Positions 1 through 64,000 of a DNA stretch of 64,000 nt are shown here, piece after piece (position 1 is the stretch's first letter; each line of letters begins with the position of its first letter). The translations under genes were made by a program, and so were the position numbers. This DNA comes from Lepraria neglecta (taxonomy: Eukaryota > Ascomycota > Lecanoromycetes > Lecanorales > Stereocaulaceae). The notes under the pieces are model-generated. The model saw nothing but the letters and a program-made list of their open reading frames with translations. It was not told the DNA's origin and searched no databases. Where the stretch lies: contig CM065648.1 in the NCBI GenBank assembly GCA_033220425.1, positions 4,774,001-4,838,000 on the forward strand, written 5' to 3'.

Positions 1-1928
1 CTCCACTCCCACCTGATTGATGTGCTAGATCAGACCAACTACCCGTCTCATCAAGCACGACTTGCACCCCTCCTCCTTTGCTTGGTGTGATTGTTCCTCC
101 TCTTTGTCCTCCCCGTGATTGCGGGTGAGATGTAGGTGGTTCTCGGTGCTGGCCTAGTGATGTTTGCGCATGTGGAAGGGGCGGAGGTGAGGGACGTGGA
201 TTTGGGTATTCGTTTGTAGTGTGGTATTCTGAGTGGTTTGACTGATGAACGGTCATGGGTGGGGAGCCGGTTGGTGAGTCGCCTGAGAAGGCACTTTGGG
301 ACTTGGTGTTTGCGCGTTCGAGGTCGGGGTCTTCGGTGCTGCCTTTCGATGAAGGGACGGGCACGGCGCGGTCGAGCATTTCGAGCGTTGAGTCGACCTG
401 AGGTGAGTCGACAAATCCTTTGTAGTTGCTATGGTGGGAGAATGATTAGCTGCGATTAAAAGTCGGACTAGGGGAGAAAAGGGGAAGCCTACGTTACTGT
501 AGTGTAGTCGAACGGCTCGAACAGCGTTTCTATCATGCGATGCAACTCGTCTGTTCTGATCTCCTTATCTGTAGCATCATCCTTCAATTGCATCCTTGGC
601 TTTTGCCGCCTCGCTCGTGCCTCCAGTGGTGCCTCTTCCAACAGTAGCTCCTCTAGATCGTATGTAGCATCGAAGTTCGTTTTCTCACTCGAAGGTATAA
701 ACACAGGGGGTATTTGTTTCCGTTCCAGGGCCTCAAAGTCAATTCGCCGGAAAAAAGAGTGATCTGTGAAGGTGTCGAAGCCTGTCGCCCCTATTCGTTT
801 CCGGGTATCTTTTTCTAGTAACGATGTGATTGCGTGCAGACATGGTATTGAGACTGGTGGTTGTGTGACTGGGTAATTAGGTGAAGCTTTCAGGATTTCC
901 TTCTCCAGCTTTTCGTGACCATGGGAGGCGAAGGGTCTCTGTTTCGCGTCAGTGGATACCTCCTGGAATGCTCCTGTTCCTGCCCACCTTGTTGTAGATG
1001 CATTCGTAGAATGTAACACCCAATGACCACCAGTCAACCTCTGTCAAATAACCTGTCCCAGCGTAGACTTCCGGCGCAAGATACGCAAGGGTACCAGACT
1101 TGCTGTGTAATTGTTTCCCCGGCTTGTACTCCGACGCAACATTCTGTCCAATATCAGCATCCCTGTTCTCACGTTGCGGCCGTAGGACGTACAAAGTCCG
1201 CCAAATGCACATGGCCGTCCGAGTCCAGCAGTACGTTATCAGGCTTTAGATCCCTATGCACAATCCCTTGCCCGTGGCAATATCTCAATGCGCAGCCCAG
1301 CTCAGCCATCCAAAAGCGTACTGCATCTTCCGTGAAGGTCTTTCTCGAGATGTGAAACCGTAGATCGCCGCCATTCATTAAATCCACCACGATGTACCTG
1401 CCCGCATATCAGCCAATCCGTATGTGTAGGTTTCGAAGGTTTGTAGAAGCTTACAGATATTCGATATCCTGAAAGCTGTACCGCAAATTGCAAAGGAATG
1501 GATGGTTCAGGTGTTCCAACATCCGCCGCTCCCTGATGATATTCCGCACGCTCTCCGATCGCACCACTGTAAACCACATCAGTCCCCATTATATCTCCAA
1601 AAGGTTTCCAAGGGCATGTGTATGCGAACCTTCATCCTTACGTATATATTTGAGAGCAAAAGTCAACCCCGTGTCCTTCCGCTCAACAATGCGAACCTTG
1701 CCAAAAGCCCCCTTTCCCACCACTCTCAGGAGTCGAAAATGGTTGAGGTTGACTATTCGAGATATTTATGTCAGCTCAAGTCACGAATACGGGCCAAATG
1801 TCTCAGCAGCGTGTGCTTCCGCTTCGAGTAACAGCCCCGAGGCACGGTGCTGACAGAGAAGGGGGTTGTTAGAGGAGTGGTTCACCTTCGTCAGTGAACA
1901 CGACGGGCTTGCCATTGGAGTTGCCCAT
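1..1928 (-). CDS. YANK/STK32-type AGC serine/threonine kinase, C-terminus cut by window edge
   Basis: Predicted serine/threonine kinase of the AGC superfamily, closest to the animal STK32 (YANK) group. I see a start at 1928 giving MGNSNG, a possible N-myristoylation signal; a glycine loop GKGAFGKV in the exon beginning at 1752; the VAIK-like lysine in [15 protein letters not shown] near 1260; and DFN in place of DFG, split by an intron. DFN is normal for YANK kinases. The APE-type motif (LAPEVY) and WWSLGV follow. At least five GT-AG introns are needed, the last at 429-492. After FEPFDYTTV the frame stays open to base 1 as a Ser/Pro-rich tail, so the stop lies outside the window. Substrates are unknown. 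The kinase identity is secure; the STK32 assignment rests on the DFN motif and the order of the C-terminal segments. Confidence 0.88.
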
Positions 1929-3019
1929 TGGGAGATGCGTCAAGAGTGTTGCCAGGTAGGGTATTCCTAGGGTGTAATTGGAAGAAGCTCGGGCCTTTTC
2001 ATTAATATAGGGCTGTCCTTGATTGCAAGCCAGGCAGCAATTGCGTTGATGCGATGATGAGCTATGAAGCAGCGTACGTTGAAAAGAGACTCCTCGCTAT
2101 GCAAGTAATGGCATGTCTTCGTAGGATGTTATGTTAGTCAGGCCCTGGCATTTAATGGGTTCGGTGTAACGTAGAGCGAAGAGCCAATGAGAAGGGGCCA
2201 GAGAAAAGTTACGGACTCGGCGTAAAAATCTAGTGAGCCGTCTCAGGTCACGCACACGGCTATGATTGTCCAAGCCACAGGCCCATCATGGCCTTCAGGT
2301 ACTACTCTAAGCCTTCTAAGGTGATGATATCGCCTATCGGATTTCCCAGTCTACGAATCAGGGGGGTTTCTTCATTTGATTAGCTAAGGTCCACGTGGCA
2401 GATGTACGCGAATGCCGTCATGCATACAAGGCCAACAATCGTTTCACATCACAAAGATCCCGTTTCAACTTTCATCCCAGATCCAAAAATTTACTTTGCC
2501 ATTGAAGGTTGAATCATCGAACTCCCTTCACCGCGTACCACGGTTCCACGGTCAATATATACCGAATGCCATATGTACAAAAATGACAAGGCAGACGCTC
2601 AGGCCTAGTTTCAAGCCCCCGGCCCCACGGCCCCCCAACGCAAATCCATGTATGCGCCGTAGGAATGCCTTCCCCACTTATGCCATATCAGGTTATTCAG
2701 GTACGCTAGTTCCATGCCCAATAATACACCAAGACGGCGATAAATCCCATCGCTAGCGCTATGCAGCAAGGTCAGCGGACGAAAAAGCCGGGTGAATCGA
2801 AGCGGTGAGAGACGGGAATTAAGGCGTGGTAAGCGAGAATCCGTGTTCGAGAACGTTAGACGCTGCATACCCTGCCGTTTCCACGTGGTTGATAAGCCAT
2901 GTGTTGTACATCGTCGATCATGGCGCAGTCTAAGATGGATTCGGACTCTTGTAACACACAAGTGTCTGGGGGCGGAATGTTGTCGTGGAAAATGAGTGGT
3001 TATAGGCGTAATTGCGGTA
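1929..3019. other. Intergenic, kinase promoter and phytochrome 3' side
   Basis: No convincing gene seen. An open minus frame at 2611-3288 overlaps the phytochrome end and has arginine-rich, low-information composition, so I treat it as a shadow plus 3' UTR. Confidence 0.5.
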
Positions 3020-6000
3020 TCATGGCTCTTTCGCACTGCCAGACTCGATAGCCTGCTCGAGATTGCCAGATTGGCCAGGAATTTCTGGAAAGGAGTCGGC
3101 ATGGACAGCATCGTTCTCGAGGTTGTTGAGCCGCTCCCTCTCCTTATCCGTGGGGTCATCCTTGGGCTGCGCAGGGTATGATTCCGGCCCAGTGGATGTG
3201 GAGACAGGTGCTTTAGCCGAAGGTGCCGTAGACGAAGAGAAGACATCCGGCTGGCGTTTGCAAAACCATCCTCCTCGTTCCCACTCACCCGGCTCGTAAA
3301 GACAGCTCTCTCGCGTTCGCTCTTCGAAAATACCAGAGAGTAAGACGCTCAGTCGCTTGAAATCAATGGGCTTGAGGATCCAGCCGTCGAAGCCTGCGTC
3401 TATATATTCTTCACGATTCTTCTCAATTAAGGAAGCCGATACAGCGAAAATGGGGACTCTGCCATTCAACTCTGCCCGCTTTGACAAGGACTTGTTGGGA
3501 TTAGACTTTTCGAATGATCGAATCATCTTGGTCGAGGTCAGACCATCCACAATAGGCATCTAGTACCAAAGGTTAGTATGCCTTGTGCAGCATCAAATTA
3601 CATATTACTAACCTGCATGTCCATCAAGACCACATCAAAGGATGCAGGCTTATCTCCGTAAGCACTAGAGCACTCTTCACCATTAATAGTGAGGTGGACT
3701 TGATGGCCAATCTTCTCTAGCCTCTTTTGGAGGATTTTGCTGTTGATGGGATCATCTTCGGCGACCAGCGCTTGAAGCTTATCAGCGTTGAACGGCTGTT
3801 CATGCCCATCACTTCTATTCGGGATGTCAAATAGCACACGCGACGGCGTGCGTGGGGGGAATCCGCGAGGAGGTTGTTCAGAGACAGGCGAACCTGTACT
3901 GGTTTCTCCGGGCATCCGTATTGGCTTGATTGGGGTCTTTTCGTCGGTAACATTTGCTATACCAGGGCCTTCTCGCTGCTGTAGGGCTTGGTCTGAGGTT
4001 GATTGCGGTTTTGAAAGTCCGCTAATCCGAGCACGCGAGGATGATGCCGAACCTGGTCTCCGTTGCCGACGACTAGACGTTTTTGCAACATCACCGTCTG
4101 CATCCCCTGGCGCGTCTTTTGAAGTTGTATGTGGTTCTTGAATTGCCTCGATAAGCCGATCAACGTCACTCCTTGCACTCGATCCACTCCTAAAACTCTT
4201 CATGCTGTTTACACTGTGCACGCTCTCTGTACTTTTGCGGTGCACCATTTTCGTTGGAGTCCATGGCGATGGCTTCTGCACGCTCTTATTAACGAGCATG
4301 AATTCACCTGTCTCAATAGGTGGCGTCGACGGTTGATTCGAGGGCGGCCGGACAGCTGCTGCCTTTGCGTCCTCCAGAGTCCCTGGCTCTTGTACGTCTT
4401 GGGGCAAATTCAAGCCCAATTGTATCACAAAGCGCGACCCTTCACCTTCTTCGGACTTCACTCTTAGCTGACCGTTCATGTTGCGCACTATTCGAGCCAC
4501 AAGTGCTAGACCAAGCCCAAGTGTCCTTTGGTCTTTCCCTCCTCCCTTAATACTTTTGGGATCAGGAGCGAGCTTTTCTTGTAATCCTTCATCGCTCTCA
4601 GATTGCACCTGCTCAAGATCTCTGAAGAGCCCATCGAGCTTTTCTGGACTCATTCCAACTCCAGTATCTTGCACGACAACATCGATCTCGGCGCGATCTC
4701 CGACGCGATTGGACAGCCACGTTTCAACCTTAATGGCACCACTTGATGTATGCTGAATAGCATTGGCCGTGACATTGGAAATTGCTTGTCGTATGCGTCT
4801 TTGGTCTCCCATGACAAATTGGGGCACTCCTGGCATTTCAACAACTTCGTATCCAATGTTCTTGCGCTTTGCATCGCCCGTGAAGGGATTTGTTGCTTCC
4901 CTGATGGTCGCAGGCAGATCGAATACCTCGTCCTTGATTAGATTGTGACCTTCCTCGGTCTTCGTTAGATCAAGCAAGTCATTGATAACATATATAAGTG
5001 ACTTTGATGCTGAGTGTGATCTCGATAAATTGTCCCGGGTTTCCTGATCAATCGTGCCTTCAAGAGCAATCTCGAGGTAATTAATGATGGCGTTGAGGGG
5101 CGTTCTGACTTCGTGTGCGGAATTGGCAAGCAAAAGTCTGGTCAGCTGGCTGTTCTGAAGCGCTGCCTCTTTTTGCCTCCAAACCTCAATAAACTTCCCA
5201 TAAACTAAACACAGGACAGCTGCTGTCTCGATTTGCTCCTCTGTCCATTCTCTACATTTTCCCACAACGGTCTCGCTCCAGGTCCTGAAACTTTTCCTCG
5301 GTTCGAGGTAGCCTTCTGTACCCTCTTTGACGAACTTCACGTAAGGATTGCCTGCCCATTTCACTTCTCGAGTTTGACCCCCTCGGAAAAAGACAATAAA
5401 GTCACTACCGGACACTGACAGAGGCACGAGCAGAAGACCAGAAATTATCGTAAAGCCTGGTGGATATCGCAAGTCTGGGAAGTCGATTCGGATATCTGTA
5501 GAGTTAGTCACCGATGTAATTTTCCGAAGCCTAAGATATTCAAGCATCGCCAAAGCTTCTTGCGTTTGCTCAAGTCTCCCGAGAATCTTGGTTTCATCTC
5601 GAATCGAGAGGAGGCCGTAGTCCGCATCGAATAATTTCAGCAGGTCGTCAGAAGAGGCGATGATGTATCCAGAGGGTTTGCTTTCCGTAGGTACGGTGTT
5701 GATGAGCTTCCGAGCCTGTAATCTGGAGGCATATGATAGTCGCTCAATATTTCGTGACGCAGAATCCCCCACTAGGCGGCACATCTTTCGGATGGGAAAT
5801 GATACGCGCATGCCTTTCGAACCATACGCATGGCAGGCAATGAGCCCCCAAAGCTCGTCAAAGGCATTGATCGATATTGACATAGAAGCCCGGACGGCCA
5901 TGTGTGAAAGGTATTTGATGTGGATTGGAGACATTGCCCGGAGGTAAGCGAATGTTAGATCCAGAGGCGTTTCAAGATCCTCCATTGTTCGACATACCAA

Positions 6001-7644
6001 TCGAGAAGTCTCTTGGTCGCGATCGTATAATAGCCTTACTTTGTTAATCTTATAGAGATCTCGAGCTTGTTTAGGTATGTCGGATGCAGGAAAATTGAGG
6101 CCTTTATATAGATCTTTTGTCGCTCGTGGATCCACCAGCTCGGTCACAACTCTGCCATTCCATGACTGATCGAATTGGTAGATCATGACACGATGAAACC
6201 CTGTCAATTCCTTGACGACACCAACTAGGATTTTGAGAAATGAGTCAAGGGTTTTGGCGTTTGCTAGCTGCTCTTGAACTTGCGACATAATATTGAAGAC
6301 TTCCATTGCTGCCGCTTCGCCTTTGCGCTTCCTCGCACTGCGAAGAACCCGCAGGGGTTTGCTGGAGTTAACAGTGCTCTCTGCGTATTCTTCGGGGGTG
6401 GGATTGCTGTGGAGAGTATCTTCTGGAGGCTCTGGAGTCCCTTCGCCGGCGGGTACCAAAGGATTCACTTGGTCATCTTCCAATTCGAATTCGCAAATGA
6501 TTAGATCGCGATTGTTCTCATTTGTATGCATGGCGCACCACATTTTTTGCGTTTTCTTTGCCGGTGATCGTATCCCCAAAGTGAAGACTTCGGGTCCGTT
6601 CGTTGCTGGATCGACTTCCTCGTCTCTGATGAAGTCTATATGGTCCAAAAGATTGTCTGTCTGCTCTTCAGATAGGATATCCGTGAAACTCTCAAGAGCA
6701 AATAATTGCTTCGGACTATAGCCAATGATACGTTTGGAGTTTTCGCTGACAACCCTGACTTGTAACTTGCCATCCTCAATCTCTTGTAGAGCGATAAGCA
6801 AGCCAAAACCCTGCACAGCACCTGGTATATGTATTGGCTCGTCTTCGCATCGTTGGAGTGTATCGCCATCCCGGCCAATGATGACTGCATGACCTTCCTC
6901 TGTCACGACATGCTTGAATCGGGCGGTAAGAAGGCCACTCTCCTCTGAAATGCTCTTGGCGGAACCTGCTGCGCTTTGAGCATCATCTTCGCCTCGGGAG
7001 TCTGTTGTTTGAGACTTCATCGAAGCAGTATCCATGAAAGTCTGCATCTGCCTTGATCCTCCCATGAGTTCTCCCTTTTCTCTTGGGGGTGACTGTCCTT
7101 TCCGAACTTGTGCGGTCGTGCTTTGCGCCTCGGTTTCCTGACGTGGCGAGGCTTGTGGTTCTGATCCCCTTCGACGCCGTAAGGGTGAGTCAGCCGGTGC
7201 CAGATCTGGCGTTGATTCGAGAGAATGCCCACTGCCTTTGGAGAACTGGCGTGAGCGGTCACTGGTCGCACTACTTGGTATTGACATTCCCGGAAAGCCA
7301 CCCCCGCCCGCTGTATCGACTCTGGGCCTGGGCGTAGGTGTAGGGTCGACCGAAACCACGGACCTAATGGGAAAAACGCGGTCCGTAGCGGAGGGGCTCA
7401 TTTGACCGAAGGGAGAGTCGGAGGGTACTGACGATGGCGAGCTCAGGCCATATATTTCTTGGACATTCGATCTCCAAGGTGTGAATTGGGCCTCGGTGCC
7501 CCGTGAATGTTGGTCCCGCGAGCGTGGATCGGAGAAGGAACGCTGATGGGGCGATCGTGGCGGAGGTCTTTCCGTAGCTGGTGAGGCTGGAAGCTCTTGC
7601 GGAGGGTCTGACCCTGACGACATTTTGAGAGACAGAGGATTCAA
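3020..7644 (-). CDS. Fungal phytochrome, hybrid histidine kinase with response-regulator domain
   Basis: Red/far-red photoreceptor of the fungal FphA/BphP class: it senses light through a bilin and signals by His-Asp phosphotransfer. Two exons joined across a 53-base intron (3560-3612) give about 1523 residues. A disordered Ser/Pro-rich N-terminus of about 230 residues comes first. Next is a PAS segment with Cys266 in CEDEPIHIPG, the usual bilin-attachment position of this class, then a GAF domain with ASDIPKQAR and a PHY region. The HisKA H-box SAHEVRTPLN has His844. The HATPase domain has N-box NAIQHT, G1 box DTGVGM and the LGLGLALV segment. The receiver domain has VAEDDPIN and VLMDMQMP with Asp1342, where the intron falls one residue after Asp-Met-Gln. 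All catalytic residues are present, so it looks functional. A transposon relic begins about 300 bases upstream of the start. Confidence 0.96.
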
Positions 7645-7944
7645 TTGGCGAGACTCGCTCCTGCAGCTGTAGATTTCAGTCTATCCAAGACGGGGCGTTT
7701 CTCAGCTGTTGGCAACGGTGGGTTAAAGGTGGAGGGACGCGGTCCAAGGGTACATAGGCTGTCTTCCTCACAATGTTTGACCATTGTCTGATGGCGACAA
7801 ATCACCCATCCAGTTCTCTCCAAGGATGCTGAGCTTGTGGGCGTGGTGACTGCGATGTCGTTTTGTGTGGCAGTGCTTATCATCGAAGTGTGGCGATCAT
7901 GGATCCAGCCAAAAGTGGTGCCCAATAACCCTAATTCCCTGTTT
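7645..7944. other. Phytochrome 5' flank
   Basis: About 300 bases between the phytochrome start and the transposon. It holds a 94-codon minus frame with no recognisable sequence. I read it as promoter and 5' UTR. Confidence 0.45.
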
Positions 7945-8912
7945 TAAAACAAACGTGGAATTGCTCCGCCAAATTGCCGAGGCCTGTCCCTATTCAACAA
8001 TTTCACCGAAACCACCCCAAAACGTCAGAAACGCAAGCGAGGATATAGGAAATCAGGTCCCGATACCACCAGGACTATATATAATACCAGGATAAGCCCG
8101 CTGAGAAGAAAATCAGATATCTATTTTTAAATTCTTAAGCCTGTTATCCTGCCCTGAAATTAAACGCGGGGACGATTTCGTACTAGAAGAAGACGGAGAC
8201 AACGGCTTGGAGTCATATAAAAACGCTGCCTCTAGTCCAGACCTCGCTCCCATCAAGAATGCTTGGCAGGTCCCAAAACAGTATATACGTAAATATCCCT
8301 ACTGGAATAAACGAGAGCTAGAGGAGCTTATTAGGGAAGGCTGGAAGAACGAGTTTATCAATAAGCGCGTTCTTTCGATGCCCCAAAGACTATAAGACGT
8401 CATCGATAGTAAAGGTAAAAGGACTGGCTGGTAAGCTACTAAGCCTCCAGCAGCTGTATAGTACCCTTACAGCAAGCCCTACCGCTATTCGCCCACTGGA
8501 AGTCTCGCGTAATAGCAGCAATCCTGCCCTGAGTAGCCCCAGCGCCCTGCGCAGTCGGTATATACCAAGCTCTTATCCAGCCCAGGAACACGCCCTGGTC
8601 CACTAAAGTAAGACCCTACCTGGAATATGGCGGTATCGGAGGTCCGCGACTCAATAGCGACAGTGTCGCCGACTTGGGGGTGGCGGTGGGAGGTGGGAAA
8701 GTTGGCGGGGGCGTCTATATAGGTGTCAGTAAGGGCGCTACAGCAGGGCGAGTCCTGGGGGCAAATAACGACTCCATACAAATAAAACCTACCACCAAAT
8801 TTACCATTTTGTATAGCTTCAACTTGCTACCGAGCTTAATAGTAATTTGATAGGACGTAGATTTGGTGGACCTCAAATTTGCTTAGGGCGGAGCAATTCC
8901 ACGTTTTTTTTA
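7945..8912 (+). mobile_element. Tc1/mariner-type DNA transposon relic, internally deleted
   Basis: A 964-base element (7947-8910) bounded by TA target duplications at 7945-7946 and 8911-8912. Its 24-base terminal inverted repeats (7947-7970 and 8887-8910) differ at one base; the shared core is ACGTGGAATTGCTCCGCC. Inside, about 8180-8440 on plus encodes the end of a Tc1-family DDE transposase: SSPDLAPIKN contains the third-acidic region (the family has PDL-PIE), followed by WNKRELEELI and MPQRL. The N-terminal DNA-binding part and most of the catalytic core are missing, so it is non-autonomous. The interval 8445-8860 between transposase and right repeat does not resemble transposase. Near-identical terminal repeats suggest fairly recent movement, probably driven by a full copy elsewhere. 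Confidence 0.85.
8160..8445 (+). pseudogene. C-terminal fragment of Tc1-like transposase
   Basis: The frame reads an Asp/Glu-rich stretch, then the PDLAPIKN motif, KYPYWNKRE and the terminal QDVIDSKGK typical of fungal Tc1 transposases. The usual Glu of PDL-PIE is Lys here. There is no upstream catalytic Asp region, and the fragment cannot encode an active enzyme. Confidence 0.75.
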
Positions 8913-9608
8913 AACCCGCGAGCCTAACTTTCCCCTCTTACTTCTCCATGTTTACTAGCGTTCTCGTCATGCTGAATTTTTGTCTTTCTATCAGCTCTGC
9001 TTGACCGTGTTGAAGTTCTCGCACCGCGCAAAGGAATCATGGAATCATGGGCCAACTCCTTGCCATGATTGTCAGATCGACAATCTGGATCTCCTGCATG
9101 TGTACCCATCTCGGCCCAAAATTCCGCTTGACATTTTGAGAAACGGTGCTTCAATTCCGAGTATTTCGACATTATCTTGCGAATCCCTGGCAAAGACGGC
9201 AAAGCTGAATTTCGATTTTCGTGTTCAAGACTTCGAATGGGTATTGCGGCTATTGCCTACGCGTGCCTACTGTTTATTCACGCCAAAGGCTCTGCTGCGG
9301 AAAGTTGCATGCAGAGGTGGGTATTTCCAACGGAAGAGGAAAGACTTCAAGACATCAAGCCACTTTTCGTATTGATGAATTTCGAGTCGCACCGAGGAGT
9401 CTCTTCAGCATTGAAGGAACCGTCTTCAAGACTACGAGTTAGTGGGTGATGCTCTCAAGCCCATAAGCCGTTACAAATTCGTTACACATCCCAAATCAAC
9501 CATCACTACATCTACAGAGCTTAGTACCTACATCACATTTAAAATACCGGTAGCGTTCCTCATTCATTTAATTTTCAAGGAGAACAGTCCTCATCAGTCT
9601 CTACCGAA
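8913..9608. other. Intergenic between transposon and flavoprotein-ankyrin gene
   Basis: Several overlapping frames of 70-131 codons on both strands; none has recognisable motifs. The last 150 bases are probably promoter and 5' UTR of the gene starting at 9609. Confidence 0.4.
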
Positions 9609-11375
9609 ATGGCCGTACAGTGCAAAGAGTCTAGCCGGAGGGTCAATGTTCTTGTCGCTCAAGATAATATGACGGATTGCCGTCTCGCGCACCAGATTGT
9701 GGATCATTTAAAGAGCCGGCAAAGCATCAAAACCAGGACACTAACATGGCATTCCTTTCATGGCGCAGGGGAGGCTTGGGTGATCCAGGATGAAAAGACA
9801 AAGAAGAAAAATTATATGACGTCCGACCAGTTGGTCGAATGGGCTGATTTGCTTGTGGTTGCATGTCTTGGGGCTGGTTCGCTGAGCAATATGTTGCAAG
9901 GAGACACCGACGGCTTCCTCCTTGAAGTTTTGAGATCTTGGGACGTCTCCAAGAAAATCCTTCTCATACCTGGTATGACGGTTGCAATGTGGGAGAATCC
10001 AATAACTAAGAAGCAAATGAACAAGATTAGAAGAAAATGGAATTGGATCCGTGTCCTCGAGCCTATATTGTGGCATGGCAAGGCTTCATCGAACGCAATT
10101 CAAGATTGGCCAGCCATGGAGGACCTCATCCAAGGAGTCCACAATCAGGCCGATCTCATATCTATCGGTCACGATGTGGAGACTATCCCTGGCAACTTTC
10201 AACAGATGGCTATAAACCCTCTTCTAAATGGGTCTAAGCTGCCTTCGGAGATCTGGTCGTTGATCATGGAGTACGTTGGAGACTGGGAAGTTGCTAAGTC
10301 TGTCGGTGTCTACACTAATTTAGCAATACCACTGGAGTGGCGGGGACATCAAGCAACGGCACCCAGCAATGCAATTGATCTGCAACGTACAAGCGATGTT
10401 GAATCGATCATCCTGCTTGGCAGCTACTCGCAAGTCGTTGCCTGGTTCAGTCGTTACCCGACACCCAAATGGCTTTCCAAACTCTGTGTGAAGCTCATCA
10501 TCAAATTTGCGCTCACCGACCTCCTTTCTTACTTGGAATCACATCACAAAGACCTCTTCTGGTCCACATTTGGACACACCTTACTCCCCACCAAGGCATC
10601 AGCCGTATTCGGTAGGATTGCAATTCTAGACTGGTGGCATACTTCACCATCTTTCCTTACCAAAGAGTACAACGCCGAAGCTCTCGATTCCGCGTCAAAG
10701 GCTGGCTTCATACACATTCTCGAATGGTGGCGTAACTCCGGCCTTCCCCTTCGTTACACAGAAGCAGCACTAGAACAGGCCTCCTCGAGAGGCAATCTTG
10801 AAGTTCTCGACTGGTGGCGCAACGCTTCACTCCCTCAGAATTATCAAGACGACAACAACGACCAGTATAATCCCACCAGCCCTACTGCTACCGATGTCCA
10901 GAACGATGCCTCTACGACGAAAGCTACTAGCGCGACGACGAAGACCCATCAACCACTCCCGCTCCGCCTCAAGATCGGCAAATCTATCATTTACTCCGCC
11001 CAAAACGGCCAAGCTGCGACTCTCCAATGGTGGGTCAACTCTGGAATTTCTTTTGCTCATGAGGAACCAGTGGCCCGGATTGCGTCTGCAAATGGACATG
11101 TCAATGTCCTGCAGCTGTGGAAGGAATGCAGAGGTCAAAAGATGCAGTACGATCATCAGGTCCTTGTAGGCCCCACGAAGAACGGTCACGTTGAGGTGTT
11201 GGAGTGGTGGAAACAGAGCGAGTATACTGTTGAGTATAAGACCTGCGATATTGAGGAAGCGTTGGAAGACAGCCTTGGGGGAATTGGGGAGGACAGGATT
11301 AGGGCTTGGTGGGCTAGGAATGGCCTGAATCTCGGCGTTGGAACGAGCGAGTGGATGAAAGTCAAGACTTTATGA
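9609..11375 (+). CDS. Flavoprotein (HFCD/PPCDC-fold) domain fused to ankyrin-like repeats
   Basis: A single exon of 588 residues. Residues about 10-170 match the homo-oligomeric flavin-containing Cys decarboxylase fold: VNVLVAQDN at the first strand, then VEWADLLVVACL, LRSWDVSKKILLIPGM and AMWENPITKKQM, in the same order as phosphopantothenoylcysteine decarboxylase (PPCDC). Residues about 213-235 (LPSEIWSLIMEYVG) resemble an F-box helix. From about 290 on come degenerate ankyrin-like repeats with a recurring VLDWWRNS / ALEQASSRGNLEVL signature, broken by a Thr/Ser-rich loop near 410-440. The active-site His, the Asn of the PAMN loop and the substrate-clamp Cys of PPCDC seem to be replaced or absent, so decarboxylase activity is unlikely. 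The function is unknown: a flavin-binding or protein-binding role is inferred. Confidence 0.8.
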   Translation: MAVQCKESSRRVNVLVAQDNMTDCRLAHQIVDHLKSRQSIKTRTLTWHSFHGAGEAWVIQDEKTKKKNYMTSDQLVEWADLLVVACLGAGSLSNMLQGDTDGFLLEVLRSWDVSKKILLIPGMTVAMWENPITKKQMNKIRRKWNWIRVLEPILWHGKASSNAIQDWPAMEDLIQGVHNQADLISIGHDVETIPGNFQQMAINPLLNGSKLPSEIWSLIMEYVGDWEVAKSVGVYTNLAIPLEWRGHQATAPSNAIDLQRTSDVESIILLGSYSQVVAWFSRYPTPKWLSKLCVKLIIKFALTDLLSYLESHHKDLFWSTFGHTLLPTKASAVFGRIAILDWWHTSPSFLTKEYNAEALDSASKAGFIHILEWWRNSGLPLRYTEAALEQASSRGNLEVLDWWRNASLPQNYQDDNNDQYNPTSPTATDVQNDASTTKATSATTKTHQPLPLRLKIGKSIIYSAQNGQAATLQWWVNSGISFAHEEPVARIASANGHVNVLQLWKECRGQKMQYDHQVLVGPTKNGHVEVLEWWKQSEYTVEYKTCDIEEALEDSLGGIGEDRIRAWWARNGLNLGVGTSEWMKVKTL

Positions 11376-11926
11376 TTAATGAGCTCAAGGCTGAATTTGT
11401 GATTCAAGGAGCAGCTTGGTGACCAAGAATCAAGAGTCAAGTGGGTTTCCGGTGGTTCAGGTTTAGGATTTGGGTTGCTTTATGATACTTCCAGCCGGCG
11501 ATTTTACTTAGAATAGCATGCATAGCGTGCATAATAGCCATCAAGCTCATCAATACTCCTAGAAAAGTAAATCTTCTCTAATGTGATAATTTGTCTAGAG
11601 AAATGTAGGGTTGCTTGTAAATAGACGCCAAGAAGCTTAGGGTGGTGGTTGCCAGGCCCGGAAGCGAGCATCAACAATCAATGCGCGGCCATCCCGAGAA
11701 ATCTCTTTCCCTCATTCTCAGAGCTTCTCACCCAACCACAATCAACAACCATAACCTCACCCTCTTTTACGAGGTCTAGAAGCTGTAATTGACTTTGGTA
11801 CAGCTTGTGCTTCCATCATGGTATCTTTATGAGAAGTTCCTCGCCTGTTGGGGACGTGAAGCAAGTCGCGTTCACAACAGCCCCTCCACCTGCCCTAAAC
11901 GCCGAGGGCGCCCAGCATTCTTACGC
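11376..11926. other. Intergenic, Dbf4-like promoter
   Basis: Contains the inverted motif GCATGCATAGCGTGCAT near 11516. An open frame from 11789 runs into the Dbf4-like gene, but its residues look non-coding, so I place the start at 11927. No separate gene seen. Confidence 0.4.
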
Positions 11927-14111
11927 ATGGCAGCAGTATCCTTATCACCTGCACCTTTCAGACTCGGAAACATGACAAGCAGACGAGTGCCGCTTAGCAA
12001 CGTCCCCAATGCTGCCAATTCGCCTTTTCGTGCTGTAGCCGCCGCTGCTTCGAAGCGCTCGAGAGATCAACTTGAGGCTCAAGAAGACCTCTCATACGAC
12101 TACCACCCACATCCTAAGAGACAGGCGTTAGAAGAGGCACGGACGAATCTACGAGTCTCACCGAGAAAACAGGCTCTGCAGTCTGCAGAAGGCCGACTCT
12201 TTAACAGACGAACGGCCAATGCCCCACCGACAGCCTTCGAACGGAAGCTGTTGGCAGCAAGAGGGGAAAGGTCCCAGCAACGGGTGGAAAGACAAGAAAA
12301 GGCATCCAATGAGGCTCTGGACACGGTCAGACAATGGCAGAAACACTACAAGAAGTCCTTTCCGGGATTTATCTTCTACTTTGAGAGCGTACCAGAGGAC
12401 GTTCGCGTGAGATGCTCAAGATGGGTTCGGTCACTTGGAGCAGTAAGTTCTCTATCAATGTTGCTACTCTAGCTTGGTGACTAACATATTGTTTGCTCAG
12501 AGAGAAGAAAAGTTCTTCTCCAAGGAAGTAACCCATGTTGTCACGTCACGTCCTATCCCTCTCGACAGCGAGTCTAGGGACGCAACCGACCTAGTCACGC
12601 CATCATCTACGTCTACAAGCTCACAGAGCACAGCACAGACTCGTACCATCAACCCATCTCTACTAGATCGACAGCACGAGTCATTCCAATCTAAGAGTAG
12701 ATTCACCTTTGAAGCGCCTGTCAGCAAGAGAGCTCAACTCAATGGCATTCATGATGTCGAGCCACGAAAAATGAACGCTAGCAATACAGACATATTGTAC
12801 AGGGCGAAGGAGATGGGCATGAAGACCTGGCATATGGAGAAGTTGCAACGAATAATGAACACTATGTCTAATATTCCAAATGATGCCCAAACACTGGCGG
12901 GAAACAATACGCGTTCCAGGACAGCCAATGCCGCAGGTAAAATGGATAAAGAAGCCGACTTGTCTCGTATGTTGCGAAACGAACGGCTCAATGGACCATC
13001 AGATCGCGATGCTACTATCGCTCTTAGTGAGCTGATACCGTTCAAAGGGAGTTGTCTCTATATTCGAGACATGGACGAAAGGTCGAAGCCAATCATGGTC
13101 CGGGACTACCCCAAACCTGGACCTAACGAGGTCGGAGAGTGGCCTCAGTTCCACAGTGTGAGTGTCGGAAAGTGCCCCTTTGTTGAGGAGCCAGTCACCC
13201 GCGCAGAACTTGTAGCTCGGGAAGAAGCACGGCGTGCAAAGGAAAGGGCAGCATCTCGAGAAGCTCCTCGCACTCGTGCTGCAACGATCAGAGAAGATGC
13301 GGAGGCCGAGTCCGCAAGAAGCGTTCCGCAGAGACGGCCATTAGAAGAGATCAAGGACGCAGGCAACGCTCCAGCGCCTCCATCAGCGGCGATGCCTATT
13401 CCGGCGTTTTGTCCGCCGCCGCCAGCGACTACTGCAAGGCCAGGAAGTCCATCGAAGGCAGCCAGGGACGCCGTAATTCCCCCGCGCCCAAAGCTGTTTG
13501 GAGGCGAGCCTGCTGCGTCCGGCATGCAACCGTCTAACATTACCTCTGCAATCCGTTCCCAGATGATCTCCTCAACGGCAGCACAGCCTGGTGCTAAGGC
13601 TGGGACCAGCAAAGAAGTTCATGGTTTGAAAAGAAAGGTGCTGGAGAAGAACAGTGGCCCAGCCTTGATTAACATCCACACAAGGCAGAAATCCATTGAT
13701 CCAGCCGGCAACGGTAGAGCTGAACGCAATATTCCGGCTGCCAGGCAGACTAGAAGACAGGCCCAGGAGACATTAATTCACATCGACGAAGAATCGACTC
13801 AATCCGAGGAGGAAGAGGATGTATGGATAGCTGAAGATGTACGCAGTAAAAGGCAGCAGGTAAGGAAGGTGTTGGAGAAGAAGGACCCGAAGCCTGGTTA
13901 CTGTGAGAATTGCCGAGAGAAGTACGACGATTTTGACGATGTGAGTCTCCTGTGTTTCTTGATACCATACACATCTAATTGTATCGCTTAGCACATCGTT
14001 GGTCGTAAGCATCGCAAATTCGCCCTCACCCCGGAGAACTGGAAAGACCTCGACCAGCTTCTATCTCAACTGGGACGGCGACTGAAGGAACCAGACTCCG
14101 ATGGTTTCTGA
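11927..14111 (+). CDS. Dbf4/NimO/Dfp1-like regulatory subunit of the Cdc7 kinase (DDK)
   Basis: Activator of the Cdc7 kinase that licenses replication origins. Three exons (11927-12442, 12501-13940, 13992-14111) give 691 residues. The N-terminal PLSNVPNAANSPFR segment is typical of fungal homologs. A BRCT-like region spans intron 1 (FPGFIFYFESVPEDVR, then EVTHVVTSRPIP). A motif-M-like stretch (KPIMVRDYP) is in the middle. The C-terminus is the DBF zinc finger, Cys-X2-Cys (YCENCREKY) followed by His and His in HIVGRKHRKFA, with the last intron inside the finger. MTSRRVPLSN at 11972 is an alternative start. All diagnostic parts are present. Nuclear location is inferred from the family. Confidence 0.9.
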
Positions 14112-14555
14112 TTACATACGCATGAACGCTTTTCCATACTCAGCATATGTCGACTACATGGACATCTCGAATGGGCCTTGGACTTTCGTTGCATCTCTCA
14201 TTCCTTTCCTGCGACTTGGCCTCTTGTACAGTCGCATGTCATCAAGAAAGCGTGGCTTCCTTTGCTTACAATACCATTCTGCATTGCGATGTCCATAGCA
14301 TCTGCATCCACGGCGAGCGAGCCTTTCTGTATATACTTGACATGCATCTACATGGCGTCTTTCTTTTTGGCATGTAGCCGGTCTCTTTACTTGGAGCAGA
14401 GGAGATAAAGCTAAGAAGATGAGTCAATTGATCACTGGTCCAAATGATGCTGTTTCAACGTTCTGTTGTCCTTCTGAATGATTTTAATGAGGGCAAGTCC
14501 GGATCCACTTGCTGCTTCATCGAGTCACCAGGTAATTCATGATCCTAACATACAT
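14112..14555. other. 3' flank of Dbf4-like gene
   Basis: Short overlapping plus frames only; nothing recognisable. Confidence 0.4.
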
Positions 14556-14559
14556 CCGT

Positions 14560-15095
14560 AGCTTTTGCCCGAGTAACCTACCTATTAACGGAGTTCCATA
14601 CTCACGCCTTCCTTCGCAATCCACTTCTTATGGTACATGATAACAGCCGCAAAGCTGCTCGAACCCAAATCACTCTGCTTATCAACGGACTTCCAAGCGC
14701 CTGATTCCTCAATCGTGAATTCAGCACCATATCCACCCAGTCTCCACCTTCACGATAACCACACTACACGATTCAATCAGCCGGGATACTTAAACCAAAT
14801 ATCTCAAAACACTCACCATCACAACTTTACCAAGCCTACCAATAAACATGTCATACATGGAGGAACTGGGTGCCTCACGGCTGTAGAACTCGAACTTCCG
14901 CGTAAATTTGTTGTCGAGGAAAGAATCCAGCGCTTCGGGCTTCCATTAAATAGAAGAGTAGCGATGCCGTCGGTAGTCTGATCAGTGGTCTCGTCAAAGG
15001 TCACAGAGTCGATGAGGTGAGGGTGGCCGGTTGGGGCAGTGGGGAGACGCTTGGGACATGAGTTGAGATATTGAAGTGGACATTTGTTATCTTTA
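14560..15095 (-). pseudogene. Decayed reading frame, family not recognised
   Basis: On minus, codons from about 15065 to 14950 read KRLPTAPTGHPHLIDSVTF and on to GIATLLFNG. The frame then shifts by one base near 14943, continues as KPEALDSFLDNKF and MYDMFIGRLGKVVM, and meets a GTGAGT donor near 14818. A further coding-like block (GYGAEFTIEESGAWKSVD, then SSSFAAVIMYHKKW) lies at about 14560-14735, ending at another GTGAG, but I find no splice pair that joins it in frame. This looks like a small, possibly NTF2-like protein gene that has lost its frame, or one with sequence errors. The family is not identified. Confidence 0.4.
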
Positions 15096-15250
15096 TCTCT
15101 TCGACGAGGTTGTAGTTTGTCTCTTGGCTCTCATGCGCACTACTTGCCAGATCATGTTGAGGGAAGGTGAGAAAGGCACTTGGAGCGGTGAGAGAGATGC
15201 TTGTGACACTCGAACGCGTTGCTCCATAAACGCGTCTTCGCGTTGTGATC

Positions 15251-16126
15251 TTAATTTTCTAAATCAACGATGTTGCTCGCCTCATTTCTTCTTCGTTTCT
15301 TGTTCTGTGCTTTAACCACGACCGAGTACGGGTCAATGCCCAGAGCTCTGAGCACACATGAGGCTATCGTCCTCGGATCATACTGGATCGCTGGGGAGGC
15401 CTTTGCTGGCTCCTCGGGTTTGACGTAGGATTTATCTGCTTTTTCAAGAAGAGCAGGACGTCGTTTCTTACTCGCTTTCGTTCGGGATGCAACGCCATGA
15501 ACGGAGCAGCTGTGTAGGTGTTTCCTGGAGTTGCCCACTTCATCGAATATGTGGACGACTTTTCCCTGGGAAACCATATCATCGAAATGATCGTCAAGAA
15601 TGCAGTCGCATTTGTCGTAAGGGTTCCGAATTGGTACGACAGTGCGGGGAGCCGTGTGGTTTCGCTTTTTTGAATGGGGTTTAGGCTTGTTGGCGATTGT
15701 GCGGTTGTGCTCAAGACGGGCATTCCTTTGGGCTAGCTTCCTATCATGCTTCCGCATCCTACCCATTTGCTCTGTGGCAGCATAATTGCAGTATTTGAAG
15801 TGGTATGATGGCTCATTCTCCCCATGGACCATACAAATAACTCTCTCGCGAGCGATCATATCATCAAAGCCCTCATCGGAATCGCACTTGCAATACTTGT
15901 AAGGATCGAAAGTAAGATCCACGATAGTGCTGGGTTCCTGGCGAGAAGAGCAGTAAGCGGAGCATTCTGGCAGATGGGATGTAGTTTCGCCGTTCTCGTG
16001 GTACACGCGCATGGGTTTCTCGTGACGGCCATCCTCGCCATTGTCGGAGTCGTCTGAGAGGTCGCAGGTGCATTTGCAGTAAGGGTCCCACACCGGTGAC
16101 ACATCTTGCCGTTGTCCTTTGGGCAT
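15251..16126 (-). CDS. Protein with three Cys/His repeats, probable metal binder
   Basis: Single exon, 291 residues, not recognised as a named family. Three similar units are visible. Unit 1, residues about 12-60: DPYCKCTCD, then RVYHENG and HLPECSAYC. Unit 2, about 72-112: DPYKYCKCD, DDMIARERV, VHGENE and HFKYCN. Unit 3, about 162-208: NPYDKCDC, DDMVSQGKV and HLHSCSVHG. The shared plan is PY-x2-Cys-x-Cys, an acidic stretch, a Val/His strand, then His-x2-3-Cys, which fits one zinc per unit. A basic region (KPHSKKRNH) separates units 2 and 3, and the C-terminus has KKRRRN, a likely nuclear signal. It is divergent from ATG12 with 205 bases between. Zinc binding and nuclear location are inferred. 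Confidence 0.72.
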   Translation of the reverse strand: MPKGQRQDVSPVWDPYCKCTCDLSDDSDNGEDGRHEKPMRVYHENGETTSHLPECSAYCSSRQEPSTIVDLTFDPYKYCKCDSDEGFDDMIARERVICMVHGENEPSYHFKYCNYAATEQMGRMRKHDRKLAQRNARLEHNRTIANKPKPHSKKRNHTAPRTVVPIRNPYDKCDCILDDHFDDMVSQGKVVHIFDEVGNSRKHLHSCSVHGVASRTKASKKRRPALLEKADKSYVKPEEPAKASPAIQYDPRTIASCVLRALGIDPYSVVVKAQNKKRRRNEASNIVDLEN

Positions 16127-16331
16127 GATGGTGGCTGTAAGACAGTTATGGAGAAGTCAATTGTTGCTAAGACTGAGCTGTTGAAGTCGTGTCGGAAACG
16201 CGTTGGAACATTTTTGGGCGCGACCGCCGGGTTCAGCCTAGTGAAAAAGGCCCGCCGCAGCCTGACCCAAGGCACTAAATGATCTACACTTCACAAAAAG
16301 ACTTTATCTTACGAAACCTGGATCTACGAAA

Positions 16332-16866
16332 ATGCCACCCTCACCATCCCCCTCCAACTCCCCACCCATCCCCGACGACCCCAACCCCGAAACCACCACC
16401 CTCCAACTCCCCCTCTCCGCCTCCCTCATCCTAACATCCCTCCCCCAAGACGCCCATACCGCACTCGCAAAAGCCAGCGCAGACAACATAGATGGCATAC
16501 CTCCCAAAGTAACAATACGATTCCAACCCGTGGGTTCGGCCCCGCAGTTGACGCAGCGGATATTTAAAGTCAGTTCGGCGAATAGGTTTGAGAGCGTGGT
16601 GGGGTTTTTAACGAAAAAGTTGGCGAAAGTGACTGGTGGTAGTAGGGAGGGGGCAGAGGGAGGAGGGGTGTTTTGTTATGTCAATAGTGTGTTTGCGCCG
16701 GGGTTGGATGAGGGAGTTGGGGGTTTATGGAGGGTGAGTAGAGTTCCATTTGGGATGGCTAGAGGAGACGTTTGATAGATCATGCTGATAAGGTGGAAAT
16801 TCATAGTGCTTCAAGACGGACGACCAGCTTATTGTTGCTTACTCGATGACGCCGGCTTTTGGATGA
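16332..16866 (+). CDS. ATG12: Autophagy ubiquitin-like modifier ATG12
   Basis: Ubiquitin-like protein conjugated to ATG5 by ATG7 and ATG10; the conjugate promotes ATG8 lipidation. Two exons (16332-16733, 16807-16866) make 153 residues. A disordered Pro/Ser-rich N-terminus of about 50 residues precedes the fold ([13 protein letters not shown], then [14 protein letters not shown] and [15 protein letters not shown]). The second exon encodes [19 protein letters not shown], ending at the conjugated C-terminal Gly. The first exon is very rich in CCC/CCA codons. Identity is secure from the C-terminal motif. Confidence 0.95.
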
Positions 16867-17201
16867 GCAGTCTATGTTGCAAGGAGACTTTAACCAGGCT
16901 CAAAGTGCTACTCGATATTAGGTACGACACGAGTCCTAGGAAGGAATGCCGGAGAGGCTGAACAGAATGCACATGGCAAGTAAATCTTATAGTGCATCGC
17001 TGCCGAGTCTATGCTCATCTATCTAGGTGCTTCATACATGTCGTTATATGAAAATAGAAAATCGTAATACAAATAAGAGAACATCTCTATGCCAAATGAG
17101 AAAGATATCTAGGAAACCGCTAAAACCCCTCTAAATAACGCAAACGGAAGTACAAACAGCCGACTTAGGGTATAACGGGAAAGACAGGGATCGGCGCGAT
17201 A
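16867..17201. other. Convergent 3' flanks of ATG12 and PanB
   Basis: AT-rich stretch around 17030-17110; likely holds both polyadenylation regions. No gene seen. Confidence 0.5.
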
Positions 17202-18329
17202 TCAGGCAGGTTTCGAGTTGATGAGATTGTCGAACTCATGCAACTCTTTTTCAGGCATTGGGTATGTGTGTTCAGGGGCTGGGTATGCCCGGCTCTTGAC
17301 TTCGGCTAGTCACATGTTAGCAAACAGAATGTCGTAAGAGGAATGACAACGTACTCTTATAGTTTGAGATTGCTCTCATACTCTCACTCCAAACGTCGCC
17401 ATATTGCTTGACGAATTTGGGAAGAAATCGGCCCGGTGGGAAGTTGCCGGACATGTCGACCTGAACCAAGACCTGCCCGGAGCAGCCGTTTCCAGCGCCG
17501 ATACCAATGGTTGGGATCCTCAGCTTCTTTGTGATAATGCCTGCTACCTCAGAAGGTACAGCTTCGAGGACGACCGCAAAGCAGCCCGCTTCTTGTACGG
17601 CCATAGCGTCTTCCAGGACTTTCAGAGCGCCGAGGGTGGTCTTGCCTTGAACCCTGAAGCCACCCAGGGTATTCTGACGCTGGGGTGTGAGGCCAACATG
17701 GCCGACGACTGGGATGCCTGCTCGGACGATACGTTCGATTGTGGGTGCCATCTCCATGCCGCCTTCGAGCTTGACGCCTTGGACGCGGCCTTCCTTGACT
17801 ACTCGGATTGCGGAATCGACGGCTTGTTCGGGAGAGATTTCATAGGAGCCCATAGGCAGATCACCGACCCAGATGTGATGTGAGCTTATGTTCGTTGTCA
17901 TGGCGGACTTAGCAGGACGTGACGACATACTGTGAAGGCTCCTTTAGTGGCATGTGCCACACTTCTGCAATGCAATATCATCTCTTCAAGCACCACTTCG
18001 CTTGTATCCTCCATGCCCAATGCAACCATAGCCAGACTGTCTCCAACCAGGATCATGTCCATGCCAGCAGCATCGGCGACATGGGCACTCGGGAAGTCAT
18101 GGGCGGTGATCATAGTAATGGGCTCTTGTTTCTTGTAGAGAGATTGTAGAGTATTGATCGTGGTCTTCTTCCTTGGATTGGCTGATGGCGTACCCAAGGG
18201 AGAGTGTGAGCTTTGTCGGGTCTGATATGTTGAGATTGCGACCGGGCGCACGACAAGCACTGGGAGAGGTCGACAGGAGGATTGTATGGCTTTCTGGAGA
18301 ATTTGTGGTCGCATGATGCGGTGAGCCAT
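17202..18329 (-). CDS. panB: 3-methyl-2-oxobutanoate hydroxymethyltransferase (PanB)
   Basis: Makes ketopantoate from 2-oxoisovalerate and methylene-tetrahydrofolate, the first committed step to pantothenate and CoA. The Arg-rich, acid-poor N-terminus fits mitochondrial import. Visible motifs: ITAHDFPSAHVADAAGMD, LVGDSLAMV (metal site), VGDLPMGSYE, VKLEGG, PVVGHVGLTPQ, VVLEAVP (catalytic Glu) and IGIGAGNGCSGQVLV. Three exons: 18329-17931, 17868-17355 and 17305-17202. Joined, they give 338 residues in frame, but the expected acceptor of intron 1 (17869-17930) reads CATCTGG rather than CATCTAG. The only AG in the normal distance range ends at 17885 and shifts the frame. The second intron is normal. 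The family is certain; whether this copy splices correctly is open. Confidence 0.9.
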
Positions 18330-19142
18330 TGCCTCAACCTGCTTCTTTCGGGGAAATTCGTGATGGTATTGATGGATCCGATAGAGGGTACGCTCCTGAT
18401 GATGATAGAATATCCATTGTTCCGACGTTGAGTGAGCAGTTTATTAATACAGAAGCCATGATGGTGAGTGCGTTGAAGATTTGATACTGGCGATAGAATT
18501 TCTTTGAAGCCCGGAGCTACGCCGGCTTTCCGGCGACTTCCCGCTTGCGGTTTAGCGTGGCGGCGATCAGGAACCAGTTCCGTTATGGCCTCGGCAGTCA
18601 CCAGAGTATCTCTGTTTCTGAGCGTGTAGCTTTGGTAGAGAGGACTGAGTAGCTGTAGAGACTGAGTGAGGTAGTTGTAGCAAAGTTGACGTATGGCACC
18701 TGCTTGAAGAATCCGGGGTTCAGGCACCTAGAGATGCGGACTGGGTCCAGATTACTGCCGCGATTGCCCGAATCTCATGACCACACCACCGGGTCCCCAA
18801 TGAATGTCCTTTGTCTTCTTGTCACTATCTCCTTTGCCGACTGTCCCTGCCTGATTGCGGATACAAGCACGTCAAGTAAATACCACGCCATCCGATAAAG
18901 AGAAAGAGTTCAACCCTGAAGCTTACGAAAGCTATCCGAGGTCGAACACATAAAGCAACCACTTTGCCAGCACGGAGAACAAGGCTTCCATTTCCGGTCA
19001 CACAAAGCCACAGACCCAGTCTTCCAGTAATCCTCCATCGCACATCATACGCAGTTCGGGCCAGCGGATTTCAGAATACCAATAAACAAGGAGACACAAG
19101 AATCGGAGGGCTGCCCGCGAACTTGGACGAACAGGCGGCAGG
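18330..19142. other. Divergent intergenic between PanB and UBC8-type genes
   Basis: About 810 bases with overlapping frames on both strands and no recognisable protein. Likely two promoters. Confidence 0.45.
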
Positions 19143-20202
19143 ATGAGTAGTCCGAAGAGGAGGATCGAGACGGATGTAAGTGGGACTACAAGAGATGGGT
19201 GAACATGAAGGAAAGACGGCATGCTAATATGGTGCTTCGGCTGTGCGTATAGGTCATGAAGTGAGTCATGTTCGTTCAAGGAAAATACAAAACTTTGTAC
19301 TGACGCTCGGTCGTAGGATGTATGCAACACCAGCCAATGGGATCATGTCTCACTTGACAGCTTTATATCCAATCTCAAGGGACTAACACGATGTTCAGGC
19401 TGATGAGCGATTATGAGGTGACGCTGGTCAACGACAACAGTGAGTGATGTGCAAGATCTCGGACCAGACAATGGACAAGCAATACTAATTCCATGATAGT
19501 GTATGTCTAAGCAGTCCTGGTCGAATAAAATGCGAGTTTGGAGGAGATCCGCTCACGTTTAGATACTTTTTAGGCAAGAATTCTACGTCCGATTCAAGGG
19601 GCCTGAAGAAAGTATGTCCGGAATTTGCGATTTGTTGACCTCGTTGGACCTAACTCATGGCTTTACTTGTTTAGCACCATTCAAGGGCGGACTTTGGAAA
19701 ATTCACGTCGAGTTGCCGGATCAGTACCCATACAAGAGTCCCAGCATCGGCTTCGTCAACCGCATCTTCCACCCAAACATTGATGAAATGTATGACTCGC
19801 TTGCATTCTAAACAAAGCACGTACTGATTAGCAAAGCTCCGGCTCGGTTTGTCTCGATGTCATCAACCAGACCTGGTCGCCAATGTTCGACATGATCAAC
19901 ATATTTGAGGTTTTCCTACCTCAGCTCCTGCGATATCCTAACCCAACGGATCCTTTGAACGGAGAAGCGGCTGCTCTGTTGATGCGGGACCCGAAGACTT
20001 ATGAGACTAAAGTCAAAGGTGCGATCATATTCAAAAGGCAGATCGGAGCATCTGGTTGACCATTGCAGAATACGTTTCGAAGTACGCTACCAAGGATGCA
20101 GCAGACGAAGCCGGTGACGAGGAAGATGAAGAGAGTGAGATGAGTTCAGTAGGCGGCTTTGGTTCTGACGATGAAGAACCGGCAGGGCAAATGGAGGTTT
20201 GA
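19143..20202 (+). CDS. ubc8: Ubiquitin-conjugating enzyme E2, UBC8/UBE2H type, nine exons including 3-base and 1-base exons
   Basis: E2 enzyme; in yeast Ubc8 serves the GID/CTLH ligase in turnover of gluconeogenic enzymes. Exons: 19143-19175, 19253-19260, 19317-19319, 19399-19439, 19500, 19574-19611, 19675-19789, 19837-20018 and 20069-20202. Together they make 555 bases, or 184 residues. Motifs: [54 protein letters not shown], catalytic Cys about 85 in SGSVCLDV, then [12 protein letters not shown] and an acidic tail. The 3-base exon GAT supplies the end of Lys and the start of the Met in KMLM. The 1-base exon T makes the middle of the Met in NMQEF. Each flanking intron has its own GT donor, AG acceptor and CTAAT/CTGAC-like branch site. 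Leaving out the single T breaks the frame. Confidence 0.9.
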
Positions 20203-20520
20203 ACTCTCATCACGCCCTGTCGCGAGTACATAATTTGTACATTGGTTGATGAGCATTGAATATCGATGGGCATTCTGGGTAGCGATATGGGAGTTAGGAA
20301 TTTTGGAGAAGGGACTAAATCCAGGCATGTAGCATTTGTGGGAGTATTTCTTTGTTCATATCACATGAGATCAATCGAATTGATGGTCAGTAATTAACCC
20401 ATTTCTATGCTTTCTATCCTGCCTCTATGATTACCGTCATCCCCATGCGTTTCCATCCTGCCTTTATTCAGTTTAGTTTGACTCTATGGTTTTTATGAAA
20501 CCCCGCCGAAGATTTAATGT
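20203..20520. other. Intergenic after UBC8-type gene
   Basis: Likely 3' UTR and the downstream flank of the decayed zinc-finger copy. Nothing else seen. Confidence 0.4.
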
Positions 20521-21230
20521 CTATGACGCATATATCACGTAAGACACATCCTCCATTACGTCCTCATCCTCAGAGGGAACGCTTCCGTCCTCATCGTCAT
20601 CGCTGAGATCAAGAAAGCCCTCTTCGTCAACCTCAGCTTCAAGCCCTTCGGTTTCAGAATCAATACTGTTTGCCGCTTCCTCGCTGTAATCTTCATCATG
20701 TCCCTATTCCTCTTCATTCCCTTCCTCTCCCGAGTTGGGTTCAGAATCCCCGGCCTTCGTCTCATCGTCGGACGAGGTGTAAGCAAGCATTACTGGTGTA
20801 TAAATCCTTTAGCATAAGCACCATGTCATGACTGTGTGTGGTACATTGTTACCTACAGAGGCTGTGCTCCGGACGTTCCTGCCATAACGCTCGTGTACAA
20901 GCGTGCTGGATCATTTGGCTTGGTCACATCGAATCTGGAGTTGAGCCAGTCACCGATCAGACAGCTCCCATTTTCAATGGAGGCTGCAAACTAGGCAACT
21001 CACACGTGAAGCCTCTGGAAATGCTTGCGCAAGTCGCCTGCGCTAGTGGCACTCGCCTGAGATAGAGGTATGTCAGCCAAACCTATGCTTCTAAGTGCTA
21101 CTGATATAGACTAATTACCCCGTAGACTTCGCATATTCGCATGCTAGGCGAAGACCTTGAGTGCTCCGTCAAGCGGCCATGAGCCGTACTGGCCGGCACG
21201 AAAACGATATGTTCTGGTATTCTCGTTATT
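20521..21230 (-). pseudogene. Decayed C2H2-like zinc-finger gene, copy A
   Basis: Read on minus, fragments align with copy B just upstream. A WPLDGALKV block lies near 21200, with an in-frame TAG soon after it and a possible donor. GDLRKHFQRLHV then a GTGAG donor lies near 21005-21040; VTKPNDPARLYTSVMAG near 20870-20930; and an acidic end (DSEPNSGEEGNEEE, TAG, GHDEDYSEE, then LDLSDDDEDG) reaches a TAG at 20521. The LRKH-x4-H spacing is that of the helix of a C2H2 finger. With two in-frame TAGs and no workable start, this copy is most likely dead. Its cellular role is unknown. Confidence 0.42.
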
Positions 21231-21320
21231 ATTAGGTAGAGTGATAAGGGAAGTAGAACGTACGTGTCAATACAAGCCTAGGAAATGCCTCCATCGATTG
21301 TGACTAGTTGGGTAGGGTTG

Positions 21321-21381
21321 ATTCAGTTGGGATCAATCCTGCACGCTTGAGATTCGGTTGGAACCAATCCTGCACGCTTGA
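21321..21381. repeat. Two-copy tandem repeat, about 30 bases each
   Basis: Two adjacent copies share AATCCTGCACGCTTGA and a similar left half (GTTGGGATC / GTTGGAACC). They lie between the two decayed zinc-finger copies. Confidence 0.7.
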
Positions 21382-21616
21382 AGAAGGTGCAAAATATGAA
21401 GAAGTTTTTGGAATGGCGAACTTTATATAGTCGAAGATGTGTAGAGTGCAGCCACTTTTGCCACCATTTCGACACCCTGGGCCAGAGTTCGATATAATCC
21501 TGTCGCTAATAATATATTTTCGCTCATTTTACATAGGTTTTCTTATGTTTAAGCTCTGTCTTACGGTCCTTGTTTCGATTTTCGGTCTCTCGCAACTAGT
21601 ACAGCTGGGGTAAACC

Positions 21617-22553
21617 CTAGCCTTTCCTCTTGACTAGAGAATCGGATCTTTCCCCTTCCACGTCTTCACCATTGGTGACCAAGGGCTCCCCCTCGCTCTC
21701 GGTATCAAATCCATTGAAGTCTGTTTCCTCCGCTTTCGTTCTCATGTTGAGCAGTTTCGGCGCCTTCCGTGTCGTTTGCAGTTGCCATCCCTGCGGATGC
21801 TCCTCGTTCTTCTACAGACTCAGAGCTCTCTGAGGTGTTACTTTCCACTAAATTCACCTTTCTGTAAGTTCCATGATGAGCACGTGTCACCTGCATCGAT
21901 TGAATACGTTTTATCACTTACACTCCGGGTTTACCCCCTTTGCCTGGAGTGACTCCAGTGTAAAAGCGATTTGGGTCATTTGGCTTAAGCGGATCAGGCC
22001 TGAGCATGGTCAGCACGAAAAATGGTGTTTTACCCGAGATAACGGTCTTTGCTTGGTTCACTCACACATGTTGCTTGATGACATGTTTTCTAAGATTTCC
22101 GGAAACTGTTTGAGTGCTCTATAGACTTTATCAGCGCAGAGTCCAAATAACTACTTAGTTACTGATGATTAATTAGTTATCTGACTCTCACCACATAGTT
22201 CACAAGTCTTCATACAACTTTCGATAGTAAGCTGGCCAGATATTGGCCATGCTTTGTGAGGGTTACAGCGGCAGGATTTAGGAGTGTTTACCAAAACTTT
22301 TGTCAATGCACTTGGAGTCGCATGCGCGATATGCCCCACGACGAGCCATAATGATTCAAACAGAAATTTTAGAGATTGAGAGAGAAGGAGGTATGTAGGG
22401 GGTACTTATACGCTGCTGTGACAAGAGTCCTGCCTCTAAGTCCTGCTTAGTTATCGGTAGCTCACGCCAAGACCGTTGGTTACCCGCGTGACGTTGGCCT
22501 TGTTTACGGAGATCCTTTCTCCATCCCAGCTGTAAGTGACAAAATCGGCACAA
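21617..22553 (-). pseudogene. Decayed C2H2-like zinc-finger gene, copy B
   Basis: Paralog of copy A in the same orientation. Visible on minus: MCRFCHLQLGW from 22553; a frame with CRCNPHKAWPISGQL and KTCELCG ending at a GTGAG donor near 22190; SGNLRKHVIKQHV near 22070-22110; PDPLKPNDPNRFYTGVTPG near 21935-22000; and a Glu/Ser-rich tail ending at TAG 21617-21619. The tail needs a frame change near 21745. MARRGAYRACDSKC at 22349 is an alternative N-terminus in another frame. The two copies share the block order WP-x2-G, LRKH and PNDP-R-YT, so they arose by tandem duplication. An active gene with odd introns cannot be excluded. Confidence 0.42.
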
Positions 22554-22643
22554 CGGTCGCTAAATCTGCACAAAGCCAGAGTAACATCATTGCTTCTTGG
22601 TAAGATACCCATGGCCATAACGCTTGGCGTCAGCTAATCAATC

Positions 22644-25600
22644 ATGAGTGTCAGACACCGGCAGAGACAAGGACGGCATCTGCTTGTGCAGAGAGGCCCT
22701 CCAACTCCCGCGACAAACACTCTAGGGTCAATAAAGACTCCAACATTCAGTTTTGAGCCTCCTAGATTGCAGACCACCTCTACAAACAACACGTTCCCTG
22801 TTGCTTCACCAACAGATAGCGAAGAAGAAGAAGAAGAAGAAGAAATACAAGCAAACGAAGGCGGATCTCCAAACGCTCATCTACCACGGCTTCCCAATCT
22901 ACAAACAACCCAGTATCCAATCGACTTTGATTTTACATGCAGCAACCGTGCCAGTCTATCGAAGCTGGGAGACTCGAGCTCGCTGTTCTCCATCACAAGT
23001 GTGACAGGATCTCCTCCGGTTACACAGGCCCGAAGCCCACAGTCATTCCAATTCGGCGCACCTAGGCCTACAACCAGCGAACGTTTCACCTTTGATTCAC
23101 CTCCATCGTCGACGATGGTAGAGGAACGGGAGCCTCCCAAGGCTACTCCTCAGAAGCCAGCACAACCACCAGTATTTAGAAATCCCAACCAACCCCAGTT
23201 CGGTCAGCCCAGCCCGCTGCAGAACCGCCTGCAGCCCAACAATATATTCAACGTACCAAAACCACAGCAAACTCGAACGGAACACCATACACCTGCGCCC
23301 CCAGCTGGCACATCCCATCTCCAACAAGTAAAAGACTTTACACACAAAGTTGTGGACCCATTTCGGTCACATCACCCGATGCAGCCGCGACCTGCTCAAG
23401 CGGACCCCAACGCAGTGGAGATCCCCAGACCTGCGAATGCACCAACTTGGAATGCATATCCTCGCCCGCAACCTACATACTCCTCTTTCAACCCTCCTGC
23501 AAGCGGATTTGCGGCTGTGAACTCCTACCAGAGGCCGGTGATTGATCTAACTAAGCCGCAAGTTCTGTACCAAGACCCTGCACTTCTTGACGACCGCTTC
23601 GGTGCCGCAGACCCATATCTCTACATAGACGCAGGGAAGGCTACGGAAAACATTAAAGAGCTCCTAGAGGGTGCTTTCGAGGACGAAGAGGACAAGCCGA
23701 GAACAAGAGGCCGGAAGAAGAAGGTCGAGGCCACCGGTGCGGGTTTGTCGGACAAGCTGCAGGGACTTGATGTCAAAGCAGACTCTGACAAAGAGGATCA
23801 CGACGGCGAAGATGATGAGGACGAAGACGAAGATGATGGCACAGTCGAAGGATTAAAAGTGAAGCTTCTGCCCCACCAGGTGGATGGCGTAGAATGGATG
23901 AGAGACAAAGAGATCGGAACCAAGAAGATTAAGGGCATCTTACCAAAAGGAGGCATCCTAGCTGATGACATGGGCCTTGGAAAAACCATCCAGTCCATTG
24001 CGCTACTGCTCACTAATCCTCGCCCTGCCCTATCGATAGCCACGTCAGTGACTGACAAGAAAGCGTTGTCTCCAAGTGTTGGCAAGAGCACTCTTGTTGT
24101 GGCGCCTCTCGCTCTTATCAAGCAATGGGAGGGAGAGATCAAAAATCGAATGACTGAGAGTCACAAGCTCCGTGTTTGCGTTCATCACGGACCACAGCGT
24201 ACAAAGCGGTTCGAGGACCTAAAGAAGTACGATGTCGTGATCACTACCTATCAGATTCTTGTGTCAGAGCACGGCAGCTCCTCAGAGCGAGAGGATGGGC
24301 CACAGGTCGGCTGCTTCGGTATTCAGTGGTACCGCGTTATCCTTGATGAGGCACATACGATCAAGAATCGAAACGCCAAGGCGACTCAAGCGTGTTACGC
24401 CCTGCGTTCCGAGTACAGATGGTGTCTGACAGGCACACCAATGCAGAACAATCTCGATGAGTTGCAAAGTCTTATCAGATTCTTACGGATCAAGCCATAC
24501 AATGATCTCTCGATATGGAAAGACCAGATTACGAGACCCATGAGCCAAGGACGTGGAGGTGTTGCAATTAAGCGGCTACAATTCTATCTCAAAGCCTTCA
24601 TGAAACGCCGCACAAAAGATGTCCTGAAGAAGGAGGGCGCACTGAACCCTGGAGGAAAGCCCAGCAAAGATGGCCAAACCACTGGCTTCAAGATTACCGC
24701 CCGGAATATTGAGAGCGTGAAGGCTGAATTCAGCCCCGAGGAACGAAGATTCTATGACCGTCTCGAGCAACGCACTGACAGAAGCCTCGAACAGATGATG
24801 AGTGGCGAAAAGGTGAATTATGCTAGTGCTTTGGTGCTACTGCTACGACTTCGTCAGGCTTGCAATCATCCACAGCTTGTTGGAGGTAGTATGGCTAAGG
24901 ATAAAGATGCCATTACGACGGGTCAAGGTTCAGGCACCCAGGCTCCCAGAAATTCGAAAGTAGTGGATGACGATGTGGATGCAATGGCGGATCTTCTTGG
25001 CGGCATGAGTATGCAGACGAAGCAGTGCGATGTCTGTCAGATCAAGCTCTCCAAAGACGAAGTTTCTGCCGGGTCCATCAGATGCACTGAGTGTGAAGAA
25101 GACTTGGCTTCGCAGGGCGCACAGAAAGAAAAGAAGAAAGATCGAAAACGCAAAAACAAGCCTCCATCATCCAAAGCCAAATCAGAAAAGTCAGATCCCC
25201 GAGCGCCAAGAAACCGACGAGTCGTTCTCGACAATTCAGATGGGGAAGAGGACCCGAATGCCGAGTTGGTTGTGCCTGAACACGAACGCCATGCTCCAGA
25301 TCTTGGCAAAGCAGGTGGTACAGATGACGAGAATGCAGAAGGTGGCGGTGAGTCATTGGCATCTAATGACACGGACACGGAAGACGAGTCCTCGATCAAA
25401 CTGAAAAAGCCTCGACAACGAGAAGTCTTTAGCCTCGATACTTCGGACGAAGAAACGAAAGAGGATGAGTCTTCAGAGGAAGCTTCAGACGAAGAAGAGG
25501 AAGAAGTCTCATCCTCGGACTCTGAACCATCCTTAGCCTCTATCACAACCTCTGCCAAGATCCAACACCTCCTCAAGATCCTTCACCGCGAATCTGATAC

Positions 25601-26252
25601 CCACAAATTCATCGTCTTCTCCCAATTTACATCCATGCTCGACCTCATAGAGCCTTTCTTGAACCAGGACGGCCTAGTCTTCACTCGCTACGATGGCAGC
25701 ATGCGTAATGACCACCGCGAAGCTAGCCTCGAGCGTTTACGCAACAATAGCAAAACTCGGATTCTACTGTGCAGTCTTAAGTGTGGGTCCCTTGGGCTGA
25801 ATCTCACTGCTGCATCAAGAGTAGTCATCTTAGAGCCTTTCTGGAACCCCTTTGTCGAGGAACAAGCTATTGATCGTGTCCACCGTCTCAATCAAACGCT
25901 TGATGTTACTGTCTATAAGCTCACCATTGCCAACACCGTCGAGGCTCGTATCCTGGATCTGCAGGAAAAGAAGCGTGCTCTCGCTCAAGCAGCTATTGGT
26001 GGCGACAGCAAGGCAGCAGGAAAACTCACTATGAAGGACATCTTGAACTTGTTCAGAAGGGACGCGGAACATGATACAAGACATGAAGCAGATCCCACCT
26101 TGGGTACTAAGACGAGAGTGCTTACGACTGCCGGGAGTGGTTCAAGTGCAGCGAATGATAGGGGAGCGCAAAGCATGAGAGTCACTCCACCTGTAATGGA
26201 CAGAGGAAATGTGACTAGAAAGGAGGATCACGTGTATGGCAGAAGGTGGTGA
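22644..26252 (+). CDS. SNF2-family ATPase/helicase, Rad5/Rad16-like group
   Basis: DNA translocase of the SNF2 superfamily, nuclear by family. Single exon of 1202 residues. The first 400 residues are disordered and Pro/Gln-rich with a GAA-repeat-coded Glu run near 22819. Helicase N-half: LLPHQVDGVEWM, Walker A DDMGLGKT with Lys447, DEAH at 568-571, LTGTPMQNNLDE. Between the halves, the Cys795/798 and Cys814/817 pairs could form a four-Cys zinc knuckle where Rad5/Rad16 proteins have a full RING, so E3 activity is doubtful. An acidic Ser/Glu stretch follows, then the C-half: FIVFSQFTSMLDL, GSLGLNLTAASRV and EQAIDRVHRLNQ. It resembles S. pombe C582.10c-type proteins. Likely roles are DNA repair or chromatin remodelling. 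Confidence 0.9.
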   Translation: MSVRHRQRQGRHLLVQRGPPTPATNTLGSIKTPTFSFEPPRLQTTSTNNTFPVASPTDSEEEEEEEEIQANEGGSPNAHLPRLPNLQTTQYPIDFDFTCSNRASLSKLGDSSSLFSITSVTGSPPVTQARSPQSFQFGAPRPTTSERFTFDSPPSSTMVEEREPPKATPQKPAQPPVFRNPNQPQFGQPSPLQNRLQPNNIFNVPKPQQTRTEHHTPAPPAGTSHLQQVKDFTHKVVDPFRSHHPMQPRPAQADPNAVEIPRPANAPTWNAYPRPQPTYSSFNPPASGFAAVNSYQRPVIDLTKPQVLYQDPALLDDRFGAADPYLYIDAGKATENIKELLEGAFEDEEDKPRTRGRKKKVEATGAGLSDKLQGLDVKADSDKEDHDGEDDEDEDEDDGTVEGLKVKLLPHQVDGVEWMRDKEIGTKKIKGILPKGGILADDMGLGKTIQSIALLLTNPRPALSIATSVTDKKALSPSVGKSTLVVAPLALIKQWEGEIKNRMTESHKLRVCVHHGPQRTKRFEDLKKYDVVITTYQILVSEHGSSSEREDGPQVGCFGIQWYRVILDEAHTIKNRNAKATQACYALRSEYRWCLTGTPMQNNLDELQSLIRFLRIKPYNDLSIWKDQITRPMSQGRGGVAIKRLQFYLKAFMKRRTKDVLKKEGALNPGGKPSKDGQTTGFKITARNIESVKAEFSPEERRFYDRLEQRTDRSLEQMMSGEKVNYASALVLLLRLRQACNHPQLVGGSMAKDKDAITTGQGSGTQAPRNSKVVDDDVDAMADLLGGMSMQTKQCDVCQIKLSKDEVSAGSIRCTECEEDLASQGAQKEKKKDRKRKNKPPSSKAKSEKSDPRAPRNRRVVLDNSDGEEDPNAELVVPEHERHAPDLGKAGGTDDENAEGGGESLASNDTDTEDESSIKLKKPRQREVFSLDTSDEETKEDESSEEASDEEEEEVSSSDSEPSLASITTSAKIQHLLKILHRESDTHKFIVFSQFTSMLDLIEPFLNQDGLVFTRYDGSMRNDHREASLERLRNNSKTRILLCSLKCGSLGLNLTAASRVVILEPFWNPFVEEQAIDRVHRLNQTLDVTVYKLTIANTVEARILDLQEKKRALAQAAIGGDSKAAGKLTMKDILNLFRRDAEHDTRHEADPTLGTKTRVLTTAGSGSSAANDRGAQSMRVTPPVMDRGNVTRKEDHVYGRRW

Positions 26253-26566
26253 TGGATTTCCTCATACCCATTTTGCGTAATTCATACATTGCATGCTAGA
26301 AAATTAGAAGTGTGTCACATCTTACGAACTCATGAATCATACATACACTTTTCATTTCTCATGATAATGCCTTTCCATGCTACTCGTGCAATCATTTCCG
26401 TTGCGATAAGGGTATATCACATGCAATCATAACTCCCCCAATGTACTAAACGCTCCGTAACATCTTGAGATTACAGTGCCCAAGGAGCTTTTAGTCGGAT
26501 TAGGCATACCCTGTGCATCACCATCGCTACACTAGACGCTCTCTCATAATATCATGATCGATTCCT
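26253..26566. other. Convergent 3' flanks
   Basis: AT-rich, no frame of note; 3' ends of the SNF2 and PTPA genes. Confidence 0.5.
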
Positions 26567-28187
26567 TCACCGAGCCCATGGAGCTTCAGTCGGCGGAGGC
26601 ATGTTTCCGGCATCAGTCTCACCATCCTTTGCTCTCAGAGGCATCTGCGTTCTGGGAAGGGTAGCCCCTGGATCTCTCAATGACGGTTGCGGGAACCTTG
26701 TTGATGGGAGTCCTGCATTAGCTGATACTTCTGACCTGTTCGCCCAAAGAGCTGCTCTCCCTACACCGGGACCAGGCATTGCCGTTGGCTTAGTTGCCCA
26801 AGGGGCGGCTGTGCCCACATCAGGACCCGGCATAGTACTAGGCTTGTTGGCCCATGGAGCAGCTGTCCCGATACCGGGATCAGGCACAATAATTGGCTTA
26901 CTCGCCCATGGTGCCTTTGTTCCTTCCTGTGGTGGTGGAGGGGCACGAGCAGAAGCATTCTCTAGTGATGGTCTCGGACCATCTCTGACAGGCTGGTTTG
27001 ACGTGTGTACTGAGGGCGGGGCCGGTGCGGCGTTGGGATCTTGCTCCCAGCTGAAGAGGGAGCCGAAGCGGAAGTGTTGGACGACGGGGAATTTGGAGAG
27101 GACTTCTGCGTTGTACATTTTGACCATCCCCTAGAAGCTTTAATAGATGCTTCTTGGAATATCATGTGTTTTGGCTCACCTTATTGATCTTTCCCCATCC
27201 TGCCCTTACACCAGAGATATCGTAGAGCATAGGCGAATGTTCCCAGAACGGCCCTTTCTTCACATCATGGATGAAGCCAATAGCGCCGAAGTACATATTC
27301 TTATCACGCTCTCTGTCAACAGCTGTCTTCTTGGCAACGTCGGCTGGATCAGGGGCACCTTCCAAGGAGCCTTCTGTTGGTGTTTGGTCTTTAGGTAAGA
27401 TTGACGGGCCATATTGTGCACTGCCGAAAATGTATGGAATGAATGAGTGGTCGTCTAGACCCCAGACTCCGTGGGAGCCAGCGGGCTCGAGGGTGTACGT
27501 TTTGATGAGGCGGCGCACAAGTTGCAGATAGGGATCTATGACGCCGAGGACTATGCCTCTTTCTTCATTGCCTAGATTCGAGGCGTCGAAGCCTCCGAGT
27601 TTCCACATACAGCCTATAAATGCAAGAAAGCTCAACTCGTGCCCGCTGCCGTAGTCTAGGCGTTGCGAGCTTCCAAAACTGCCGAGGAAGTATGACTTGA
27701 TCTCGCCTGCAGGAGTTACCTCGTCACCGGGTATCATGGGAAATTCTAGCACTGTGGGTGGCAGATGTCGATATAACAGATCAGATGTCCGCTCCTCAAC
27801 CTCTTCATACCATCTTCGAAAACTAGCGTTGCCAAACCGACGAGGCCCGGTATCTGGTGGCACTTCGTCTATTATCTGGTTTAAATCTTCGAGCAGAGAT
27901 CGAAGGCACTGAATGGTTTCGGAAAAAGTAACCGCGGAAGACCCCAGCTCCCATGTTTGGGCTGACCTTTTCTGATTTGGCTCTGAACTTTGAACATATG
28001 AAGGAAACATGGCGCGATTAAGCTGAAGTAGAAATGTCATGATATCACCGTAGGCTTTTGAGGTAAGGAAAGCTGAGACATCATGGCCTTCGTTGATCTT
28101 CTTGAGAGGTTCTACAAAAGTATGCCATTTGTATTGATCCCAAACTTCGAGGGAAGGAGCACTCGGGACATCGTCTGCGGTCGCCAT
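26567..28187 (-). CDS. rrd1: Phosphotyrosyl phosphatase activator / PP2A peptidyl-prolyl isomerase, RRD1 type
   Basis: PTPA-family protein that reactivates PP2A-type phosphatases by prolyl isomerisation. Exons 28187-27180 and 27130-26567 give 523 residues. The conserved fold is clear: [71 protein letters not shown], then [15 protein letters not shown] and [18 protein letters not shown] across the intron. The C-terminal extension of about 150 residues has repeats of the form [10 protein letters not shown] / MPGPDVG. A long Pro-rich tail is typical of fungal RRD1 rather than RRD2. It is divergent from the Myb-like gene over 342 bases. Confidence 0.93.
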
Positions 28188-28529
28188 GTTTTCAACGGCT
28201 TATCATAGAACTCTCGAACAAAGATACATCAGATCGAGTGAGAATATCTCAGTTGGAAAAAACAGAGAACAATTTCTGACAGAGGAGTGTCACGAAAGAG
28301 AAAACACATAATCCAGAAACGGCAGGGTGAAGCGGAAACCTCGGCAAAAACTTCCTCAGGAGTAAGCGCGCGTCGACACCAATGAAACAGGTCAAAAGCT
28401 AAACCATGGATATTTATTCCAGCTGATGAGACGCTCAACAGTGAAGACGACTTGGTGCAGCAGCAGCTAAGGCAGAAAAAGAGCAAAAGAGCACCCTCTA
28501 GTCAGACACCAGCTCCTATTCAGACTACA
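28188..28529. other. Divergent promoter region of PTPA and Myb-like genes
   Basis: Holds a plausible 5'-UTR intron for the plus gene: GTAAGC near 28361, branch GCTAAAC and acceptor TTCCAG ending at 28410. The frame of the plus gene stays open back to that acceptor without an ATG. Confidence 0.4.
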
Positions 28530-30555
28530 ATGGCTTCAGCAAGCGCCCAAGCTTCCCCGCAAGAGAAGAGTACGGAGGACATTCAAAGCATCTTGATAGA
28601 AACGATCGCGAAATCGATACCCAAGATCACTAGCCCAGCGAAGAGAAAGCGACGCGATACCGCTGCGGAAGAAGTTTCACCGAAGAAACGCGTGAGAGGC
28701 CAAAGAACGGCTGCAGGAAAGGGAGAAAGCGTGGCTGCTACGGTCCCAAGTGCTGAGAAGGCTACTCCTGCAAAGTTGGGGAGGCCGAAGAAGACGCAGC
28801 CACTCCGACATATGACCCAGACTTATCCAGCGGGCAGGAAGGTGAAAGGGGACATCTTCGATTTTAGAGCTGGCTCTCTGCAGAAATCGGCCTCCAAGCA
28901 GCCTGTGTCTGCGGAGGCGCAGACCTTGAAGTTGGCCTCACGACAAAAAGGGGCCAAACCTTCCGCAAGAAGAGTGGAGACTCTGCGTTCGACTACGCAA
29001 GCCGCAACCCCAGGCGAAGGTCAAGCTTCTGCTATACTGAACGGACACGTCGATGCGACCGACACGTCGAAACGTGGTGCTCGAACGAGAACGGGGCAGG
29101 GAGAGAGCTCCGGTAAATCTCCAGCAATATCTCCTGTGGCTAGTGGTAGAGGCACGAGTGGACGGGTAGCCAATCATGGCACAAAAAGAGCGGTTGGACG
29201 CCCTCCGAAAAGAGCCCTACCGCAAGTGAATAATGATGAGGGTGAAGACCATGCCGTGTCTGAGCAGGCAGCTGCTAGCGAGAACGAGCCGCCTTCTAGC
29301 CAAGGCGAAATTCAGGAGTCTTCGGGCCTAGACGAGACTTTCCACGAGAACGAGCCGCCTTCTGGCCAAGGCGAAATTCAGGAGTCTTCGGGCCAAGACG
29401 AGACTTTCCACGAGAGATCATCGCAAACTCACAATGACGAAGACAATCAACCAGTTTTGGATCTTCTCGGTCAAGAGGATGAGTGGAAAAAGATCTTTGA
29501 AGCTGCGCGCTCAGTGGGTCCCAAGAAATTGAGGGAGAATCGGATGCCGCAGCTTCAGACAGAGACCATTAGAACCCTGTTGATTGATATCAAGGAGGCC
29601 CGAACTTTGTACGAAAGGCTTTCGCCCTATAACAAGGTGGATCAAGACCAGCCTGATGGACTATACGAGCAATTGCAGCGCTCCCTAGATGTGATCGAAG
29701 AGCAAATCAAGCATGGCGATATATCAGAGGCGGCTCCTTACATTAAACGATCAAAGATAATTCGGGACATATATGCTTGCGCAATCCCTGCTCTAGTCTT
29801 CCTATTGGATTCGTCCTTTTCTTTCCATGGGCTCCATTCCCAAGGACTGCGCCGTTTCGAAGCTCTTGAAGAGATCGTCCGTCTGCAGGAGATGATAGTC
29901 CTGCTTTGTATGAAGGTTAAGAACTTGAAAGCCAATCCAAACACTGACAACCCTATCAAAAAGCCGACAACGTCTATTATATATCCGTATACTCGCGGTA
30001 TGAAGAAGATATTCGAGATTGAGCTCGAGCAGCAGAAACGAAAGTGGAAGATCAAACAAAATGCTCTTAAGACTGCGAAGAGCGAGGAAGAGCGTATCGA
30101 ACAGTCTCAAAGGCAGAGAGAGGAGTCTACAAGTGAGAAAGGTCATAGCAACGGCAGGATTTTCGAAAGTATCCAACGAGAACGAGAGATTCTTCGAAGC
30201 TCGAGGAATCGAATCGGCAAGCCAGCTGTCCAGTCTACGCAAACGAATAGCCATCACCGTTCGAACACAAAGTGGACTGAGGAAGAGGAGAAAGAATTGA
30301 TGACGCAGCTGAGGATTGGGTACAATAGGGACCAGTCTGGTACGTTTTCTTAAGAGCAATTCTTTATTGTGCCTTTTGCTGATCATTCTCACAGCCGAAG
30401 ATCGTTATTTGGCTATTCTGAACGCCCGGCTATTGCAGAACAAGCTTCCAGAGCGTGTACGAGAGCAAGCTCTGTCGTTGAAACCCTTGATGCTGGAGAT
30501 ATACGGAGCACTAAATCCTCCAGTATCGCTTAAATGGATTGAAAGCATTGTGTGA
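28530..30555 (+). CDS. AT-hook and Myb/SANT-like nuclear protein
   Basis: Exons 28530-30339 and 30395-30555 give 656 residues. AT-hook-like cores GRPKK (about residue 85) and GRPPKR (about 222) lie in a Lys/Arg/Ser-rich disordered half. A 22-residue tandem repeat (ENEPPSSQGEIQESSG and its copy) is at about 251-294. The middle is helical (EWKKIFEAARSVGPKKL, LLIDIKEARTLYERL) with a TRF-like look. The C-terminus has KWTEEEEKELM followed by a helix, the start of a Myb/SANT-type domain that continues into exon 2. The frame is open upstream to 28411, so translation could begin in an earlier exon. DNA binding is inferred; the specific role is unknown. Confidence 0.75.
29280..29411 (+). repeat. 66-base in-frame tandem repeat, two copies
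   Basis: Two adjacent 66-base units (29280-29345, 29346-29411) differ at a few bases and encode a duplicated acidic 22-residue block of the AT-hook protein. The low divergence shows a recent duplication. Confidence 0.85.
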
Positions 30556-30868
30556 TATACCCCCGAGGAGCACCGAGGACGGATCTCGTTATTATTTAGC
30601 TTAGTTATCTTGAACAAATTCTGCTCATGGCAGAGCCATCTGTAAACATTTTTCGTACCTTTTCATTAGTCCAAATTAGGATTTAAGAAATGTAAACTCC
30701 GACGTCTTGGAAGCGCTGCCAACATGTCTACAACAAAGCGCGCATCGAGCAAACGATGAGGTTGCTTAACTGCGAGCTCATCCCTCCTTGATCGTGAAGG
30801 CCCTCCACTGGCTTTTGCCCCAACGACCGCTTCCATCTCTAACAACCCGCGCGCTGTCCTCTTAAGCC
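30556..30868. other. Intergenic
   Basis: 3' flank of the AT-hook gene and promoter of the coiled-coil gene; no gene seen. Confidence 0.45.
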
Positions 30869-33800
30869 ATGTGGTCTCATACCATAGCATCCTCGAAAAC
30901 AAAAGCTCCGCCCCCAGCCAAACCAGTAGCAAGAACCCCTACCTCTCCGACCAAACCTTTGCCAGACCCTCCCCCAAAAGATGAGAGCCCAATTCAAAGC
31001 TTCGACGCCGATGGCTTCAGTAAAACCTCACGCGTACATACCTCCAAGAAACCCGTGACAGTAGCCAAGGCGCCCATTCTGGGAAGGACGACATCTACCA
31101 GGGCAGAGCGGCAACTTGCGGATACAAAAGATGCTGCGCGCTCAGGTCTCGAAAAGAGAGATTCTCACGTTGCGCCTCCCGCACCATCAAGGGCACGAGC
31201 AGATACTCCTATGCGAAGTACCAGGACAGGTACACCAACCATACCAGCATCGAAAACGTCGAGGGTAGGAGCTGGAACGCCGGTGAGAGGTACTAGGACG
31301 GCTTCGCCTACATCACCTACGTCAAGAACACGGAGAGTAGGCACGTCGGCGCAAGCACGTCCTGGGCTTAGGGATCCAAAGTCTACGGTGGATACGAAGG
31401 GACGTAACAGTGCTGCTATAGCCCAACCGAACAAACGCGCTCTCGTTTCAAAGTATGCAAAGCAGGATTTGCCCATCCAGAAGGGGGATGCCAAAGAGGA
31501 GGATGAGCAAGTGCGTGAACCTTTTGTCGCCGAGACAGATACGATTTCGGAGCCAGATTACGTGGACGTGAGGCCGCCATCTCCTGAGGAAGACAGGAAC
31601 AAGGAGGACAGCACCACTAACGGAGACGCGGCCGAGCTGACTCGTCAAGAGACCAATGATTCCGAGCAGACGCCTGCCAAAGAAGAGGCAGAACCGGAAG
31701 CTCATGAGGAACTGAATCGTGAAATAGCATTGCGAAATGAGACGATAAGAAAATTACGGCGCGAGATTGGGTTTCTGCAGACCGCGCATGAGCGCAAGGT
31801 GGAGAAAATAGAGGCCGCTTCGTCGGAGCAGATGAAGGCACTTAGATTGGAGCTCGATAGTGTTCGCGAAACGCTTGTGGATTTGGACGATGAACATCGG
31901 TCTACGGTGGAGAGCCATAAGGAGATCTTACGATCTAAAAATGAGGAGATTGAGAAGATATCAAGTGATGCTCTAGAGCTTCAAGGGAAGCTGAGAGCTG
32001 CTGACAAGGCCAAAGATGATAGGGGAGACAAGGACGACGAGCTCAATCGCTCCAAAGAGGAGGAGCTCCAGCGACTGTCGCAGGTCAACGAGGAGCTTGA
32101 GGAGAAGCTAAAGGCTGAAAACGAAGCCAAAGAGGAGTATGAGAACGAGAAAAATGAGCTCATTCGCTCTAAGGACGAAGCTATTCAGAACTTGTTGCAG
32201 AGCACTCAGGAGCTTGAAGGCAAAATGAAGGCCGCCGAAGACACTAAAGAACAGGAAGCTGGTGACATCCATGATCGGATTCGTTCAAAGGACGCAGAGA
32301 TTGACAGATTGTCGCATGCCGCGCGGGATCTTCAAGAGAAGCTTGATGATATGGAAGTAGCGTCTGAGAAAGATCGCAAGCTTGCTCAGAGCAAGGAAGA
32401 GGAGATCCAAAAATTATTCCAGACGAACCGAGATCTTGAAGAGAAGCTCAAAACCACAGACTCAGTTTCGGAGAAAGACCATGATCTTGTTAAGTCCAAG
32501 GAGGACGAAATCAAAAGGCTGTCGAAGACAAACCAAGATCTCGAGGGGAAGCTAAAAGCCATGGAGTCAACCTCAGAGAAAGACCAGGAACTTTTTCGAG
32601 AAAAGGTCGATGAAATACAGAGCTTGTCGCAAATTGCGAAAGACCTTCAAGAACAGCTGAAGGCTGCGGACTCAGGTCACTGGGAACTCGACGAGCTGGT
32701 TAGGGCCAAGGACGAGGAGATCCAGAGGTTATCGCAAGGTACTCGAGATCTTGAAGAAAAAGTTAAATCCACGGACTCTGTTCGGGAAAAACATAAGCAG
32801 TTTGCGAAGTCCAAAGACGAAGAGATTTCGAATGTGTCGAAGACTGTCCAAGACCTTCAAGAAAAGCTGAATGCCTTTGATAAGGTCAAGAAGCAAGCTG
32901 TTGACCATTCGGTTCGAAGTCTCCGGGATGAATTCCGAGACCTGCAGGTCAAACACAAGCGCAAGGTAGAGGATGTGGAGGCCGCCGCAACTGCAAGAGT
33001 CGAGGCCGTTCAGCGCGACTATGTCGAGCTCTTGAAGTCTAGAGACCAAGAGATCAAGGACATGTCAGAGTTGGCCCAAGATGTGGAAGAAAAGGTCGAG
33101 ACAGCTCGTGAAGGCCAGAAGCAGGAGACTCGGAAAGCCATCATAAAGCACGAAGAACAACTCCGAAATGAAGCTAGTAAGCATGAGGAGCAGCTCCGTG
33201 AAGCTACCGAAAAGCACGCACAAGCGCTCCGGGAGGCTACTGAACAGCACGAGCAAGAGCTGAAATCGGTCCAAGCGGACTGTCAGGAACTACAGGACAG
33301 GGCTACCGAGCTAAAGCACAAGCTCCGTGATACTACGAACAGGCACGAGCAAGAATTGGAGTCGCTGAGAGCGGAGCATCAGGATGCAGACGAAAAGCAT
33401 AAACAAGAGATTCGAGATGTAACAGCAAAACATGAAGAAGAGCTGAAGTCCGTAAGCGAGGAACATAACAATAAATTTCAGGATACGATCACGAGACACG
33501 AGCGAGAAATGAAGGATGCAGCTACGAAGCTTGAACGTGAGATTGGAATACTTTCTACGAAACACCGAGAAGCTCTCGCTGCTCCTAGCAGTCGGCACGA
33601 GCAAGCTTTGAAGGAAGCAACCGCGAAGCATGAGCAGGAGCTTGAAGAACTGGTCGCGAAACACAAGCAAGAGCTCAGTAATCTCAACGAAACTCATGAT
33701 AAAGGACTCGGTGATGCAGTTACAGGACATGAACAAGAGCTTAAGACTGTGGCCGAAAAACATCAGCATGAGCTACACGAAGCGAACGCAAAACATAAAG

Positions 33801-35674
33801 AGCTTAGAGCTGCTGCTCAGACTCACCAACGGGAGTTACAGGACGCACTAGCCAAGCACGAAGATGAAGTGAAGGAGGCTGCAGCAAAATATGACTACCT
33901 CCGAGAAGAGGCCGACAAGCATCGGCAAGAGCTTGCTGCTATTGCTCAAAAGCATGAGCGGGAAGTTCAGGAAATGACTTCTGCTCACGAGCAGAAGCTG
34001 GAAGAATCGAAATCTGAGTACGAGAAGCTCAAAGTCGAAGCGGAGAACCGCCATCGAGAGCTCCACGATAGGATTTCGATACATGAGAAATCTAGCACCG
34101 AGGAAACTCGGAAATATAAGACACTTAGCGATACAGCTACGAAATACGAGCAGGAGATAGAGTATCTTCGTGGCGAATGCAAAGACGCAGTCGCCCAGAT
34201 CGAGAGCTTGCAAACTCCACTCAAGGAGAAGGACTTGGAGCGAAGCCATGCTGAAGCTAAGGCAGCCCTCAAATCCCATCAAGAACTCCAAGATCTCGCG
34301 GCCAAACATGAGGAAGAAGCTAAGCGTTTGCGTGCAGAGTTCGAGAATGCATCTGAGGAGATCATTACACTCAAGAGTTCGCTGAAAGAGAAAGATCTTG
34401 AGTTAACCAATAGTAAAGAGATCACTGCCCAGAAACATCAGCAAGATTTGCAAGAGCTGAGCACAAGCAAAGAGCAGGAGGCCACGCGATTCCGTGCTGA
34501 TCTCGAGACTGCAACCGGAGAAGTTGCCTCGCTTGAACATCGACTCAAGGACTTGGAGCGCCAACGAGGCAAAGCCGGGAATGAGAAAGAGATGGACGTT
34601 TTTGGCATTGCTCTCTACCTACTCAACCACAAATTCGATAACTTTACACCCAGATCTCAGGCTTCAATAGACCTTCTGAGCCAGGAAATACCTCCCGCCA
34701 TGGATGAGGACGAAGCGGTCAAGTCAATATCTTCCACCTTCACATCTCGGCTTCACGAAGGTGGTATTGACTTGAATGAACCGATTAAGACGGATAGCTT
34801 CCTTGCGTTCCTGAGCTGCTTGGTGAAAATGCGTTATATCGAGCATGATCGATCAGTCGGAGAAGTTGACGCCCTGAACCGGGCTTTGAAAGAGATGGAT
34901 GTCCAGAAAGCACAAACGACCGAAGAGCTTAAGGCCTTGAGTGAAAGCCGAGAAGCAACCGAACTCGAACGCCAGGAAGCCACTGAGGAGCTCACCTCGC
35001 TAAAAGACAAACTGGAGCTCGCCGAAACGCAAAGCCAACAGAAAGAGGGCCAAATAGCCACCTTGCAAAACAATCTCAAAGAGCTACAATTCTACATAGA
35101 CAATTCTTCAGCAAATATGGACCATGAGCGGAATGAAGCAGCTATGGAGATCGCTCTCTTGAAAGACAAGCTCGAGCTCGCCAAGATGCAGAGGCAGGAT
35201 GATAATGAGGACGCTGATCGTGAGCGGAAAGAAGTGTTCGTGGAACTTAACCTGCTGAAACACAAACTTGAACTTGCTGAATTGCAAAGCCGGGAAGCCA
35301 GTGAGGAACTTGACAGAGAAAGGAACGAAACAGGCGTGGACGTTGCTTTGCTGAAAGACAAGTTGGAACTCGCGGAACTGCACTCTCGGGAAGATAAAGA
35401 TGCCATCGCCGCGCTGCAGAGGGAAGTGGAGAGGTTGCAAATACAACTGGCTGTGGCTCCAAACCATGGTCCATATACTGCTCACCAATTACGCGAGGAG
35501 TTATCGATGCTGGGCAGGCATCATGATGCTAATTTAGCCGACGTTACGGCTCTCAGAGCGACTCTGAGAGCTGAAAGTGAGGAGAGGGAGGAGGAGTGGA
35601 GACGGAGGGCGGCGGCGAGGCAGAGGCTCGTGGGTGGTTTGAAGGAAATTGGTGCTGAGATTGCGGTGCAGTGA
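30869..35674 (+). CDS. Large coiled-coil protein, function unknown
   Basis: Single uninterrupted exon, 1601 residues. The first 280 are disordered and Ser/Thr/Pro/Arg-rich with short repeats of the GTPVRGTRTASP kind. The rest is almost wholly coiled coil. About 340-680 contains diverged units near 35 residues (SKDEEIQRLSQ, then DLEEKLKA and a short linker). About 770-1050 contains shorter units of 14-15 residues with KHEQEL cores. A non-coil segment at about 1240-1330 (DVFGIALYLLNHKFDNF, then FLAFLSCLVKMRYIEHD) could be a small folded domain. The last part has repeats with LKDKLELAE. It resembles cytoskeletal or organelle-tethering scaffolds in composition only, so homology claims based on coils would be unsafe. 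Confidence 0.8.
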   Translation: MWSHTIASSKTKAPPPAKPVARTPTSPTKPLPDPPPKDESPIQSFDADGFSKTSRVHTSKKPVTVAKAPILGRTTSTRAERQLADTKDAARSGLEKRDSHVAPPAPSRARADTPMRSTRTGTPTIPASKTSRVGAGTPVRGTRTASPTSPTSRTRRVGTSAQARPGLRDPKSTVDTKGRNSAAIAQPNKRALVSKYAKQDLPIQKGDAKEEDEQVREPFVAETDTISEPDYVDVRPPSPEEDRNKEDSTTNGDAAELTRQETNDSEQTPAKEEAEPEAHEELNREIALRNETIRKLRREIGFLQTAHERKVEKIEAASSEQMKALRLELDSVRETLVDLDDEHRSTVESHKEILRSKNEEIEKISSDALELQGKLRAADKAKDDRGDKDDELNRSKEEELQRLSQVNEELEEKLKAENEAKEEYENEKNELIRSKDEAIQNLLQSTQELEGKMKAAEDTKEQEAGDIHDRIRSKDAEIDRLSHAARDLQEKLDDMEVASEKDRKLAQSKEEEIQKLFQTNRDLEEKLKTTDSVSEKDHDLVKSKEDEIKRLSKTNQDLEGKLKAMESTSEKDQELFREKVDEIQSLSQIAKDLQEQLKAADSGHWELDELVRAKDEEIQRLSQGTRDLEEKVKSTDSVREKHKQFAKSKDEEISNVSKTVQDLQEKLNAFDKVKKQAVDHSVRSLRDEFRDLQVKHKRKVEDVEAAATARVEAVQRDYVELLKSRDQEIKDMSELAQDVEEKVETAREGQKQETRKAIIKHEEQLRNEASKHEEQLREATEKHAQALREATEQHEQELKSVQADCQELQDRATELKHKLRDTTNRHEQELESLRAEHQDADEKHKQEIRDVTAKHEEELKSVSEEHNNKFQDTITRHEREMKDAATKLEREIGILSTKHREALAAPSSRHEQALKEATAKHEQELEELVAKHKQELSNLNETHDKGLGDAVTGHEQELKTVAEKHQHELHEANAKHKELRAAAQTHQRELQDALAKHEDEVKEAAAKYDYLREEADKHRQELAAIAQKHEREVQEMTSAHEQKLEESKSEYEKLKVEAENRHRELHDRISIHEKSSTEETRKYKTLSDTATKYEQEIEYLRGECKDAVAQIESLQTPLKEKDLERSHAEAKAALKSHQELQDLAAKHEEEAKRLRAEFENASEEIITLKSSLKEKDLELTNSKEITAQKHQQDLQELSTSKEQEATRFRADLETATGEVASLEHRLKDLERQRGKAGNEKEMDVFGIALYLLNHKFDNFTPRSQASIDLLSQEIPPAMDEDEAVKSISSTFTSRLHEGGIDLNEPIKTDSFLAFLSCLVKMRYIEHDRSVGEVDALNRALKEMDVQKAQTTEELKALSESREATELERQEATEELTSLKDKLELAETQSQQKEGQIATLQNNLKELQFYIDNSSANMDHERNEAAMEIALLKDKLELAKMQRQDDNEDADRERKEVFVELNLLKHKLELAELQSREASEELDRERNETGVDVALLKDKLELAELHSREDKDAIAALQREVERLQIQLAVAPNHGPYTAHQLREELSMLGRHHDANLADVTALRATLRAESEEREEEWRRRAAARQRLVGGLKEIGAEIAVQ

Positions 35675-36811
35675 CGAGGAGAGTCCGTGGCTTTGGATAG
35701 AGCTACGGACATCTGTCGCGTGTGTTGCCATTGAGCGTTACGCGGATGCCCTTGTCGTTCTCGTTATTTATCGTCCTATTTCTGGACATGCTAGTCTATG
35801 TGTTATGAAAATATGAATGGCTATCTCAATATCATTGATTCGCATGAGAGCGACTCCCGATGCCCTTAGACTCTTGCAAACCCGAAACCTCTGTGTATCA
35901 CTAGCCTGATCCACTTCAGATTTCAGCGGAGCGAGTTTAGGATTGCTCTTTCCATCCGATGAGAGACAGTGTCTTGATGGCGCTGGATCCGTAGCGCAGC
36001 CCAGCAATCTAGAGACGATGCTTCCTCTCCTCTAATTTGACGCCGTTGTCGAGGGAAGCGTAAATATTCGATTCAGAGCCCTGGAAGCATTGGCAGTAGT
36101 TTCAAATAAGAAAGCTCACACTTGCTCTTTCAATACGCTGAGAGGCGATGGCTACACAGCATGGGATCGCTCCCAGCGCATAACGACCTCAAGAATGTGC
36201 ACCTCATCCTCCAGATTAACGCCAGCGCCCAGAGAAAGTGTTTGCATTTTGTTTCGCCCTCATGAACTAGAGTTTCGGAGGGAAAAGATCGTGGATTCGG
36301 ACTAGCACGCTGTTCCGATGCCCAAATCCTTCGCTCCCATGCTGCCAACTTTCCTCACACGCCAATCGAACATGGCAAATTTCTCTTTACGAACGCTATA
36401 GTCTCAGCGTCTACCATTTCCAAACGCTGGTGAGTTTGATATATTGGAAGAATGGAAATTGAAGCCTTCTATGGGCGGTAAACTGGTACCGGCGCGGCGG
36501 CTGAGATGTTGGACGCGAAAGCCGGGTTTGACCTTACGTGAAGCTTGGACGAATACTTAAGGAGGGGAGCTGCCCTCTTTCCATCGCAATTCAGATCATT
36601 CAGCAAATACAACAGTGTACAAAGCCTTCTCCTCCAGCTACCGCCTACATATACAACGCCTCTTCCTTTCCAACAACTACATGTGAGCCCCACCCTTCAA
36701 GGGACAATAGACTGGACTTTGCACTAACGACAGAGCGAACATAGACGTTGATCGTATATAAAACCCAAACCTTATACACAAACGAACCAACTTTCATACG
36801 CTCAATCCACA
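35675..36811. other. Long intergenic stretch before the small Cys-rich gene
   Basis: About 1.1 kb. Weak minus coding-like text near 36150-36260 (LSLGAGVNLEDEVHILEVV) ends at a stop and has no clear partner exon. Otherwise only short frames. The last 60 bases are a core promoter. Confidence 0.4.
36755..36763 (+). promoter_or_regulatory. TATA box of the small Cys-rich gene
   Basis: TATATAAAA lies 49 bases before the ATG at 36812, followed by a CA-rich leader. Such a strong TATA is unusual in this window and suggests an abundantly or conditionally expressed gene. Confidence 0.6.
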
Positions 36812-36967
36812 ATGGCTTCCTCCGCCCAAACCACTCCCGTCAACATGACCAAGCCCTCGAGCTCCAGCAGCTCCGATACGAAGCCCAAGGGGCACAAGTG
36901 TGGTGGTCTTACACGCCCTTACCCTAATGGTGGATGGTGCGATGTGTGCTGCTGCACTGTCATGTAG
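36812..36967 (+). CDS. 51-residue Cys-rich protein with C-terminal CaaX box
   Basis: A short single-exon frame: MASSAQTTPVNM, a Ser-rich linker, then KPKGHKCGGLTRPYPNG and GWCDVCCCTVM. It has five Cys, four within the last eight residues. The last four residues, CTVM, fit a CaaX box with Met at the end, which favours farnesylation; the neighbouring Cys could be palmitoylated. There is no signal peptide. Support comes from the strong TATA box, a clean leader and a protein-like composition; small fungal proteins with this kind of Cys-rich end are known. Membrane attachment is inferred. A lipopeptide-pheromone-like precursor is a speculative alternative, but the end does not match known a-factor-type sequences. 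Confidence 0.6.
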   Translation: MASSAQTTPVNMTKPSSSSSSDTKPKGHKCGGLTRPYPNGGWCDVCCCTVM

Positions 36968-37482
36968 GAAGAATGTCTATACTGAGAAGAAAATAAATTC
37001 TGGGATACTGGATGTCGCGGTGACGAAGCTATGTGAGCGATGTTTGTACGAGTATGCGATGGATGGATGTATGTGGATAGCATGTGGAATTTGGGAGTAT
37101 AGCGTGTATGTAGCGTTTGGATTGAGTTAGTTGCAGACGCGACAGATTGGAGGCGCCCTTGTGTCACCCCTAGCGGCTATCTATTTTTGACGTTCCTTGT
37201 GCGATGCAGCGTCACCAATGGAATTCTTACCAGTCCAATTACACTGAAATTCGTTGAAGAAGAACGTTCTCTGTTTGATGTCTCAGCATGTCCGAATCCT
37301 GGCGCTTATTTGATACAAGATGCAGGAGAGCGCGCTACGTTTTGGAAACCGAGACTGTCTCCCTCTTATGGCAAAGTCCTCCAAAAGTATATACTTTGGA
37401 TTGGGGCAGGAGGATGATTGCTTCCTTTTGCTCGTTACGTTATATATAACAGTCTATATGTGTTCCATGCTGGTCCGACTTC
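36968..37482. other. Intergenic before membrane protein gene
   Basis: No gene seen. A TATATATAA run near 37440 may be the core promoter of the next gene. Confidence 0.45.
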
Positions 37483-39114
37483 ATGTCTATGTTGATATAC
37501 ATTTTGCGTTTATCAATTAGTCTATTTTGTGTCATCAGTCTCTGCAACGGCATAGCATTCGAGCGAGGTCTTAACGTCACCAATCCAAGCTTCTATAACA
37601 ACACTCAAACAATCAATTGTGGCTTCACCGGCAACTCCGACGTGCTAGGAGTTGGGATCCGCATCGGCTACTACACCCAAGCTCTCTCAGTCTGGTTCGC
37701 CAATTACTTCATCCTGAGCGAAGCCAAAGCCCTTCGATCAATCAACCTACTGTTTCTAGTTGCTCTTTTCATCGGACTCGTATGGCTCTCTCACAGGCCC
37801 GAGGGGACCCACGCCATCGAAGTTTTCCTCCTGCTTCGGCTCTTGTTCGCTACTTGGTACGTTGGCGTTCTTGACCGATCGAAGTTCAGTAAGAAACATT
37901 GGAGGAAGAGCTATATGTGGGTCGTTATTCGAGAGTGTAGCTTGTTAGGGTTGCTGAGTTACGCTGTCTGGGTCGCTTGGATTGGGTTTGATCACCTAGA
38001 GAAGACGCCCTGTGGTACCTTCGTTTTCTTCATTGTGAAAGTCAGCCTATATGGGTGGTATCGATCAGCTTTTAAAGTGCTGTCGGTCTCTGCTCTCTGT
38101 TTCGGCGCTGTTAAGCAGGTCGACACGGCAATTCAGATTTACCAGCGCCAGCAGAGTAACGCGGTCAGAAGTCCGGATTATTTCAGTCGCCTACAGCAAT
38201 CGCTTCTGGATTGCAACGCGAAGGATCACGGGAGTACAGATTCAGACCATTCGAATGCTTCAAGATCCAGCACGTCCCAGCCTCCAATATCTGGTCTAAA
38301 TGTCTTGGAAGTAGCGGCGCAGACGCCTTTACCACAATCGCCACCACAACCAACAACGAGTTCACCCAATCCATCTCAGACCGTGGATTCTCAGTATAAT
38401 TTCTCACTGGCCAATGACCCAAGCAATAGTAAATTTCCTTCCCTGGAGGACCTCATAGCAGCAGACCACTACCTCCAAGACATAATCGACGTCAACGTCT
38501 CCAACCACTCCTCATGGTGTTATGAGATTAGGTGGCTCTCGCTGAAAGTCTTCCTGCCCTCGATGCATTCGCCAAGGTCAATATATAAGCGTATCTCCTC
38601 GCTCTTAACATGTCGACCCTTCCGCCTACCCATCCTAATACCTCTGTTCCGACACATTAAATCCATGTGCAGATATCCACTATACTCAAATTTCATAATG
38701 ATCGAAACAACACTCCATCACCCATACCATAAACAAACTTCGCCAATGACATTGCTTACCACGCTGGCTTTTCATAAAGCTCGACTACCGCCGCATAGAC
38801 CAAAACCTAACGTACTCTTCCATGCCAGTGCTTCTCTTGGCATGTGTATTATGCTTGTACTTGGTATTGAGCTATCTATACGCTGGAATAGCATCACTGA
38901 ATTGGGTAATATTGGCGCTGTCGGTCAGTTGATCCCCGCAATTATTGGGATTGGAGGGCTCATGAGGACGGTCTGGATATGGTGGTCGAGAGGTGACACC
39001 AGCGAAGACGAAGAGGATGGTGTTGGGAGGGAATTGAGGGATTGTGTTGGGGTATATGAGAAATTGAAGAAGGAGAAGGAAGGCCTGATGGTAACGGAAG
39101 TTGCGGAGGTGTAA
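37483..39114 (+). CDS. Multi-pass integral membrane protein, fungal family of unknown function
   Basis: Single exon of 543 residues. The N-terminus is a probable signal peptide (hydrophobic to about residue 22). Next are a short luminal part with N-glycosylation sequons (NVT, NNT) and CGFTGNSDVLGVGIR, then about seven hydrophobic helices: VWFANYFIL, INLLFLVALFIGLVWL, IEVFLLLRLLFATWYVGVL, SLLGLLSYAVWVAWIGF, TFVFFIVKVSLYGW and, near the end, LGMCIMLVLGIELSI and LIPAIIGIGGLMRTVWIWW. A disordered loop of about 200 residues separates the first group from the last two helices. The pattern CGFTGN-D-G-GIR-GYY is shared by many Pezizomycotina proteins; none is functionally defined as far as I know. 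Confidence 0.75.
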   Translation: MSMLIYILRLSISLFCVISLCNGIAFERGLNVTNPSFYNNTQTINCGFTGNSDVLGVGIRIGYYTQALSVWFANYFILSEAKALRSINLLFLVALFIGLVWLSHRPEGTHAIEVFLLLRLLFATWYVGVLDRSKFSKKHWRKSYMWVVIRECSLLGLLSYAVWVAWIGFDHLEKTPCGTFVFFIVKVSLYGWYRSAFKVLSVSALCFGAVKQVDTAIQIYQRQQSNAVRSPDYFSRLQQSLLDCNAKDHGSTDSDHSNASRSSTSQPPISGLNVLEVAAQTPLPQSPPQPTTSSPNPSQTVDSQYNFSLANDPSNSKFPSLEDLIAADHYLQDIIDVNVSNHSSWCYEIRWLSLKVFLPSMHSPRSIYKRISSLLTCRPFRLPILIPLFRHIKSMCRYPLYSNFIMIETTLHHPYHKQTSPMTLLTTLAFHKARLPPHRPKPNVLFHASASLGMCIMLVLGIELSIRWNSITELGNIGAVGQLIPAIIGIGGLMRTVWIWWSRGDTSEDEEDGVGRELRDCVGVYEKLKKEKEGLMVTEVAEV

Positions 39115-39251
39115 CTATATTATTTCTCGCTTCAAATGGGTATATCAACAGCTTTTATGGCCAAATCGATGCTCCATATTCGGGTAACTTTCATTAGTTG
39201 TCCCGAAAGTTCGTGTATTTATCATCAGACCTCAGTCCACCGCACTGTGTC

Positions 39252-39958
39252 TCATAACCTTCCCACCTCCCTCTCCAACACCTCCCAAACCCTCTTCTCC
39301 CTCCTCTCCTTTACCCTTCTCCCCTTCTCATCCCCATTCTCCATTCCACCAATCTTCCCATTCTTCTCCACGCCCTCATCTCCCTTCCCCAACTCCTCAA
39401 CCACCTCCCTCGCCCTCCCCACACTCTCCCTCACAGCCTCCGTCTCCCCCTTAATCTTCATCACCTGATCCTCCATCATCAATATCAGCGTCTCCCGCGC
39501 CTGATGCGGTCTATACGCATTAAGAACCTTGTGTACATCCTGAAACGTATCCTGTAGGTGCTCCCAAACGGGTGGATATGCGCCAGGATTCGTAGCCAAT
39601 GTATGCGTAAGAGAGAGAAAAGTCAGGAGTAGGTCGTGGGTTAGTGATTTCAGGCGGGCTGGTGTCGGTGTGAGGGTTGTGTCGTCTAAGGGCGTGGGAT
39701 TGATGTCGTGGATAGTGCCGAAGGAGCGGTATTGGCCATTGGGTGGTGGGGGTGGCGGGATTAGGTTCCGGAGTTCGGGGGGAGGGAGGTGAGTTCTGGG
39801 ATTGCGGTTGGGAGTGGCAGGGTGCCGGCCGAGGATTGGCTATATAGTTCAGGTTGTTGTTCGAGCTGCTCGAGGTTTTGAGGCGTGAAGGACTTGTAAA
39901 AGGGTGGTGGGGCTGGGAAGGCGGCACTGATGGCAGCAGGTTGGGATTGTTCGGCCAT
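39252..39958 (-). CDS. MED7: Mediator complex subunit 7, with a one-base frame break
   Basis: MED7 sits in the Mediator middle module linking activators to RNA polymerase II. N-terminus MAEQSQPAAISAAFPAPPPFYKSF starts at 39958. After the Cys-less linker LPLPTAIPELTSLPP the frame must shift by one base to continue with ELRNLIPPPPPPNG, YRSFG, then WEHLQDTFQDVHKVLNAYR and QARETLILMMEDQ, the family hallmark. The shift falls in a run of six G on plus (39777-39782); seven would restore the frame. No intron explains it. MED7 is essential in yeast, so a sequence error or a polymorphic run is more likely than a dead gene. It is divergent from the PAP2 gene with 281 bases between. Confidence 0.85.
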
Positions 39959-40239
39959 GGTTATAAGGACGAAAACAGGGTAGTAGCAGCAGCGATCTAA
40001 ATTGCTTCTAGCTGAGCCCAAACATCGAAGTCCTTCCTAAGCGCAAGGAAGAGGCTATCGAAATCCGGGGTAAACACGCTAGCAGTGGAGCGCATTTCGC
40101 TGCTTGGCGTCTCTCCTCCGACATTCTTTCGTCACTATTCCTCTAAACTGCAGGCTTCGTTGCGAGGTCAGCTCTGCTCACTATCGCGGGCGATACGACC
40201 GCAAATAATGCCCTACAATAACTCTTACCACTGACTACC

Positions 40240-41440
40240 ATGCCGACACCTCGTCGTAGCCCACCTGCGAAAAGGGGAAGCGAACAAGATGGGGGAATTA
40301 TGGCTTCTTTCTCCAGGTTCATGCAGGTATGCACCCCCCAAATACAGCTCCACTCCATGCTTTGCTCATACCCTCTAGCGATCATACGCCGCCGACTACG
40401 CTGGCTTCGCCCTACTGCTTGTGGTATATACGTTGGTTCGTCACTACCCGCTGTCTACGAAGCACAGGCACTGACATTTCGTCCAGATCCAACTGGTTGT
40501 CGAGCCCTTCCATCGCATGTTCTCGCTCGACAATATCTCTATACAGTATCCTCACGCAGAGGTAGAGCGTGTGCCCGTCAGTACGGGCCCCTAATTTCCT
40601 CTAGAAGTTACACGGGCTGAATCGCGCATGCAGTATGGAACGTTGGCTACGCTGTCGTCCTGCCGTTATGCGTATTCATTCTATGGGCCCTAATATTTCA
40701 GCCCGGTGTGCATAAAACCAATGTCACAATCCTCGGTCTTGCCATCAGCGTCATGCTTGCGACCTGCCTCACGGACATTGTGAAGAACTCGGTGGGAAGG
40801 CCAAGACCAGATCTTATTGCTCGGTGCAAGCCAAAGCAGGGCACGCCTGAGCACTCTTTGGTAACTATCGATGTCTGCACTGAGACAGCCCATCATGTGC
40901 TGCACGATGGCTGGAGGAGCTTTCCCAGCGGTCATAGCAGCTTGTGTTTTAGTGGGCTGGGCTATCTTGCTCTGTGTGTAATTTCGAACCACGGCTCTTC
41001 GTGTCCGAGCTGACATTGCCAGATTCCTCGCTGGCCAAATGCATGTCTTCCGACCTCGAACGGACCTAGCCAGAGTGCTCATAGCTCTCGCACCCCTAAT
41101 TGGCGCCGCTCTGATCGCAATATCCCGATTGGAAGATTATCGGCACGACGGCTACGACGTTACGACCGGATCCATCCTGGGTATGCTCGTTGCATACTTC
41201 TCGTATCGAAGGTACTATCCCGGATTGAAGTCACGTCAATGCGATACTCCATACCCTAGTCGCGCGGAGTGGGCTTCGAGTAGTGGGTATGGGAAGTTGA
41301 GGGATGAAGAAGCACGAATCGATAGCTCTGATACCTATTCCGTGGATGACATGGAGCATGGTACAGAGCATGTTCCGTTGCGGGGGACTAGTAGGGATCG
41401 AGATCGAGGGAGACTTGGGGGTAGTAGCAGTGAGTCGTAG
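40240..41440 (+). CDS. PAP2-family lipid phosphate phosphatase (DPP1/LPP type)
   Basis: Membrane enzyme dephosphorylating diacylglycerol pyrophosphate, phosphatidate or related lipids. Exons 40240-40326, 40379-40423, 40487-40580, 40634-40973 and 41023-41440 give 327 residues in frame. The three PAP2 motifs are complete: KNSVGRPRPD, SFPSGHSS and SRLEDYRHDGYD. Several hydrophobic helices surround them (FALLLV, NVGYAVVLPLCVFILWAL, LGLAISVMLATCL, LIALAPLIGAALIAI). The acidic and Arg-rich C-terminal tail faces the cytosol in homologs. Similar to yeast DPP1. Confidence 0.92.
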
Positions 41441-41558
41441 TATTGATTATAGACTGTACAATTTTCCATACATGCTGCTTGGACGGAGACTGGGAGCACC
41501 AGATAAACTGATTGATTGGTGAAGAATGCAGCTACCGGTAGCCACGAGGTTTTTACGA

Positions 41559-41869
41559 TATTCAAAACCATTGCAATGGTTTGGCATTAAAAATAATTCA
41601 ACAGTATACTTGAAAAAATCTAAAAAATAATAATTGCAGAGATATTTTGTGCGATTCTAAAATCTTATACCCTCGCACTTTCCTAAATACAACTTACGCT
41701 ATTTTTTATATAATTTTATAGTTTTAGCAGCGTTATAATCGTAAGAGTCAGCTCTATAATAACTTATTTACGGAATTACTCTTAAATTAATTAATAAATA
41801 CTACTTGGTATTGTTAAGTGGTGCGGTGAACAAAGTTTAAATGCCAAGCCATTGCAATCGTTTTGAATA
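41559..41869. mobile_element. AT-rich MITE with TA target duplication
   Basis: A 307-base element (41561-41867) with TA on both sides (41559-41560, 41868-41869) and terminal inverted repeats of about 28 bases differing at two positions; the shared ends read TTCAAAAC and TTGCAATGG. The interior is strongly AT-rich with no coding frame. TA duplication and size fit a Tc1/mariner-derived MITE, but its ends differ from those of the element at 7947-8910. Confidence 0.8.
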
Positions 41870-42293
41870 TTCTAATTTCGGGAGAGGCGTGCTGATCTCC
41901 CGCTTGACAGCTTTGATTCCCTGTAGCGTTCCAGTTCGAAGTCAGTACTTTGGTCTGCAGTAAAATTCACTACGCGAGACCTCTATGATAGCCCCATTAA
42001 CGATACAAGTCTGAAGTGATCTACGTCTGAGTAGGAAGAAGCTAAATATATAGATATTTGGCTTTTTCCCTTCGTGAATGGAGCTGACAAGTTGCGTCTT
42101 CATTCCAGCCTTATGAATCATCTGACAATCTTTGTCTTCCATTCGGCAAGATAAATAACTATTTGAATGATCATGATGTGGAGTAGGGAAGGATCAAAGG
42201 GTGTTGGCCCTGAATCTAAAAAAGCGTGTATCAGCTACCAGATTCTACAAACTGTACTCAACCCAATCAAACATTGTTGATTAACAGCGCACC
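41870..42293. other. Intergenic, promoter of secreted-protein gene
   Basis: AT-rich, no gene seen. A CCAATCAAACATTGTTGATTAA stretch lies close to the start of the next gene. Confidence 0.4.
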
Positions 42294-42830
42294 ATGATGA
42301 AACCCATTTTCTTCGTATCTCTCCTCGCCCTACCAGCATTCTCAGCCCCGGCCCCAGCCTCAGTAGCCACAACGACCCCAACCCAATTCCAAATTACATT
42401 CTACACCGCCGCCGACTGCACCGAAGACACCAAAGCCGGTGCCAATGGCCAAGCAACCATCGACGTCTACTGCAGCCAACCAATGGCAGTACCAATACGC
42501 TCTTACAACCTGAGCCGCGATCTCTACTATAAAGAGCAACTTGATTTCAGCCTCTCAACCGAACACGATGCTGGCGCCGCGCTGCAGATGAATATGCTCA
42601 GAAACCCTGCGGTCTGTGCTGTCTATGATTATAACGCGTTTGGTGCCGGGCGTTTGACGGGTTGCTACACGATCGAGAGCCCATCTCTCTATGAGAGCTG
42701 TGCAGTGCTAAAGACTAACCCGAACCTGGTCGGAGTGGATTCGGGAAGGACTGTGGAGCAGGATGCTTCGAAGGATGCGATTGCTACTGGGCTTCCCAAG
42801 CGCCCCCGCGGCGACAGGTTTGGCTGGTAG
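42294..42830 (+). CDS. Small secreted protein with five Cys
   Basis: Single exon, 178 residues. A clear signal peptide (MMKPIFFVSLLALPAFSAPAP) should be cut near residue 17-18. The mature part has Cys at about 42, 60, 108, 124 and 136, the first within FYTAADCTED, the last in YESCAV, which suggests a small beta-rich fold. The C-terminus ends KRPRGDRFGW, so a Lys-Arg site could release a short tail peptide. No known domain recognised. Secretion is well supported; an effector or wall role is only possible. Confidence 0.75.
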   Translation: MMKPIFFVSLLALPAFSAPAPASVATTTPTQFQITFYTAADCTEDTKAGANGQATIDVYCSQPMAVPIRSYNLSRDLYYKEQLDFSLSTEHDAGAALQMNMLRNPAVCAVYDYNAFGAGRLTGCYTIESPSLYESCAVLKTNPNLVGVDSGRTVEQDASKDAIATGLPKRPRGDRFGW

Positions 42831-43598
42831 TTCTGGCAACGGCAAAGGCCAGATAAGGTGATGAGTTGTAGTGGTCTAGAAAAACTGGCAATAAAAGGAC
42901 TACGGCGCCGAGCTGCATTGCATCTCGATTTGTGGGGTCTGCAGCGATAATTGGGCTACAAATGTAGGTACTCGCGTCTATGTCTTTACTTTTTTGATTT
43001 TGTTCAGTAAAGGACAATACGTGTCTGTTCACTTGCGTCCACCCATACTGGCATTTTCTGAGAGCTCCATTCCTGTCATAAAAACATTTTGAGAGCAAAG
43101 TGTTCCCTTTACCTCCTTGTATAGAGCACCATTCGCATTATGCTAGTTGTGTTAGGAGCCGGCAAAGTTGCCTTTATTCTTTATGGAGAGCAGGATTCGC
43201 GTCATAAGGAACGTCTTGGGAGCAAGCAAAGCTGCTTTGCCCAACATCGGGAGCCCACGGCCTGTATGGAAATTTGCTTTGGAGCAATTAAAGTCTGCCA
43301 TGACATATCTTAGGAGCAATTAAAGCCTTCCATGATATAACTTAGAAGCAGGAAGAGCCTAATTCATTCACCATCAACAATTGCCATTGTGTCATAAGAC
43401 GAGCCTGTTAAGCAAGAGGGCTTGAACCTTTCCACGTCAAGGATTCCCATCCATTTCACTAGCATCACTCTACCTATCCCACACACACGTTGAGTTTTAG
43501 GATATCTTACATGCTTCATCAGCCAAATTCTCCATGGATACATCGCAGGGCAAAATTTGGTGCAGCGATCATGAACCATCAACCTTTTTACTCCTCCC
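42831..43598. other. Intergenic with degenerate repeats
   Basis: About 770 bases without a supported gene; contains the repeat cluster at 43140-43375. Confidence 0.5.
43140..43375. repeat. Degenerate repeat cluster, GGAGCAA-x-AAAG core
   Basis: Five related units near 43154, 43215, 43280, 43311 and 43344 share TTAGGAGCAATTAAAG or close variants followed by a pyrimidine-rich GCC/TTCC. The units near 43280 and 43311 are nearly adjacent, 32 bases each and most alike. Confidence 0.6.
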
Positions 43599-44333
43599 TC
43601 ACGCCTCGTCTGACCTTGTTGCCGTTGGAGCTGGTGTTGCCGCTATCGTTGCTAATATAGGGATGTGATTCGCATAGAAGGTTTCCCACAAGCAATCGGT
43701 CGTGATCCACGCACGCGGGCTGAAATTCGTTGCTTGGATGACCTGCTCAAAAGACTCTGAAGTCAGGCGCTGACGATAGCCGTCCGCTTTTTGCCATGAA
43801 TAGCATTGCAACGCTTTCCAGTCGAGACTAAAATTAGCCCCACGCAGAGAGATGTTGGAGTTTTCGGTCATACCACGCTTTGACTTCGGATTCTCCAGGT
43901 GTAAAAGAGAGCCACTGACAGGATGGGGCTTCGCGGGGTCTATGTGAAGGTATTCACCCCAGTGACCCTCAGGCTTCGCCTGTTGCAAAGGTCTATTGCC
44001 CAGAGAGATCATCATGGCGAAAGTTACTGTCGCCGAGTTTGGACTTGTAACGTTGACATCGAGGACGAGGATTGGATGGTGGAAAAATATTGGTTCTTGG
44101 TTATGTAATGTAGAGCCTGGGCTGATTGTGTCTTCGATCTCGTCCTTTGCGGGCAACCATAGAATGCACCCATCGCAGATATCCCAAAGCTCTGGTTTAG
44201 CTCTGCCTCCGTCGTCTATGGCTGCTCTACTATAGGGCGCGAAGAGATTGCGGAATTTGTCGTCTCTCTGCTAGGCAGGCTGCCAGGCAACGTTGTTGTC
44301 CAAAACATTAGAGGCACCAGAGGTGTCATCCAT
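43599..44333 (-). CDS. Fungal family with PHP-x-SG motif, unknown function, one in-frame TAG
   Basis: From ATG 44333 the frame reads MDDTSGASNVLDNNVAWQPA, meets TAG at 44271-44273, and continues in the same frame with QRDDKFRNLFAPYSRAA to the TGA at 43599, 244 codons in all. The body has CDGCILWLPAKDE, IFFHHPILVLDV, EYLHIDPAKPHPVSG and LLHLENP, an arrangement I know from many short Pezizomycotina proteins of unknown function (WLP, HPV-V, PHP-x-G-LL-L). No ATG follows the TAG until well inside the conserved part, and no intron of normal size removes it. Either the gene is newly inactivated or the stop is read through. Confidence 0.6.
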
Positions 44334-45557
44334 GCTCACTCTTTCAGTTCCCCACAGCTGACAGGCAGAGCTAGGGTCAAAAGAATCTTCGAATGCAGTG
44401 AGCCTGAGGGATATCGTAGTATTTGGTAAGTCCAAAGAATCTGGGGGTTTCGTCCAAAGTACGAAGTATAGCTTCCAGATTAGGACTGTCGAGCAGCGTT
44501 GAAGGTCATAAAATCCAGGTCGAGCAGTCTGGTTTTATATAATGTATCCTCGTAGGCATGAAGAAAGGATCTATGCGACAAGACAGACGTCTGAGCTGAA
44601 GCCAGAAGTCGCAAATACCACATTCTAGTCATTTCTTCCTACACAAGCCTGAAAGCCCCTTTAATAAACAAAGAAAAGGACGAAATATAAGAATATATAT
44701 TGTAGAGTAACTAAATCGACACTCGAAACACTGCATAAGGGCAAGACGTTACCAGAATTGTCTTTGTAGTCCTCTTCATCACAGTGCACCGTACTCGTTT
44801 AGTACATTGTCTCCTAAATTGTATCAAGATCTGAGTCGTAAGACATGTTTCGGGAGTCGCAAGTTGCCTATTCACCGCTTTAGAGACATGATCTTTAGCT
44901 CAACCCCCCTTCACCCCGCATGTTCTTCTACCCTTTACTCATTGCTCTCATGGCAGCTTCGTGACCCATACTCTGCGCTCCAATTCCATTTTGTCCCCTG
45001 TTCCGTGCTCCTAGGAGCTGTCTTCTGGCTGCTGCCAGTGAAATCTCCAAGTGCATCCGTGGATCCTTGGTCACTGACGTAGAATAGTTCCATTCCGTAT
45101 TAGAAGATATGGCGCTGGTCGACGAGAGCACGGATGGTTCTAGCGCTAGTCCGCTTTGAAGTTGAAAGTTGGACTGTTGAAGGTCAGTCAGGGAGTCTTT
45201 GACCTCAATGCCTGTCTAGTCTTTTTAGGGCGCTGAGGTCAAAAACTCCCGGACCACCTCCAACAGTCCGAGGGTCCTATCCAAAACTCAAAACGGACTA
45301 GCGTTAAAGTCTAACGTGTGCCTTGGCCAGTGACGTAGCCCGGAAGACTTTCTCGATGTCATTGCACGGCTCTTATTGATGTTCCCATTTACACCATACT
45401 TTCGAATATGAGTTCCAGCGTCTGAAGTTGTTCAGTTGGAACCACTAGCTACCGTCATTTTTGCTGCCAAACTCTCAAGATTCAATTGCCGGTGCCAAAT
45501 TCAGCGACCTATTTTCGCTCCGTCACCACGAAGTCTTAAGACCATATTCGAGCAGCA
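44334..45557. other. Intergenic with foldback repeat
   Basis: About 1.2 kb without a supported gene; a 91-codon frame at 44807 looks random. Contains the inverted repeat at 45143-45304. Confidence 0.45.
45143..45304. repeat. Foldback inverted repeat, about 162 bases
   Basis: Left arm (about 45143-45212) and right arm (about 45232-45304) pair through most of their length around a 20-base loop: GCTAGTCCGCTTTGA against TCAAAACGGACTAGC at the ends, GGACTGTTG against CAACAGTCC, GGGAGT and TTTGACCTCA inside. The right arm also resembles the repeat units at 50663-50848. Confidence 0.65.
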
Positions 45558-46150
45558 ATGATCACTTCAACACCCAGAACAGGACTCTCTACGATGATGC
45601 GGTCACACCGCCTCCGTACTCCTCTGTGTACACGACTCTCAGCTATCAATCAGCAACCGCGTTACCAATCACAGTCTTTCGTGTCCCAAACACACCGCCA
45701 ATTCTCTCAGTCAACTCGCCTTGCATACCCCAGAAAAGATTCCCAAGACAAGGATAGCATCAACACGGAGGCGACGGAATACAGTAAGAGTGCGACGGAC
45801 GATGAGGGTGCAAGACAAGAGGACGCAGCATTCAATCCAGACATAACAGATCCTCAGCAGCAGAAGGATGTCGCTGGGAAGGGTACAGGAGAAGGCACTG
45901 TGAGCAAACGCGATGTCGGTCTATGTTTTATTTGACGTTGGCTGTGAAGACCTCGCCGGGTGCTAAATTGTAATTTTTGCAGAACACAAACAATCCACTC
46001 GAGGTCAGCCCCGCAAATCCAGAAGTCAGCAAGCAAAGAGGTGAAACCGAGGGAGGAGCAGAGAATTCAAGCGCCAGTTCCGATGTTACTACCGACCGAC
46101 AGCGGTCTAGCGGAGGTGGAGGGCCGCAAAAAGGAAGCAAGGTTGCTTAG
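45558..46150 (+). CDS. Small mitochondrial-type fungal protein, unknown function
   Basis: Exons 45558-45899 and 45983-46150 give 169 residues. The N-terminal 50 residues are rich in Arg, Ser and Thr with no acidic residue, and contain RQFSQSTRLAYP, typical of a mitochondrial presequence with cleavage near FSQS. The remainder is acidic and disordered (AFNPDITDPQQQKD, NPLEVSPANPEVSKQRG, SSGGGGPQKGSK). The NPLEVSPANPEVSK core recurs in many Pezizomycotina proteins of unknown function. The intron has a GTGAGC donor and TTTTTGCAG acceptor. Confidence 0.75.
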
Positions 46151-46770
46151 ATGATGTGATACTATGGAAACGCATGAGCAGGCGTTTGGAGTGCCGCAGC
46201 ATTGCTGCTAATCATACATACGATGTCTCGGGAGGGATGATGCCAATTAGAACTCGGCCCTCGGGTTTGCTTAAAATTATGCAATTTGCTCGAAAAAATG
46301 TACTCGGCTTTGCGATTCATCGACCGGGCTATGAAACATCTTGCCTCCCAAGCAGAATCTAGCCTATTGTAGGCATTGTGGGCGGATTTCCAAAGCCGGC
46401 CGTCTCAACAACAGCCTGTGCCTCATAAGCACTGACCTGCCTGTGCCTACCCGCCAATAGTATTCATAAGCGTTTTTATGTTGAGGCGACGCAGAGCGGT
46501 GAGTCAATAGACATTCCATTGGATCATTGGATATTGGCAGAATACGCTTCATGGTTTTTGGGGATTGGTTTCAAAGGCGAAACATATTTATAGAGAACCT
46601 TACATATGCACCTCCCTGTAGCGATCCCGCTCAGCCACCTCCCCAATCTTAGCTCGGAATTCTGAACCACGGTCTTAAACATCACCACGCTCCCTTTACT
46701 TGAAGATGTAGTCCGTGAGCCTGCTTCGACTTGGTAAAGTCGTTGCTTACACCTGACCCATACTTACAAG
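46151..46770. other. Intergenic
   Basis: About 620 bases with no supported gene. Confidence 0.45.
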
Positions 46771-47483
46771 ATGCCTGGCGTTCGTGAGCAGCCCCGAAAT
46801 TCCATCCCCGCCCTGTGGTGCTGCCTCCCCCAAGCCAGGCCCTGCAAGTGTCACAAATTTCATACTGACTCTTTCGCTCTCCTTAGCACCCGATGCAGTA
46901 GCCCAGGTGAAGAAAGGCCTCCGCGGCCTCTTCAACCGCAAGAAGCAGAAAGCGCAGCAGTATCAACAAGGCCAGCACGAGCCCACCGCTACGACCAAGA
47001 CACCTACGAGCACTACAACGGCCGCTGCAGCTGCACCTGCAAGCACTGCGCGTGGTATAGAGCCTGGTACAGATACAATCCACTCCCACCTACTCTAACC
47101 TCATGCTCACAAGCCATGCAGATGGTTCCTCCGAACCTCAACCACCCCGACCAGCCGAAGCACCCACCCCCGCGCACCACATCTCCGAGCCCTCAGGCGT
47201 CGAAGAAGCAAAGGCAGTCGACCTAAACCCTTTAAGCGACGTCACAGGCGAGGCTACAAGACTCGAAGAAGCAAATGCCGAGGTGGTTCCTAAACCAATT
47301 ACCAAGACCGAGCCAGCGCCAGCGAGCACTGCTAAGACCGAGCCTTCGACGGGAATGAGCGCTACGAGTGGGCCGTTGGGGGACCATATGGCCGAAGTGT
47401 ATTCGGATGTTGATTCTACTGCGGAGGGGAAGGGAGAAGCGGTAGCTGAAGCGAAGGGGGAGGAGGAAGGTGGGAAGGTTTGA
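46771..47483 (+). CDS. Small disordered fungal protein, three exons
   Basis: Best model: exon 1 46771-46783 (MPGV), exon 2 46887 to about 47051, exon 3 47122-47483, about 179 residues. Start reads MPGVPPDAVAQVKKGLRGLFNRKKQK, a short amphipathic basic helix, then Gln/Thr/Ala-rich and Glu/Pro-rich disordered sequence (EPQPPRPAEAP, EVVPKPITKTEPAPAS) to an acidic end. Intron 1 has GTGAGC and CCTTAG. For intron 2, two donors (47052 and 47055) both keep frame. The amphipathic N-terminus suggests membrane or protein association. Function unknown. Confidence 0.6.
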
Positions 47484-48048
47484 TGGCGAGAGGGGTGGTG
47501 GAGCTGGAGTCTCCTTGTTTGATGGATCGGATACCCACTCGTTTAAAGAAATTTTTGCTCTGAGGAGCACGCTTCACACAGACTGATAGACTGGTAGAGC
47601 TGAATGTAAAAATGTTCAACGGTTGTTTGTCCGTCCAATGGCGCTTTTGTGATTCTTTTATTATGACTTACGCTGAAGAATGCAGCTCTAATTCTGATGG
47701 TAGGGGAAACTACCTGGCTTGAATGCTTACCTTAATGCTCATCTCGACTCTTGGGTGAGCAGACACATCACAATTCCTGGCTCATTTACTGAGAATTCTG
47801 CTTCGTTGCAGCTCAACTCTCTCAGCATTCTCACCATCGATCCCCTGTCTAGAGTGTAGAAACCGTCCTTCTTCGTTCCTCGAGCAACGAATCTCGGTCA
47901 CAGGTTCCTTTTTATGAGCATTCATGACGAGAGTGTGGGCTCCTGTAAGCATGACTTGCAAAATACGATAGTAAACAGAGCTTGATAGGACGGAATTTGA
48001 CAGGCCGCTTGCGCGTGCTATCATCGTGATCAAGTTCTATTTCTATTC
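47484..48048. other. Intergenic, convergent 3' flanks
   Basis: About 565 bases; no supported gene. Confidence 0.45.
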
Positions 48049-49676
48049 CTACTGCTTTACTTCTTCGACGATACTCGGCGGTATTCCCTTGTCAGCAAGC
48101 GCCCTCAAGTCCTCTTCGCCCATCTCGCCATCCCACCCATGAGCTACGAGATACGCTCGGAACTTCTCGTCCTCAATGGCAAGATCCTCGCCCGTGATGT
48201 TCGGGATGAAGAGATACGTGACTAGAACACCCACAACGCCACAGATAGCAGCGATGATAAAAGTCCACCTCTTGCCCAAGTTGGTCTGAATGGGGGTGAA
48301 GACTTCGGTACCGACAGCAGCACCGGTTTTCCCTAAAGCAGCTGAGATACCATAGCATGTGCCGCGCACTGCTGTTGCATAGCTCTCAGATGAAAGCAAG
48401 CCGAGCATATCGCCGGGGCCGAGATTGCCAGAGGACAGCATTAGACCGTAGAATATGACGAAGAGGGGTACTATCTTGGTGATCTGGTTGTATGCACAGC
48501 CAATGATCAATCCGAATACCACTACACCGTGTCAGTCGCAAACCTCATTTCCCAATTAGATTTGCTTACGGTAGCCGCTGAAGCCAAGCATCATCGTCCG
48601 CTTCCGGCCAAGGCGATCACATAGCCAAGCTCCCATGAATACTCCAGGCAAGGCGAGAGCGCCAAGTAGGAGTTGCCATTCGGCAGTCTTCAAGACACTT
48701 CCATTTTTCACAACACTAGAGATGATGGTGCCGGAGAAGACGCCGTTTGGGAATGTTACCTGATTCATGGTTAATTTACTTCTAAGAGAAATTTTGCTGG
48801 AATTGACTTACGAAGTCGTAAAGAAACCATGCCCCACATGTACCAATCAAAGCCTTCCAGTAATACCTGATCACCAAAAGGTAGGGGACTTTCTTTTTAA
48901 TGGCGCCTCTCCGATAGAGCTTTGAGTTGAGCATCTTAATACGGAAGTAGAATACCGTCAATGGTAGCAAGCATCCAATGCCGAAAGTCACTCTCCATAG
49001 AGTCGAAAGATGGTTTGTGGTTGTAATAGAAAGCACAATCAGAAATACGATCACAGCCAGAGGTCCACCGAACGAGAGGGGAAAGTTGGTGACGAGGATG
49101 AAGATAGGCCCCCGATTTTTCAGCGTGAACTCGTTGGCAGCCTCAGAAGCTGAAGTCGACGATGCAGGATATTCTCCTCCAGTGCCAAAACCGACTATTC
49201 CTCGTGATATGGTCATCATCCAGAACATCCCGTTGATGGTGACTCCATGAGAAGCGGTGGCCAGTATACCGCCAATAACTATCATGGCCGTCGTCGTCAC
49301 AATGGCGACCTTACGCCCCAGATAGTCGCATGTCAGACCAATGACTAATTGCCCAATGATCTCTCCAACCAGAAGTGCGTTGGACACTCTTGTGCTCACA
49401 GCAGCTGTGTATTGTTTCGGATACTCTTTCTTCAGCACCACGTTCGTCATGGTCATAAGGTTGTTCTGGTAGCCATCGCTGATAAGGGCAAAGCCGGAGC
49501 AGAACTGGCGATTGTCAGTATCAGGATGCCGCGCAGAGTGGGAAGCAAGTTCATACGATAGTAAACAGATCTGACAGAGACTGCCTCTTCGAAGAGACTT
49601 CTCTCGATGGAGCAGCGGGGTCCTCCGCGACTACCACTGCTCTAGGAGCGCCTGGTGTCTTCGTGTCTAAGTTCAT
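48049..49676 (-). CDS. MFS transporter, phosphate:H+ symporter family, GIT1-like
   Basis: Plasma-membrane transporter of the Pho84/Git1 group; Git1 takes up glycerophosphodiesters or phosphate. Exons 49676-49557, 49504-48812, 48759-48570 and 48521-48049 give 491 residues. Motifs: ISDGYQNNLM in helix 1, LTCDYLGRKVAIV (MFS loop 2-3), GFGTGGEYPASSTSASEAAN (family signature), WFLYDFVTFPNGVFSG in helix 7 and CDRLGRKRTMML in loop 8-9. A short acidic and Ser-rich N-terminal tail precedes helix 1. The tail ends in KQ rather than a long extension. All introns are GT-AG. Substrate is inferred from family only. Confidence 0.88.
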
Positions 49677-51653
49677 GTCCTCCTCACTGCTGACTTTATC
49701 GATGTCCGATATTGTGCTATGCTCGAGCGCTGCTACCTAAAGACTTCGTGTATTCGTGGGTCGCTCTCGCTACTGGTAGGAATGTTCAAGAGGGGAGGTG
49801 AAGCGTGAGTGGGGCTGCGTAACCCATGATCTGCATAGGGACCACGGGCAATCCCTCTTCTTGTACGACTATAACCAGCCATCTTCAAATGTTGGAGCCG
49901 TTCCGACTGTGCCAAGGGCCCCGCGTGCCGGTACCGAACTGGAGGGGAAGCTTGAATTTCCTTGGGGCTGCTAGAGTTAGCGAAACCCTTGAGACTAGTC
50001 TAACTTAGTGGGGCAGGAGGAACTACAAAGCGTCTTTCCGCACACAGACGAAGCAGGCTTCGTTAAGACTTCAACATCGCAAACGGCTAAATTGCCAGAT
50101 CCGACTTCATCAGTGGCAACATTGGTGCAAAAGGAGTTACGTAATGATTTGAAGGCCGTCTTTGCGTCCATTTTGTTCGCGACTAGGGAACATCGGCATC
50201 GCTGGAAAGTGCAGTCTTTCGCATCTTGAGTTGGCTCTCAATAGAAGCATGCTGGATGATAACGTACCAGCCAAGCCATATGCCTGAGCCTTACAATGTT
50301 GAAAGGTCTTCGAAAGTCTCCCAGTACCATGAGTAATTCGTTTATTAGATTCAATTTCTCCGATTTTTGGATCTCGAAAGAAGAGTCTGTGCCTCTGCGG
50401 CTCTGGCCACATGTATATCTGCGACACCCTGGTGCGAAGTCAAGAAAAGCAGCATGAGGGTTCTGATGAACTAGGCTGCCAATTGTGAGTCCGGGGAGTA
50501 TAAGCAAATGGCTCGTTGTCAATCAGTGGTCGCCAGTGTTGATTTTAGCGAAAAGATTCCATATGCACAGGTACAAATGAGGCAGGTCGACAGCTTTTGC
50601 AGTCTACAAAGACTCGGTCGGGGCTTCACTGAAAAGGCATGCCAAAGCTTAGATGGAGCTCTGTCGCCCAACAGCCAGACCCCAAAATCTCAAACAGTAC
50701 TAGTGAGTACCTTTTGGCTGCCAATTGGATGTTCCGACGCCCAACAGCCAAACTCTCAAAACCTCTCAAATAGCACTAGCGTCGAATCTAAGAAAATGCG
50801 TCGCCCAACGGTCGTAGGTATCGAAACCTCCCAAACAGTACTAGCGCTACTGGCTTCTTTCAAGGCAATCAAGAAGTTCCGACCCCCAGCACCTATACGA
50901 TGATTAGAAACATCTGCTGACTATGCATTCTGCAGAGCGTCAAAGAACATTACTCACGGCTTATAGATTGCGAACAGTAGTCAAATACGAAGTGTTTTAG
51001 AGCCGAGTTTCTCCCCATCTGATTCCTCTAGGTAGATTCTTGTCGTTCATAGGCTCTACCTAATGTGAGTCCCTCGTAGTTTGAGGGCAATTTGCTTAGG
51101 ACTCGCAATATACCACACTCACGCTCTATAGAGCATGAAAGCGTACCATTTTAACTCACCTAGGGACTCCTTCGTCAGAAATACGCTCTTATAGAATCGT
51201 TCCACCACATCTCGACGATGATCTGCTCAATGGGGTCGCCGCATTCAGGCTCAGTAGAATGTGGAAGTGTTAATGACAGCTTGTCGAGGGGGCTGGTACG
51301 TCAGACCTGGGCTCTTGCGGCGCCATTAGATATCATTTCAAAGAGTCAGCGCGTTCTCGACATGCAAGTTCTAACACATTCCAAAATCGGCCTATCACTG
51401 CAACAGATTACGCATGGGGACCACCGAGGCAGCTGGCCTGAGCCAATTTACATCACTGTGAATTTGAAAACCCATACCCCTCACTAGGTGTCGCTCATGT
51501 GATGACCCTCTGTCGCTTCTTTTCCCAAGGTTGAGCGCACAAAGTCTCAACACCCAGAATCTCTCACCCAAGTTCCATCCCTTCGGATTCATCTAAACCT
51601 CCTAGCACTCCATCTTTCAAATCAACATAAGCTCCGCGACTCACAAGAAAGCC
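49677..51653. other. Accessory intergenic stretch of about 2 kb
   Basis: No gene with recognisable product. A 60-codon minus frame at 49733-49915 directly upstream of the transporter may be its leader. The repeat family at 50663-50848 is here. The rest looks like decayed or non-coding DNA. Confidence 0.45.
50663..50848 (+). repeat. Dispersed degenerate repeat, site 1, three units
   Basis: Three units of about 65-75 bases start near 50663, 50736 and 50801. Each has CGCCCAAC-x-G-C, a C/A-rich middle with CTCAAA or CCAAAC, then AGTACTAG or AGCACTAG. The first is followed by TGAGTACCTTTTGG. The same plan appears reverse-complemented at 52892-53116. Confidence 0.6.
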
Positions 51654-52682
51654 ATGGACCAACAACAGAAGAAGCAGACACGGACTTGGACGAAGATCAC
51701 TGAAGAGCACAAGAACTTCTGGGTATACTTCGTCAACAATACGAAAAACAATAGCCACCCTGCGAGTATGCTCAACACTCAAATCCCCACCGACCCAACC
51801 ATCAGTCTCAAGAGAATTGAAAAGTACCTGTCAGAAGTCGACAGCATCGAATACCTAATACGCTACATCCTTGCTGCCATTCGTAAAAAATATTCTTGGT
51901 ATACTCCATAACGCCTCGGCCCAAACCCGCCCAAGCAGGTCCTGAGCACCTGGAATTTCGGCGTCGAAGAGCGTTGCTACTTAATCGTCTACCACCTGCG
52001 CGATGTTTCCAAGGACAGACTGATCTCCGACTTCCTCTAGGAATTCAACACTGGTGATCACAACTACACAGCATATTCAGTCAAAAAGCCACTGGCTACT
52101 ATCATCAACGATCTCGCGCTTGTGGCGCAGCTGAAAGCCCAAGCTCCTCGCTTTACTTGGTACACTGGTGATCCTCAACCCGCGCCACGTAGACTGGACA
52201 TTTTTCCTACTGCAGCGACGGTTTCGAAATCGACTGACGCAGAGAAGAGTGAGAACAGTGCAAAGGTGATGGCGTAGTGGGACGGTTCGACTGGCATCAG
52301 GCCAAAGGATAGGATCACCGCCCGCTCCTTGACTAACCAGACCGCCACCAACGACACTCCACGAGCGGTACGAACTCCTCTCTCCCGCGCCCCTGTGGCC
52401 CAGGCAACCAAACATTCGCAGCTCCGTCGCCCCTCGGCACAGCCAACTGTTGAGACAGATAAGCGTCCCCAATCACGCCGACTGGACTCTGGAACAGGCA
52501 GGAGGAGTGCGAGTCCGAGGAGAGTAGGAGCGAGAGAGGCAAGAGAGGCAAGAGAGGCAAGAGAGGCAAGAGAGGCAAGAGAGGCGAGGGAGGTGAGGGA
52601 GAGGGAGCGGGAGTTGGGAGGGAAGCCGGAGTCCATTTACAAAGCAATGGCAAAGGATCAAGCCAAAGAGCCAGAGAAATGA
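51654..52682 (+). pseudogene. Unrecognised gene with three in-frame stops and an Ala-Arg-Glu repeat
   Basis: One frame runs from ATG 51654 to TGA 52680-52682, 343 codons, broken only by TAA 51909-51911, TAG 52038-52040 and TAG 52275-52277. Text on both sides is coding-like: WTKITEEHKNFWVYFVNN, IEYLIRYILAAIRKKY, then LSTWNFGVEERCYLIVYHL, LATIINDLALVAQLKAQ and FTWYTGDPQPAPRRLDIF. The last 120 codons are disordered with an AREAREARE run. No frameshift is needed anywhere. Each stop could come from CAA or CAG by one C-to-T change. The family is unknown. It is most likely a recently silenced gene. Confidence 0.5.
52534..52592 (+). repeat. 9-base minisatellite, about six copies
   Basis: Tandem AGAGGCAAG units, the last with one change, encoding Ala-Arg-Glu repeats. 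Confidence 0.85.
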
Positions 52683-53402
52683 TGTTTTAAGGCGGTTATT
52701 GTATTTTACTCATACACTTGCGATTTCATCAAAACATTCCACAAAGCCTGCACACTCACAAACATTGATTTCCTAGCAGATGTACTAAGTTTGCGCATAC
52801 CTCTCGTAACGTGACAAGAATATGAACAGAAATCTGCTTCTGTTGGGCTGATACAGGCGAAATGTAAATGGCAATTGCCACTCTCAACCGCGCTAGCCCT
52901 GTATGAGGTTTTAAAGACTCTGACCTTTGAAATTCGGAATATCTATTAGACTCGATTATCCTCCCAAAAGGTACTCACTAGTCCTGTTTAAGGTATCGGA
53001 GACTTCGACTGTTGGATTTCGGAATATCTATTTAGCCTGACCTTTCTTCCCGAGGGTACTTACTAGTACTATTTGAGAGGATTTAAAACTTCTGGCTGTT
53101 GAGCGTCGGAATATCTAATTGACTTATATAAAGGAAAGTCAGCCGAGATTGCAAACTGTCTGTATTATTGCGACTAGTTCCATCGCCTTTCGAAGGGAAT
53201 TTGGATAATGTTCTTGACGAATCTAGGCTCTGCAGACCGTGGAAGTGTACGACTGCTGCTTATCGAGAGGCTCGTGAACAGCCACAATTAGTTATATTAA
53301 GCAAAAGATCTGGTGAATGGTTTGGATTACAGGTTTTAGACAGCAGATTTTGAAACAAAGAAAGCGCGGACTGTCCCAAGTCAACTTGCAGAGTATCAAT
53401 GC
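52683..53402. other. Intergenic with dispersed repeat
   Basis: About 720 bases; the repeat at 52892-53116 occupies the middle, and no gene is supported. Confidence 0.5.
52892..53116 (-). repeat. Dispersed degenerate repeat, site 2, three units
   Basis: Three units with a period near 82 bases, each ending on plus in TTCGGAATATCTA or GTCGGAATATCTA and containing GTACTCACTAGT or GTACTTACTAGT, followed by a TTTAAGG/TTTGAGAGG segment and CTGTTG. Read on minus they match the units at 50663-50848. Confidence 0.65.
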
Positions 53403-54165
53403 TCACATCTCTGCTTTCCACTCCGTCCCTCCAAGTTTAATGATATCGCTCTGGCTCACAATCCACACCCCTTCTTTCCTCTTGCCCTCGACGCATTGCA
53501 TACCTGCTGACACAGCAGCTTTCCCAATGACATCCACATCTTGAGCCCACCAATCAGTCAGACCCTTACTAATCGACCCCAAGCTCTTGGCGATGCATTT
53601 GAATACAGCCTCAAGTGGTCTGCTAGCTAACCTTGTCCCAAGTAATAGTCCTGGCTTCAATATAACCGTATGTTGAAAGCCCAGTTCTTTCACGGCTTCC
53701 TCAAGCTCAGCTTTCATCTTACTATAGGGAAACATAGATGTTTTAGACACTGCGTCTGAAGATATGAGGACATAGGTCTTTACGCCTGACTCTTTCGCAG
53801 CTTTGGCAAGCGACAAGTTGAGGTCATAGTCGATCTTCCGCTGGGCTTCGAAGGACCCAGCTTGAGCTTTGGTGGTGCCGAGAGCGGAAAGGAAGACATT
53901 TGGAGCTGGAGTCAATGACTTCAGACTATCAGGCCACTTTGAGCTATCGGTCTCGATGAGAGGCTTGATAGTTGGGAAAGTAGTGGGAAGATCTTTGCGT
54001 GCGATTGCATGAATGGTGGGCTTGGAGGAGAGGGAGGTGAGGGCTGCGAGGATTCGGGATCCCTAGGATCGATGCTTGTTAGTAGAGTAGCTACAGATGA
54101 AGTTTCAGACTTACCACAAGCCCAGTGCACCCAACAAGAGCGGCTGATGAGATTCCTTCCACCAT
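53403..54165 (-). CDS. FMP52: FMP52-like NAD(P)-binding protein (HTATIP2/TIP30 family)
   Basis: Atypical short-chain reductase; yeast Fmp52 is at the mitochondrial outer membrane. Exons 54165-54115 and 54062-53403 give 236 residues. The Rossmann start AALVGCTGLVGSRIL matches the NAD(P) loop G-x2-G-x2-G with the intron inside it. Further on are FLSALGTTKAQAGS, FEAQRKIDYDLNLSLAKAAKE and YVLISSDAVSK, then SKMKAELEEAVKELGF, which carries a Y-x3-K-like segment (YSKMKAE). Standard length for the family. Divergent from MET10 with 233 bases between. Confidence 0.9.
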
Positions 54166-54398
54166 GCTTACAGAGCCATCGTCAGTTTGCGGAGACCAGG
54201 TTCTGGTCCGCAAAATTAAGATTATCTTATCTCGGGACGATCTATTTAGCCTTGAAGCACGCCATCGCATCGGGCAATTTGGTAATTGCGTGGCGGAAAA
54301 AAGTTATTCAGCAACGACGTCGTGCTTTTCTTTTTTGATTTTGTCTTGATTTTGCCTTGTTTTTGCCTCTGCATTTCAGCGGTGTTTCTTTACACATC

Positions 54399-57300
54399 AT
54401 GCATTTACAACCAGCGGAGTCCAATGGCCCTGCGCCAGTGCCCCAGCCAGTTCACGAAGGACCTAAGAAGCCACTCAAGAAATTCAAGCAGCACTCTACA
54501 GGCTTTCCTTTCGGCCAGCCTACTTCTCTGAAGTCATTTGGTGGACCTACCTACGTGACCGCGCAGACGTTGATCCAGCAAGTTGCCTACACCTTGTCTG
54601 ACAGGCTATGGACATACTCGCCCGAGACATTTGATCTCGATGTCGCTATCAAGGACTGGTTCAAAGAAGGGGCACAAAATGTCTATGGGTACGCTACGAA
54701 CGTCGAGTCGATGCAGATTCGACAGGGCGCCGCGTCAATTGCTCTGGGCTACATCTTCTCTAAAGACTTCGACCTCAAGAAGCGCTATGTTCCTCAGTCG
54801 ATCCTCGCATCCTCGTCGACCCTACAATACCTTCGTGCGGCACTAGATCAACTGTCCCTCTTGTATTCGGTCGCCAGTCCTTTCGTTGCTCATATCGCGG
54901 CCATCGACTACGCAGGGGCTTCCTCCCAGCTTGTCACCGACTATGTGTCCGCACTGTCGCTGGCAGAAGAGTTAGGATTTGGGATGGTATCTTCATTCTC
55001 TGCATACGAGGCACAGCACATGTCCTTGTTCTCTACATTGCTTGCATGCGTCATTCCGACTATCCACATCTACGACGGCGTCAGTGTCGGGCGAGAAACC
55101 ACAAGGGTTATCGATGTACTCGATCAAGCTGGACTTCATAATACCTATAAGGCTGTGCAGCATGAAATCTCCGCACCGGGAAAGAAGAATGCGAGTTTGG
55201 ATACAAAGGTGCTCCAATTATTGAACGCCTTCAACGGCGAGCTTGGCACGCAGTACGGACTCTTCGAATATCATGGGCATGCCACGCCAGACTCCGTGCT
55301 TGTGGTCTTTGGCACGGTGGAGTCATCGCTGGCTTCACAAGTGGCCCTGTCCCTCGAGAGAGATGGTGCAAAGGTCGGAGTCTTGAACGTCAGAGTCTAC
55401 AGGCCTTTCGTTGAGGAGGCATTTCTCAACTCGATGCCTGAATCAGTGAGGACAATCGGTGTCCTTGGTCAGGTTCAGGACACACAGGCTGTATCAGACG
55501 GCAGTGTCCGATCGAACCTCTATGGCGATGTAATGGCAGCTGTAACATTTTCCAACAAGTGGACCACACCTCCAGCTGTGATCGATGTGAAGTACCCAAG
55601 AGAAACAGTCTGGACGCCTGTTTCTATTGCAGCTGCATTTCAATTGCTCGTCAAGAAGCCTATCCTGCAATCACAAAAACAAACAGACGGTTCCGAAGCA
55701 CCTTCTCCTCTACAGCTGTTAGACCCAACGTCTGTTCAGCAGTACACGTTCTGGGATTTCGATACCTCATCTTCAGCTAATGCGCCAACCGCGCTTGGAC
55801 AGGCCTTGGCAACGGATTCTTCGAAAAATGTCACAACTAAGACAGGGTATGACAATTTGCTTCAAGGCGGAGTCTTCCGAACCGATATTCGCAAGTCTGC
55901 GAAGTCAATTGAGGCTTCTTACTCCATCGATGCTGCGGACGTGGCGTATATTGGTGAGGCTGGACTACTCAAAGATTTCGACATCTTGAATGGCGTTAAA
56001 GCTGGTGGCAAGGTAATACTCAAGCTGCCAGGCGTAAAGGACGATGATCTTGAAAGCAAGCTACCGGTCGAATTTCGGAAGGCTTTGAGTGCTAGGTCAG
56101 CCCAGCTTTACATCTTCGATCCGCCAGCCGTGGAAGTTATAGCTAACGACCCGGCGCTGGAAACATACCTGATGCAGATAGCGTTCTTGCGCGTTGCACT
56201 GCCAACCTTCGAGAAAGTCGGTTTGCAGAAGCTGGCGTCTGTCAATGGAACGATTGAGACGCTGGAAGAACTGGCCAAGGTTTTGGACAACGCTCTGCGA
56301 CTTATTGAAGTGCCCAAGGAATGGGCGACAGCAGCAATTGAGGGTTCCATTCTCTCTCTGCCCAAAGACATCCATGTCAACAGCTTTGATGCTTTCGAAA
56401 AGATTGAGGTGGAGCCACCAACATACCTCAAAGACTGGAAAACTGCAGCGAAAGGCTTGGCTTTCAAGGAAGCGTACGGGACAAAGCCGGCTCTCCGCCC
56501 CGACTTAGCAGTTAAAACACATACCGTGCATGTACAGGAGAATCGTAGACTCACGCCTCTAACGTACGATCGAAATATCTTCCATATCGAATTTGACTTG
56601 GGCGACTCAGGTCTGAAATACGACATTGGAGAAGCTCTTGGGATTCACGCGGAGAACGACGAGACTGAGGTGCAAGATTTTATCAGGTTCTACAAGCTAG
56701 ACCCAGAAGAAATTGTCGAAGTCCCCAGCCGCGAAGACCCAAGGGTGCTCGAGAATCGGACAGTCTACCAAGCTCTCATGCAAAACGTCGACATCTTTGG
56801 TCGACCACCAAAACGCTTTTATGAAGCTTTGGCAGAGTTCGCAGATGAACCAAAGGAAAAGACAGAGCTCACAACGCTGGGAGGTCCCACAAAAGAAGGC
56901 AATCAAGAGTTCAAACGCAGGGCGGAGGTCGATACCGTCACCTATGCCGACATTCTGCTAGAGTTTCCATCAGCTCATCCAAGCTTCCACGACATTGTTC
57001 GGATAGTGAGCCCCATGAAGCGCCGCGAGTATTCCATTGCCTCCTGTCAAAAGGTCACCCCAAATAGCGTTGCTCTGATGATCGTTGTGGTCGGATGGGT
57101 CGACCCCCAGGGCCGCGATAGGTTCGGTCAAGCCACTCGCTACCTCAATAAGATGAGAGTTGGCGCACCTGTTACCGTCTCAATCAAACCGAGCGTCATG
57201 AAGCTCCCACCCAAATCTACGCAGCCACTCATCATGGCGGGTCTTGGTACGGGTCTTGCACCCTTCCGGGCTTTCGTCCAGCATCGCGCTTGGGAGAAAG

Positions 57301-57741
57301 CTCAGGGCAAAGAGATCGGAGCTGTGTTGCTTTACATGGGCTCGAGACATCAACGTGAAGAATATTGCTACGGTGAGGAGTGGGAAGCATACCAGGATGC
57401 GGGTGTTATTACGCTTCTTGGTCGTGCTTTCTCGCGTGATCAGCCTCAGAAGATCTACATCCAGGATCGGATGAGGCAGACATTGAATGACATCATCCAA
57501 GCCTACCTGAAGGAGGAAGGAGCTTTCTATCTCTGTAAGTGTTCCCTGTATCATGTTTCTCGGGAAGCAGCATGGCTAATGCATGGTCCCAGGTGGTCCC
57601 ACATGGCCGGTACCCGATGTCACCAACGTGCTTGAGGATGCTATCGCTAGGGACGCTAAGACTCTTGGTAAAAAGGTGAAACCAGGCAACGAGATTGAGA
57701 AGTTGAAGGATCAGTTGCGATATGTGCTCGAGGTCTACTGA
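54399..57741 (+). CDS. MET10: Sulfite reductase (NADPH) flavoprotein alpha subunit
   Basis: Carries electrons from NADPH through FAD to the hemoprotein beta subunit, which reduces sulfite to sulfide for Cys/Met synthesis; cytosolic. Exons 54399-57534 and 57593-57741 give 1094 residues. The N-terminal half resembles pyruvate:ferredoxin oxidoreductase domains, as in fungal MET10 (ASIALGYIFS, then VSVGRETTRVID). FAD-binding region: NIFHIEFDLGDSGLKYDIGEALGIHAEND read in parts, and RREYSIASCQKV. NADPH part: MAGLGTGLAPFRAFVQHR, YMGSRHQREEYCYGEE, then YLCGGPTWPVPDV across the intron, ending DQLRYVLEVY with the terminal aromatic residue usual in this family. I chose the start MHLQPAESN over in-frame upstream non-ATG codons. 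Confidence 0.95.
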
Positions 57742-58236
57742 GTATATAGAAGCATCTCAGCGATTCCAGCCTTCAGTATGGCATGTCGTGAATGAAGCAT
57801 TAGAATCTATAGACGAAATTTGACATGGTATAAATTATACGGCACTACCTCAAATCTCTATCCAACTTACAGTATCTCTCATCCAACATTCAACTTGGAT
57901 GTTGTAAATAAATACTCAGGGGTAATAGTTCCGATAAGACACTTTTTGAAGTATGTCTTTGTGTGAATACCCGGAATTTACCCGATTGGGCAATCGTCGG
58001 TAAGTCCTTGCTTTTGCGCTCACCTCCGCTTTACTGCAAGCATGCAGTCATACCAAAGCATTTCAACACTTACCATGAGTGGGCCAGAGCCTCCTGCGAT
58101 GACTGTCGTAGGTCTCTAAATTGCGCCCCCGCCTCTCTCGGCCTACCTCCTCGGGCTCCGAATCCTTCAATCTTCAGCTTTGCGACTTACCGAAACCAAA
58201 TCGCATTCAATACCATTCCTTCTCAACCCACCAAAA
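57742..58236. other. Intergenic
   Basis: 3' flank of MET10 and promoter of the next gene; no gene seen. Confidence 0.45.
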
Positions 58237-59976
58237 ATGCCTCGCCAAGGCTCACCTTCGCCACACAGACGCCCACAGCTCACTGAGCGGCAGTCATCAA
58301 CACAGTCTCTCTCCAAAGGCTCCCCCACAGCGGGGCATCTCTCAAAATCACACAAAGGCTCCTCAACAAGATTGTATAAGGCGTATGCTGTCGGGCATGG
58401 TCGCCATCCACATGCGAGAGTGCCTTCATATGGCAAGGGGCTGCATAAGCTGTCAAAGCTTGGGCCGGGCGAACCTGGGGACGGAGGGGGTCAGGCAAAC
58501 CATAACAAATCCGGATCTTCTACACCTACGGGAAGTCCAACTAGCCAGAAATTCAAGCGCAATAGCTCGAATGTCAGCTTGCCGCGGACGGGGTCTAAGG
58601 TTTCTATGAAGAAGAATGCGTCGAATGTGTCTCTTACAAGGGATGTTTCGGCGACAAGGCTGGGGAATCAACAGAAGTCAGAGAAGGCGCAGACTAAGAA
58701 CGACTTGCGCAAGAATGGCACTGATGATAGACCGTTGAAGGGGCAAGCGAGCTTTGAAGTAGGAGATGAAGAAGAGCAAGATGAAGACTGGACAGAAGAC
58801 AACAGCTCGCAGTCGCCAAATACAACGCGCCAAAGTTCGGCCCGTCCCAAGAGTCCTTTATCGAGAGATCCGCCTTCACCAGATGAAGAGACCCCAGATC
58901 GATCTCCTCAAAATCTACCACATTCACCTCCACAGTCTCCTCCCACAAATCCGTCCGCATTCACAAACCACACAAAAGAGAACGATCACCCGAACGGCTC
59001 CCCATACTCCCACCCACCAAACGCCGAAGACGTAACCCACCGCCTCCTCAACCGCAGCACCCACAATGCTGCTCCAACGACCTCTAATATCTTGGCAATT
59101 ATCACGCCTAGCGGTTCAACCGGCTCCCCACCCTCCGCCCACAGTCACACCTCCACTATCGCCCCCGAACCTTCAATGCCTGCAAACGGCATATCACGCT
59201 TCCTCACCAGCACGGGCTCGAGTTCAGGCAGCGCAACACCAGGCTCAGTGTCCCAGCTGCAATCTACTCTCGCGCATCTAAATCACGGCCCAACATCCCC
59301 ACCACGCCGAGATACCACTCCCAATGCTCAAACCTCCAGCCGTGTCAAATCCGCCGCCAACCTATTCCGTCCGCGCATTAATGGCGAATCTGGCTCTGTC
59401 TCTCCACCTAAACAGCAGCGCAAACCCTCATACAACCTTCCCGAAAAGGTAGCCAACCCATGGGCTCCACGCATCTCACCCTACGAATCCGCTCGCGCCG
59501 CTGACCCTAGTGCTGGCAAGTCACTCACGCAGTTGCGATTAGACCTCCAGCGCATGTCCAGCCAGCGTGAAGTCACACCTGCTCAACAGCCATTAATGCA
59601 ACATGGTAGTGTGATCGGCATCCAGAACCTCAGCGCTGGAAGCAGCGAGATGGCTGCTAGGTTAGAAAGACAGTACCAGCAGGCGCAGCTGGAGTATAGG
59701 AACGGGAGGAGGTTCTATCCTGAGTTGCTTGTCGGTAATATATCGAGGAGTAAAGATGGGAAGATAGGCGATGGATCAAAGAAGCAGAAGACGAAGACGC
59801 CGGTGGGCAGCGGCAGTAGCGGAGAGAGGAGGGGCAGGGTTCGGTTCGAAGTTGGAGCTAGCCCTGGTAAAGATCTGGGAAACGAAGAGGGAAGTGTGGA
59901 GGGTGATGGAGAGGGCGTAGAGGGGTTGTTGAGGCGGATGTGGGTTGGGAGTGAGGGTGTTAGTGGGGAGGAGTAG
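58237..59976 (+). CDS. Disordered Ser/Pro-rich fungal protein, probable signalling regulator
   Basis: Single exon, 579 residues from MPRQGSPSPHRRP. Nearly all disordered. Conserved-looking islands: AVGHGRHPHARVPSYGKGLHKL near residue 55, SSNVSLPRTGSKVSMKKNAS near 115, an acidic-aromatic patch EQDEDWTEDNSSQSP near 185, SRVKSAANLFRPRI near 390, and a helical end RLERQYQQAQLEYRNGRRFYPE near 500. I recall the HARVPSYGKGL and EW-DE-x-SQSP islands from fungal proteins linked to nutrient signalling, but cannot name the family. Many SP and TP sites suggest phosphorylation by proline-directed kinases. Confidence 0.65.
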   Translation: MPRQGSPSPHRRPQLTERQSSTQSLSKGSPTAGHLSKSHKGSSTRLYKAYAVGHGRHPHARVPSYGKGLHKLSKLGPGEPGDGGGQANHNKSGSSTPTGSPTSQKFKRNSSNVSLPRTGSKVSMKKNASNVSLTRDVSATRLGNQQKSEKAQTKNDLRKNGTDDRPLKGQASFEVGDEEEQDEDWTEDNSSQSPNTTRQSSARPKSPLSRDPPSPDEETPDRSPQNLPHSPPQSPPTNPSAFTNHTKENDHPNGSPYSHPPNAEDVTHRLLNRSTHNAAPTTSNILAIITPSGSTGSPPSAHSHTSTIAPEPSMPANGISRFLTSTGSSSGSATPGSVSQLQSTLAHLNHGPTSPPRRDTTPNAQTSSRVKSAANLFRPRINGESGSVSPPKQQRKPSYNLPEKVANPWAPRISPYESARAADPSAGKSLTQLRLDLQRMSSQREVTPAQQPLMQHGSVIGIQNLSAGSSEMAARLERQYQQAQLEYRNGRRFYPELLVGNISRSKDGKIGDGSKKQKTKTPVGSGSSGERRGRVRFEVGASPGKDLGNEEGSVEGDGEGVEGLLRRMWVGSEGVSGEE

Positions 59977-60300
59977 GAGCAAGTAAGGATGTTGGACCCG
60001 GGAGGGTGGGGGTTACCAACAGTACACAGCCCTCATAGTTCATAATGGTAATTAATTATGGGCATGGTGTGGCGGAGGAGTCTTTGACGGACGTGCATTT
60101 GAGCGTGGCGCTGGCCTGGGCTTCGATGGGGAAATTTGTACATACAATTAGAATATGGTTTGTTAATATTGAACCTCACAACGGACAGAACGATTGACGT
60201 TGGGAAACAGACTGGCAAGGTGCAAGATTGCTTCGGTCAGCTACCATTATTGATTGCTTCTGTACATGGCGCTGCATCCGTTTTCTGATTTGTTATACTC
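59977..60300. other. Intergenic, convergent
   Basis: No gene seen. 3' flanks of the two neighbours. Confidence 0.45.
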
Positions 60301-60720
60301 TCATATCCTTTTACTTCCCACCCTCATCGCAATCCCCGTCGCCAAATCCATCAATCTCTCCTTCTCCTCCTTGCTCAAATCCTCAAACTCCTCAGCATCC
60401 ACCTTGAACCCTTTCCTCTTCCACTCCTCATACTCCTCCATCCCGATATCATGAAAAGCCTTCCCCAAATCCTTAGCTACGCGATCACCCCATGCGTCTT
60501 CCACAAGAACGCTACCGTCGTCAGCTCCTTTGCCAAAAAGTATCACGGCCTTCCGTTTCCTGTCTTTGCGCTTTTGTTCGAAATCGTTCATGGCTTTCTT
60601 GCCCCAAGCGGAGCGCCCGCTGCTTTGACGATTGCTGGTGTGATTTATTATATACTCTTTGTCGAGCTCGTAGCCCAACTTGTCGTAGGTGGGGGAGCAG
60701 TGGAGACCTTTGCGGCGGCA
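60301..60720 (-). pseudogene. CRRKG-type fungal domain lacking its own start codon
   Basis: Directly after TAA 60721-60723, in the same frame, the text continues CRRKGLHCSPTYDKLGYELD, a basic stretch, then DAWGDRVAKDLGKAFHDIG, EEYEEWKRKGF and EERLMDLATGIA-like sequence to a stop at 60301 (139 codons). I know the CRRKGL-SPTYD-LGYELD and VAKDLG motifs from stand-alone Pezizomycotina proteins. Here there is no ATG in frame between the TAA and the motif. It may be translated by read-through from the HhH gene, be a remnant of its own gene, or belong to a fusion whose Gln codon became TAA. Confidence 0.5.
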
Positions 60721-61597
60721 TTATTCGATGCGGTCGATGTTGTCTATCTGCTTGGACTTGGACTTGGATTTTGGTTCTGGTTTCTTTGATTTTGGGGTGT
60801 TTTTCTTCTGTCTTTTTGGTGGTGGTTGTGATACGCCATCGTTAGGTTCCTCTTCTTCGTCGTCGTCGATTCGCGTGAATATGATGGCGTCTGGATCTTT
60901 CATTGGTGCTTCCTTCCCCAGCACGTAAGCCATTTTCTCAATATCAATGGCTGAAACCTGCCGCTTGTTTTCTTTTTCTAGCCGCTCTCGGAGCGTTTGA
61001 AGCTTCTCGAAAAGACTCTTGTATTCTTTCATCGTGTAACTGATCTTGCGGTCCCAGCCTTTTGACTTGGCTTCTTCAAAATGTAGATATCGATACAGCT
61101 CGTCTGAGAAGAATGGTACTTTCATTGGATCATAGCAGGAGAGGAGTAGAGAGGCAGTAGCTGGGCCAATGCCTTTTAGCTTCGCTAGAGCGGTAATGCT
61201 TTTGGCGTAGTCCCCATTGTTGGCTTCGTAAGTCGAGAAGGCCAATTTTGTGATCTCTCGAACGTCTTTAACAATGTTTGAGGCAACGAGCTTGGCGAGG
61301 TTGGGGCGGTAGGTGCCATGCTTTCTGCAGAGACCAACTTGTCAGTGCTTGTGTGTATTCTCCCACTCCACGGTCTCCGGGTCGGACGCACAGCTTCCAT
61401 TCGACAAGGCTTGTGACTTCCGTCTTCTCGAGGAAAGCATCACCATCTTTCTTGCGTTGGGCGAGTATCTCAGGAATTTCATTGAGGCGCAAAGATTCGA
61501 GTCCTTGGATCTTTTCGGGGACGTGGGATTCGTATGACTGGAGATGGGTTTGTAAGGATTTAAGGGTGATTTTGGTGGGGCTGTCGGTGTCTTTCAT
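60721..61597 (-). CDS. Helix-hairpin-helix DNA-glycosylase-like fungal protein
   Basis: Exons 61597-61392 and 61324-60721 give 269 residues. N-terminal helices (ITLKSLQTHLQSYESH, LNEIPEILAQRKKDGD) and LVEWKLKHGTYRPNL lead to the hairpin LKGIGPATASLLLSCYDP, the glycosylase-type helix-hairpin-helix, then VPFFSDELYRYLHFEEAK. A basic Lys/Ser/Pro-rich tail follows with KRQKK, a likely nuclear signal. The usual catalytic Lys of Ogg/Nth enzymes is not obvious and the second helix pattern differs, so glycosylase activity is uncertain. A further conserved module continues in frame past the TAA. Confidence 0.75.
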
Positions 61598-62011
61598 TGC
61601 GTATTAGGCTTCCGTTCAGCAATAGTCATGCATGAACGTTTCAAGGTAGCAGATGCTTGCTACTAGTTGAGCATTTCATTCGTCGAACCTTGATAGTGTG
61701 ACGTATGTGTTTAATTTTAGACATGTCTGAGCACAATCATTTCATAAAGCGCGTCACGTAGGAACATGCTCGAAACACTCGAGTTATGACATCCTCGGCT
61801 ATATACTTTAAATGCCTCGAGGGGGCGCATTCAGGTGCCAGCTAGAGCTGTCACCCGCATAGGGCGCCATTAGCGGCTTGCTGCAACGCTTGCTTCGCCG
61901 TCTCAAAAGGGCTTGATGCTTTGAAAATCATGACAAGGGCCGTTGGAGTTGAGATGAAAAGACACAAAACCTCAAACGGTGCTATTGTTTTGCTTATCAA
62001 CACGAGCCCAC
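61598..62011. other. Divergent promoter region
   Basis: About 414 bases between the HhH gene and the membrane protein gene. No gene seen. Confidence 0.45.
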
Positions 62012-63112
62012 ATGGCGCACCATTTCCTCCAAAAGCACACAATCATCTCTTATCCTTTCTGTTTACTCCCACTGTTAATACTCATTACTTCTGCAAAAGC
62101 CTCCAATCTAACCCTCGCTGATGTCTGCCTCCCATCAAGCATCTACACCCCATTCAAAAAATGGCCGTCCGCATGCTGGTGGTGGGCCGAGTGTGTGCTC
62201 AACCAGTCACAGGAAGTCCGGAAATCACAATTCATAGCAACGTCATTTGTAATGGGCCTTGTGCCCCTGATCCTAAAGGACATCGCGTGGCCTGAGCGGA
62301 GGCTGGTCTTCGTACCTTCGCCGCTCAACGTGGTCATCGAGGCAATTGTTAGGGCCCTCGGACTCATCCCCGTCGTAAAGGATGATGCCAAGCTGGTCCA
62401 TCTACCATACAGATTTTCGAAAAGGAAGTTTGGAGTGGCGACGCTGGTGCTCTTGACGCTCAGCGTGTTGGTGGCGTATGCGGCGCTGGTAGTGATGGAG
62501 TTCTTTTCGAAGAGGTCATCGCTGGGTTGCCCGTATCCTCTTTTTATCTGCAGTTGGTTTATTTTCGCTCTGATCCCTGCAGCCGTTCGTACGTACATTT
62601 TGGGTTACTTCTTCCTTACCGGTATCACATCTTTGGTCACAAGACGACTTTCGAGACGACTTTCGAGGAATAGAAGGCCTCCATTTGATTCCTTGACGTC
62701 GCTCAAGCTTAGTGTTAATCTTGAGACGGCAAATACTGACTTCAGCATCCACGCAAAACCTTTGTCCTACGGTCAACAACTATCTCTTCACGCGAACGGA
62801 AGACATCGGGCCTCCTCCATCAAGAGCCCTCACAGCGGCATACGCATACCTCCTTAAGAGTAGACGCGTCCGAGCCTACTGAGCCGGTAGAAAGCGAGCC
62901 TTTCAGTCCTGTTCCTCCGTCTGCTATCCAAGGCGGGGAGGAGCAATGGTGGATCCAGTTCATGTGGGCTGTATATTATGCCGCTGGCGCGCTAATTTTC
63001 AACTCTATCATGGCCGTGACGGTTATTGAGCTATTCGTTTGGGTCATTCTCAGTTGTGTTACGGTTGCAGCGGGCAAGATGTTGGCATTTAGGTTGTGTG
63101 GGAATTGGAAAT
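62012..63112 (+). CDS. Multi-pass membrane protein, unknown family, reading frame changes near 62780-62855
   Basis: Start MAHHFLQKHT at 62012 with a probable signal peptide (SYPFCLLPLLILITSAKAS). A short luminal part (SIYTPFKKWPSACWWWAEC) follows. Hydrophobic helices include ATLVLLTLSVLVAYAALVVM, LFICSWFIFALIPAAV and ILGYFFLTGITSLV. The first frame ends at TAA 62855. A second frame, open from before that stop, continues DASEPTEPVESEPFSPVPP, then WWIQFMWAVYYAAGALIF and VIELFVWVILSCVTVAAGK to TAG 63110-63112. An intron with a weak GTCAAC donor (62772) and an acceptor AAGAG (ending 62861) would join them in frame; otherwise there is a frameshift. Function unknown. Confidence 0.55.
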
Positions 63113-64000
63113 AGGGCAAGAGAAGAAGCCTAGAGGGGGAATGGAGCGCTGAATAAGAGAATTTAAGTAATACAGCGGTGTTGGGCTAACTTACAGGCTG
63201 TTCTAGCCAATTCTACTACTTGTTCGAGATCCTTCGACCACAGTCCTATCTATCGAAGCAGCGAAATTATCAATAAAATTAATAACAAAGCTGGAGATTT
63301 GTCGCAGTCATAGCTGAAACCGACCAAGATCTGCTTTCACACATCAAGCAATTAATCCAGATTTTACCTAGGATTGGGCGTAACAAGCCATTTTGGGGGC
63401 ATAACTGGAGCCAGGAATTACTTATTCTGAGCTCTTGGGGGCGTACTTTGAGCGGAAGTTCGGCCCATTGTCTCTTGAAATATGACATTTTCATGAATTC
63501 AAAAGCCCAAACTTGGCACCATATCGGCCCAATACCCAGTGAATAGTGCAATATCAGCACCAAGAGTTTCGGGAATCTATCAAGGCATTTGGTCCTCATC
63601 CTCCGAGAGAAATTGCAGCAAGGGAACTTACCCGAGTCAACGTCCTTTGCTTTGGCATCTAAGAAGTGAAGTCTCATGCTTGGCACTCATATACCCTTTA
63701 CTTTCCAGTTATTGTTGTCATCGAGGTGACGTACCTGTCACCTGAGTCGGCAATGTACCTCTTGATTCACAAATATCAAGGTCTCTACTCCACTCTCGCG
63801 CCACTGAATATTCACATCTTCACTCACCCTTTTCAACTTTCGTCTTGACACCTTAAGAATTTTACCTACTGACGCACATACTCTTGCTGCTAGTCAAATA
63901 AATTTAGGCTACAACCCAGTCGTTTAAGAGGTCTTAAGGTAACCTTACTAAATCTCACACCCTCGCTGATTGTTACACTCAGTCTTCTTGTAGGTAACGT
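63113..64000. other. Right end of window, no supported gene
   Basis: A 135-codon minus frame at 63279-63686 has no recognisable motif and unusual Trp/Cys/Met content, so I do not call it. Otherwise only short frames. Confidence 0.4.

Follow-up and report, generated by a model that had tools for sequence, protein, structure and literature searches.

Results

We analysed a 64,000-nucleotide stretch of Lepraria neglecta DNA (positions 4774001-4838000 of contig 3; hereafter, the window), which belongs to an intron-rich genome of 42.0 Mb in 11 contigs. At 19143..20202 of the window, the forward strand carries a gene for a ubiquitin-conjugating enzyme (E2) of the UBC8/UBE2H type, which we reconstructed as nine coding exons encoding 184 amino acids. 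The product matches the Pfam domain UQ_con (PF00179) at 7e-40, scoring 136.3 bits where the family cut-off is 27. In a search of PDB sequences, its best solved relatives were yeast Ubc8 (8pmq_E; 1.3e-71, 243.6 bits; 63% identity) and human UBE2H (6.4e-67, 228.4 bits; 56% identity), and the next E2 past the top five rows fell to 96.4 bits (near 2e-26). These matches bear out the UBC8-type assignment made by a model from the letters of the DNA and its open frames (the sequence-only reading). Cys85 stands opposite the active-site Cys of the human chain 2z5d_A (human context SGTVCLDV); the yeast alignment row carries the native Cys, and the 8pmq chain has Lys at the active-site position.

A search of the genome with UBC8 returned 18 matches, three of which are its own exons. 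As the other 15 are 28-44% identical, no second copy of the gene was found in this search, which scores its best candidates only. Searches for UBC8 orthologues gave no fungal gene, either among viral contigs (where none of 12 and 167 stretches with the pattern was confirmed) or among prokaryote contigs (three archaeal or bacterial loci at 28-35% identity).

A ketopantoate hydroxymethyltransferase fragment (17317-17943; Pantoate_transf, 9.8e-71) lies on the reverse strand, upstream of UBC8. Elsewhere in the window, we noted a long open frame for a phytochrome-type histidine kinase on the reverse strand (3601-7680; PAS_2, GAF, PHY, HisKA and HATPase_c) and, on the forward strand, an open frame (54339-57632) whose FAD_binding_1 and POR domains we take to be of a type found in sulfite reductase flavoprotein subunits. 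The G+C content is 0.50 in the window, 0.45 at 1.0-1.1 Mb of contig 1 and 0.42 at 2.0-2.1 Mb of contig 2 (L013-L032); the latter two 100-kb stretches hold 15 and 10 open frames of at least 250 codons, fewer per kb than the window with its 13 in 64 kb. The genome thus seems uneven in gene density or repeat content.

The coding sequence of UBC8 begins with exon 1 (19143-19175, 33 nt) and then passes through microexons of 8, 3 and 1 nt, all of which fall inside 53 coding bases. Exon 2, the 8-nt microexon GTCATGAA, lies at 19253-19260 and, like exon 1, was rebuilt by spliced alignment and path scoring. Intron 2 (19261-19316, 56 nt; GTGAGT..TACTGAC..CGTAG) separates it from exon 3, the trinucleotide GAT at 19317-19319, whose G ends the Lys14 codon and whose AT starts the Met15 codon of VMKMLMSD. 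Beyond intron 3 (19320-19398, 79 nt; GTATGC..GACTAAC..TTCAG) comes exon 4 (19399-19439, 41 nt), the final letters of which encode NDN and add an A. Intron 4 (19440-19499, 60 nt; GTGAGT..TACTAAT..GATAG) leads to exon 5, the single base T at 19500, which is the middle base of the Met codon in NDNMQEF. Intron 5 (19501-19573, 73 nt; GTATGT..CGCTCAC..TTTAG) leads on to exon 6 (19574-19611, 38 nt). Exons 3 and 5 were examined by spliced alignment, path scoring and a chance test, and exons 6 and 7 (19675-19789, 115 nt) were placed by spliced alignment. Exon 8 (19837-20018, 182 nt) holds the active-site Cys, and exon 9 (20069-20202, 134 nt), whose 5' junction was also found in the spliced alignment, encodes the acidic tail and the stop. 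All eight introns, of 47-79 nt, are GT..AG.

The exon coordinates proposed in the sequence-only reading all check, as does their sum, since exons of 33, 8, 3, 41, 1, 38, 115, 182 and 134 nt give 555 nt including the stop, which is exactly the 185 codons claimed (184 residues and the stop). The motifs it quoted around the two smallest exons, TACTGAC..CGTAG/GAT/GTATGC and TACTAAT..GATAG/T/GTATGT, are all present, and the one-base exon has the arrangement TACTAAT-12-GATAG/T/GTATGT, with AG and GT flanks and a usable branch site. It had also stated that omission of GAT deletes one Met in frame and that the frame breaks without T; we found both to be so, the product of T skipping being 98 amino acids long and frameshifted ahead of the active site.

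The 78 N-terminal residues of the protein align without a gap to yeast Ubc8. All five PDB sequences listed at E <= 1e-20, of which two are human, are ungapped at Met15; a product made without GAT would be the only one in this set with a gap there. The Met of NDNMQEF aligns with a Met of yeast Ubc8, and T is needed both for the frame and for this conserved residue. None of the five PDB relatives has a longer NMQEF loop, and in human and 1yf9 the loop is one residue shorter; because the loop tolerates changes in length, the case for T is made by the frame, the splice sites and the yeast-like Met together, and not by loop length alone.

The same exons are found when the map is withheld. A purpose-written spliced protein-to-DNA aligner, in which exons of 1-2 nt were deliberately permitted for this question, was given yeast Ubc8 or human UBE2H and window positions 18901-20400, with two intron penalties for each query. 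All eight junctions, including those of GAT and T, were recovered in four of four runs; the human-query alignments begin at codon 5, and all four runs stop in exon 9 ahead of the stop codon. With exons of 1-2 nt forbidden, the yeast query gave NDNSEQEF and the human query NDNKFYV, at both penalties (four of four runs). As a control, we aligned 21 other loci of the genome, comprising small GTPases and E2s (L048 being the same gene as L037), with queries entered by hand. The shortest of their 42 distinct internal exons was 10 nt, which indicates that the aligner does not make tiny exons freely. Short exons are frequent in the control loci (the small GTPase loci L047 and L045 have predicted internal exons of 10, 15, 17, 18, 23, 27 and 29 nt), yet none of the 42 internal exons outside UBC8 is under 10 nt.

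To score splice sites, we modelled donors, branch sites and acceptors on 60 introns of this genome that had been located through conserved GTPase and E2 proteins; introns flanking terminal exons shorter than 12 nt were excluded before the 60 were counted. De novo training of a splice model by coding score over 264 kb yielded no intron set that we used, and the homology-anchored introns were taken instead. Its rounds gave 3 candidates, then 33 kept out of 160, 534, and 61 (median length, 99 nt); we judged the set of 534 to be mostly false, many of its members lying inside coding frames or overlapping on opposite strands. The 60 anchored introns have a median length of 59 nt, with 8 of at least 110 nt and a single one of at least 130 nt. 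Percentiles against them are approximate, as our aligner itself picked these introns, under a hand-set prior of a generic fungal kind. On this scale, introns 1, 2, 3 and 8 of UBC8 are typical (55-57th percentile), and introns 6, 5, 4 and 7 stand at the 35th, 22nd, 12th and 10th percentiles, respectively. The signals around the T exon are on the weak side. The acceptor of intron 4, GATAG/T, is at the 5th percentile (T directly follows the acceptor AG in about 20% of the 60 introns), and the best branch match of intron 5, CGCTCAC, differs from CTRAY.

Between exons 1 and 4, the map with the 8-nt and 3-nt exons came first at 60.7 bits, the next three-intron path reached 55.0 bits, and the map fell to 40.6 bits when GAT was left out, in an enumeration that left out donors below 0 bits and acceptors below 3 bits. 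Skipping of the 8-nt exon or of GAT was rejected, as either the score drops or residues are lost. From exon 4 to exon 6, enumeration of in-frame, stop-free paths gave none without an intron, six with one intron and 46 with two. The path through T reached 31.9 bits and its runner-up 23.9 bits among the two-intron paths, which are fairly compared only among themselves, since more introns bring more score terms. Were the introns merged, they would measure 134 nt around T and 138 nt around GAT.

We also asked how often such exons arise by chance, scanning both strands of 264 kb of the genome (528,000 nt), with the exon itself included in the counts. Among 1,890 AG-N-GT sites, 12 equal or exceed the T exon on both sides and 32 reach its summed score. 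The base is T at just one of the 12 (the UBC8 exon itself; the others are 8 G, 2 A and 1 C) and at two of the 32. Within the window, the T exon is the only AG-N-GT site at its level on both sides. For the 44 usable positions, i.e. those leaving introns of about 45 nt or longer, 0.001 (both sides) or 0.0027 (sum) one-base exons of this quality are expected; requiring T lowers the expectation more than ten times, to 0.0001 and 0.0002, respectively. In 3,000 dinucleotide shuffles, the level on both sides was reached at a rate of 0.07% and the summed score at 0.23%, the latter falling to 0.03% when T was required. Among 1,962 AG-NNN-GT sites, the GAT exon is equalled or exceeded on both sides at 3 and in summed score at 4, itself counted; the expectation is about 0.0003, and none of the 3,000 shuffles produced an equivalent. 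The one-base exon T is thus more than a chance arrangement, and the observation of the sequence-only reading is confirmed.

That reading had further held that the splice map must include T. The map with T is indeed both the best-scoring one and the one recovered by realignment, but T is not forced, as the six one-intron routes bypass it in frame and without a stop; given such rivals (NDNSEQEF, NDNKF), 'by far the best-supported' is the proper wording. The in-frame routes without T give up the Met seen in yeast, and the sites on which they depend rank in the bottom 2-3%. None of the six one-intron paths gives NMQEF, and one-intron and no-intron models of exons 4-6 were rejected for this reason. 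One of these routes takes out a single 130-nt intron (19444-19573) from a donor, GTGATG, four bases downstream, so that the product reads NDNSEQEF, with one residue more and the Met lost, and AG-T-GT is a coincidence. It is open and in frame, it is the path on which the aligner fell back with the yeast query, and the NMQEF loop does vary in length in the family. However, its donor is poor, at -0.2 bits (2nd percentile), and four bases upstream of it stands a normal one, GTGAGT, at 6.3 bits; its path totals 10.3 bits versus 31.9 for the T path (which has the score terms of one more intron), its intron is longer than 59 of the 60, and it drops the Met shared with yeast while making the loop longer than in all five PDB relatives listed. 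We consider it very unlikely. The GTGATG donor at 19444, weak as it is, may allow a minor NDNSEQEF isoform lacking the T exon. The top one-intron path (12.9 bits) instead joins the ordinary donor at 19440 to an acceptor, GCAAG, ending at 19578; this single 139-nt intron would give NDNKFYV, two residues shorter, and predicts that transcripts have no junction from the Met codon to CAAGAATTC. It too is in frame and free of stops, and it was the choice of the aligner with the human query once 1-2 nt exons were forbidden. Its acceptor, at 0.8 bits (3rd percentile), lies five bases past an ordinary TTTAG, and the Met, Gln and Glu that it removes are all identical in yeast; we find this path scarcely credible.

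An assembly error or a real one-base deletion, by which exon 4 or 6 would lack a base or the gene would be a broken copy with one 134-nt intron, would produce exactly the frame problem seen here. It would, however, leave the acceptor, the branch site, T and the donor as a coincidence expected 0.001-0.003 times, and more than ten times less often when T is required. Elsewhere the gene reads as an open frame, the genome search turned up no second copy, and an intron of 134 nt would be an outlier, all of which make this explanation highly improbable. A regulated switch, in which inclusion or skipping of T according to conditions tunes the level of Ubc8, would refine the reading with a one-base exon, so that the odds of the two overlap. 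Skipping of T would use an ordinary donor and acceptor to give the frameshifted 98-residue product, the total score of intron 4 is below the median, and Trichoderma Xlr2 provides a described case of a microexon acting as a switch (PMC11121469). Since the sites around T are not abnormally weak, we think such a switch unlikely.

Two further candidates were rejected. A stwintron does not fit, because introns 4 and 5 each have uninterrupted splice elements and no in-frame path with a single removal yields NMQEF. An introner-type repeat does not fit either, as a 398-nt query (19176-19573) matched itself alone in the genome at E <= 10, with a search tool that skips very common words.

Discussion

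Judged by its anatomy, its reading frame, the residues conserved with yeast Ubc8 and splice scores set against the genome's own introns, the locus very probably encodes an E2 mRNA with exons of 8, 3 and 1 nt, from which adjacent ordinary introns would be removed sequentially. Splicing in the cell would presumably follow this map, with T included constitutively rather than under regulation. At 60 and 73 nt, respectively, introns 4 and 5 would be ordinary intron-defined introns of the U2 type, one base apart; intron definition should suffice for two such short introns, both of which are equipped with a donor, a branch site and an acceptor. To judge from their size, two spliceosomes cannot flank one base at once, so the two introns would have to leave one after the other. 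A 5'-to-3' order, with intron 4 removed first, may be slightly favoured, because the donor of intron 5 would then become CAT/GTATGT (7.5 bits) instead of AGT/GTATGT (6.4 bits), a gain of about 1.1 bits. The GAT exon could be made in the same stepwise manner. It is also conceivable, though doubtful, that the one-base exon is itself a regulated or rate-limiting step that sets the level of Ubc8, inclusion giving the full E2 and skipping the truncated product. If true, UBC8 with its three microexons would be evidence that a fungal spliceosome routinely carries out several back-to-back recursive steps in one short transcript.

Zero-nucleotide ratchet points consist of a juxtaposed acceptor and donor, through which long introns are removed stepwise with no base left. 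Stepwise removal of introns 4 and 5 would resemble the use of such a point, in that the sites are likewise juxtaposed, but UBC8 keeps one coding base between two short introns. Ratchet points of recursive splicing are treated in PMC8605326.

The statement of the sequence-only reading that one-base exons are extremely rare in eukaryotes is fair, but there are precedents with RNA evidence in plants and in Fusarium (PMC4674806, PMC8831610, PMC12940212). The one-nucleotide exon of Fusarium CYP621A, a G, was described from a comparison of 20 orthologues and 18 SRA reads, and was presented by its authors as the first one-base exon in a fungal gene, that of a rarely expressed P450 (PMC12940212). The two cases are alike in that a nuclear gene of a filamentous fungus has AG-one base-GT at a point where a codon of a conserved motif is split, in that omission of the base breaks the frame, and in that an abnormally long merged intron gives the clue (139 nt in F. 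graminearum, 134 nt in UBC8). In contrast to CYP621A, the base in UBC8 is T, the gene is that of an E2, exons of 3 and 8 nt stand alongside, and the exon is predicted from genomic sequence.

In plants, the 1-nt exon of Arabidopsis APC11 was proven with expression constructs (PMC4674806), and those of APC11 and VPS55 were followed across land plants by RNA-seq and RT-PCR, the VPS55 exon being alternatively included in some species (PMC8831610). From what these sources describe, they share with UBC8 a 1-nt coding exon between GT-AG introns, and APC11 and UBC8 are both genes of the ubiquitin pathway. The merged intron of APC11, however, measures 422 nt, unlike the 134 nt of UBC8, and the plant exons are conserved in land plants and backed by RNA, whereas that of UBC8 is predicted from the genome. 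The argument from one-base spacing to sequential removal was made in the same form for Arabidopsis APC11, and a plant case in which the second intron is removed first is cited in the same paper (PMC4674806). The stwintrons of ascomycetes (PMC5639578, PMC6616335, PMC12403724, PMC9024468) are similar in that two consecutive splicing reactions take place at an apparent single long intron of filamentous fungi. In a stwintron, however, the inner intron sits within a splice element of the outer one and nothing is retained between the two; in UBC8, the elements are contiguous and one base has to be kept. In the literature on UBC8 introns and exons in fungi, judged by title and the start of the abstract, we found nothing on this point.

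One-base exons as such are thus already known, and the UBC8 case differs from them in its base, in the kind of gene and in having exons of 3 and 8 nt nearby. If confirmed, UBC8 would be, to the extent of our literature search, the second nuclear gene of a fungus in which a one-base exon is recognised, and it is the gene of a conserved enzyme with no second copy found, as against a rarely expressed P450. Ordinary annotation could misread a conserved enzyme such as this one. With exons of 8, 3 and 1 nt and introns of 47-79 nt in one small gene, UBC8 would make a compact test bed, in which the order of removal of closely packed introns could be tested directly.
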